A DNA stretch of 38,148 nucleotides from Planctomycetota bacterium. GTDB lineage: Bacteria > Planctomycetota > Planctomycetia > Pirellulales > Pirellulaceae. Positions 1 to 38,148 of the stretch are shown piece after piece. The translations under genes were made by a program, and so were the position numbers. The notes below the pieces were generated by a model. That model ran no database searches, was not told the origin of the DNA, and saw nothing but the letters and a program-made list of their open reading frames with translations. How positions within the stretch are numbered: the first letter of the stretch is position 1; each line of letters opens with the position of its first letter. The stretch is taken from positions 1-38,148 of the forward strand of contig JAQCHP010000036.1 of the NCBI GenBank assembly GCA_027619595.1, written 5' to 3'.

Positions 1-354
1 GCAAATCTCGTGCCAAAATAAGGGTTGTTTCAAGAAAATGCCAAAGTAGGTGGCATTGGGCTTACGCCACCGGACCGCGGCGCGAAGACTTGGAAAAGGC
101 GACAAAGAACCTTGGGGTAGAAAGTGTGGAATATCAGCCCCTTCCGGGCGCTGTGTGGACGGCGACTGGTCGCGCACTACGCGACCGCGGCAAAGTCTGT
201 CACGACCTCGCCATCGACCGAAGTGTCGAGGGATGCGCTAAGAAGCCAATCGATTGGCTGGGCGAGGAGGCCTGCGGGGGAATTCAACGTAATCTCTGGT
301 CCCGCGTCTCTCCAACCCATCCACATCGGCACGACATTCTTTATACTGTCTCGT
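1..354. other. Non-coding stretch before the M41-like gene
   Basis: No coding region is convincing here. The protease frame stays open back to 124, but the upstream residues look nothing like the family and no ribosome binding site is present. The only clear structure is the hairpin at 49-71. A TATACT box at 342-347 lies 7 bases before the ATG at 355, which would fit a very short or leaderless transcript, but no matching -35 box is visible. No tRNA, RNase P or tmRNA signature was seen. Confidence 0.5.
49..71. repeat. Short palindrome (6-bp arms)
   Basis: GGTGGC at 49-54 and GCCACC at 66-71 are perfect inverted arms around an 11-base spacer containing GGGCTTAC. There is no T tract on either strand. 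It resembles the other short GC-rich palindromes in this window (8607, 14891, 22556, 25008) and may be a dispersed intergenic element or a hairpin at the end of a gene lying upstream of the window. Confidence 0.55.
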
Positions 355-885
355 ATGCCTGAAGACGCCAACGCAGATCCACTTGCTCACCAAACGCCCG
401 CTGCGATTCGACTGACTGCCACCGCGTTCCATGAAGCTGGACACGCGGTGATGGCGGTTTCGTTAGGCCGTCCCGTGCAAAAGGTGAGCATTTCGCCGGC
501 ACAGTTGCATTCCGGCGGAACGCGACTTGGTGTCTGTGAACTTCAGAAGGGTCGTGTTCGGGCATCCAAAGATGCCGTAGAGGACGAAATTCTGATCCTG
601 TTCGCCGGTATGGTCGCGGAATCGCAATTCACGGGCTCGTACTGCCACCGCGGCGCCGCCCGAGATTTGACCGCCATACGTCGGCTGATGCAAGCGCGCG
701 CGAGCAACGAACGCCAGATGATGCGGCAGGAACGTCGGCTACTCGACAAGACAGAATACCTCTTGAACGACGACGGATATCGGCGAGCGGTTGAACTCAT
801 TGCCCGGCAATTGGTTGAAAAGACGACCATGAGTGGCCGAGCTGTGCGGCATCTGTTCGAACAATCTGTGCAGGAATCGCCCTAA
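355..885 (+). CDS. Stand-alone M41 (FtsH-type) zinc peptidase domain protein
   Basis: This 176-residue protein carries a complete FtsH-like zincin core without the AAA ATPase or membrane segments. HEAGH sits at residues 26-30 (zinc-binding H26 and H30, catalytic E27). AGMVAE at about 85-89 matches the conserved FtsH AGRVAEE helix, and D104 in GAARDL corresponds to the aspartate third ligand. The rest is helical and charged. The start at 355 is chosen because it begins just before the homologous region; longer forms back to 124 would add an implausible Arg-rich leader. A TATACT hexamer lies immediately upstream. The next gene, tex, starts 33 bases downstream on the same strand. It probably hydrolyses peptides or proteins in the cytosol, but without an ATPase it would need a partner or small substrates. 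The fold assignment is firm; the substrate is unknown. Confidence 0.8.
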   Translation: MPEDANADPLAHQTPAAIRLTATAFHEAGHAVMAVSLGRPVQKVSISPAQLHSGGTRLGVCELQKGRVRASKDAVEDEILILFAGMVAESQFTGSYCHRGAARDLTAIRRLMQARASNERQMMRQERRLLDKTEYLLNDDGYRRAVELIARQLVEKTTMSGRAVRHLFEQSVQESP

Positions 886-918
886 CTCGTCTATGACCCA
901 ACACTATACCAACGACCT

Positions 919-3078
919 ATGACAACGGAACGCGAATTAGCAATCACGACGCAATCGATCGCCGATGAACTCGAAGTAACACACCATCAGGTGCGTGCGG
1001 TCATTGAACTCTTGCAGGCCGGCAACACAATTCCATTTATCGCGAGGTATCGTAAAGAATCAACCCAAGGCCTTGACGAAATTGCTTTACGAGCGATTGA
1101 AGATTTGCTCGAAAAGAAGCAAGCACTGGCCGCACGCAAGGCGACGGTACTCAAGTCAATTGACGAACAAGGGTTGCTGACCGCGGAACGTCGTTTGCAA
1201 ATTGAACAATGCGCCGACATGCAATCGCTGGAAACGCTGTATTTACCCTTCAAGCCCAAGCGACGCACCAAGGCGACCGTCGCCCGCGAACGTGGCCTGC
1301 AGCCCCTAGCTGATCTGTTGCTGAAGCAATCTCCGCTGGCCAGACCGAAACACGAGACCCTCGACGCGTACGTCAACGCGAGCCTAGGCGTCCCGGACCG
1401 AGAATCGGCGCTCCAAGGTGCGTTGGACATCGTGGCCGAATATTGGTCGGAAGAGCCTCGCACTCGCACGTGGCTGCTAAAGCTCGCCTTAGAACAGGGA
1501 CAGGTGGTTTCGAAAGTCAAACGCGGCAAGATGGCCGAAGCGGGAAATTTTGAACTGTATGTGGATCATAGTGAATCCGCGTCCAAGATCCCTTCGCACC
1601 GCTTGTTGGCCATGCTGCGGGGCGAATCCGCGGGAATTCTTCGGATCGGGGTGCAGCTTGATGACGATTGGGTACTCAGTCAATTGAAGCCGAAACTGGT
1701 CTACAATCGGCAGTTCGAATTCTCCCAGGAATTGAACGGCGCCGCTGACGACAGTTATACGCGGTTGCTCATGCCGGCCACAGAATCGTCGGTGTTGCAA
1801 CAATTGAAGGAACGGGCCGACGAACAAGCGATCGAGACCTTTGGCAAGAACCTGCGTGAGTTGCTCATGGCTGCCCCAGCCGGTCCACGCGTCACGATGG
1901 GTATTGATCCAGGGTTTCGCACTGGCTGCAAAGTTGCCATCGTCGATGGCACTGGCAAGTTCATGGCAAATACAACCATCTACCCGACTCCGCCGCAACA
2001 TGACACCAGCGGTGCAGAAAAAACGTTGCTCGAATTGATCCACAAATTCGACGTGGAACTCATCGCCATTGGCAACGGAACTGCATCTCGCGAAACCGAT
2101 GGCTTCGTACACCAATTACTGCGGAAACATGCACTGCCAGTAACGAAGGTCATGGTCAGCGAATCGGGTGCTTCGATCTATTCCGCCAGCGAAATGGCTC
2201 ATCAAGAGTTTCCAGACTTGGACGTTACAGTTCGCGGCGCGATCAGCATCGCGCGACGTTTGCAGGACCCACTGGCGGAACTTGTCAAGACAGACCCAAA
2301 ATCGATTGGTGTCGGTCAGTACCAGCACGATGTGAATCCGACGAAGTTGCGCAAGTGTCTTGATCGCGTCGTCGAGTCGTGCGTCAATAGCGTGGGTGTC
2401 GACTTGAATATGGCAAGTGTCCCGCTTCTGTCTGCTGTGGCCGGCATTGGACCCAAGTTGGCCGAAAACATTGTCGAATTTCGCAACTGCAATGGAAAAT
2501 TCACGAACCGTCATGAATTGACTCGAGTGCCAAAACTGGGCAAGAAGGCATTCGAGCAGGCCGCAGGGTTTCTCCGCATTCGTGGCGGCAGCGAACCGCT
2601 CGATAACTCCGCAGTACACCCCGAGACCTACGGCGTTGTCAGTCGCATGGCGAAATCCTTGCACACAGATCCAAGATCCCTGGTCGGCAATGCAACGCTG
2701 AGCCAAAAGCTACAGCCCGATTCGTTTATCGATGAACAATTCGGGCGACCCACAATCGTGGACATTATCGCCGAATTGGCGAAACCCGGCCGAGACCCAC
2801 GCAGCGAATTTCGCGCCGTGCAATTCGACGCCACGGTCAATTCAATCCAGGATCTAAAACCCAACATGATTCTTGAAGGGGTGATCACCAACGTGACCCA
2901 TTTTGGTGCGTTTGTAGATATTGGTGTGCATCAAGATGCTTTGATCCACATCTCGCAATTGGCGAACGAGTTTGTCAAAGACCCGCACGAAGTCGCGGCA
3001 GTTGGGGACATTGTCCGGGTCAAAGTCGTAGAAATCGACGTCGAACGCAAGCGGATTTCTGCGACGCGCAAGTTCTAG
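919..3078 (+). CDS. tex: Tex family RNA-binding transcription accessory protein
   Basis: This is a full-length 719-residue Tex protein, within the normal 700-780 range. In order it shows the N-terminal helical domain with the typical NTIPFIARYRKE stretch at about 36-47, and a YqgF/RNase H-like domain beginning near 325 (MGIDPGFRTGCKVA). Helix-hairpin-helix motifs follow at about 502-557 (AVAGIGPKLAENIVEFR), then a C-terminal S1 domain from about 652 (GVITNVTHFGAFVDIG). Tex binds nucleic acid and contributes to transcription and RNA metabolism; its exact role is unsettled. The ATG at 919 has no clear Shine-Dalgarno sequence, but a TATACC hexamer lies at 905-910, so the gene could have its own leaderless transcript or be read from the protease promoter. 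The identification is secure. Confidence 0.97.
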   Translation: MTTERELAITTQSIADELEVTHHQVRAVIELLQAGNTIPFIARYRKESTQGLDEIALRAIEDLLEKKQALAARKATVLKSIDEQGLLTAERRLQIEQCADMQSLETLYLPFKPKRRTKATVARERGLQPLADLLLKQSPLARPKHETLDAYVNASLGVPDRESALQGALDIVAEYWSEEPRTRTWLLKLALEQGQVVSKVKRGKMAEAGNFELYVDHSESASKIPSHRLLAMLRGESAGILRIGVQLDDDWVLSQLKPKLVYNRQFEFSQELNGAADDSYTRLLMPATESSVLQQLKERADEQAIETFGKNLRELLMAAPAGPRVTMGIDPGFRTGCKVAIVDGTGKFMANTTIYPTPPQHDTSGAEKTLLELIHKFDVELIAIGNGTASRETDGFVHQLLRKHALPVTKVMVSESGASIYSASEMAHQEFPDLDVTVRGAISIARRLQDPLAELVKTDPKSIGVGQYQHDVNPTKLRKCLDRVVESCVNSVGVDLNMASVPLLSAVAGIGPKLAENIVEFRNCNGKFTNRHELTRVPKLGKKAFEQAAGFLRIRGGSEPLDNSAVHPETYGVVSRMAKSLHTDPRSLVGNATLSQKLQPDSFIDEQFGRPTIVDIIAELAKPGRDPRSEFRAVQFDATVNSIQDLKPNMILEGVITNVTHFGAFVDIGVHQDALIHISQLANEFVKDPHEVAAVGDIVRVKVVEIDVERKRISATRKF

Positions 3079-3261
3079 AGACCACCCGCACCGAACGCGA
3101 GAACTTGGAACATTTGAAGCTATCTCACATGAGACCAACATCGCTTCGAATCAGGAGGGGAAGCTTTCTACGACGCGGAGTGTTATATTCGTTGTGTTGG
3201 ACCTATCACACGCGTCCAAGCGGCAATTTGGCAGATTCCAGCCAGTTTCAAGGGGTTGAGC

Positions 3262-4095
3262 ATGATTACCATGTGGAAGCAGTTGATGGTGATAATCGCT
3301 ATCGCATTGAGCGCCTGTGCGGTCGGGCTTGCCGATGACGCAATTTTTTCTGGACCGCAAGTTGGCGATAAACTCGTCCCATTTAAGGTAAAGGGATTCT
3401 TCGAACCCGATGCTGGTAAGGAATTGGATTTTGTCAAAGCGTCGGCCGGCGGACCGATCTTGCTTGTTTTTATCCACGAGGTAAATCGTGAATCCCTGGG
3501 ATTTGCACGGCAGTTGACTCGGTACAGCATCGGAGTCGAGGGGTTGCAAACCGGCCTCACTTGGTTAGCGGACGACGTCACCGAAGCGGAGAACAACTTG
3601 AAACGCACCGGTCATGCGTTGCAAAGAAAGGCGCCGACTGGCATTTCTATGGACGGTGGCGAAGGACCAGGTGTGTATGGCCTCAATCGAAATGTATCTC
3701 TCACCGTGCTCGTGGGCAAAGAAGACCGAGTGACAGCGAATTTTGCGCTTGTTCAGCCGAGTATTCAGGCGGACTTGCCCCGGGTACTGGAAGCGATTGC
3801 GGGCGTCACGGGAGGGACTGTGGCGACGCTCGATGACTTGTTAATCGTTCGTCACCCGCGGCTCCAAGGTCCACTCATGCAACTGGCCGATCGCGATGCA
3901 AGTCCCGAGGATGTCGATCGTCACGCAACAAACATCGAAACCCTCATCAAGCGAGACGAAACGGCAGGTAAAGAGTTGGGACGTGTGACGAGCCAAATCT
4001 TGAGCAACGGAACATTGAGCAAACAGGGGACCACCCGGGCACAAGAATATCTAGAGAAATGGGCCCAAGAGTACGGAGGCTCAGCTTCGCCATGA
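3262..4095 (+). CDS. Secreted redoxin-fold protein lacking the CxxC motif (probable lipoprotein)
   Basis: This 277-residue protein starts at ATG 3262, preceded by AGGGG at 3250-3254; an in-frame TTG at 3256 is less likely. The N-terminus is a signal sequence with a good lipobox, LSAC, at residues 16-19, so C19 may be lipidated. The body begins like a peroxiredoxin/thioredoxin-type domain (PQVGDKLVPFKVKGF, then PILLVFIHEVN). Where redoxins carry their catalytic cysteine, this protein reads FIHEVNRES, with no Cys, so it is unlikely to do disulfide chemistry. The C-terminal third is helical. Its stop codon overlaps the ATG of the DUF1549 gene (ATGA), so the two are translationally coupled. It probably acts as a periplasmic accessory of that system; the fold assignment is moderate and the function unknown. 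Confidence 0.7.
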   Translation: MITMWKQLMVIIAIALSACAVGLADDAIFSGPQVGDKLVPFKVKGFFEPDAGKELDFVKASAGGPILLVFIHEVNRESLGFARQLTRYSIGVEGLQTGLTWLADDVTEAENNLKRTGHALQRKAPTGISMDGGEGPGVYGLNRNVSLTVLVGKEDRVTANFALVQPSIQADLPRVLEAIAGVTGGTVATLDDLLIVRHPRLQGPLMQLADRDASPEDVDRHATNIETLIKRDETAGKELGRVTSQILSNGTLSKQGTTRAQEYLEKWAQEYGGSASP

Positions 4096-6203
4096 TTTCC
4101 GCGGTAGTCTGGCTCTTGATTTGTGGGCCCGTAGTCAACACATCGAGCGATTTTGATACGGAGATCATGCCGGTCCTGACTCGATCGGGTTGCAATGTTG
4201 GCTCGTGTCATGGAGCGGCGGCTGGACGAGGCGGGTTTCATCTATCGTTGTTGGGGGGCGATGTCGACGCGGACTACTCGGCCATCGTCCAGCAATTCGA
4301 AGGAAGGCGAATCAATTTAGCCCATCCGGAAAAGAGTTTGCTGCTGCGCAAGCCCACACTGGAAGTCGATCATGAAGGGGGCCATGCGATCCAACCCGAA
4401 GGCGCCGAGAGGCTACTCTCTTGGATCGCCGCCGGAGCGCCACGCGTCCGTGCTCGGACGCTAAAAAACTTCGAATGTGATGCCTCCCATCACTTAGTCG
4501 AGCAGATCGGTGAGCAGGTGGCGCTCCGCGCCGTAGCTCATTTTGATCATGGAACGAGCGAAGATGTATCCGCCTGGACGGTGTTTGTGGCAACCGACCC
4601 AGCCACCGTAACCTTAGATGCCTCGACGCGTACAGCAACTATCCTGCGACGCGGACAACATACGATCATCGCTCGCTACTTGGATCGCGTTATCCCCATC
4701 CGTATCGCACTTCCGTTGTCCGATGTGCCGGTCGACCACAGCCGCGAACCGATCGCCAATTTCATCGACGAACACATTCTTCGCACACTCACGGACCTAC
4801 GGTTAACCGTCTCGCCGGTCGCTGACGACGCGACCTATCTGCGACGCGTTACACTCGACTTGATCGGCAGGCTTCCCACGCGCGAAGAGACGGTGGCCTT
4901 CCTAGCCGGTGACGGCGATGCATCCACGCGTCGCCGGGAACGGGTTGATCGGCTGCTGGAAAGTGACACATTTGCAAAATATTGGACGTATCACGTATTG
5001 AACCTCTTACGTGTCGTGCCGACGCCCAATGACAGGCATGCTGCACAAGCCTACCACACGTGGATGCTACAGCAGATCCGCAATCGAGTTCCCATGAATC
5101 AGATCGCCCGCGAACTATTGACCGCCGTCGGCGATACGCACCAGGTGGGTCCAGCCAACTTTTCGCGTTCATCTCCCGACGCGCGCGCGCAGGCGGAGTT
5201 GGTCAGTCGCGCCTTCATGGGGGTTCGGATGCAATGCGCCAATTGCCATAATCATCCACTCGATCGATGGACACAGGATGATTATCACGGTTTGGCGGCC
5301 GTGTTCGCTCGGTTAGAACGGGGAGAGGTTGTGAAATTGACCCGGCAGGGCGCCGTGACCAATGTCCGCACCGGCGAACGAGCTATCCCACGCATCCCAG
5401 GCCTAAGGTACCTGCCGGTCGATGAAGATGGACGCGAAACTCTAGCCGATTGGCTGGCGTCACCTGAAAATCCCTACTTCGCCCGATCGTTCGTGAATCG
5501 ACTGTGGCGCGGCGCATTCGGACGAGGATTAGTCGAACCACCGGATGACATGCGTGCCACCAATCCAGCCACGCATCCGGAACTGCTAGACCATCTCGCT
5601 TTCGACTTCATAGAACATGGCTACGATTTGCGGCACACGCTGCGGCGCATCGTCAACAGCGTGACCTACGCGCGAAGTGGTGCAACCGATAACGTTAACA
5701 GGGACGACGATCGGTTTTATTCACACGCACTCCAACGACCGCTGGAACCCGCGGTTCTGGCTGACGCCCTTTATGACGCCACGGGTGTCTCCGACACGTA
5801 TGGCGACGAGCCGAAAGGGACGCGAGCTGTGGAATTGGTCGATATCTTGACCCCGTCCGAGGCGCTCGACACGCTCGGTCGCTGTTCGCGTAACGAGTCG
5901 TGCGAAAACGTATTGGTGTCCGGATCGCTACCTACCAAACTGCACCAACTCAATGGCGACCTTGTCAATCGCAAGGTCGTATCGCCCGACGGCTACCTCC
6001 ATCGCCTATTGGCTACCAATGCCGAAACAGCGGATATTGTGGCGGACATTTATTTGCGTGCTTTATCGCGACCCCCGACCGACACAGAAAGGGACTATTG
6101 GCTAGAACAGATTTTCGCTGCGGAGCTAGACCATCGCGTACAGATACTGGAAGACATTCAATGGGGCGTGTTGAACTGTAGCGAATTCCTGCTCAATCAC
6201 TAG
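4092..6203 (+). CDS. DUF1549/DUF1553 planctomycete cytochrome-like secreted protein
   Basis: This is a 703-residue exported protein. The start at 4092 is chosen because ATGA overlaps the previous stop; a hydrophobic signal follows directly. Next comes a cytochrome-like segment with CNVGSCHG at residues 34-41, which is CX4CH rather than the usual CXXCH. A beta-rich, Ig-like stretch of about 100 residues follows. DUF1549 begins near residue 215 (ANFIDEHILRTL, RVTLDLIGRLPT) and contains a regular CXXCH in QCANCHNHPLDRW near 381-393. DUF1553 follows (LADWLASPENPYFARSFVNR, then RIVNSVTYARS). The family is expanded in Planctomycetes and normally paired with DUF1501, as here. Heme binding is likely but unproven, and the biochemical role of the family is not established. 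Confidence 0.9.
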   Translation: MISAVVWLLICGPVVNTSSDFDTEIMPVLTRSGCNVGSCHGAAAGRGGFHLSLLGGDVDADYSAIVQQFEGRRINLAHPEKSLLLRKPTLEVDHEGGHAIQPEGAERLLSWIAAGAPRVRARTLKNFECDASHHLVEQIGEQVALRAVAHFDHGTSEDVSAWTVFVATDPATVTLDASTRTATILRRGQHTIIARYLDRVIPIRIALPLSDVPVDHSREPIANFIDEHILRTLTDLRLTVSPVADDATYLRRVTLDLIGRLPTREETVAFLAGDGDASTRRRERVDRLLESDTFAKYWTYHVLNLLRVVPTPNDRHAAQAYHTWMLQQIRNRVPMNQIARELLTAVGDTHQVGPANFSRSSPDARAQAELVSRAFMGVRMQCANCHNHPLDRWTQDDYHGLAAVFARLERGEVVKLTRQGAVTNVRTGERAIPRIPGLRYLPVDEDGRETLADWLASPENPYFARSFVNRLWRGAFGRGLVEPPDDMRATNPATHPELLDHLAFDFIEHGYDLRHTLRRIVNSVTYARSGATDNVNRDDDRFYSHALQRPLEPAVLADALYDATGVSDTYGDEPKGTRAVELVDILTPSEALDTLGRCSRNESCENVLVSGSLPTKLHQLNGDLVNRKVVSPDGYLHRLLATNAETADIVADIYLRALSRPPTDTERDYWLEQIFAAELDHRVQILEDIQWGVLNCSEFLLNH

Positions 6204-6269
6204 GTACAGGTACCCTTCAACGCAATACATAGATCGGTAATCGATGGATTTACCTGGGAGGACATAACC

Positions 6270-7589
6270 ATGTTCCAAAGATGCGATGGAATCGGTCGCC
6301 GCGATGTGCTCCGCGTGGGCGGCCTGGGCGCGTTAGGCATATCGCTATTCAGCGGAAGGCAACCTCGCCCGGCATTGGCGGGTGCCCCGCGGGCAAAAGC
6401 GTGCATCTTGTTGTGGCTCGATGGCGGCCCCAGCCATTTGGAAACATTGGATGTTAAGCCCGACGCGCCGTCCGAGGTGCGCGGACCTTTCCGACCCATT
6501 CCGACCCGTGTGACTGGCACATTTGTTTCGGAGGTACTGCCGAACACGGCCAAAATCACCGACAAGATTGCCATTATTCGATCGATGACCTCCCCGTTCG
6601 GCGAGCACGGGTTGGCCAACGAATATTTGTTATCGGGGCACCAGCCGACTCCCGTACTTCATTACCCAAGCTATGGATCGGTGGTCGCCAAAATGCGCGA
6701 CAACGCCAGTGATTTGCCTGCGTACGTCGCCATTCCAGACGTCGACGCACCGGCCGGCCATGGTTTCCTCGGCTCCGAGTTCGGTCCATTTGCGATCGGA
6801 GGCGATCCGTCGAAGATTGACTTTCGAGTTCGCGACCTCGATTTCTATCCCGGTGTGAACTCGCATCGTATGCAACGGCGACGAGACATGGTGGCGCAGC
6901 TGGAACGATTCCAGCGAGCAGCCGACTTCGGCAGTCTCACGGTCGACCGCGGGCCGGATTCGCGATTCGAACAGGCCTACCGCATGGTCACATCGCCGCA
7001 AACCAAGCGGGCATTTGATTTGTCTGCGGAGCCTCAAGATGTACGCGCCAAATACGGGCTGGGGTTCTTTGGCCAAAGCTGTTTGATGGCGCGTCGGCTA
7101 ATTGAAAGTGGCGTCGCGTTTGTGACAGTGAATTTTACGGGCTGGGACACGCACGACAGCTTGGTCTTGCGTCTGAAGGATGGCTACTCGGGCGCGAAAG
7201 TCGGTGTTGGCTTGGCTCCGACCTTCGATCATGGTTTCGCGTCGCTGGTCGAAGACCTCGCTGATCGTGGCATGTTGGACCATACGCTGGTTATCGCGAT
7301 GGGAGAATTCGGCCGCACGCCAAAGCTCAATACGCGCGACGGTCGCGACCATTGGCCGCGAGTCTTCAGCCTCGTGATGGCGGGGGGCGGAGTCCATCCA
7401 GGAATCGTGGTTGGTGCCAGCGACGCCATCGGCGAAAGTCCCGCAGATCGTCCCGTCACCCCAAGCGATTTGGCTTACACCATCTATTACCTTCTGGGCA
7501 TCGATCCCGCGTTCGAACTGCACACGTCGGATGGTCGCCCCGTGCCAGTGAATCAAGGGGGCCAGCTCGTAAAGGAACTCCTTGCATGA
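6270..7589 (+). CDS. DUF1501 protein (alkaline phosphatase-like fold), Tat-exported
   Basis: This 439-residue protein starts at ATG 6270 behind a strong GGGAGGA ribosome binding site at 6256-6262. A twin-arginine signal is visible as GRRDVLRVGG at residues 9-18, followed by a hydrophobic stretch and an AxA-like site, so it is probably exported folded with metal bound. Family landmarks are ILLWLDGGPSHLETLD near 46-61, SPFGEHGLANEYLLSGHQ near 109-126, VNFTGWDTHD near 289-298, and GEFGRTPKLNTRDGRDHW near 347-364. DUF1501 belongs to the alkaline phosphatase/sulfatase structural group, but its reaction is unknown. The preceding DUF1549/1553 gene is its standard genomic partner. The following WD40 gene starts inside its stop codon (ATGA). 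Confidence 0.93.
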   Translation: MFQRCDGIGRRDVLRVGGLGALGISLFSGRQPRPALAGAPRAKACILLWLDGGPSHLETLDVKPDAPSEVRGPFRPIPTRVTGTFVSEVLPNTAKITDKIAIIRSMTSPFGEHGLANEYLLSGHQPTPVLHYPSYGSVVAKMRDNASDLPAYVAIPDVDAPAGHGFLGSEFGPFAIGGDPSKIDFRVRDLDFYPGVNSHRMQRRRDMVAQLERFQRAADFGSLTVDRGPDSRFEQAYRMVTSPQTKRAFDLSAEPQDVRAKYGLGFFGQSCLMARRLIESGVAFVTVNFTGWDTHDSLVLRLKDGYSGAKVGVGLAPTFDHGFASLVEDLADRGMLDHTLVIAMGEFGRTPKLNTRDGRDHWPRVFSLVMAGGGVHPGIVVGASDAIGESPADRPVTPSDLAYTIYYLLGIDPAFELHTSDGRPVPVNQGGQLVKELLA

Positions 7590-8581
7590 ACGTCTTGCCG
7601 TCGATGCCCGGCGCAGTACTGGCGTTCCTTGTGGCGACAGGTTGGCACACCGCACTCGATGCAAATGGCGATCCCCGCAGAGCCGACTCGGCTTCCACAC
7701 TGCCTCCCATCACGGCGATTGCCATCGATGAGAAGAACGGATGGGCGATCGCCGGATCACAGGCTGGTCTGGTAGTTCGCACATGGCCTGACCTCAACCA
7801 GATAAGAATGCTGCCGACCCACTTGGAAAATATCCACGATATGGCTTTGTCACCCGATGGTACCCTTCTACTGGTCGCGGGGGGCGATCCCGCAATCTCA
7901 GGCGCGGCGGAACTCTTTCACTGGCCGTCGGGTGAGTTGTGGAAACGGTTGGAGCCCCAGGCAGATCTCGTAATGGCCGTGGCTTGGCGAGACGACTCAA
8001 AACTATTCGCATTGGCGAGCGCCGACAATGTCGTCAAGACGTTCACACGAGCGGCCGCCGAATGCGTCGATGTGATCCAGGGACACTCACGATCCGTCCT
8101 GGCAGCCGCGTTCTTGCCCGGGGAACAGGGAATCGTCACCGCAGGCGTGGACGAGACCGTACGCTTGTGGGATTGTTCCCTCGTCCCGTCCGCCACAGCC
8201 GGTCCAAGAAAGACGTTCACCAATCATACTCGGCAAGTAGTTGGCTTGGCGGTACGACCAGCGCACCAAGATGCCACTCCCGTGATTGCCTCCATTGGTG
8301 AGGACAGCACGGTTCGGCTCTGGCAACCGACGGTCGGGCGCATGTTGCGTTTTGCTCGCGTAGATAGCGTGCCACTCGCGGTGTGCTGGATCGATCAGGG
8401 TAAGTCCTTGGCTGTGGCTTGCCGAGACGGCAAAGTTCGGATGGTCCATCCCGATACCGTCAAGGTCACTCACGTGCGCGACGCCTTGACAGGGCCCGCT
8501 TACTCCCTTGCCGCCGATGCAAGCGGAGCGTTGTTGGTCGGGGGAGTCGGTGGAGAACTGATGCGATTGCCATGCTTGTAA
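7586..8581 (+). CDS. Secreted WD40-repeat beta-propeller protein
   Basis: This 331-residue protein starts at ATG 7586, overlapping the DUF1501 stop by ATGA; the frame stays open much further upstream, but that part overlaps DUF1501. A signal-like N-terminus (PGAVLAFLVATGWHTALDA) is followed by roughly seven WD40 blades. Examples are VRLWDCS and VRLWQPT closing strands, and GH/NH dipeptides in QGHSRSVLAAAF and NHTRQVVGLAV. WD40 propellers are binding scaffolds. In planctomycetes they are often fused to or encoded beside PSCyt/DUF1549 proteins, so this one probably scaffolds the upstream products in the periplasm. It is the last gene of the operon, and the palindrome at 8607-8626 follows. Confidence 0.85.
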   Translation: MNVLPSMPGAVLAFLVATGWHTALDANGDPRRADSASTLPPITAIAIDEKNGWAIAGSQAGLVVRTWPDLNQIRMLPTHLENIHDMALSPDGTLLLVAGGDPAISGAAELFHWPSGELWKRLEPQADLVMAVAWRDDSKLFALASADNVVKTFTRAAAECVDVIQGHSRSVLAAAFLPGEQGIVTAGVDETVRLWDCSLVPSATAGPRKTFTNHTRQVVGLAVRPAHQDATPVIASIGEDSTVRLWQPTVGRMLRFARVDSVPLAVCWIDQGKSLAVACRDGKVRMVHPDTVKVTHVRDALTGPAYSLAADASGALLVGGVGGELMRLPCL

Positions 8582-8590
8582 GTTTGTGAA

Positions 8591-8626
8591 GACGGGCCTG
8601 GAGAACGACGGGCCTGGAGACCCGTC
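8591..8626. terminator. Duplicated motif with palindrome between convergent genes
   Basis: GACGGGCCTGGAGA occurs twice (8591-8604 and 8607-8620). The second copy forms a perfect hairpin with CCCGTC at 8621-8626: arms GACGGG/CCCGTC with an 8-base loop. It lies 25 bases after the WD40 stop and 6 bases from the end of the convergent methyltransferase gene, so it could stop or protect transcripts from both sides. No U tract is present, so intrinsic termination is uncertain. A dispersed palindromic repeat is the alternative. Confidence 0.5.
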
Positions 8627-8632
8627 CTACGG

Positions 8633-9592
8633 TTAGAGCTTCTCAAGCAGACAGAGGAAAAATGCATCCATACTGTCCGTTGGTAAAATACGTCGTGCAT
8701 GCACGACGTCGGGATGAAGCTCCTTGTCCAGCCATCGCGTGATACCCGGTTGCCAATTGTTGATCGGCAAATCCACGGGGACGACACGAACTTGCGCGCT
8801 GTTGCGTGCCAACAGGTGATGCACCACACACTCATTTTCTTCCGGTGCAAACGAACAAGTACTGTAGAGAATTCGACCGCCAGGCCGCGTCGCTTTCAGA
8901 GCAGACCTCAAGAGTCCTTTCTGTTTGCGCGACTGTTCTCGTATCTTCCGTAGGCTCCAGTATTGATACGTTTTCGGTTCATCCCAACGAAACCGTGCTT
9001 CACCGGAGCACGGCGCGTCCAGTAATACACGATCAAAGCGATCGGGGGTCTTGTTCCCTACAGTTCGTCCATCGGTCAGGTACGTGTGGCCAATCGTTAC
9101 GCCGTATTGCCGTAACATGGATTGGAGTTTGTAAAATCGAGTGCGAATCGGTTCGACAGCCGACAGCCAACCTGTATTTCGCATCATGGCCGCAAGTTGC
9201 GTCGTTTTTCCGCCGGGAGCCGCGGCTAAATCGAGCACTTGTTCGTCCGGTTCTGCGCCCAGAACGCGTACCGCCAACATGCTTGAAAGATTTTGCACAT
9301 AAACGTGTCCCATCGTAACCAGATCGCTGCCCACGATTTGTTCGCGATACTGAGACGACACCACAAACGCTTCAGGCAACCACTCGACAGCGGTCGCAGG
9401 CACGTCCAGACACGCCAGTCGTTCCCACACGTCGTCAACGTTGGCTAACAAAGTATTCACGCGTGCGCCGAATTGCCCGCACCCGCGAAACGCGGTCCAA
9501 CATGCGTGCCACGATTCGACGGGCAGAATGGACTCCAACCGCGTTACGAATTCTTGGGGGAAAGGGCTGGTTCTAGGATCAGGAATATTCAC
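8633..9592 (-). CDS. RsmF/Sun-like rRNA (cytosine-5) methyltransferase
   Basis: This 319-residue NOL1/NOP2/Sun family enzyme transfers a methyl group from S-adenosylmethionine to C5 of cytosine in RNA, most likely rRNA. The SAM site is LDLAAAPGGKTTQLA at residues 120-134. Motif IV is DAPCSGEARFRW at 192-203, with the release cysteine C195. Motif VI is STCSFAPEENE at 244-254, with the nucleophile C246. The N-terminal RNA-binding part (RVNTLLAN, then WLPEAFVV) is present. The C-terminal PUA-like extension of E. coli RsmF is absent, so this is a short form. Translation starts at GTG 9592. It is the last gene of the seven-gene minus-strand operon. Enzyme class is secure; target base and rRNA are not determined. 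Confidence 0.9.
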   Translation of the reverse strand: MNIPDPRTSPFPQEFVTRLESILPVESWHACWTAFRGCGQFGARVNTLLANVDDVWERLACLDVPATAVEWLPEAFVVSSQYREQIVGSDLVTMGHVYVQNLSSMLAVRVLGAEPDEQVLDLAAAPGGKTTQLAAMMRNTGWLSAVEPIRTRFYKLQSMLRQYGVTIGHTYLTDGRTVGNKTPDRFDRVLLDAPCSGEARFRWDEPKTYQYWSLRKIREQSRKQKGLLRSALKATRPGGRILYSTCSFAPEENECVVHHLLARNSAQVRVVPVDLPINNWQPGITRWLDKELHPDVVHARRILPTDSMDAFFLCLLEKL

Positions 9593-9634
9593 TTCGCACC
9601 CCCATCAGCTGAGTCAATCGTTGACGAGGACGCA

Positions 9635-10648
9635 TTACCGTGAAAACCACGCCATGAGAACCGAACCCACCGCTAGAATTGCCAGTCCCACGATCAAGAC
9701 AAGTTTCATGTTGGAAAAAGGGACTTCGCCGCAAATCTGTCCCGTTTGACCATTGATGACCGATCGGTACGGCCGACCCTGGTAGCGATAAGCGATCACC
9801 CACACCGGGAGCAGCACCGGATGGCTCGACATGTCGGCGATTCGGACGCTGACCCTCAGATTCCGAAACCTCTTGCGGAGGTAGGTTCCCGCACATGCGT
9901 TGCGTTCTTGATCTTCAATCCCGTGCCGGGCGAGTGGTCGGGCGTACTTGCGCGAGACTGAAAACTGTTCCACCATAAATCCATGAAGATTGACCTGTTC
10001 GAACGGCACAGACGCCGACACGTCAAACGGGCAGAGTTCCGCCGTCTCTTGTTGCGTCAGCACGCCACTGGCTCCCACCAAAAGTCCGCGGTAAGTTCCC
10101 TGATGGTTACCCGTTACGGGCCGCCAGTCACCCCGGCCCACGAATCCTTCTTTGGCCACGTCCGCTGTCCAATGCGTGTAGGTTCTGGCCGAAAAGTCCC
10201 AATAGGGTGCGTACACCGGCGCAATTTTGGTAACGACCGATTCGGTGACCACCCGGGCCGGGCGCCAAAAGCCTTTCCCCAACCATAAACGCAACAATTC
10301 TTCCGCTTGCCGCTTCTCCACAATAAACGGCACGACCCAATCGGGCTGAAGCGTCTTCGCCGGCGGTTTGATCTTGAGTTTTTCTGAACCGCAAAACGGG
10401 CAACGCAAAGCACCGGCCGATGCATCATAGCTCATGGAAGCACCGCAGCCGTCACAGCCAAAACAATGGCGCGCATCGACGGATTTCAAGTTGGATTCTT
10501 CGGACCGATCCGCATCGGGGACCGAACGGCCGCAATTTGAGCAAAACAGATCTTCTTCATCCACGAACCCACCACACACTTGGCATTTGAGTGGAATCCG
10601 TTTCGCTACGTGGGCGTCGTCGTTGGATGGGTGCAAAGTGGGCGGCAT
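9635..10648 (-). CDS. Zinc-ribbon protein with C-terminal membrane anchor, paralogue 1
   Basis: This 337-residue protein has two four-cysteine zinc ribbons near the N-terminus: C22/C25/C36/C39 (CQVCGG, CSNCGR) and C65/C68/C83/C86 (CDGCGA, CPFCGS). A conserved central domain follows, with PVYAPYWDFSART at about 144-156, HQGTYRGLLVGASG at 182-195, and SVINGQTGQICGEVPFS at 296-312. One transmembrane helix ends the protein (about 314-334). The same layout occurs in the neighbouring gene at 10659-11897, so they are tandem duplicates. Function is unknown. Such proteins are sometimes labelled TFIIB-type zinc-ribbon or PriA-like, but no helicase motifs are present. N-in topology with the ribbons in the cytoplasm is likely. 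It starts 10 bases after the paralogue ends. Confidence 0.8.
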   Translation of the reverse strand: MPPTLHPSNDDAHVAKRIPLKCQVCGGFVDEEDLFCSNCGRSVPDADRSEESNLKSVDARHCFGCDGCGASMSYDASAGALRCPFCGSEKLKIKPPAKTLQPDWVVPFIVEKRQAEELLRLWLGKGFWRPARVVTESVVTKIAPVYAPYWDFSARTYTHWTADVAKEGFVGRGDWRPVTGNHQGTYRGLLVGASGVLTQQETAELCPFDVSASVPFEQVNLHGFMVEQFSVSRKYARPLARHGIEDQERNACAGTYLRKRFRNLRVSVRIADMSSHPVLLPVWVIAYRYQGRPYRSVINGQTGQICGEVPFSNMKLVLIVGLAILAVGSVLMAWFSR

Positions 10649-10658
10649 AGCGGTCTGA

Positions 10659-11897
10659 TCAAAAGTTCCACTGATCGGGTTGGGCAGTCAAATAACGTAA
10701 CATCAGCACGATGGCTAGACAAATTAAGATACCTACAACAATGGCTATCGTGATTCGCCAGGTCGACAACGGTTTATCACCAACGACTTTGCCGGTCTGC
10801 CCATTGATCAGAAAGCGAAAGGATTTGCCACGATAGTCGTATTTCAAGAGATAGACCGGCAGGAAAATCAGATCGGTATCGACGTTGCGCAAAGTCGATT
10901 GCATTTGGAGTCCGCTGTGCGTGTCTCCTGGCAGAAACGCCCGAACGTGCTGCTCCTCTTGCGACAGGAAATACTGACGACTGGCTTGATCGGCGGATGC
11001 TCGATCGACTGAATATTCTTCACACGCCCAACCGGCTAAGAAGTAAGCTTGATAACGTTGGCAAGCTGCTAGATGAAATGGCTTGATCGATTCGGCTTCG
11101 GCTTGCGTCAGACCTCGACTGCCGGAAACCAAATATCCGGTATGGTACCGATGGTGCTTGCCGGCGAGCGGCCACCATTCCGTTTCGCGTACCGTGCGCG
11201 TTCGGTGATGTCTTTTTCCTTTCGCGTCCGTGACGGTATAGTGTTCCGTACGATACCAGTACTCACCAATGTTGGCACTCCAGTCACTTTCGGCCAAAAC
11301 AGAAAACACCCAAAATGGAAGATACACACCGCGCAACTTGTTTTCAATCTGAGCCGCACCAAGATCGGCCGGCCGATACCAATCGTTGCGATGAATCCAA
11401 TTCCGGAATGCTACGGCAGCGGCATGTGGATCGACGGCGAAGGGGATCAAAAAATCGGGATTGAGGCGTCCCTCCCGCCCCGCTGGATGTTCAATCACCA
11501 CATTCGATTCGCAAAATGGACAAGTGAAGCTGCGCTGTTGTTGCGAGACAGCGAGTTGACTTCCGCACTGCCGGCATTCGAATACGTGTTCTGACAGCGC
11601 AGGCGACTCAACGCTCGTGGCTGACGGGGAGTCGGTAGATGCTTGAGAAGGCGTAGGCGTCTGGGAGCGGGGGAGCGGGGACCTGGGAGGTGAGGAGTCG
11701 GCAGGCGGGGACTTAGGAGGCGTAAGGGGAGTGCGATGGGTCCCCTGATGCCCGCAGGCGGGACAAAAGTGACTGTGCAGATCGTAAGGAAAACCGCACT
11801 GGGAACAGGGCTCTCCTTGCGGCAAGGGCAAGTTTCGGTCCGTCGGCCGCGAATCGGCAATCAGCGACTTACTCGATGGCTTTGCGGCTTTCACCAA
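10659..11897 (-). CDS. Zinc-ribbon protein with C-terminal membrane anchor, paralogue 2
   Basis: This 412-residue paralogue of the downstream gene has two zinc ribbons (C31/C34/C45/C48 and C108/C111/C126/C129) separated by a Pro/Ser/Thr-rich low-complexity linker at about 55-102. The shared domain follows (VYLPFWVFSVLAESDW at 191-206, YHTGYLVSGSRGLTQ at 251-265, RFLINGQTGKVVGDKPLS at 361-378), then a transmembrane helix near 381-400. The second ribbon begins right after the linker, so the ribbon pair is stretched compared with paralogue 1. The start is TTG 11897 or GTG 11894. GGGGAGG in the last codons of ruvA provides the ribosome binding site, so translation should be coupled to ruvA. Function is not recognised. 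Confidence 0.8.
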   Translation of the reverse strand: MVKAAKPSSKSLIADSRPTDRNLPLPQGEPCSQCGFPYDLHSHFCPACGHQGTHRTPLTPPKSPPADSSPPRSPLPRSQTPTPSQASTDSPSATSVESPALSEHVFECRQCGSQLAVSQQQRSFTCPFCESNVVIEHPAGREGRLNPDFLIPFAVDPHAAAVAFRNWIHRNDWYRPADLGAAQIENKLRGVYLPFWVFSVLAESDWSANIGEYWYRTEHYTVTDAKGKRHHRTRTVRETEWWPLAGKHHRYHTGYLVSGSRGLTQAEAESIKPFHLAACQRYQAYFLAGWACEEYSVDRASADQASRQYFLSQEEQHVRAFLPGDTHSGLQMQSTLRNVDTDLIFLPVYLLKYDYRGKSFRFLINGQTGKVVGDKPLSTWRITIAIVVGILICLAIVLMLRYLTAQPDQWNF

Positions 11898-11904
11898 CTC
11901 CGGT

Positions 11905-12534
11905 TCAACCTCCCCGCTCTTGCTGGTAAATCACATGCAAGAGCGAATCGACATCCTTGAACTTTTGTTTACTGGCAAGTGCTTCGTCGATGCGTTTACG
12001 AGCGTCGGATTCCGGGTGTCCCAGTTTACGCAAGACTTCAAATGTCGTACTGACCACATCAGGCTCCACTTCAGCAGCATACTGCGATTCGCGATCGACC
12101 ATGAGGGCAAATTTGGGAACCTTCCGCCGCAGTTTGGCGATCACTCGCTCAGCGGTCGCGGGACCCACTCCTGGCAGCGCCGACAACCCTTTCGTGTCCT
12201 GTTCTTCGATCAATGCGGCCACTTCGCGCACCGGCCGCACCATGGCGCGGAGGGTCTTTTTCACCCCCACACCATCCACCGAACAAAATAGCTCAAAAAA
12301 CTCGCGTTCCACTTCGGTCAAGAATCCGACGAGCCGCGGGGTCAGACGTCCACCTTGTGCCGGGTTGCCATCGAGATAATGCAGGGTGTGCAAACTGATC
12401 GTTTGCCCGATCTGCGTTTGTACCTTGCGTCGCGTGAATTCGGGGATTAGAACCTCATAGTCGAACGGGGGGACGGTCAGCGTCAGGGAATCCCCTTCCA
12501 CACTGCGAAGTACTCCAGAAATTTTCGTAATCAA
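11905..12534 (-). CDS. ruvA: Holliday junction DNA helicase subunit RuvA
   Basis: This 209-residue RuvA binds four-way DNA junctions as a tetramer and loads the RuvB motor. The N-terminal OB fold starts MITKISGVLRSVEGDSL. Two helix-hairpin-helix motifs follow: FCSVDGVGVKKTLRAM near 84-99 and LSALPGVGPATAERVIAKL near 117-135. The C-terminal three-helix domain that contacts RuvB is at about 160-205 (EVLRKLGHPESDARKRIDEAL). The start is TTG 12534, with GGGGAG upstream at normal spacing. ruvC lies 15 bases upstream. ruvB, often part of this cluster, is not in this window. Its last codons serve as the ribosome binding site for the zinc-ribbon gene that follows. Confidence 0.95.
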   Translation of the reverse strand: MITKISGVLRSVEGDSLTLTVPPFDYEVLIPEFTRRKVQTQIGQTISLHTLHYLDGNPAQGGRLTPRLVGFLTEVEREFFELFCSVDGVGVKKTLRAMVRPVREVAALIEEQDTKGLSALPGVGPATAERVIAKLRRKVPKFALMVDRESQYAAEVEPDVVSTTFEVLRKLGHPESDARKRIDEALASKQKFKDVDSLLHVIYQQERGG

Positions 12535-12549
12535 CGCGGCCGCTCCCCA

Positions 12550-13089
12550 TCATGTCCGAATACTGCCAGTCGTGGCGACAGCTTGTGACGTACGCAAGCC
12601 TAGATAGTAATAGCAGAGAGCCAGCGCGAGTGCATCGGCCACATCGGGCGGTTCGGGAACGCACTCCAAGGAAAACTCTCGCTGGATCGCGTTTTGAACC
12701 TGAATCTTTGACGCCCGACCGCTCCCCGTCAGGATCTTCTTGACGTGCGTCGCGGCATAGTGGGTTACGGGAATATCCAGCTGGCCAGCAGCGAGACAAA
12801 TGACTCCGCGGGCATGGCCCATCAGGATGGCCGTGCGGGGCCTCTTGTAGTGCGAATAGAGTTCTTCGAGTGCCATGGCACGGGGGCGAAAGGTCGTGAG
12901 GAGTCCCTCCACGCCGGCGTGAATGCGTCGCAGTCGCTCGGCCATCGTTTTTCCGCCCGAACCACGAATGACGCCCGCTTCGATCACTTTCGGCCCGCGC
13001 GGTCCCACTTCCAACACACCGTAACCCGTAATATTCAGGCCTGGGTCGATACCTACCACCCGCACGGGCGCAGCTGTGTCGAGCGTCAT
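12550..13089 (-). CDS. ruvC: Crossover junction endodeoxyribonuclease RuvC
   Basis: This 179-residue nuclease cleaves Holliday junctions produced during recombination. The acidic catalytic set is visible: VVGIDPGLNITGYGV (first Asp, about residue 14), MALEELYSHYKRP (Glu, about 70), and PPDVADALALALCYY (last Asp pair, about 147-150). The start at 13089 is preferred over a GTG at 13110 because AGGAGG lies 7 bases upstream of the ATG. RuvC acts with RuvA and RuvB; ruvA is directly downstream, 15 bases away. Length and motif order are standard. Confidence 0.95.
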   Translation of the reverse strand: MTLDTAAPVRVVGIDPGLNITGYGVLEVGPRGPKVIEAGVIRGSGGKTMAERLRRIHAGVEGLLTTFRPRAMALEELYSHYKRPRTAILMGHARGVICLAAGQLDIPVTHYAATHVKKILTGSGRASKIQVQNAIQREFSLECVPEPPDVADALALALCYYYLGLRTSQAVATTGSIRT

Positions 13090-13160
13090 CGGTTTGCCTC
13101 CTGCTGCCACGCCGAGCGTAGCATCGTTTCCGCGTGGAACTTGAGAACGCTGCTCAATTT

Positions 13161-14768
13161 CTATTGGCTATCGATGCGCCACCGGGTACCAGCCTTCGAA
13201 TCTTCGAGTGTGATCTTGGCTGCGGCGAGGCCATCACGAATGCGATCCGCCATCGCAAAATCCTTGTTTTGGCGTGCCGTTGCCCGTAGTTCCAGGATAA
13301 GTTCCATCAGCGCACCGATCCGGCCGTCTTGGTTACTGGCTTCGGCTCGGGCGGGAGGTTGGCGGAACAAACCAAAAATCATCGTCAACTCGCGGAGGCA
13401 CATGATTCCGTGATTTAGCGACGTAATGCCGGCAGCCTTGCGCGCGGCAGGATCTTCCAACTGATACTTGTCGATAATTTGATTCACAACTCGGACAAGT
13501 TCGAACAAGCAGCCCATGGCCGCCCCTGTATTGAAGTCGTCGTCCATCTGACGTAGGAAATCCGATCGGATCTCTTTGATCGTTTTCATGAACTCTTCAC
13601 CTTCCGGCAGTGAAGTCGCATCGCCGGCCGCGCGCGTCACCGGCGCCGAAAGTGCGAAAAAGGATTGGCCGGTAATTCGCTCATACCGTTCGAACAGTCG
13701 ATAGAACGCTTCGAGCGCCGTCCCTGTTTCTTGCAAACCCTCTTCGCTAAAGACGATGGTACTTCGATACTGAGTACGCAGGAGGAAGAAGCGGAGTCGT
13801 TCTCCGCCGTGACTGGCAATCAATTGGGCAAGGCCACCGGCACCTTTGGATCGACTGATCTTGTCGTCAACGGTGGCCTGGTCCCCGGTTCGGTCATGCC
13901 GTCCACCAACTTTGCCCGTTTCTGCCGCAGCTTTCATCAAGCCATTGTGCATCCAATAGCGGACCATCGGCTTTCCATGGCAGCACTCGCTTTGAGCGAT
14001 TTCATTTTCGTGATGGGGAAACAACAAGTCCAAACCGCCGCCGTGGATGTCAAATGTCTCTCCCAATAGCGCCTTACTCATGGCCGAGCATTCGATATGC
14101 CAACCAGGGCGTCCCGGTCCCCACGGACTCTCCCAGGAAGGTTCACCCGGCTTGGCTTTCTTCCAGAGAGCAAAATCGCCCGGCGCTCGCTTCCGATCGG
14201 CCGTATCCCCCCCCTCCCCTTGCATGTTCTCTTGAGTACGGTTGCTCAGCTTCCCATATTCTGCATCACGCCCCACTTCGAAGTAGACGTCGCCATCGGA
14301 GGCATACGCGAACCCACGATCGACGAGTTGCTGAATGAAGTCCAAGATATTCTGCATGTGTTCTGTGGCCTTGGGAAACTCATCAATTTGGTCGACGCCC
14401 AAAGCGGCCAAATTGCGCAGGTAGTCCAAGGTATTTTCTTCGGCGACTGCAGACATCGGGATGCCGCGCTTCTCGGCTTGCACAATCAATTTGTCGTCGA
14501 CATCCGTAATGTTGACAACCCACGTCACACGGTAGCCAGAATAGGTCAAATAACGCTTAATGGCATCAAAGATCACGGGCCCGACCATATGCCCGATATG
14601 GGCTTCCTTGTACACCGTGGGACCGCAGAGATAGATGCCAACCTGCCCCGGACAAACCGTTTGGAACGGCTCTTTTTCTCGAGAGAGGGTGTTGTACACA
14701 CGAATCGTCGATGCGGGGGCAGATGGAGCCATGGGTGTTGCAGGCAACTTCGATAGAGTAGTCGACAT
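13161..14768 (-). CDS. cysS: Cysteinyl-tRNA synthetase
   Basis: This 535-residue class I synthetase charges tRNA-Cys with cysteine using [16 protein letters not shown] near 48-60 contains the zinc-ligand C48 and the HIGH box. The KMSKS-equivalent is KISRSKG near 303-309. The remaining zinc ligands fit CSAMS and [10 protein letters not shown] in the middle of the catalytic domain. The anticodon-binding and DALR-type helices make up the C-terminus. It is somewhat longer than usual (460-500) because of an Ala/Pro-rich N-terminal extension of about 20 residues and a Gly-rich insertion near the active site (about 185-215). The ATG at 14768 has AAGGAAGA upstream. ispF precedes it, a common bacterial neighbour. 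Confidence 0.97.
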
Positions 14769-14890
14769 GACAGTCTTCCTTCGTGAGATTCTGAATCACT
14801 ACGAGGGGGTTATACGGTAATTTTTGAGTCGTGCGAAGAGGGATGCGCCAGGGCGACACTCCATCCTTTCTGATCACGGTTCGTTGTGGC

Positions 14891-14907
14891 CGGGAGTTAC
14901 GCTCCCG
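14891..14907. terminator. Palindrome containing the ispF stop codon
   Basis: CGGGAG at 14891-14896 and CTCCCG at 14902-14907 are perfect arms around TTACG. On the minus strand the loop is CGTAA, and its TAA is the ispF stop codon, so the last coding triplets of ispF (GGA GCG) are part of the hairpin. No U run follows. It may be an RNA-stabilising or attenuating hairpin before cysS, or a repeat element that landed at the gene end. Confidence 0.55.
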
Positions 14908-15394
14908 CCCGGCATGCTAGCAACGCCACGCATTCAGCAACAATGGCCTCTTCACGGCCCACCGGCCCTACGTGCTCCCCCGTCTTGGCCTTTATCCCGA
15001 TCTGGCCCGGATCGACATGCAGGATCTCAGCGATGCGAACACGCATTTTATCACGAAATGGGAGAATCTTGGGGCGTTGAGCCAGCACAACGCAATCGAG
15101 GTTGACCAATTCAAAACCCGCTTCGCGGACCCGTTGCATAGCCAGGCATAACATATCGGCCGAATCGCGGCCGCGATTTTCCGACCGATCATCGGGAAAA
15201 AGTTCGCCGATGTCCCCCAAATTGGCTCCTCCGAGGACCGCATCGGTGATCGCGTGCAACAGCACGTCCGCGTCGCTATGCCCCACCAAGTGCCGCTCCA
15301 ACGGCAGATCCATGCCACCCAAACGCAATGAACCACCGTCGGCCAAACGGTGAGTGTCATGGCCAAGTCCAATGCGGTAAACGTGGGCTGACAT
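14897..15394 (-). CDS. ispF: 2-C-methyl-D-erythritol 2,4-cyclodiphosphate synthase
   Basis: This 165-residue IspF cyclises CDP-methylerythritol 2-phosphate in the MEP isoprenoid pathway, working as a cytosolic trimer. GLGHDTHRL at residues 9-17 gives metal ligands D13 and H15. VGHSDADVLLHAITDA at 37-52 gives H47. The C-terminal KAKTGEHVGPVGREE at 135-149 replaces the more usual KATTTEGLGFTGRGE, a mild divergence. The start at 15394 matches the family; in-frame upstream starts at 15427 and 15481 would add residues unlike any IspF. It is the first gene of the minus-strand operon and is divergent from the ABC transporter genes. The prenyl precursors it feeds would also serve the UbiA-like gene at 19343. 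Confidence 0.95.
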   Translation of the reverse strand: MSAHVYRIGLGHDTHRLADGGSLRLGGMDLPLERHLVGHSDADVLLHAITDAVLGGANLGDIGELFPDDRSENRGRDSADMLCLAMQRVREAGFELVNLDCVVLAQRPKILPFRDKMRVRIAEILHVDPGQIGIKAKTGEHVGPVGREEAIVAECVALLACRAGA

Positions 15395-15606
15395 TGTCCG
15401 TTGCACCTGTCCTTTAGATTCACACATCGTGCCACCGCCAGCGTCGCACGCCGAGGCTAGAACGCAATCCGATCGTATCACCCCGACCAGGCCGACTCAA
15501 CCACGCCCAAGCGTTGTGCGACGGCCACTAGGTCCGCATGCGGTCTTGCTCTATTGTTGTCGCAGAACCGGCGTCCGCACACCGCAACCTCTTTCGTTAC
15601 TGCCCC

Positions 15607-16605
15607 ATGTCGACCATCGAGATTACTGGCCTCCGCAAGTCGTTCCGCGCTTATCAAAAGCAAGAAGGACTACGTGCGGCCATCCGCGGACTGTGGCGAC
15701 GAAACTATCGAGAAGTTGAGGCGGTTCGCGGAATCGACCTGACGGTCGAACAGGGAGAGTTTGTCGCATTCCTGGGACCCAACGGTGCAGGAAAAACCAC
15801 GACACTGAAGCTACTGTCCGGAGTCGTGCATCCGACTTCAGGGACTGCTCGTGTTTTAGGGCACGTACCTTGGTTGCGTGAGAACGATTATCGCCGCCGA
15901 TTCGCGTTGGTCATGGGGCAAAAAAACCAACTTTGGTGGGACCTGCCAGCCCAAGAATCTTTCCGCCTGCATCAACAGATTTATCGTATCCCACCCGACG
16001 AGTTCTTACGGACACGGGACGAACTCACCAGGCTCCTGCAAGTGGAAAATCTTCTCTCACAACCGGTACGTGAACTTTCACTGGGCGAGCGGATGAAAAT
16101 GGAACTCATTGCCGCGCTCTTACATTCACCCGACGTCCTCTTCCTCGATGAGCCGACCATTGGCCTGGATGTGGTCGCTCAACACAATATCCAACAGTTC
16201 CTCAAACAATACCAACAACAGCGCAACGTGACCGTCTTGTTGACAAGCCACTACATGAAGGACGTCGCCGCACTCTGCCAGCGTGTGGTGATCATCGCCC
16301 AAGGCCAGATCAAATACGACGGCTCCTTGTCAGGAATCATTGACAAGTTCAGTCAAACCAAAGTTGTGTCCTTGACGTTCGCAGAAGGACGCATGCCCGA
16401 GAGACTTGTAGAATTCGGCGTTGTGCTCGCATGTGAGCCCCCCAAAGCTCGATTGCGTATTCCCCGCAACAAGGTCACGCAGACCCTGAGTACGTTGTTA
16501 TCGCAAGGGGGTGTCGAGGACGTTGGCGTCGAAGATGCTCCGTTGGACGAAGTGATCGCGGATATGTTTGCTCAAGTCCACGACAACAAATCCCCAACGG
16601 ACTAA
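15607..16605 (+). CDS. ABC-2 type exporter, ATP-binding subunit
   Basis: This 332-residue ATPase powers a multidrug or lipid-type ABC-2 exporter. Walker A is GPNGAGKTT at residues 57-65, the Q-loop is Q105, the signature is LSLGERMKM at 158-166, Walker B is VLFLDEP at 177-183, and the H-loop is H215. The signature LSLGE in place of LSGGQ, the [11 protein letters not shown] opening and the extra C-terminal domain of about 90 residues resemble the uncharacterised COG4586 type that occurs with two permeases of the COG4587/COG3694 kind. The ATG at 15607 gives the usual family N-terminus; an upstream in-frame start at 15538 adds 23 unlikely residues. Two permease genes follow directly. Substrate is unknown; context suggests export of the product made by the downstream genes. 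Confidence 0.9.
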
Positions 16606-16644
16606 GGGCACCCGTCACGGGTCACATCCTGCAGGAAACAGTTC

Positions 16645-17523
16645 ATGCCAGCACCAATACTATCCGCGCCATCTCTCCCAGCGCCGATCGTCCCCACGAG
16701 CTGGAGCGCCTCATGGACTATTTTCCGCATCGCGTTGGAAGAGCGTTTGACCTACCGCGGCGACTTCGCCTTGGGAACGCTCATGCGATTCCTGCCAATC
16801 GTCACGCAAATATTCCTGTGGCACGCTGTATTTACCGCCGTGTCCACACCGGTCACGGGAATCGCAAAAACGGTTGCCGGCTATACCTATGAGGAGATGG
16901 TAGCCTATTACTTGTTGACGATGCTGGGGCGGGCATTTTCGAGCATGCCTGGACTTTCGAGCGGCATTGCGCGACTGATTCGGACGGGCGAAATCAAGAA
17001 ATTCCTCATTCAGCCAGTGGATCTTTTGTGGTTCACCTTCCTGAGTCGCGTGGCACACAAAACGGCGTACTATTCCGTCGCCGCCGGCCCCTTCGCCCTC
17101 GTGTTTTTCCTGTGTCGTGGCTACTTTCCGCCCTTGCCAAGCGCAGCAACACTCCTGCTATTCACATTGACCCTCCTGCTAGGGTTTCTTTTGGGATATT
17201 TTATGGAAGTGTCGCTGGGGCTCATTGGCTTTTGGTGGCTGGAAATCAGCTCACTGATTTTCGTTTATACACTCCTCAACTTTTTCCTGTCCGGGCATAT
17301 GTTTCCGTTGGACATGCTGGGGCCGGAATGGCAATGGCTGGTACAATTCATACCGCTACAGTACTTGGCCTATTTTCCCGCCGCGGTCTTCTTGGGAAAA
17401 ATAACTGGAGCGGCCTTAGCGTGGGGAATTGCGTGTGAGCTGATTTGGATCGTCGCTTTAGTGGGACTTTCCCGCTGGTTGTTCCACCGCGGTGTGATCC
17501 GCTATAGCGGATTTGGGGGCTAG
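16645..17523 (+). CDS. ABC-2 type exporter permease, first subunit
   Basis: This 292-residue inner-membrane protein has six predicted helices and a short cytoplasmic N-terminus. The sequence SWTIFRIALEERLTYRGDF before the first helix and SSGIARLIRTGEIKKFLIQP after the second match ABC-2 permeases of the COG4587/COG3694 group, where an R-x-G-x-hydrophobic-LL-x-P motif contacts the ATPase. It probably pairs with the permease 3 bases downstream to form the translocation path. It starts 39 bases after the ATPase gene, with AGGA upstream of the ATG. Substrate is unknown. Confidence 0.87.
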   Translation: MPAPILSAPSLPAPIVPTSWSASWTIFRIALEERLTYRGDFALGTLMRFLPIVTQIFLWHAVFTAVSTPVTGIAKTVAGYTYEEMVAYYLLTMLGRAFSSMPGLSSGIARLIRTGEIKKFLIQPVDLLWFTFLSRVAHKTAYYSVAAGPFALVFFLCRGYFPPLPSAATLLLFTLTLLLGFLLGYFMEVSLGLIGFWWLEISSLIFVYTLLNFFLSGHMFPLDMLGPEWQWLVQFIPLQYLAYFPAAVFLGKITGAALAWGIACELIWIVALVGLSRWLFHRGVIRYSGFGG

Positions 17524-17526
17524 TCG

Positions 17527-18429
17527 ATGAATTCACGACAGACTTTGCGTCCTCAATCGGCGAGGCCTGCCTATCTGGCCGTCTTGTGGACCATGCTCCG
17601 CAACAGCCTCGTGCGCGACATGTCATTCCGATCCAATTTCCTGATCGAAAGCATTACGTCGTTGGCCTGGATGATGATGAATCTGGGATTCTATCTCCTG
17701 GTATTCAAATTCACACGCGAATTGGCACCAGGCTGGGGCAAGTATGAATTCTTCGCATTCCTGGCTACCACGATGCTCATCAATAGCGTTGTCCAAGCGT
17801 TCTTTATGCCAAACGCCGAAGAGTTCAGCGAAATGATCCGTACGGGCAACCTCGATTTTGCTTTGCTCAAACCCATTGATGCTCAGTTTCTTATTTCGCT
17901 ACAACGCGTCAATTGGTCGAGCCTCTCAAATTTCTTCGTGGCAATCGCACTACTCGCGTACAGCGTGTGGAAAATGACGACGCGTGAAACGGCGCCACTT
18001 CCTCTGCATCCGTGGATGCTCATGGCGTATCCGCTGTATGTCGCTTGCGGAGTCGCGATCCTGTACAGCCTCATGATTTCTCTGGCCGCCACGAGTATCT
18101 GGCTAGGGCGGAATCAATCACTTTACGACTTCTGGTTTTACATTACGAATTTTTCGCGATATCCCATGGAGATCTACGAGGGACAAGTTGGAACACCCTT
18201 ACGACTCTTCTTTACTTTCATTATCCCAGTCATGGTGGTAGTCAACGTTCCAGCGCGAGTGATCTCGCAACCCTTGATAGGTGGCGCAGGGCGGGACGTG
18301 GCGTTGGGTCCGGGCCTGGATCAACAATTTTTACTGGGATTTGCCTTATTGGCGACGGCCGGCAGTCTCGGTGCGGCGCGATGGGTTTTCCAACGTGCCC
18401 TGACCAGTTACCGTAGCGCCAGCAGTTGA
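17527..18429 (+). CDS. ABC-2 type exporter permease, second subunit
   Basis: This 300-residue membrane protein has about six helices and begins three bases after the preceding permease. It shows the same coupling motif as its partner: FSEMIRTGNLDFALLKPID at about 99-117. The AVLWTMLRNSLVRDMSFRSNF start is typical of the permease following COG4586-type ATPases. With the other two genes it forms a complete three-component exporter. The TIM-barrel gene starts 33 bases downstream with no terminator in between, so the exporter and the following enzymes are probably co-transcribed. Confidence 0.87.
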   Translation: MNSRQTLRPQSARPAYLAVLWTMLRNSLVRDMSFRSNFLIESITSLAWMMMNLGFYLLVFKFTRELAPGWGKYEFFAFLATTMLINSVVQAFFMPNAEEFSEMIRTGNLDFALLKPIDAQFLISLQRVNWSSLSNFFVAIALLAYSVWKMTTRETAPLPLHPWMLMAYPLYVACGVAILYSLMISLAATSIWLGRNQSLYDFWFYITNFSRYPMEIYEGQVGTPLRLFFTFIIPVMVVVNVPARVISQPLIGGAGRDVALGPGLDQQFLLGFALLATAGSLGAARWVFQRALTSYRSASS

Positions 18430-18462
18430 TTTTCCGACCATTTTGCAATCAAGGCGAATGCC

Positions 18463-19314
18463 ATGAAACTTGCCTTCAGCAGTAACGCTTACTTGAACTT
18501 TACCATCGACGAAGCGACGCGACGAATCGCCGGATTGGGGTATCGGGGAATAGAAATCTTGGCCGACGTGCCACATGCGTGGCCGGCCGGTCTGCTGGAA
18601 GTACAGAAGGACCATCTCCGACATTGCATCGCGGAGAATGCACTAACGATCTCGAACGTCAACGCGTTTATGATGAACGCCGTGGCCGATCCACGGCAAC
18701 CGTACTGGCATCCGGGCTGGACCGACCCTGATCCGCACTATCGAGCTATCCGACGAGAACATACCAAACGTTCGCTCCGCTTGGCACGCGAAATTGGCGC
18801 GCCCCACGTAACCACCGAACCGGGTGGACAATTGATGCCGGGCCAAACGTGGGAAAGTGCGGCTCGTATCTTTTACGAGGAAATCATGCCGTGCCTGGAG
18901 GTCGCCGCCGAAGTCGAAGTCCCTTTGCTTATCGAACCCGAACCGGAACTCCTCATCGAACGCTTTGACCAGTACCTCGACTTCGTCTCTCGTATCGATT
19001 CACCCTGGATTGGCCTTAACTTTGATATCGGACATGCCTATTGCGTCGGTGAAGATCCGCAAGACTGGATCGAAACGATGGCACCGCATACGAAGCACTA
19101 CCACTTTGAGGACATTGCCGCCACGCGGGTCCATCGACATTTGATCCCCGGACACGGCGCGATCGATTTCGACGCCACACTGGCCGCGATTCAACGTACT
19201 GGTTACGACGGATGGATTACCGTCGAACTCTACCCCTATATTGAAAATCCCGACCAAGCGGCAAGTGAGGCACGTGACTACCTACTGAGCGCACTAGAGC
19301 GAATGGTTCGTTAG
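18463..19314 (+). CDS. Sugar phosphate isomerase/epimerase-like TIM-barrel protein 1
   Basis: This 283-residue protein belongs to the xylose isomerase-like/AP endonuclease 2 superfamily. Strand ends carry the expected divalent metal ligands: E158 (LLIEPEPE), D188 and H191 (NFDIGHA), H214 (HYHFED), and E255 (WITVELYPY). The N-terminus (KLAFSSNAYLNF) and GLGYRGIEI match the family. Members isomerise or epimerise sugars, inositols or hydroxypyruvate-type substrates, so the exact reaction cannot be read off. It is followed after 28 bases by a UbiA-like gene and then by a second barrel of the same superfamily, an arrangement recalling the ebo cluster. It is shorter than typical EboE and lacks its start motif as I recall it, so I do not use that name. 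Confidence 0.85.
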   Translation: MKLAFSSNAYLNFTIDEATRRIAGLGYRGIEILADVPHAWPAGLLEVQKDHLRHCIAENALTISNVNAFMMNAVADPRQPYWHPGWTDPDPHYRAIRREHTKRSLRLAREIGAPHVTTEPGGQLMPGQTWESAARIFYEEIMPCLEVAAEVEVPLLIEPEPELLIERFDQYLDFVSRIDSPWIGLNFDIGHAYCVGEDPQDWIETMAPHTKHYHFEDIAATRVHRHLIPGHGAIDFDATLAAIQRTGYDGWITVELYPYIENPDQAASEARDYLLSALERMVR

Positions 19315-19342
19315 GAGCCGAAGGAGCAAACGAGTCGCCAAT

Positions 19343-20350
19343 ATGACATCTAGCATTGTGCCCACACGATCGGCCTCCTCATGGCTCGCATGGCTGCAAC
19401 TATGCCGAATTCCCAACGTTTTCACGGCGGTCGCTGATATATGGATGGGATATTTCTTCACGCATGGTACGCCGCTGGCGTGGACACCGTTTCTTGCCCT
19501 CTCATTCAGTTCTGCCTGCCTGTACACCGCCGGCATGGTACTCAACGATGTCGCGGATGTGGTACAAGATCGACACGAACGGCCACATCGGCCGATCCCC
19601 TCCGGACGAATTCGAGTCGATCGTGCACAACAATTTGGAGTCCTCTTGCTAACGTTGGGACTGTTTTGCGGCTGGTGGGCTGGGTTTGCCGATCGAGAAA
19701 ATTCACTATTGCCGTGGCGGGCGGGCATCGTCGCTACACTCTTGACGATCAGCGTTGTTGCCTACGACCTCCTTTTGAAACAGACATGGGCCGGCCCGCT
19801 CGGGATGGGACTTTGCCGTATGCTCAATGTACTTCTAGGAATGAGTATCGTTAGTTCTGCCGCCAGTGATGACAATCTCCAAGTTGGTACCGTCTTTCCA
19901 TTCACGTACCGCGCTGCCGAACTTGCCGTAGCCGCGGGTATCGGAATCTACATCATTGGCGTCACGTGGTTTGCCAGAACGGAAGCCAAGACGAGCGCCC
20001 GACCTCAATTGACGGGCGGACTGATAACGATGTTGGTAGGATTCGCGCTGCTGGGCTGCTATCCCCGGCTGAGTCGGCACTCCCCCCTTTTCTGGCAGTC
20101 GCAGTCGCAGTCGATAACCCTGTGGTGGCTCTTGGGATTATTGGGCCTGCCCATCGTGCGCCGATGCGTATCGGCAATCGCGCGGCCCGACGCGAAACGG
20201 GTTCAATCTGCGATCAAGTTGAGCATCTTGTCCTTAATTCTCTTGGATGCATCGGTCGTGCTGGTCGCTCGTGGACCGATCCCAGCTGCTACCATCGCCT
20301 TGTTACTGTTGCCAAGTCTGGCTCTTGCAAGAATCGTTTACTCCACCTGA
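19343..20350 (+). CDS. UbiA-like prenyltransferase, EboC-like
   Basis: This 335-residue membrane protein has about nine helices. The first aspartate-rich motif is intact: NDVADVVQD at 68-76 followed by RPHRPIPSG at 80-88, which binds Mg2+-prenyl diphosphate in UbiA enzymes. YDLLLK at 141-146 and LCRMLNVLLGMS at 157-168 are also typical. The second aspartate-rich loop is not canonical: the equivalent region reads TWFARTEAKTS. This variant, and the tail VQSAIKLSILSLILLDA, fit the UbiA-like proteins of ebo clusters better than ubiquinone or menaquinone enzymes. It probably transfers or binds an isoprenoid, but activity is uncertain. The stop is 16 bases before the second TIM-barrel gene. Confidence 0.85.
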   Translation: MTSSIVPTRSASSWLAWLQLCRIPNVFTAVADIWMGYFFTHGTPLAWTPFLALSFSSACLYTAGMVLNDVADVVQDRHERPHRPIPSGRIRVDRAQQFGVLLLTLGLFCGWWAGFADRENSLLPWRAGIVATLLTISVVAYDLLLKQTWAGPLGMGLCRMLNVLLGMSIVSSAASDDNLQVGTVFPFTYRAAELAVAAGIGIYIIGVTWFARTEAKTSARPQLTGGLITMLVGFALLGCYPRLSRHSPLFWQSQSQSITLWWLLGLLGLPIVRRCVSAIARPDAKRVQSAIKLSILSLILLDASVVLVARGPIPAATIALLLLPSLALARIVYST

Positions 20351-20366
20351 AGACCGTGTTTCGTTC

Positions 20367-21209
20367 ATGATCCTGGGATACAACACCAACGGCTGGGCCC
20401 ATCACGATCCGCTCCAAGCGATCGAAGTACTGGCGGAACTTGGCTATCGCGGGGTCGCCATTACGGTCGACCACGGCTGCTTGAATCCCGCGGATGCACG
20501 CACTCCTCAACAACTCGTCGCCATACAAGAGTTACTGCAAAAGTATAACATGCGCTCGGTCATAGAGACGGGTGCGCGTTTCTTATTGGATCCCCGCCAA
20601 AAGCATGAGCCCACCTTAGTATCGGCTCGGCCGGAAGACCGGCAGCGACGTACCGCGTTTTTGCTTGCCGCCGTGGACATGGCAAAGACGCTTGCCAGTG
20701 ACTGTGTCTCGTTGTGGTCGGGCGTAGCGCGTGATGCCGTAGTTGCCGAAGTGCTGCACAATCGCCTCGCTTCCGAGCTACGCCAGGTGCTCGACTACGC
20801 GGGTGAGCGAGAGGTCCTCATCGGTTTCGAACCTGAGCCGGGCATGGCCATCGATACAATGGCCAGCTTTGAAAATTTTTTACATGCGTGCGACGCTCCG
20901 AACCTACGACTCACTTTGGACGTGGGACACTTACATTGCCAACAGGAATTCCCCCTCGCCGACGTCATCCGAAAATGGGGACCGCGAATCGTCAACATCC
21001 ACATGGAAGACATGCGAGTAGGGATTCATGAGCACTTACAGTTTGGTGAAGGCGAAATTGAATTCGCTCCCGTATTTCAGGCGCTGCGCGACATCGATTA
21101 CCGGCATGGCATTTATGTAGAGCTTAGTCGGCATAGTCATATGGCACCGATGGCCGCACGACAAGCGATAAGTTACCTCCAAAGGCACCTCTTGGATCAA
21201 GGAGTTTAA
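20367..21209 (+). CDS. Sugar phosphate isomerase/epimerase-like TIM-barrel protein 2
   Basis: This 280-residue barrel starts at ATG 20367; the frame is open further upstream but overlaps the UbiA-like gene. Metal ligands are E155 (IGFEPEPGM), D185 and H188 (LDVGHLH), H212 (NIHMED), and E252 (VELSRH), with GEGE at 228-231 as in isomerase-type members. It shares the fold and ligand set with the protein at 18463 but little else, so it is not a recent duplicate. Its position between the UbiA-like and EboF-like genes is where ebo-type clusters carry a xylose isomerase-like gene. Reaction unknown. Confidence 0.85.
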
Positions 21210-21214
21210 AATCT

Positions 21215-22543
21215 GTGGAAGATCGAGTGATTCTTTTGTCAGTTCCGGGGCTTCGAGAAAGTGACTTGGAGCGAATGCCGGCGTTACAGCGCCTTACCGA
21301 ACGCGGAGATCGAACGACTCTTGTGCCGAGTTTCCCGGCAGTCACCTGGCCAGTGCAGGCCAATATGCTCACCGGTGTCTTACCGCACCAACACGGTGTA
21401 ATCGCCAACGGTTTTTACTGGCGAGACCGGCACGAGGTGGAGATGTGGACGGCAGGCAACGACAAGATAGAATCACCCCAGATTTGGGACATACTTCACC
21501 GACACTCGCCTCAGTTAACGTCCGCTGTCTGGTTCCCCATGCTCAGCAAAGGATGCGGCGCCGACTATGTCTGCATGCCAGCGCCGGTACACAATCCGGA
21601 CGGATCGGAATCGTTGTGGTGTTATACAAAGCCGAAGGAACTCTACGGCGAGCTACGTGACTTGCACGGACATTTTCCGTTGCAGCATTTTTGGGGGCCA
21701 CTGGCCAACATTGAATCAACCCGTTGGATTGCCCAATCCGCCGTGTTCGCCGCGCAACGGTTCCGACCGAGATTCTTTTACCTCTATTTGCCGCACTTGG
21801 ACTATGCGGCGCAACGCGACGGACCGGACAGCCCAGCAGCCCAGAAAGCACTCGAAGAATTGGACACCGTAATCGGTGAACTTGTTCGATCGCTCCACGC
21901 CATTTTCGACCCAGCGCACACGCTCTGGTTGGTCGCGAGTGAATATGCCATCGTTCCCGTGAATCACGTGGTCTACCCTAATCGTCGGCTACGCGAAGCG
22001 GGACTACTTTCAGTTCGCGAAGACAACGACCAAACTGAATTGTTGGACTTTGAACAAAGCCGTGCCTGGGCTTTGGTGGACCACCAGTTTTCGCATGTCT
22101 TTGTCCGTGACCACGACGCGAGCACAATCAAGCAAGTGCGGGATCTATTCGCTGGTAGCGAGGGAATTGATGAAGTTCTGAGCGGAAAACAGCTGGAACG
22201 ATACGGACTTCAACACCCGCGTTCGGGCGATGTCGTACTTGTTTCGATCCCGTCAAGTTGGCAGGCCTACTACTGGTGGCTTGACGATGCGCGTGCTCCC
22301 GCCTTCGCTCGTACCGTCGACATCCATCGGAAGCCCGGCTACGACCCCGTTGAACTTCACTTCGACCGAGCGACGCGTTCCATCCCCTTGGACGCCACCC
22401 GCGTGAAAGGTTCGCATGGAGCGCCGGCTCGGGCAGAATGGCAGCGTGGAGTCCTTTTATCGTCACAACGCGGAGTCTTTGTGGAGCAGCCTCTGGCCGA
22501 TACCGATGTGGCGGAAATCGTGTTACGCCAATTTGGAATTTGA
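21215..22543 (+). CDS. EboF-like alkaline phosphatase/nucleotide pyrophosphatase family protein
   Basis: This 442-residue protein is in the alkaline phosphatase/NPP superfamily. It starts at GTG 21215 with AAGGAG at 21199-21204, five bases after the preceding gene. The nucleophile Thr44 is in [15 protein letters not shown] (40-54), and [16 protein letters not shown] (56-71) follows as in family members. Metal ligands are atypical. The usual Asp of the first strand (V-D-G) is Pro11 in LLSVPGLRE, and the usual S-D-H-G reads [18 protein letters not shown] and KGSHGAPAR keep other conserved positions. This pattern fits the EboF-type proteins rather than catalytic NPPs. No signal peptide is seen, so it is cytosolic. 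It closes the seven-gene run, with the palindrome at 22556 just beyond. Confidence 0.85.
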
Positions 22544-22555
22544 GGTCACCGTGTC

Positions 22556-22582
22556 TAACCGTCAGCCGCAGGCGTACGGTTA
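22556..22582. terminator. Nested palindrome after the ebo-like operon
   Basis: TAACCGT at 22556-22562 and ACGGTTA at 22576-22582 form a 7-bp stem. Inside, GCC-GCA-GGC (22565-22573) can form a second small stem, separated by a 2x2 internal loop. It lies 12 bases after the EboF-like stop. There is no U tract, so it is either a non-classical terminator, an mRNA-stabilising hairpin or a dispersed repeat. Confidence 0.5.
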
Positions 22583-22731
22583 ACCGCAGTCGTGACGCGT
22601 GGTGCGGCGATCCGATTGGAGGCCGACCGGCCCGCGCAACGTTCTGGTTGTGAACACCGTTCTACCGAGACAAGCTCGGGTAGTGACGGAAGAATTGGGT
22701 TCGAGTACGAGGTTGAACGACAGCCCGCGTA

Positions 22732-24063
22732 CTACTTCTCGCCAAAGGCTTCAACTTCTCCGGCAGAAAGGGCTTTATAGCCCAGATAGTTGAGTACTTG
22801 TTGCACGGTAATGCGTTCGATTCCGAGCTTTTGGGCCTGATTGTTGATAGCGGAGTAATTCTTCATGCGATTCTCCTGAGCTGCCACGACGACACCTTTG
22901 TTCGTGCCAGCTTCGGGCACGTCACCGACAATCAAGTACCGCGTTTGAATCGATAAATCGCCGGTACGGCGTCCGTCGGGCCCCACATCTTCCGCATCAA
23001 TCACGCCTCCCCCGGTCCGAATCAGCCTACGCAATTGTTCGCGATCGTCCCGCCCGTCACCATTGAGATCGACAAAGCCAGCGATCCCAAATCGCAGCCG
23101 ACCACCTGGCGCCCAGAGGGGCGTATAAATCAGGTCGCCTTTGATAATAGGGTTCGATAGCTCTTCGTCAATCACCACCCCTTGGGCCCGATGCGGTCCC
23201 TCAATGCTCTGGATCTCGATCGAGCCCTTCTTGACAGCTCTAGCCAAATTATTGCTACCGGCATCGAACACACCAAAGGTAGTGTGTACTCGCAATCCAT
23301 CGTCCGAGCCAAGGTCTACATGCACCATTTTGCTCCGAGCGCTATAGTACGTAATCTTTCCGGAGGGCACATCAAACGTTTCCTTCCGATATTCATCCAA
23401 TTGCAATTGCAATTTGTCAACTTGCCGTTGCGATTGCTGCTGATCTGCCGCAAATTTCGCTTCGGCCTGCTTCAGCGCCTGCTGCTTTTGAGTGACTTCG
23501 TCTCGCTGTTTTTGCAGCAGTTCGCTCAATTGCTCCTTTTCCTGCGTAATTCGCACACGTTCTTCTTGAAACTTGAGGACCTGCTGATCGCGATCGACGA
23601 TGGCAGCTTCACGTGACTTTTCCGCAGTGTCGGCGCGCGCCTTTTCTTCTTTTCGTATCTCCTCAACCTTTTGCGTCAATTCGTTGTTGGACTTGGTGAG
23701 ACTCTCCACCTGCTTTTGCGTTTCAAAGAGAGTCATGCGCAGGGCATCGAGCGCCTTAGAATAACTGCGGCTTTCTGCGGGTAACGACCCTACGGCGGCG
23801 ATGTCCTGATCGTATTGCTTTTGGATAACTTCGATCGTCGCGTCTTCGGTATGGCCCACCAACGTCTTGAGGCTGAGGTTTTCATCAGTGGCCTTACTTG
23901 CGGCAGCCTTGGCCGAGTCGACTTGCGTCTGGAGGCTGGCTACTTTCTTCGTCTGCGTGTCGGTACTGGACCAGAAGAAATAGGTCAGCCCCAGCAACAG
24001 AACTGAGACTACAACCATGCAGATGAGGCCAATATGCAGCCCCTGGTTTTCCCGTCGAGCCAT
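22732..24063 (-). CDS. Membrane-anchored coiled-coil protein with BRCT-like C-terminal domain
   Basis: This 443-residue protein is not a named family. MARRENQ precedes one hydrophobic helix (11-31), giving an N-in, C-out single-pass topology by the positive-inside rule. Residues about 36-230 are a long Lys/Glu/Gln-rich coiled coil. Residues 233-320 are beta-rich (SGKITYYSARSKMVHVDLGS), recalling MreC-like barrels. Residues about 324-430 read like a BRCT fold: FGIAGFVDL, LIRTGGGVID, TRYLIVGDVPEAG, then LGIERITVQQVLNYLG. The stretch DLNGDGRDD at 332-340 also looks like a calcium-binding loop. The ATG at 24063 has GGAAGAAGG upstream. The gene stands alone, convergent with the ebo-like operon and divergent from coaE. 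Function unknown; an envelope scaffold role is a guess. Confidence 0.75.
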   Translation of the reverse strand: MARRENQGLHIGLICMVVVSVLLLGLTYFFWSSTDTQTKKVASLQTQVDSAKAAASKATDENLSLKTLVGHTEDATIEVIQKQYDQDIAAVGSLPAESRSYSKALDALRMTLFETQKQVESLTKSNNELTQKVEEIRKEEKARADTAEKSREAAIVDRDQQVLKFQEERVRITQEKEQLSELLQKQRDEVTQKQQALKQAEAKFAADQQQSQRQVDKLQLQLDEYRKETFDVPSGKITYYSARSKMVHVDLGSDDGLRVHTTFGVFDAGSNNLARAVKKGSIEIQSIEGPHRAQGVVIDEELSNPIIKGDLIYTPLWAPGGRLRFGIAGFVDLNGDGRDDREQLRRLIRTGGGVIDAEDVGPDGRRTGDLSIQTRYLIVGDVPEAGTNKGVVVAAQENRMKNYSAINNQAQKLGIERITVQQVLNYLGYKALSAGEVEAFGEK

Positions 24064-24393
24064 TCCGTTTTTACCTTCTTCCAGCCACGTTCAGCCAATT
24101 CACTTCACTTACAACGCGACATCCCCTGCCCTCATCCTAAGGCACGTCTTTTGCGTGGCCGTCGAATCTGGGAGAATCTGAGTGTCGAGCCGTCACAAGC
24201 CCTCTTGGCCCACGGGGCGGTCCTGTTCCGAAATCGAGAAGACCCAGCAACCCAAGACCGTCTGGCTGTTCCAGCCTACCTTGTGTATCCCGGGCAGCGT
24301 TGCCACTATGAAAAATCGTAATCCGACTATCTTGCCCTGTCAATCAAACTTACCCTACCCTCGCGTACGGGTCCTCCGGATCGAGGTGGATTA
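24064..24393. other. Divergent intergenic region before coaE
   Basis: These 330 bases separate the minus-strand coiled-coil gene from coaE and must hold both promoters. I see no convincing open frame, repeat or strong hairpin. GAGGTGG at 24382-24388 provides the coaE ribosome binding site. Confidence 0.5.
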
Positions 24394-25011
24394 ATGCCCC
24401 ATGCCCCTGTAATCGGCGTTGTCGGAGGAATCGCTAGTGGCAAGTCCTTGGTCTCGAAGATCTTAGAGTCGTTAGGGGCCAAGCGTCTGGACGCCGACCG
24501 GGTCGGACATGCGGTGCTCAAGGAGCCGGAAGTGGTGGCGGCCCTCCTCGAGCGATGGGGCTCGGCGATTCTCGCCGGAGACGGCCAGATCGATCGTCAG
24601 CAGGTAGCTGCCCGCGTCTTCGAGCCCAGTGCGCGAGAAGAACTCGACTTCCTCGAAGCTGTCACGCACCCCAGAATCGCGACCGCATTGGGCGAAGAAA
24701 TGGCTCAAGCGCCAGCCGCTACCATCTTTGTGCTCGACGCTGCGCTCCTGCTTGAGGCCCGTTGGTCCGACATGTGCCGATGGATCGTGTTCGTCGACGC
24801 TCCGTGGCCGGCACGTCTTGAGCGGGCCCGCCAACGCGGATGGACCGCCGAACAACTTCGCTGTCGCGAGAGTCAGCAGTTGCCGTTGTCGGAAAAGCGA
24901 CGCCGCGCCCACCGGACTTTCTCAAACGATGGTTCGATCGACGCCTTAACAAACCAAGTGACCGCCTGGTGGCAGCAAATCCAATCCGACTTGACCAACG
25001 CACCGGGGTAA
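24394..25011 (+). CDS. coaE: Dephospho-CoA kinase
   Basis: This 205-residue P-loop kinase phosphorylates the 3' hydroxyl of dephospho-CoA, the last step of coenzyme A synthesis. The P-loop is GGIASGKS at residues 11-18. DADRVGHAVL at 33-42 matches the acceptor-binding DAD motif. VLDAALLLEARW in the middle and VDAPWPARLERARQRGW after it match the lid and core of CoaE. Length is standard. The start ATG has GAGGTGG upstream. Its TAA stop codon lies inside the left arm of the 12-bp palindrome at 25008-25043. Confidence 0.95.
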   Translation: MPHAPVIGVVGGIASGKSLVSKILESLGAKRLDADRVGHAVLKEPEVVAALLERWGSAILAGDGQIDRQQVAARVFEPSAREELDFLEAVTHPRIATALGEEMAQAPAATIFVLDAALLLEARWSDMCRWIVFVDAPWPARLERARQRGWTAEQLRCRESQQLPLSEKRRRAHRTFSNDGSIDALTNQVTAWWQQIQSDLTNAPG

Positions 25012-25043
25012 CCGTTCACCGCCCACGGTCCGTGAACGGTTAC
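25008..25043. terminator. Perfect 12-bp palindrome overlapping the coaE stop codon
   Basis: GTAACCGTTCAC at 25008-25019 is exactly inverted as GTGAACGGTTAC at 25032-25043, with a 12-base spacer. The coaE stop TAA (25009-25011) is part of the left arm. The spacer with flanking bases offers an alternative CACGG-T-CCGTG hairpin. No U run follows directly; a run of nine T (25112-25120) lies 68 bases downstream. It could be a terminator-like hairpin or a palindromic repeat element. Confidence 0.6.
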
Positions 25044-25596
25044 AGCTCTACTCTCTACGTTCTGTCCATCGCCGATCAACGACAGAGAGGAGGACAGACA
25101 CCCATTACGACTTTTTTTTTGTAAACTCCACTTTCCCCCCACGTTGGGAGTTGCCATAATAACCGCGTGGTCTTCTGGCTGGTCGTTTGTTGGATCGTTG
25201 GGGGCCACAACCCACGCAACAGCAATCGCACGTTGCTCGAAATCATGCACAATCCCAGCACGGCCCGCGCATCGACAGGTGACGCCGAGTTGGGCCCTTT
25301 TCCGTCAGTCATTCCTCACTCGCCCGGGTGGACAATACCGCTAAACCTACCGGCTTAGCGCTCATGGTTCCAGTTTAGTTCCTATCGCGTATCCCATCGT
25401 TCCGTCCTGTTTCGACCGCTCCCAATTCAGGTTATCCCGCCAGATATTGAGGCATCAAGAGCTAACGGCGTGGTAGTGGCTTGGGGTTAACCGTGGTGGT
25501 TTTTCGGGAGAGTAAGCAACTTCTGTTTCTTTCTCGCCGCGCCATTCGGCTTATCGGAGCACGGCATACGAGTGTCGCCCAAGGAAGTCCTGATCG
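25044..25596. other. Long leader region before rho
   Basis: About 550 bases without a convincing gene. There is a run of nine T (25112-25120), a C6 run shortly after, and several short frames with no family resemblance. Its length and position directly before rho fit an untranslated leader, since rho is often autoregulated through its leader in other bacteria. I cannot identify the regulatory element. AAGGAAG at 25580-25586 is the rho ribosome binding site. Confidence 0.45.
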
Positions 25597-27075
25597 ATGT
25601 CCGAAACTCAAAATCCAGCGCACGGCCATGACGGTCAGCACCGACGGAGTGCTTCCTCGGGTCGCGGACCCCATCAAGTCCCGCGGAACGGTCCTGTCTC
25701 CCGTCCCCTGACTTTGGAAGAGGAACTCGATCAACAAGAGCCACTGACATTAGCGGAAGAAATTGCCGAGGAATCAGATCGCACGGGACGCTTGCCACGC
25801 GACGGTGGTTCACCGGTTAACGGCAGTGAGTTGCAAAAAATGAATATTACGCAACTCATCGAAGAAGCGCGCAAAGAAAACGTGACCGAAGTCGCCGGCC
25901 TGAAGAAACAGGACCTGATTTTCCACATTCTCAAAGAACGTGTGAAAATGAATGGGCTGATGTACGGAGAGGGGACGCTCGAAATTCTTCCCGACGGGTT
26001 CGGTTTCCTGCGGAGCCCCGACTATCACTACCTGTCGTGCCCCGACGACATTTATGTGTCGCCCAGCCAGATTCGGCGGTTTGGGCTGAAAACGGGTGTT
26101 ACCGTCTCAGGGCAGATCCGGCCCCCCAAGGAGAACGAACGTTATTTTGCCCTGCTACGTGTCGAAGCGATAAATCACCAAGAGCCCAATCTGATGGCGG
26201 GGCGGGTGAACTTTGATGACCTCACGCCGCTCCATCCCAACTCACGAATCGTGTTGGAGACCACGGGCCCGATGATCGAAACTCGCGTCGTCGACCTGAT
26301 TGTACCGATCGGATTTGGGCAGCGCGGCCTGATCGTCAGTCCCCCGCGAGCTGGCAAGACGATCCTGATGCAGAAAATCGCCAAGGCGGTCCTGACAAAC
26401 TATCCTAACGCGTATGTCATGATGCTCTTGATCGACGAACGCCCCGAAGAGGTCACCGACATGGAACGGGAGATTCGCAGCGAAAACTGCGAAGTGATCA
26501 GTTCCACCTTCGACGAACCGGCATCCCGCCATATACAAGTTTCCGAAATGGTCATCGAAAAAGCGAAGCGCATGGTCGAGTACGGCTATGACGTTGTACT
26601 TTTCTTGGATTCCATCACTCGCTTAGCACGGGCTTGGAATTCTGAATGCACTCAATCAGGAAAAATCTTGTCAGGTGGCCTCGATGCCAATGCATTGCAA
26701 CGACCCAAACGATTCTTCGGTTCCGCCCGGAAAGTGGAAGAAGGTGGATCGCTAAGCATTATTGCGACGGCTCTGGTGGAGACGGGCAGTAAGATGGACG
26801 ACGTGATCTTCGAAGAATTCAAAGGGACGGGAAACCTTGAAATCGTGCTCGATCGCAAGTTGGTCGACAAACGCATTTGGCCGGCGATCGATATTAGCCG
26901 CAGCGGAACTCGTCGCGAAGAGATGTTATTTGACCCGGAAGAACACCGGCGTGTCTCAATTCTGCGCAGAGTTTTCAGCGAAATGAATCCTCCCGATGCC
27001 ATGGAATGGCTGGTCACGCGACTGGCCAAGTCCAAATCCAACGCAGAATTTCTTATGAGCATGAACATGAAGTAA
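25597..27075 (+). CDS. rho: Transcription termination factor Rho
   Basis: This 492-residue hexameric RNA-dependent ATPase terminates transcription. After a Gly/Pro/Glu-rich N-terminal extension of about 78 residues comes the Rho N-terminal helix bundle (about 80-118, [15 protein letters not shown]). The RNA-binding cold-shock domain follows ([17 protein letters not shown] at 125-141). Then comes the RecA-like motor with Walker [13 protein letters not shown] at 248-259, Walker [17 protein letters not shown], and the secondary RNA-binding Q/R loops ([27 protein letters not shown]). It is longer than E. coli Rho (419) owing to the extension and a small insert in the cold-shock domain. ribH follows after 25 bases. 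Confidence 0.97.
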
Positions 27076-27100
27076 TGTATCGTCTGCACGAAGGGAACAA

Positions 27101-27577
27101 TTGACGGTGGCGATCTACGACGGTAAAGAGAGTTTGGTTCCGCCTCAAGGGCGATTTGCGATTGTTGTATCGCGTTACCATCGCGATATTACAGGACGGC
27201 TATTGGACGGTGCTCGGCAAACCTTGGTACAAGGTGGCGTACCCGAAGAAAACGTGGATACCGCCTGGGTACCAGGCGCGTGGGAAATTCCGCTGGTCGC
27301 CGACTCTCTCGCTCGGTCAGGAAATTACGTTGCCATCCTCACGTTGGGAGCGGTCATCCGGGGCGAAACTTCACACGACCAGCACATCAATCGCCAGGTG
27401 AGCCAAACTTTGGGCGAAATTGCCATCGAATCAGGGGTTCCTGTGCTGTTTGGCGTGCTGACCTGCGACACTCCAGAACAAGCCATCCATCGCAGCGGCG
27501 GCAACCAGGGCAATAAGGGTACGGAATGCGCCGAAGCCGCCTTGGAGATGGTCGCGCTGATGCTTAAAATAGCCTGA
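27101..27577 (+). CDS. ribH: 6,7-dimethyl-8-ribityllumazine synthase
   Basis: This 158-residue enzyme makes the direct precursor of riboflavin from 5-amino-6-ribitylaminouracil and dihydroxybutanone phosphate. It shows [20 protein letters not shown] (19-38), [15 protein letters not shown] (58-72), [14 protein letters not shown] (83-96, with the catalytic His), and [17 protein letters not shown] near 118-134. Other rib genes are absent here. The start is TTG 27101 or GTG 27107; GAAGGGA at 27090-27096 suits either. The last codons lie in the 17-bp direct repeats, so the C-terminus (MLKIA) is locally duplicated DNA. Confidence 0.95.
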
Positions 27578-27607
27578 TGCTCAAGATAACCTGATGCATG
27601 ATCTGCG
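27557..27607 (+). repeat. Three 17-bp direct repeats through the ribH stop
   Basis: CTGATGCTTAAAATAGC (27557-27573), CTGATGCTCAAGATAAC (27574-27590) and CTGATGCATGATCTGCG (27591-27607) are head-to-tail copies, the third diverged after CTGATGC. The ribH stop TGA is in the second copy. A second duplication overlaps: GCATGATCTGCGATGG (27596-27611) and GCATGATCCGCGATGG (27615-27630) differ at one base. Confidence 0.7.
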
Positions 27608-27926
27608 ATGGAAAGCATGATCCGCGATGGACAAGTACGTCAGGCAAACCATCCCACCCGGTAGCGTGTCCCGATGTCCATAAGTGCACGTGTACCGCAA
27701 AAGTGACGTTCAACCCGCCCGACATGAAATTTGTCTTGCATGAACCCTTCGCGTTGCTTGTTCGCCCCAGTTGTTTACAGTCACGCAGTTGTTCATAGTC
27801 ACACAGTTGTTCCCGGTCACACAGTTCGTCGCAGTTAAGTTTTCGGATGTCGATCGCTGGAGCGTTGCCCTGGCCCCGACACCCACCCACTGAGGAGTGG
27901 CCATTCCCAAGAATGGCGCAAAATAC
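27578..27926. other. Repeat-rich intergenic region between ribH and nusB
   Basis: These roughly 350 bases contain the tail of the 17-bp repeats, the 16-bp pair at 27596/27615 and the four-copy 18-bp array at 27768-27839. No open frame here resembles a protein family. The long gap suggests nusB-ftsY has its own promoter. Confidence 0.5.
27768..27839. repeat. 18-bp tandem array, four copies
   Basis: Copies are CAGTTGTTTACAGTCACG (27768-27785), CAGTTGTTCATAGTCACA (27786-27803), CAGTTGTTCCCGGTCACA (27804-27821) and a degenerate CAGTTCGTCGCAGTTAAG (27822-27839). CAGTTGTT and GTCAC are invariant in the first three, while the middle varies. It lies about 90 bases before the nusB start. It could be a cluster of binding sites for a regulator or simply a slippage array. 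Confidence 0.8.
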
Positions 27927-28385
27927 ATGGCACGCCGCCGTCGAGCCCGCGAAGTCGTCTTGCAATTACTCTACCAAGAAGACCTCAATCCCGATGTCAC
28001 CGAAGTCAATGTCGAACGGTTCTTGGCCGGACGATTGCAAGGTGACCGGGTTACCATTGAGTTCGCTCGACAGTTACTCCAAGGGGTCCGCCGGAACCTG
28101 AAAGAGTTAGACCAGCAATTGGAAAATCATACGGAAAACTGGGAGCTACAGCGCATGGCGGCTACGGACCGCAATGTATTGCGATTGGCTGCGTTTGAAC
28201 TCCTGTATGCTGAAACTCCGGGCCTCGTCGCGATCAATGAAGCTGTCGATCTGGCTCGACGCTACGGCTCGAAACAGTCAGCTCAGTTCGTCAACGGCGT
28301 TTTGGACGGGCTCTTACCCCGCGATGCGGCAGGACAACCGTTGGACAGTATTCCAGTGGACGAAATTCCAGTAGACGAAAGCTAA
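27927..28385 (+). CDS. nusB: Transcription antitermination protein NusB
   Basis: This 152-residue all-helical protein binds boxA RNA with NusE and supports rRNA antitermination. The start at 27927 gives MARRRRAREVVLQLLYQEDL, the standard NusB N-terminus; an in-frame GTG at 27897 adds ten unusual residues. Later landmarks are WELQRMAATDRNVLRLAAFE and INEAVDLARRYGSKQSAQFVNGVLD, which match the C-terminal helices. The tail (PVDEIPVDES) is acidic and slightly repeated. ftsY begins 51 bases later. Confidence 0.95.
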   Translation: MARRRRAREVVLQLLYQEDLNPDVTEVNVERFLAGRLQGDRVTIEFARQLLQGVRRNLKELDQQLENHTENWELQRMAATDRNVLRLAAFELLYAETPGLVAINEAVDLARRYGSKQSAQFVNGVLDGLLPRDAAGQPLDSIPVDEIPVDES

Positions 28386-28436
28386 TTGCCGTGGCTGCCG
28401 TATTTCATAGCGTGATGGCGGGAGGAAGAACAAACC

Positions 28437-29465
28437 GTGGGAATCTTTGATCGTTTTCGTCGATCCGCGACGTCAGCCGCTACGACCTCGGTCACGTCGC
28501 CCGATTCGGCAACCGTGGCTGCCGAGCAAAAGGGAATATTTGCGAGACTTAAACAAGGCCTGCAGAAAACGACGCGACTGCTCCAGACCGATGTGCGGGA
28601 TCTGTTCAAGAGTCAAGGACAGCTACTGGACGAGGACTTTCTGAACCAGCTTTTTGCGCTCCTTGTCCGAACTGATATGGGGGTCGGACCAGCGCAAGAA
28701 GTTCGTACCGAAGTGCAAGAGCACTTCCGCGGACGTGTGGTCGAAATGGAAGAGCTACTGGGATTCGTCCGTGCAAAACTTCTGACGATCATGACCGGTG
28801 ACGAAGCCGAAGAACCTTTGCGACGTGCCGCCAGTGGCCCTACGGTGATGCTGGTCGTCGGCGTCAATGGATCGGGAAAAACGACGAGCATCGCGAAACT
28901 AGCACAATTGATGCGGAACGAAGGACATTCCGTAGTGCTCGGCGCCGGCGATACCTTTCGCGCCGCAGCGGTTCAGCAACTCACCGTCTGGGCCGAACGT
29001 GTAGGAGCGGAGATTGTGACGGCACCGACGGGGAGTGATCCAGCCAGTGTCGCGCACCGCGCGGTGGCGCGCGCGATCGAAAAACCGTGCGATATTTGCA
29101 TCATCGACACGGCCGGACGACTTCAGACACAAACCAACCTCATGGAAGAACTCACGAAGGTAAGGCGTGTCATTGCCAAATTGATCCCCGATGCACCCCA
29201 TGAAGTGCTCTTAGTCCTGGATGCCACCGCCGGACAAAACGGCATTAGCCAAGCCAAAGGCTTCAGCGATGCGGTGCAATGCACAGGGATCGTTCTTTCC
29301 AAGTTGGATGGAACGGCCAAGGGTGGAGTGGTCATCCCGATCCGACGTCAGTTTGAGCTGCCGGTGAAGTTCGTGGGGGTCGGCGAGGGGGCGGACGATC
29401 TCGTGAGGTTCGAGCCACAAGCGTTCGTGGATGCCTTATTTTCCGAAACAACGGTCGGCCTCTAG
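28437..29465 (+). CDS. ftsY: Signal recognition particle receptor FtsY
   Basis: This 342-residue SRP GTPase docks ribosome-nascent chain complexes at the membrane. It starts at GTG 28437 with GGAGGA at 28421-28426. The N domain (about 30-125) is followed by the G domain: GVNGSGKTTSIAKLA near 142-156, the GDTFRAAAVQQL insertion-box region near 177-188, DTAGRLQTQ near 223-231, and SKLDGTAKGG near 288-297. The C-terminal GVGEGADDLVRFEP is diagnostic of FtsY. The long acidic A domain of E. coli is missing, as in many bacteria. It probably shares a transcript with nusB. Confidence 0.97.
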   Translation: MGIFDRFRRSATSAATTSVTSPDSATVAAEQKGIFARLKQGLQKTTRLLQTDVRDLFKSQGQLLDEDFLNQLFALLVRTDMGVGPAQEVRTEVQEHFRGRVVEMEELLGFVRAKLLTIMTGDEAEEPLRRAASGPTVMLVVGVNGSGKTTSIAKLAQLMRNEGHSVVLGAGDTFRAAAVQQLTVWAERVGAEIVTAPTGSDPASVAHRAVARAIEKPCDICIIDTAGRLQTQTNLMEELTKVRRVIAKLIPDAPHEVLLVLDATAGQNGISQAKGFSDAVQCTGIVLSKLDGTAKGGVVIPIRRQFELPVKFVGVGEGADDLVRFEPQAFVDALFSETTVGL

Positions 29466-29954
29466 TAGACTTCTTCGCGAAGGCGGGTCAACGAATGTGC
29501 TAGCAGCCGCTGCATTCGACCTTCCTTACGGACGCGATCGGGTTCACGGTGCGAACTGCGGCACTTGTGTCGGCTCGCACAGTAATCCAAAGGAGAGATC
29601 CAGGTGGGCAAGTTTCGTTGGGCGGTTTTCTGAACCGCGCCTCCGCTCACAGTACGTTCACAAGTTGTCCTCCCGCCTCCGCAAGGTTTACCCAAGTGAA
29701 CCGAGTAGTCGCCGCTGTACTCATGACGGCATTTCGGCACACTGTTTAGCGCCAATGAATTGAATGCCAAATCTATTGACGTCCGATAGCACCATGGGAG
29801 GCTCAGTTGTACGAGAGACAACGGAAGTAATTCCGTCCATTTTCCAAACTGCCGAATAGCTTCTGCGGATCATTCCCGACACAACGCACACGGTGTTCAG
29901 GCCTGACCTGCACCGCCCGCCTTTTTTTCCTCCATGGATGGGAGAAAATCTAAC
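29466..29954. other. Intergenic region upstream of the porin
   Basis: About 490 bases with no convincing gene. A self-complementary decamer CTTCGCGAAG lies at 29473-29482 just after ftsY, too tight to be a strong hairpin. The 3' end carries a T7 run and the hairpin that covers the porin ribosome binding site. The porin promoter must lie here but I cannot place it. Confidence 0.5.
29925..29948 (+). promoter_or_regulatory. Hairpin covering the porin ribosome binding site
   Basis: TTTTCCTCCA (29925-29934) can pair with TGGGAGAAAA (29939-29948) across a four-base loop, with one mismatch and one G-T pair. The right arm contains the Shine-Dalgarno sequence GGGAG of the porin gene (ATG at 29955). 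Folding would hide it, so translation may be sensitive to temperature, a small RNA or a protein. This is an inference from sequence only. Confidence 0.4.
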
Positions 29955-31460
29955 ATGAGACATTGGCTACTATTGTTCGCGGCCATCGCTGCGACACAGA
30001 CGACGAACGTCACGGCTCAGTCCGTTCGTCAAGACCAAGCGGCGCTAGCCAGGACTGCTAGCACTGACTTTTATAAAACGAGCGCCACAACACAATCGAC
30101 GCCGAGCGTGTTAGCTCAACCGATTAGTTTTGGCTGCGCATCAGACGGCTGTGACGCGTCCACCAGTTGTGGATGCAATGACGGCTGCTCCGGCGGCACC
30201 TGTTGCAATTCCGGTGGCGGAAGCGGCCTCTTCGGCAACTTCTTGTACAACAATGGTTGCGGTCTAGGTATTGATTGGCCCTGTGGTGGTTCCTTAGAGT
30301 GCCTCGGCGAACCGAAAAAGGCGTTTGACGGTTGCTTCACCAAGTGCCGCGGCATCGACGCTGGCGGTTGGATTGCTCAGGGCTATACGGCGAACCCGGA
30401 TGGACCCAGCGATCGCACCAACGGTCCGGTAACGTGGATGGATCGCTCCAACGACTATCAGCTCAATGAAGTCTACCTCTATGCGGGCAAAGCCGCTAAC
30501 GCAGACAGTTGCTGCTGGGACTACGGATGGCGTGCCGACGCCATGTACGGTACGAACCATCGATGGGCTACTTCCGCGGGCTTGGAAAGCCGATTGAACG
30601 GTCGGTCTGACTATGGAATTGCACTGCCTCAGTTCTATGGTGAAATTGCACGTTGCGATTGGACCATCAAGTTTGGTCACTTTATTTCGCCAGTCGGTTT
30701 CTACACAGTCGGCACGGCAAATAACTTCTTCAATGTACTTCCTTACACGTACCAATACGGCGAACCATTCACCCATACCGGGGTGTTGGCGACCAAGAAG
30801 GTGTCGGATCGATTTACGTGGGGCAACGGCTTCGTACGTGGTTGGGATAATTTCGACGACTTCAATCCGAATCTATCCTATTTGAGCACCGCTACGTATA
30901 CCCGCAACAACGGCGACACACTCGCATGGGTGGGGCTGTTCGGTCGGGAACCGACCGCTTTGGTGCAGAATGGGCGGGATTTTGCCGGTACCTTCCATAC
31001 TCGATACTTCCAAACGTTGGTCTATACGCACCGATTTTCGGATGACATCGTGAGTTACCTGCAGAGTGACTACGGCATCCAAGGCGACGCCGTGAACAAC
31101 ACCGGACCTGGTCGCTGGTACGGTTTGAACAGCTACTTGTACTGGAATCAAACCTGCCGTTGCCAATGGGGCATGAACAGCGAATGGTTCCGGGACGAAC
31201 AAGGCGTTCGTGTTGGCCAGGTGTTGCCGTCTCCCGGTAGCCCAGGATCAAGCGGATTCGCACGTGGTCCTTTTGCGGGCAACTTCTACCGCTTTACCTT
31301 CGGGCCGAAGTACAACTTCACGTCGAATTTGTTCGGTCGCGCCAACTTCTTGTGGGACTCGTATAGCGGACGTGGTGCTGCTAACGGCGCCCTGCCGTTT
31401 GATGACGGTACCAAGAAGCAGCAGCAGATGTTGGCCTTTGACCTCGTGTACACTTTCTAG
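29955..31460 (+). CDS. Outer-membrane beta-barrel porin with Cys-rich N-terminal segment
   Basis: This 501-residue protein starts at ATG 29955 behind GGGAG. A signal peptide (MRHWLLLFAAIAATQT, cleaved near TAQS) precedes a low-complexity region with twelve cysteines between residues 61 and 131 (CGCNDGC, GGTCCNSGGG). From about 138 to the end there are alternating beta strands rich in aromatics and glycine (GGWIAQGY, WTIKFGHFISPVGF, YFQTLVYTHRF). The chain ends MLAFDLVYTF with a terminal Phe, the recognition signature of BAM-assembled outer-membrane proteins. The layout resembles BBP2/OmpL-like porins common in planctomycetes. The Cys-rich part could form disulfides that anchor the porin to the protein envelope. 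A strong hairpin follows the stop. Substrate is unknown. Confidence 0.85.
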   Translation: MRHWLLLFAAIAATQTTNVTAQSVRQDQAALARTASTDFYKTSATTQSTPSVLAQPISFGCASDGCDASTSCGCNDGCSGGTCCNSGGGSGLFGNFLYNNGCGLGIDWPCGGSLECLGEPKKAFDGCFTKCRGIDAGGWIAQGYTANPDGPSDRTNGPVTWMDRSNDYQLNEVYLYAGKAANADSCCWDYGWRADAMYGTNHRWATSAGLESRLNGRSDYGIALPQFYGEIARCDWTIKFGHFISPVGFYTVGTANNFFNVLPYTYQYGEPFTHTGVLATKKVSDRFTWGNGFVRGWDNFDDFNPNLSYLSTATYTRNNGDTLAWVGLFGREPTALVQNGRDFAGTFHTRYFQTLVYTHRFSDDIVSYLQSDYGIQGDAVNNTGPGRWYGLNSYLYWNQTCRCQWGMNSEWFRDEQGVRVGQVLPSPGSPGSSGFARGPFAGNFYRFTFGPKYNFTSNLFGRANFLWDSYSGRGAANGALPFDDGTKKQQQMLAFDLVYTF

Positions 31461-31490
31461 GTCAATTCGAAACCCAATCGACGAAAATTG

Positions 31491-31520
31491 CGACGCCCGT
31501 GATCCTGGTCACGGGCGTTG
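31491..31520 (+). terminator. Strong hairpin after the porin gene
   Basis: ACGCCCGTGA (31493-31502) pairs perfectly with TCACGGGCGT (31509-31518) over the loop TCCTGG. One G-T and one C-G pair extend it outward to 31491 and 31520. It lies 30 bases after the stop codon. The tail TCGTTG is only weakly T-rich, but the stem is strong enough for a terminator or 3' stabiliser. Confidence 0.75.
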
Positions 31521-31645
31521 TCGTTGAATCGGTCAGCTACCGGAAGTAGTCTGCGGTCGCAATTTGTGGTAGGCTAAAGCCGCTAATTTTTTTACCCGTC
31601 GAACGCAAACGAGCGGCATCGGACGCACTCGTGCGAGAATCCATC

Positions 31646-33223
31646 ATGAAGCTCAGTGCGGCCGGCCAACCGATTTTATTTGTCGTGGTACTCGCAGCCG
31701 TCGGCGCGCTACTAATTTATGTACCCGGCGTTCTCGTCGAAAAATACCAAATCGTGAAAGAGTTAGGCTCGTTTTGGGGCGGACTCTATTTGGCGGTGGT
31801 AGGTACTGGAGCCATCGCACTTCTTGCCAGCGGCGGGGGGGGCGTAGGGAAGATGTGGGGAGCCGCACGTCGAAAACGTCAACGGCGGATGCGCCGCGCG
31901 AAGAACCCAAGTCAACTTTCGCGCGACGAATTGACAGCTGAGATGCAGCACAACCTTGACGCTGCGGCCCAAGTGGCAACTGCCGACGACACCAACTCCC
32001 TGGTACGTCAGGAGTTGACACCAGAGATCTCGCGACTGTTGGCCAAACGCGAAGCACAACAGCTGGAGATCGTCGCGTTTGGCACGATCTCCAGTGGCAA
32101 GTCGTCGCTGCTCAACATGCTGGCCGGACGGGAGGTCTTCTCCACCGATCTACGTGGGGGTACCACGATGCAACGCAACGAAATCCCCTGGCCAGGACAT
32201 GACCGGATCACACTCGTTGATACTCCGGGTTTGGGAGAGGTGGACGGTTCACAACGGGCAAGCATTGCGGCCGACGCGGCCATTGATGCCGATATGGTAC
32301 TGCTTGTGGTTGACGGCCCGTTGCGACAGACCGAATTCGAACTACTGCAAAAACTGCACGCGATGGAGAAACGCATTCTCATCTGTTTAAATAAAGAAGA
32401 CTGGTACGCGCCCTCGGAACGAGATGAACTGATCCAACAAATTCAAGAACAAACGACTGCAATTGTGCAATCCGAAGACGTTGTTGCCTTACGATCACGA
32501 AGCACATCGCGCCGTCGAGTCAGGATTCTTCCCGACGGTAGCCAAGCCGAAGAAGAGGTGACAATTCCCCCAGAAATTCAACCACTAGCCGATCGCATGC
32601 TCCGCATCGTCAAACGCAACGGGACCGACTTACTGATGGCTAATTTGCTTCTGCAGTCGCGTGGACTCATGGACGAAGCCAAACTACGAGTGCGAGAATC
32701 GTTGGACCAGCGTGCCTGGCAGATCGTCGAATGGTATATGTGGCGTGCGGGAGGTGCTGCGGCGCTCAGTCCATTTCCCTTCGTTGACTTGGCCGTCGGT
32801 TGCGCCATCTCCACCAAGATGGTGGTTGATTTGGCACGCGTCTACCGCCAAGACATCGATTTCAACCTAGCCTCGCAATTACTGGGGCAACAAGGAAAGA
32901 ATCTGATCTCCATCCTCGGAACCAACGCCATCCAACCGGCGATTGCCATGATGGTAGGATCCCTGCTCAAAACAGTTCCTGGGGTGGGGACGCTTACTGG
33001 CGGTGCCCTGCAAGGAATTGTACAGGCGCTCGTGACGCGTTGGATTGGTGCCGTGTTCATCGAATACTTTAAGCAAGAATCGGCAGATCCCGGGGCGGGC
33101 CTGGCGGAAATTACGCGCCAACAGTGGGGACGAATGACAAGCATCGAAGAATTGCGACGCCTCGTAGCCAACGCGCGACAAATGCGTACAGAGGCCGCCA
33201 CCGAGACGGATGAAACACCATGA
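31646..33223 (+). CDS. Membrane-anchored dynamin/Era-like GTPase with DUF697-like C-terminus
   Basis: This 525-residue protein starts at ATG 31646 (GTG 31631 is an in-frame alternative, adding five residues). Two hydrophobic helices (about 8-30 and 44-62) are followed by a basic stretch RRKRQRRMRRAK. The GTPase core has G1 GTISSGKSS at 146-154, G3 DTPGLGE at 192-198, and G4 NKED at 249-252. The C-terminal part, about 370-480, is hydrophobic (LSPFPFVDLAVGCAIS, TVPGVGTLTGGALQGIVQAL) as in DUF697/YcjF-type domains. The ATGA at its end overlaps the start of a second, related GTPase. The pair may form a heteromeric membrane-remodelling or stress-response GTPase; function unknown. Confidence 0.85.
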   Translation: MKLSAAGQPILFVVVLAAVGALLIYVPGVLVEKYQIVKELGSFWGGLYLAVVGTGAIALLASGGGGVGKMWGAARRKRQRRMRRAKNPSQLSRDELTAEMQHNLDAAAQVATADDTNSLVRQELTPEISRLLAKREAQQLEIVAFGTISSGKSSLLNMLAGREVFSTDLRGGTTMQRNEIPWPGHDRITLVDTPGLGEVDGSQRASIAADAAIDADMVLLVVDGPLRQTEFELLQKLHAMEKRILICLNKEDWYAPSERDELIQQIQEQTTAIVQSEDVVALRSRSTSRRRVRILPDGSQAEEEVTIPPEIQPLADRMLRIVKRNGTDLLMANLLLQSRGLMDEAKLRVRESLDQRAWQIVEWYMWRAGGAAALSPFPFVDLAVGCAISTKMVVDLARVYRQDIDFNLASQLLGQQGKNLISILGTNAIQPAIAMMVGSLLKTVPGVGTLTGGALQGIVQALVTRWIGAVFIEYFKQESADPGAGLAEITRQQWGRMTSIEELRRLVANARQMRTEAATETDETP

Positions 33224-34581
33224 GCGACTCGACCGGCGATTTGAAAGGGATCGACGAGAAGCCGAACTCGGCCTACTTCGATGAGGCAGTAGCGTTGTTG
33301 GAGCGTTCGTTAAGCGTCTTCGAGCGGTGCGGGCCGGAAGAGCGTGCGGCCCTGCGGCAGGACCTAGAACACCTCCGCTCGATGGAATCGAAGCTCACCG
33401 CTGGCCGAGTAGAAATAGCTGTGTTTGGTGAAATTAGCACTGGCAAATCGGCACTCATCAACGCGTTGATCGGAAGACCGGTGGCTGAGGTCAATGTCCG
33501 CGGTGGCTGGACCAAAGATGCTCGTTCTTTGGCCTGGGAGAACGGGTATCACATCCCTGGGCTTGGCAACTCCCAAGTGATCCTCATCGACACGCCTGGC
33601 TTGAATGAGGTGGAAGGCGAAAAACGGGCGTCCATCGCGCGCGAAGTTGCCAGGCGTGCCGACCTGATACTCTTCGTTACCGATTCGGATCTCAACGAAA
33701 CCGAGTACTCCGCGCTCGTCGCCTTGGCATCGGTCAATAAGCCGATCATCGTGGTGCTCAATAAAATCGATTTGTATACCGACGAGGAACGAATTCGCCT
33801 GTTAGAAATCCTGCGTCAAGAGCGGCTACGTTTGATCCGTATCAGCGGCGACATCGTTTGTACGGCAGTCGATCCTCGCACCGTTGAGCACGTAATCGTC
33901 GACGCACAAGGCCGAGAAAAATCGGAATGGAGAAAACCGCCGATTCACGTAGAAGATCTCAAGGTGCGCATCCTGGAAGTGCTCGAACGCGATGGACTCG
34001 ACTTGGTCGCATTAAATGCCGCGCTTTTTGCCGCCGACACCAACGACCGCGTTGCTCAGCTGCGAGTGCAATTGCGCAATAATCGCGCCAACGGAGCCAT
34101 TTGGAGCTTCGCCGCCGTCAAAGCGCTCGTTGTGTCGCTCAATCCCATTCCAGTTGCGGATATCCTCGGTGGATTGGCTATTGACGGAACGATGGTCGTC
34201 ACGTTGGCTCACTTGTACGGATTGTCATTAAATCGCAGTCATGCGCACCGTCTCATCCGATCGATCGCCCATGCTGCCGGCTGGGTCATGGTCGGCGAAT
34301 ATATCACGCATCTACTTTCGCTTACCATGAAGGGGCTTACCCTAGGCATCATTACGCCCTTGTCGGCCATCCCCCAAGGAGCCGCCGCTGGTTACGGATC
34401 GTACATCGTGGGACAAGCAGCCAAATACTATTTTGAACATGGAGCCAGCTGGGGCCCTGAGGGTGCTAAGCAGGTGGTCCGCAGGATCTTGGAGCAAACC
34501 GACAAGGAATCGGTCATTGAGCACCTCAAGGACGAAATCCGCCGGAAATTGGACAGAAATCAACACTCGTCCCGGAACTAA
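33220..34581 (+). CDS. Second Era/dynamin-like GTPase with DUF697-like C-terminus
   Basis: This 453-residue protein starts inside the stop codon of the upstream GTPase. It has G1 GEISTGKSA at 70-78, G3 DTPGLNE at 124-130, and G4 NKIDLYTD at 181-188. Unlike its neighbour it has no N-terminal membrane helices; residues 18-60 are helical. The C-terminus (about 300-420) again shows the DUF697-like pattern LNPIPVADILGGLAIDGTMV with following hydrophobic helices, so it may insert peripherally in the membrane. Shared architecture and translational coupling argue that the two proteins work together. A hairpin at 34592 follows the stop. Confidence 0.85.
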   Translation: MSDSTGDLKGIDEKPNSAYFDEAVALLERSLSVFERCGPEERAALRQDLEHLRSMESKLTAGRVEIAVFGEISTGKSALINALIGRPVAEVNVRGGWTKDARSLAWENGYHIPGLGNSQVILIDTPGLNEVEGEKRASIAREVARRADLILFVTDSDLNETEYSALVALASVNKPIIVVLNKIDLYTDEERIRLLEILRQERLRLIRISGDIVCTAVDPRTVEHVIVDAQGREKSEWRKPPIHVEDLKVRILEVLERDGLDLVALNAALFAADTNDRVAQLRVQLRNNRANGAIWSFAAVKALVVSLNPIPVADILGGLAIDGTMVVTLAHLYGLSLNRSHAHRLIRSIAHAAGWVMVGEYITHLLSLTMKGLTLGIITPLSAIPQGAAAGYGSYIVGQAAKYYFEHGASWGPEGAKQVVRRILEQTDKESVIEHLKDEIRRKLDRNQHSSRN

Positions 34582-34591
34582 GCCGCCGAAA

Positions 34592-34609
34592 AATCGGTAG
34601 GAACCGATT
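34592..34609 (+). terminator. Hairpin after the GTPase pair
   Basis: AATCGGT (34592-34598) and ACCGATT (34603-34609) are perfect arms around AGGA, ten bases after the stop codon of the second GTPase. There is no U tract, so termination strength is uncertain. Confidence 0.45.
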
Positions 34610-34671
34610 ATGCGATCAAAATCGATGAGCTTTCGGTGATCACCCCTCCGCAACGACAAAATCCGACGTAC

Positions 34672-34748
34672 AATATGCGGAGCCAAAGGGAGGGGAGCGT
34701 TCCATATGGGTCGCCGCTAAATATGCGTGGGGACACCCCGAATATGCG
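34672..34748. repeat. Three AATATGCG boxes upstream of the TPR gene
   Basis: AATATGCG occurs at 34672-34679, 34720-34727 and 34741-34748, each followed by a G-rich stretch (GAGCC, TGGGG, CGGGT). A related CATATGGGTCGC lies at 34703. All are 110-190 bases before the ATG at 34858 and could be regulator sites. Spacing is uneven (48 and 21 bases). Confidence 0.4.
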
Positions 34749-34857
34749 CGGGTCGCTCCCAAACTACCGGCTTCTGCAACGTTCACCGATTTTTGCAATA
34801 TAAGATGGCCGGCATATTGTTGTCGGTTTGGTAATTTTACGAGAGGAAAAATCCGTC

Positions 34858-36231
34858 ATGGATACTCGCTTGCGTCGTGTTAGCGCCGGGTGCTTTTTGT
34901 CCTGGTCTCTTGGGTTAGGACTCGTTGCTGTGGGTCCCTTGTCGGCACAAGATCCAGCTCCCGGCAGCGGTTCCGTGGAGCAGAACGCTCAGTCTCCCGA
35001 AGTTCAAAATGCAATTCTGAAGTTTCGCAACCAGCAATTTGACGAGGCCCGCGCCGCTCTGGTAGAAGCCCGCGTGAAGGACCCCAAACTTCCGCCACCC
35101 GACGTGGTCATGGCGTCCCTGTTCCGCTCTGGCAATAATCTGCCTCAAACCGTGGCCTATCTCGAAAAGGCCATCGTCAACGAACCAACCGATCCTGAGG
35201 CATTCCTCTCGCTGGCCACCCTCGACCTTCAGCAGCAGCGAATGACTTCAGCGGCACTCTTGTTCGAGCAGGGAAATACGCTTGCCAAAAGTTTCAGCGG
35301 CGATGCCAATCGTAAGAAGGAACTTCTGCAGCGGGCGGCCCAGGGTTTGGCCACTGCCGCCGAATCGCGGCTCGATTGGAAAGCTGCGGAAGAACACTTA
35401 CGTACCATGCTGGCGGGAAACCCCAACGATCCGAATGTGGCTACGCGTTTAGGTCGGGCTTTGTTTAATCAAAAATCGGCCGAAAAGGTAAAAGAGGCCT
35501 ACAAGAAATTCCAAGAACTCTACGAGGCTAAAAAGAGCGAGGTCTCGCACCCCGATGTGATCATGGCAACGTTGTTTCAACAAGCTGACGACAGCAAACG
35601 GGCACAGGCTTTTGTTAGAGAAGCGATTAAGAAGGACGGCAAGAACCCGACCACCCGGCTCGCAGTCGTGCGTTACGCGCTTGACTCGCGTGATTTAAAG
35701 ATGGCCGACGAAAATCTAAAAGCAGCCCGTGAAGTTGACAAGACTTCGTTTGAGTCCAATTTTTACGCGGGACTCTTGGCTCGCTATCAAGGCAACTTCC
35801 CAGAGGCTGAGAAGTATTTCACGATGGCGCATGTGCAAAAGCCATCGAACAATCAGGTAATTCATCACTTGGCACTCGTGCTGATCGAGCAACCGGGTGA
35901 GGAGAAGCAGCAGTTGGCGCTGGAATACGCGGAACTTAATGCCCGTGCCAATTCCGACGTGGCTCTGCAACCCGTACGAGAATCGCTGGTAACGTTAGGT
36001 TGGGTCCTCCATCGCGCCGGTCGCGACGGGCAGGTAGACAGTATCATTCAGCGAGCATTTCAAGGAGGAGGTATCGGATCGGAAAGCGGATATCACGCCG
36101 CCAAGATCCTCATTGCTCGTGGCCGCACCGATATTGCGCAGAAAATCCTGGAAGAATCGCTCAAAGCCAAAGCCGCTTTCGTCGATCGCCCTGACGCCGA
36201 AAAAGTTCTTAAGGAACTGACGGGCCAATAG
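34858..36231 (+). CDS. Secreted tetratricopeptide-repeat protein
   Basis: This 457-residue protein starts at ATG 34858 with AGAGGA at 34842-34847; an in-frame start at 34828 is less likely. A signal peptide (FLSWSLGLGLVAVGPLSA, then QDPAPG) leads to a mature part made of TPR-like helical pairs. Examples are ILKFRNQQFDEARAALVEA, QTVAYLEKAIVNEPTDPEA, DWKAAEEHLRTMLAGNPNDP and ARYQGNFPEAEKYFTMA. Cleavage after LSA places it in the periplasm. TPR proteins mediate protein-protein contacts, but the partner is not evident. It is flanked by a repeat-bearing upstream region and the bidirectional hairpin at 36306. Confidence 0.85.
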   Translation: MDTRLRRVSAGCFLSWSLGLGLVAVGPLSAQDPAPGSGSVEQNAQSPEVQNAILKFRNQQFDEARAALVEARVKDPKLPPPDVVMASLFRSGNNLPQTVAYLEKAIVNEPTDPEAFLSLATLDLQQQRMTSAALLFEQGNTLAKSFSGDANRKKELLQRAAQGLATAAESRLDWKAAEEHLRTMLAGNPNDPNVATRLGRALFNQKSAEKVKEAYKKFQELYEAKKSEVSHPDVIMATLFQQADDSKRAQAFVREAIKKDGKNPTTRLAVVRYALDSRDLKMADENLKAAREVDKTSFESNFYAGLLARYQGNFPEAEKYFTMAHVQKPSNNQVIHHLALVLIEQPGEEKQQLALEYAELNARANSDVALQPVRESLVTLGWVLHRAGRDGQVDSIIQRAFQGGGIGSESGYHAAKILIARGRTDIAQKILEESLKAKAAFVDRPDAEKVLKELTGQ

Positions 36232-36305
36232 CCGCCGTTGTGACGTGTGGCCCTTGATCGCGATATCGATGACCTGAAAATCAACGTGAATGATTTTCGG
36301 GACCT

Positions 36306-36340
36306 GGGATCTCCCAAAGATTATTCTCTGGGAGATTCCC
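36306..36340. terminator. Bidirectional hairpin between convergent genes
   Basis: GGGATCTCCCA (36306-36316) pairs with TGGGAGATTCCC (36329-36340) with a one-base bulge. It lies between the TPR gene and the convergent membrane protein gene, and its right arm includes the last codons of the latter. It probably separates the two transcripts; no long T run is present on either side. Confidence 0.65.
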
Positions 36341-37196
36341 CGGGGCGATCAGGAAAACAGTCATCATCAAGAAATCGTCGTAGTAGACTCCGCATCGATA
36401 CGTCGATGCCTCTACAGTCGTAAAATTCTTGCGTATCACGTGGGACGAACTTCGACCACGTGAGATCCACTGGCCAATGCGCAATCCTCGCTGTTTCCTG
36501 GATTCGCTCTAGCACGCGAAATCCCCAGATAACGCCATATAGATTGCGCCAAGCACGCCATAGTTGGCTGTAACTCTCCAAGTCACTTGTAGGTGGCCAG
36601 CAAAGGCTGCGCAATTGTAGGCAGCCCAGCATTGCACCCAACGTCCACAGGATGAGACAAACCTCCACAGTGCTGATCGGGACAGCTTGAATTCGCATGC
36701 CCAGTAAATGCGATCCGCACAGGAACGGAGCGTACAGAAGCCCCTGCCCCATCACTCCTAAGGTTACCGCAAGCCAATATCGAGTTCCCCACCAGTTGAA
36801 CCAAGTCATGGCGAGCAAGATCCAACATCCCGCCGACCGCAGCGTGTCGAGGTTGACTCCACGATTGCCGAAGGCTAAGGCCTCCCAAGCTGGCCATGCC
36901 AACACGATCCAAAACGTGGCAACGATAAATTGCCATGCGACATGATGTGGGCGCTTCGCACCCAAAATCGCCACGAACGGGCAACTTGCACTGGTCGCCG
37001 CAATCAATCGCCAGGGGTGATTCGCCGACAGACGATCTCCGGCTAGGTCACTAGGGAGGTCAGCGCTGGCAAAGCCCAAGGCCGAGACTGCCGCCATGCC
37101 CAGCCAAAACCAAGCAGAAAATAGAGTGGTGCGGCGCAAGGGGCCTGCCATTCCGATCCAACTGATCACGATGCCAAGGGCCGCAACTGTCCACAT
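36321..37196 (-). CDS. Polytopic membrane protein of unknown function
   Basis: This 291-residue protein has about six hydrophobic helices in its first 195 residues (for example VAALGIVISWIGMAGPL, QFIVATFWIVLAWPAWEALA, YWLAVTLGVMGQGLLYAPF). A soluble, Trp- and Arg-rich C-terminal part of about 95 residues follows (YSQLWRAWRNLYGVIWGFRVLERI). The latter resembles the tails of other planctomycete membrane proteins but I do not recognise the family. No ribosome binding site is obvious at the ATG at 37196; an internal ATG at 37148 is an alternative. It stands alone, convergent with the TPR gene. Confidence 0.65.
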   Translation of the reverse strand: MWTVAALGIVISWIGMAGPLRRTTLFSAWFWLGMAAVSALGFASADLPSDLAGDRLSANHPWRLIAATSASCPFVAILGAKRPHHVAWQFIVATFWIVLAWPAWEALAFGNRGVNLDTLRSAGCWILLAMTWFNWWGTRYWLAVTLGVMGQGLLYAPFLCGSHLLGMRIQAVPISTVEVCLILWTLGAMLGCLQLRSLCWPPTSDLESYSQLWRAWRNLYGVIWGFRVLERIQETARIAHWPVDLTWSKFVPRDTQEFYDCRGIDVSMRSLLRRFLDDDCFPDRPGESPRE

Positions 37197-37420
37197 CTAG
37201 ATCGCACGCCACAAGAGATTTTCGGCGAACCGTAACTGACTTTGCTGGATGTTTCTGCCGGAGCAGGCTGGACGGTGAAATGGCTGTAAATATTTCATAG
37301 TTCTCGTTTGCGAGTGTATTTCCCAGAACGCATCATTGTGGAGTCCCTTACCGTCCTTTCGTGCGTCTAAGGGCTCAGGATGAATAATAGGATTTCCGCA
37401 TCTTCAGGAAAGGAGTGGAC

Positions 37421-38148
37421 ATGTATAGATTCTACGTGTCTTGCGCGGTCTGCATGGCTTTGGCCACCACAGCTCAAGCGAAGAACTTCAATTTCGATCG
37501 ACTCGACCCGGCTATTGCAGCAAATTCAGCGTTGACCGCCACAGTTGCGGTACAAGGCCGACAAGGAAACGCCGGTCATGGCATTCCCGACGAAAGCATC
37601 GCGGCGGCTGGATTTGCCGGTGCGTCGCAAAATAATTCGTCGGGAAACTGCTGCCGCCAGGACCGCAGTTGCTGCCGCAATTTGTGGGACAGCTATTGTG
37701 ACGATCTACCCAGCTGCGATAGGGGTAACCGCTGCCGGGGTCTCGGCGGCATTTTCTCTTGCCAGCCAGCTATAACACCCACCTGCTGCGGCCCAACGTT
37801 GCCCACGCTTCGTCTGCCGAAATTGCGCATGCCGTCGATTTGCTTGCCGACGCTGCCCAGTTGGGGGCGCCCGGTATTTACCAGGAGCCTCTGCCGAGCA
37901 GAAGCTAGCTGCCTGTTCGATTGTAATTCCGGAGCAGGGTGCGCCGACGCAAATTCTGGTTGTACAGGCCCTAATAGCGATCCCGGCCAGGAATGGAGCG
38001 AACCGAGTCAGGCCGAACAGCCGACGGCAGCGCCACCCTCGGAGCCGTCGGGCGCTGCGGCGCCCGCTTCGCCAGCCGAATCTGCGAAGATCCATCGGTC
38101 GCAGCAACCGAAGGCCACAACCGTGGCACCCCCGACACCTTTGGCCGT
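37421..38148 (+). CDS. Secreted cysteine-rich protein, incomplete at the window end
   Basis: The frame is open from ATG 37421 to the last base (242 complete codons) with no stop, so the 3' end is missing. AAAGGAG at 37409-37415 is a near-ideal ribosome binding site. A signal peptide (MYRFYVSCAVCMALATTAQA) is followed by about 45 ordinary residues. A segment with sixteen cysteines comes next, including CC pairs (NCCRQDRSCCRN, PTCCGPT) and a Leu-Pro rich core (LPTLRLPKLRMPSICLPTLP). The end is a Pro/Ala/Ser-rich tail (PSEPSGAAAPASPAES). This fits the disulfide-rich envelope or spore-coat-like secreted proteins frequent in planctomycetes. No enzymatic domain is visible. Confidence 0.8.
   Translation, partial: MYRFYVSCAVCMALATTAQAKNFNFDRLDPAIAANSALTATVAVQGRQGNAGHGIPDESIAAAGFAGASQNNSSGNCCRQDRSCCRNLWDSYCDDLPSCDRGNRCRGLGGIFSCQPAITPTCCGPTLPTLRLPKLRMPSICLPTLPSWGRPVFTRSLCRAEASCLFDCNSGAGCADANSGCTGPNSDPGQEWSEPSQAEQPTAAPPSEPSGAAAPASPAESAKIHRSQQPKATTVAPPTPLA

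Follow-up and report, generated by a model that had tools for sequence, protein, structure and literature searches.

Two neighbouring genes in the window, by which we mean the whole 38,148-nucleotide stretch of Pirellulaceae DNA that was analysed, look like a couple of sister GTPases, of which the first product, A, would alone be anchored in the membrane (Table 1). An original prediction, made from the letters of this DNA, had described an overlapping pair of genes joined by ATGA, and both the junction and its position proved correct. The frame of A could also start at a GTG at 31631, which would give a protein of 530 aa; from the ATG at 31646 there are 145 codons to the P-loop, and an ATG at the same distance is the first start codon of the frame in at least 14 relatives. 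The pair is flanked by a BBP2 porin gene and a TPR protein gene, and a promoter scan gave one weak site against 2.1 in shuffled sequences.

Table 1. Features of the A/B gene pair, in positions of the window.
Feature	Position	Strand	Basis
Gene A, anchored DUF697 GTPase, 525 aa	31646..33223	+	reading frame and Pfam
A, first N-terminal hydrophobic segment, residues 13-31	31682..31738	+	Kyte-Doolittle 2.67
A, second N-terminal hydrophobic segment, residues 43-61	31772..31828	+	Kyte-Doolittle 1.77
A, basic linker, residues 60-90, net charge +10	31823..31915	+	
A, G1/P-loop GTISSGKS	32081..32104	+	motif
A, switch I motif GGTT	32156..32167	+	motif
A, G3 DTPG	32219..32230	+	motif
A, G4 NKED	32390..32401	+	motif
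A, DUF697 domain	32651..33127	+	Pfam
ATGA overlap, A stop codon shared with B start codon	33220..33223	+	
Gene B, DUF697 GTPase, 453 aa, lacking N-terminal hydrophobic segments	33220..34581	+	reading frame and Pfam
B, G1/P-loop GEISTGKS	33427..33450	+	motif; 91/91 pairs
B, switch I motif GGWT	33502..33513	+	motif; 91/91 pairs
B, G3 DTPG	33589..33600	+	motif
B, G4 NKID	33760..33771	+	motif
B, DUF697 domain	34030..34503	+	Pfam

The C-termini that had been called DUF697-like are genuine Pfam DUF697 domains (PF05128; 91.4 bits in A and 116.2 in B, with a gathering cut-off of 27.7). Both proteins also exceed the cut-off of 27 for Dynamin_N (43.3 and 51.3 bits), and MMR_HSR1 scores higher. Scans of orthologues, 73 of A and 57 of B, gave matches to DUF697 and MMR_HSR1 at E <= 0.01 in every protein, and each matches Dynamin_N as well; this conservation of the domains excludes a chance origin of the features of the pair. 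The G motifs are intact in A and in B, as had been noticed, although they are not quite the same: the P-loop differs between the paralogues in a specific manner, and so does switch I (GGTT in 90 of 91 A proteins, GGWT in every B). Two rows with a frame broken by an in-frame TAA were excluded from the A alignments. The assembly itself holds no further DUF697 match, nor any other Dynamin_N match at E <= 0.001. DUF697 proteins, used as controls of the DUF697 search, occur from E. coli to cyanobacteria. At four places with other or weak DUF697 matches, phmmer found no match to A or B, and a plasmid search with B returned two records, the annotated one being HydF.

That A alone carries two hydrophobic segments near its N-terminus, together with a basic linker, is a conserved trait, found in 90 of the 91 distinct pairs that were left from 120 once duplicates were removed. 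The first hydrophobic window of A reaches at least 1.8 in all 91 pairs and the second at least 1.3 in 90, whereas the best window ahead of G1 in any B is 0.79; these values were taken from the open frame ahead of G1, without an assigned start, and hydropathy windows are not a topology predictor. The charge of the linker has a median of +7 and ranges from 0 to +10. Gene-gap counts refer to the 73 pairs in which the start of B could be placed as ATG or GTG.

Structure models (pLDDT of 82.5 for B and 79.8 for A) place a 63-residue helix behind the GTPase domain, and their confidence drops within moderately hydrophobic stretches of the DUF697 part. The description of the proteins as dynamin/Era-like needs a correction, in that by structure the GTPase domains come closest to Era, with YsxC-type proteins also among their best matches (Z about 19). 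The likeness to dynamin folds is partial. Foldseek gives LeoA, mitofusins and the dynamin pair of Campylobacter jejuni as top matches of B, and immunity-related GTPases (IRGs: Irgb10, Irga6 and Irgb6) as those of A, with TM values to dynamins and IRGs of 0.18-0.35, which are partial fold matches. In VIA, B aligns with Fzo1 (9kfe) over residues 11-285 (Z 18.2, rmsd 5.2, 249 residues), an alignment that extends only to the helices adjoining the GTPase domain; the lack of a family in the VIA lists is uninformative. Irgb10 is also matched by the sequence profile of A at positions 86-252, but IIGP (PF05049) stays at 19.6 bits in A and 15.9 in B, under its cut-off of 24, and the TM values with IRGs are only 0.21-0.34.

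Paired bacterial dynamin-like proteins, among them C. jejuni DLP1/DLP2, are encoded by adjacent genes and are thought to act as heteromers on membranes, as stated in an excerpt of PMC6104087. A and B share with them the adjacent GTPase genes and the above-threshold Dynamin_N matches, and both C. jejuni chains are in the Foldseek top 50 for A and for B, but with a TM of only 0.20-0.32. Moreover, A and B are shorter than the 71 and 85 kDa DLPs, and differ from them by a C-terminal part made of DUF697 and by the N-terminal anchor on one partner.

The original prediction had proposed that the two proteins work together, and its own refuting condition, an independent distribution of the two genes, did not come true: the pair behaves as one unit. 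Among 246 genomes of the order, searched at E 1e-40 for A and B (the D protein described below was searched at 1e-20), 66 hold both genes, one holds only B, none holds only A and 179 have neither, so that the pair co-occurs in 66 of the 67 genomes with either gene. In the single exception, which is 76% complete, the contig begins inside B. A draw of 100 genomes from the family tells a similar story: strong matches to A or B occur in 57, and 52 of these hold both genes. In three of the five single-gene cases the contig begins within B or a short way upstream of it, in a fourth it ends just behind A, and in the last one, a genome 85% complete, A lies mid-contig and B was not found. The genes are also retained together when they are apart, as seen in six genomes of five genera: A and B are megabases apart on single contigs in two of them, on different contigs and well inside both in another two, and about 63-65 kb apart on opposite strands in the remaining two, which belong to one genus. 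Presence is stable within lineages, with 31 of 32 two-genome genera in agreement, against at most 26 in 2,000 shuffles. In the tree, A and B form two clades separated by one branch (support 1.0, length 2.1), and their tree distances correlate at 0.85, compared with 0.14 or less in 500 permutations, a comparison with no control gene behind it. Their co-inheritance stems partly from linkage and shared ancestry.

The distribution has also a clear boundary. In a draw from the whole phylum, full-length matches to A or B appear in two of 199 genomes, so the pair is confined to certain lineages and is not pan-planctomycete; to propose it for planctomycetes at large was too wide. Since 197 of these 199 genomes lack a full-length A or B, and 43 of the 100 family genomes a strong one, the pair cannot be the general cause of planctomycete membrane invaginations, and the link that had been drawn to them is not supported. 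The patchy presence within the family also indicates that A and B are not essential to these cells.

Beyond the two partners, no other gene is regularly found next to most pairs in the 60 loci that were fetched, where the top neighbour family reaches 17. The commonest neighbours are DUF1501 (17/60) and PSCyt2/PSD1 (12/60), at varying distance and side; in the window they lie 25 kb from the pair, and they are presumably many-copy families. Other Pfam-named neighbour families are ABC2-type membrane, CNNM and Exo_endo_phos proteins. Some recurrent “clusters” were discounted as alternative reading frames: those in 55, 44 and 12 loci cover the GTPase genes, and those in 9 and 7 loci the DUF1501 and PSCyt2 genes.

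There is a second overlapping GTPase pair in the Pirellulales, C/D, which repeats the logic of paired GTPases and DUF697 with one anchored partner. As in A/B, the genes overlap and N-terminal hydrophobic segments occur in only one protein (D), but the gene order is reversed, with the anchored partner second, and DUF697 is present in C and absent from the two D proteins scanned. NKxD was not found in C or D. By hhalign, C aligns with B over 300 columns at 98% probability, and the alignment of D with A is confined to the GTPase domain; in D, 6 of 18 cases show a weak second hydrophobic segment, and the linker is not clearly basic. Twenty-nine of the 31 C/D cases sit in genomes without A/B. The work on C/D drew on 20 of the 25 weak DUF697 places of the family draw; outside this set are those of genomes G050, G052 (the second), G056 and G096, all A/B-positive, and the second place of G054, which was fetched separately.

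Among the known systems, the E. coli genes ycjX-ycjF offer a layout resembling that of A/B: a 4-base overlap joins the genes of a P-loop protein and a DUF697 inner-membrane protein, YcjF, which carries two N-terminal hydrophobic segments (1.31 and 1.88) followed by a mildly basic stretch (+3 in 30 residues). A and B could then be a membrane-stress switch that senses envelope damage and signals or recruits, without shaping membranes itself, a reading that we consider unlikely. An excerpt of PMC9239133 reports that ycjX-like genes often accompany the Psp operon in Proteobacteria, as ycjXF does in Yersinia enterocolitica, but it also terms YcjXF non-Psp-response-associated, with an unknown link to Psp. 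In the family genomes PspA/IM30 (PF04012) is not associated with the pair either, since A/B occur in 7 of the 14 genomes that have a strong PspA and in 50 of the 86 others (Fisher 0.58); with the 25 genomes above the Pfam cut-off, low-complexity matches in one genome being excluded, the Fisher value is 1.0. Besides, YcjF lacks a GTPase domain and its hhalign match to A and B is weak (probability about 20%), while YcjX is a DUF463 protein, a domain absent from the Pfam matches of A and B, and aligns with B at 2.5% probability over 32 columns around the P-loop. A switch in conflict or defence, like the paired TRAFAC “DO-GTPases”, appears improbable. These GTPases, known from planctomycetes too, can occur side by side as two paralogous copies; Kaur et al. 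(PMC7159879) give 38% of the systems for such double copies and about 13% of these for N-terminal TM helices. PADLOC models for LeoBC and LeoA do match A and B across the GTPase domain (LeoBC: 67 bits in B, 49 in A), and the NCBIfam LeoA model NF041922 gives 18.6 bits in A and 21.7 in B against a cut-off of 325. Pfam probably includes a DO-GTPase model; none is among the matches of A and B at E <= 1, nor in the orthologue scans. Among the neighbour families of the 60 loci that Pfam names, no GAP1-like or effector-like gene recurs, the two flanking genes of the window being those of the porin and the TPR protein, and the lineage-stable presence is taken to speak against a mobile defence gene.

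The best NCBIfam match of both proteins, the cyanobacterial DUF697 GTPase family NF049994 (slr1306_fam), raises the idea of a role in regulating transport or the uptake of carbon, like that put forward for slr1306, a putative CO2-concentrating component according to a title cited in PMC5472144. The match is nearly full-length in A (192.2 bits over residues 59-487; 121 bits in B), but both stay far under the family cut-off of 490 bits. Microcompartment shell genes (PF00936) are found in 91 of the 100 family genomes and show no association with A/B, which occur in 6 of the 9 genomes without them (Fisher 0.73), and no transporter family is present in more than 9 of the 60 loci, those nine being the ABC2-type membrane protein. 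We consider such a regulator improbable. Ordinary Era/Der-type GTPases of ribosome assembly with an incidental extra domain would agree with the structural proximity to Era and YsxC, but this origin is highly improbable: the Pfam results for A and B include no KH or other RNA-binding domain, A bears a predicted membrane anchor, and a strong A or B is missing from so many genomes of the family.

The best explanation as a whole, to which we give an even chance, is that A and B make up an obligate heteromer, a GTPase of two subunits bound to the membrane. The gene pair, the domains, the conserved asymmetry, the co-inheritance and the retention after gene separation are observed, and the joint keeping and loss of both genes in relatives suggests one two-part machine at the cell membrane. 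That the two proteins form an obligate pair is quite probable; given the pair, remodelling of membranes is about as probable as some other task. We infer direct contact between A and B, their topology and a GTP-driven assembly, and the job at the membrane is a guess, with membrane shaping as a plausible one. A helical hairpin at its N-terminus would fix A in the cytoplasmic membrane, with the basic linker and the GTPase and DUF697 domains on the cytosolic side, as the positive-inside rule indicates. B, presumably soluble alone, would depend on A to stay at the membrane. The two GTPase domains, whose P-loop and switch I residues are fixed in one form in A and another in B, most likely meet face to face. 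Assembly would be powered by GTP, and the movement may reach the bilayer through the long helices and hydrophobic tips of the DUF697 pair, the likeliest task being to deform, tether or mend the membrane.

A wider and rather doubtful extension of the heteromeric GTPase reading is that A/B, C/D and YcjX/YcjF are three builds of a general two-part class of bacterial DUF697 membrane GTPases, distinct from the classical dynamins, with overlapping P-loop/DUF697 genes, exactly one N-terminal anchor and DUF697 in at least one partner. A/B and C/D would replace each other across lineages, and each couple would be a heteromer that carries out GTP-dependent work on membranes.

The membrane organisation of planctomycetes is a matter of dispute, on which published abstracts take opposed positions, and A/B offers a possible dynamin-like membrane machine in these bacteria. 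DUF697 is still a “domain of unknown function”, and the existence of an anchored and a free partner that are kept together means that its role could be reduced to a simple experiment with two proteins.

Two overlapping GTPase genes, hereafter A (the predicted membrane-anchored partner) and B (which lacks N-terminal hydrophobic segments), lie in the window, which is contig C107 among the 281 contigs of the 5.18 Mb source assembly. Both products are recognized by the same Pfam families, with bit scores for A and B of 57.8 and 63.8 for MMR_HSR1 (cut-off 21.9), 43.3 and 51.3 for Dynamin_N (cut-off 27), and 91.4 and 116.2 for the C-terminal DUF697 (cut-off 27.7), and each retains intact G1, G3 and G4 motifs. 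A profile comparison aligned the two proteins over 424 columns with 27% identity, and they are therefore paralogues along the entire stretch that they have in common, A having 90 additional residues at its N terminus. They are also the only two DUF697 matches (E ≤ 0.001) in the assembly. The flanking BBP2 porin and TPR genes belong to families that do not recur in at least 4 of the 61 loci compared. Members of PSCyt2/PSD1 and DUF1501, which form another gene pair in the window, were found in 12 and 17, respectively, of 60 fetched A/B loci, at varying distances and on either side.

Coordinates of the A/B genes, their surroundings and related loci
Feature	Location	Strand	Remarks
Gene A	31646-33223	+	ATG start; GTG at 31631 possible alternative
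Gene B	33220-34581	+	Start overlaps A stop, ATGA common to both
BBP2 porin gene			Upstream of A/B (Pfam)
TPR gene			Downstream of A/B (Pfam)
SRP54-type GTPase gene	28437-29462		Upstream of A/B, behind Rho gene
Rho gene	25597-27072
PSCyt2/PSD1 + DUF1501 gene pair	4059-7589
C/D loci	L202-L213, L215, L217, L218, L220, L221		Mostly in genomes without A/B
D, locus L203	3655-5253	-	Overlaps C
C, locus L203	5241-6413	-	Overlaps D
Dynamin cluster, G024 contig C7	3175-11141	-	Four Dynamin_N matches in a row

The original prediction that only the first GTPase carries N-terminal membrane helices and a basic linker is borne out by the hydropathy analysis of 91 distinct pairs. Ahead of the GTPase domain of A, a first hydrophobic window reaches at least 1.83 in all 91 pairs and a second one at least 1.3 in 90, followed by a linker whose charge ranges from 0 to +10 (median +7), whereas the best corresponding window of any B is 0.79. 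The nucleotide-binding motifs differ as well: every B has the P-loop GEISTGKS and the switch I GGWT, while the A proteins show G-[TAS]-[IV]-S-[SCG]-GKS among the P-loop variants listed, and a switch I GGTT in 90 of 91 cases. Such fixed differences are what would be expected of two subunits with different roles, although they are no proof of contact.

An independent distribution of the two genes, which would have spoken against a working pair, was not observed. In the survey of the order Pirellulales (E ≤ 1e-40), 66 out of 246 genomes hold both genes, 179 neither and just one B only, and this last genome (76% complete) has a contig start lying inside B; the carriers span five families (f1, f83, f86, f91 and f93). 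Within the family, strong matches to A or B occur in 57 of 100 genomes, and 52 of these have both, some cut by contig ends. The contig starts at B in each of the three B-only genomes (G049, G051 and G093) and ends behind A in one A-only genome (G056); in the other (G055, 85% complete), A lies mid-contig and B was not found. Among the best 80 of 137 relatives, B is present in the fetched flank of 73, either whole or cut by a contig end. The seven loci without a flanking B comprise four where the contig ends at or soon behind A, two that appear to belong to the split genomes G039 and G057, and one that appears to belong to G307. In a separate count of the gaps between the genes, which covered 73 pairs whose B start could be placed, an ATG or GTG falls exactly at the four-base overlap in 19, and the gap is larger than 200 bases in four. 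Cultured bacteria with the pair include Blastopirellula marina DSM 3645, Adhaeretor mobilis, Bythopirellula polymerisocia and two Botrimarina species. In G040 (contig C1131, L045/L118), an in-frame TAA interrupts A next to an intact B, which could reflect a pseudogene or an assembly error. G084 has two complete pairs on contigs C39 and C56 (L067 and L068) of one genome bin with a contamination estimate of 2%, and the score of its C39 pair is close to that of the pair in G032, from the same genus.

That A and B function jointly is best supported by their retention after separation. In six genomes of five genera, the two genes have come apart and both are kept: near 7.26 and 0.88 Mb, respectively, on the single 9.6 Mb contig of G018, near 6.21 and 0.54 Mb on the single 6.6 Mb contig of G318, each well inside different contigs in G057 and G039, and about 63-65 kb apart on opposite strands in the sister genomes G405 and G341. 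G307 may be a further case, but its B lies at the border of a contig of 3 kb. Presence of the pair is concordant in 31 of the 32 genera with two sampled genomes (maximum of 26 in 2,000 label shuffles), which makes it a lineage trait. A single branch with support of 1.0 splits the A from the B sequences. The correlation of 0.85 between their tree distances (500 permutations gave no value above 0.14) was obtained without a control gene and therefore mostly shows vertical descent.

By crossing weak DUF697 matches with Dynamin_N matches in the same 100 family genomes, we found a second overlapping pair, C/D, with C encoded first. C (about 395 aa, P-loop GKT-x-[SA]-GK[ST]) has no N-terminal hydrophobic segment and a weak DUF697 match (30-32 bits in the proteins scanned). 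D (about 535 aa, P-loop mostly GQV[KN]AGKS) starts with hydrophobic segments at its N terminus, followed by a linker of some 220 aa and a GTPase domain that lies closer to the C terminus; two D proteins scanned gave 48-66 bits for Dynamin_N and no DUF697. Profile alignments relate C to B over 300 columns (probability 98%) and D to A within the GTPase domain, over 114 columns (99%). The resemblance of D to A is rather loose, because all 18 proteins have a first hydrophobic window of 2.0 or more but just 12 have a second one of 1.3 or more, and the charge of the segment that follows (-2 to +3) does not make it clearly basic. The two genes are neighbours in 17 of the 20 fetched loci, with a start codon at the four-base overlap in 13 of these; the other three show D with a short DUF697 frame, C alone, and neither gene, respectively. 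A/B and C/D show a tendency towards mutual exclusion, though not a strict one: D occurs in 31 of 246 order genomes, sharing two with A/B versus 8.4 expected (Fisher 0.004 by genome, 0.057 by genus), and in the family, fetched C/D loci occur in 14 of 43 genomes without A/B versus 4 of 57 with it (Fisher 0.001, or 0.03 if four unfetched A/B-positive candidates are all counted as real). Shared ancestry may explain part of this pattern. The dynamin cluster of G024, a family genome without A/B, has frames of 651, 856, 577 and 650 aa.

In the AlphaFold2 models of B (pLDDT 82.5, pTM 0.72) and A (pLDDT 79.8, pTM 0.68), an Era-like GTPase domain is accompanied by a beta hairpin insert and by helices, one of them 63 residues long; confidence falls where the DUF697 part is moderately hydrophobic. 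For B, the top Foldseek matches were LeoA, mitofusins and the paired dynamins of Campylobacter jejuni, and for A they were IRG proteins, all with TM-scores of 0.18-0.35. The best VIA Z was 19, to Era, over the GTPase domain, and yeast mitofusin Fzo1 (9kfe) matched 249 residues of B (11-285; VIA Z 18.2, rmsd 5.2). In these models, the GTPase domain and adjoining helices read as resembling the dynamin/IRG plan, the rest of the protein not being placed.

The main rival to a membrane-working heteromer is a stress switch resembling Escherichia coli YcjXF. The genes ycjX and ycjF are laid out similarly, overlapping by four bases and encoding a P-loop protein together with a DUF697 protein that has two hydrophobic segments; their sequences, however, can barely be aligned with those of A and B. 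A conflict-system role is less likely, since no variable gene was seen recurring beside A/B and their presence seldom varies among genomes of one genus.

The proposed link to the membrane invaginations of planctomycetes was not supported by the phylum survey, where full-length A or B appeared in 2 of 199 genomes, both from the window's own family (just three of the sample, among the rows listed, come from its order), and the remaining matches were below 60 bits, partial and mostly to the GTPase domain. The pair is thus no general planctomycete feature, and cannot explain those invaginations at large. Three metagenome-assembled genomes labelled Phycisphaeraceae (L148, L152 and L154) carry A/B, as either mislabelled bins or rare transfer.

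The domains and paired GTPases are already known, but neither a DUF697 pair of one anchored and one free partner nor its C/D counterpart seems to have been described in the open papers searched, partly through best-ranked matches and with subscription journals and preprints outside the scope. In the simplest mechanism, A would hold B at the membrane, and their unlike GTPase faces would meet in a GTP-dependent manner, moving the DUF697 parts against the bilayer; sections of PMC6104087 on paired bacterial dynamins offer a precedent for such heteromers. The theme common to these pairs is that just one partner would be fixed in the membrane.
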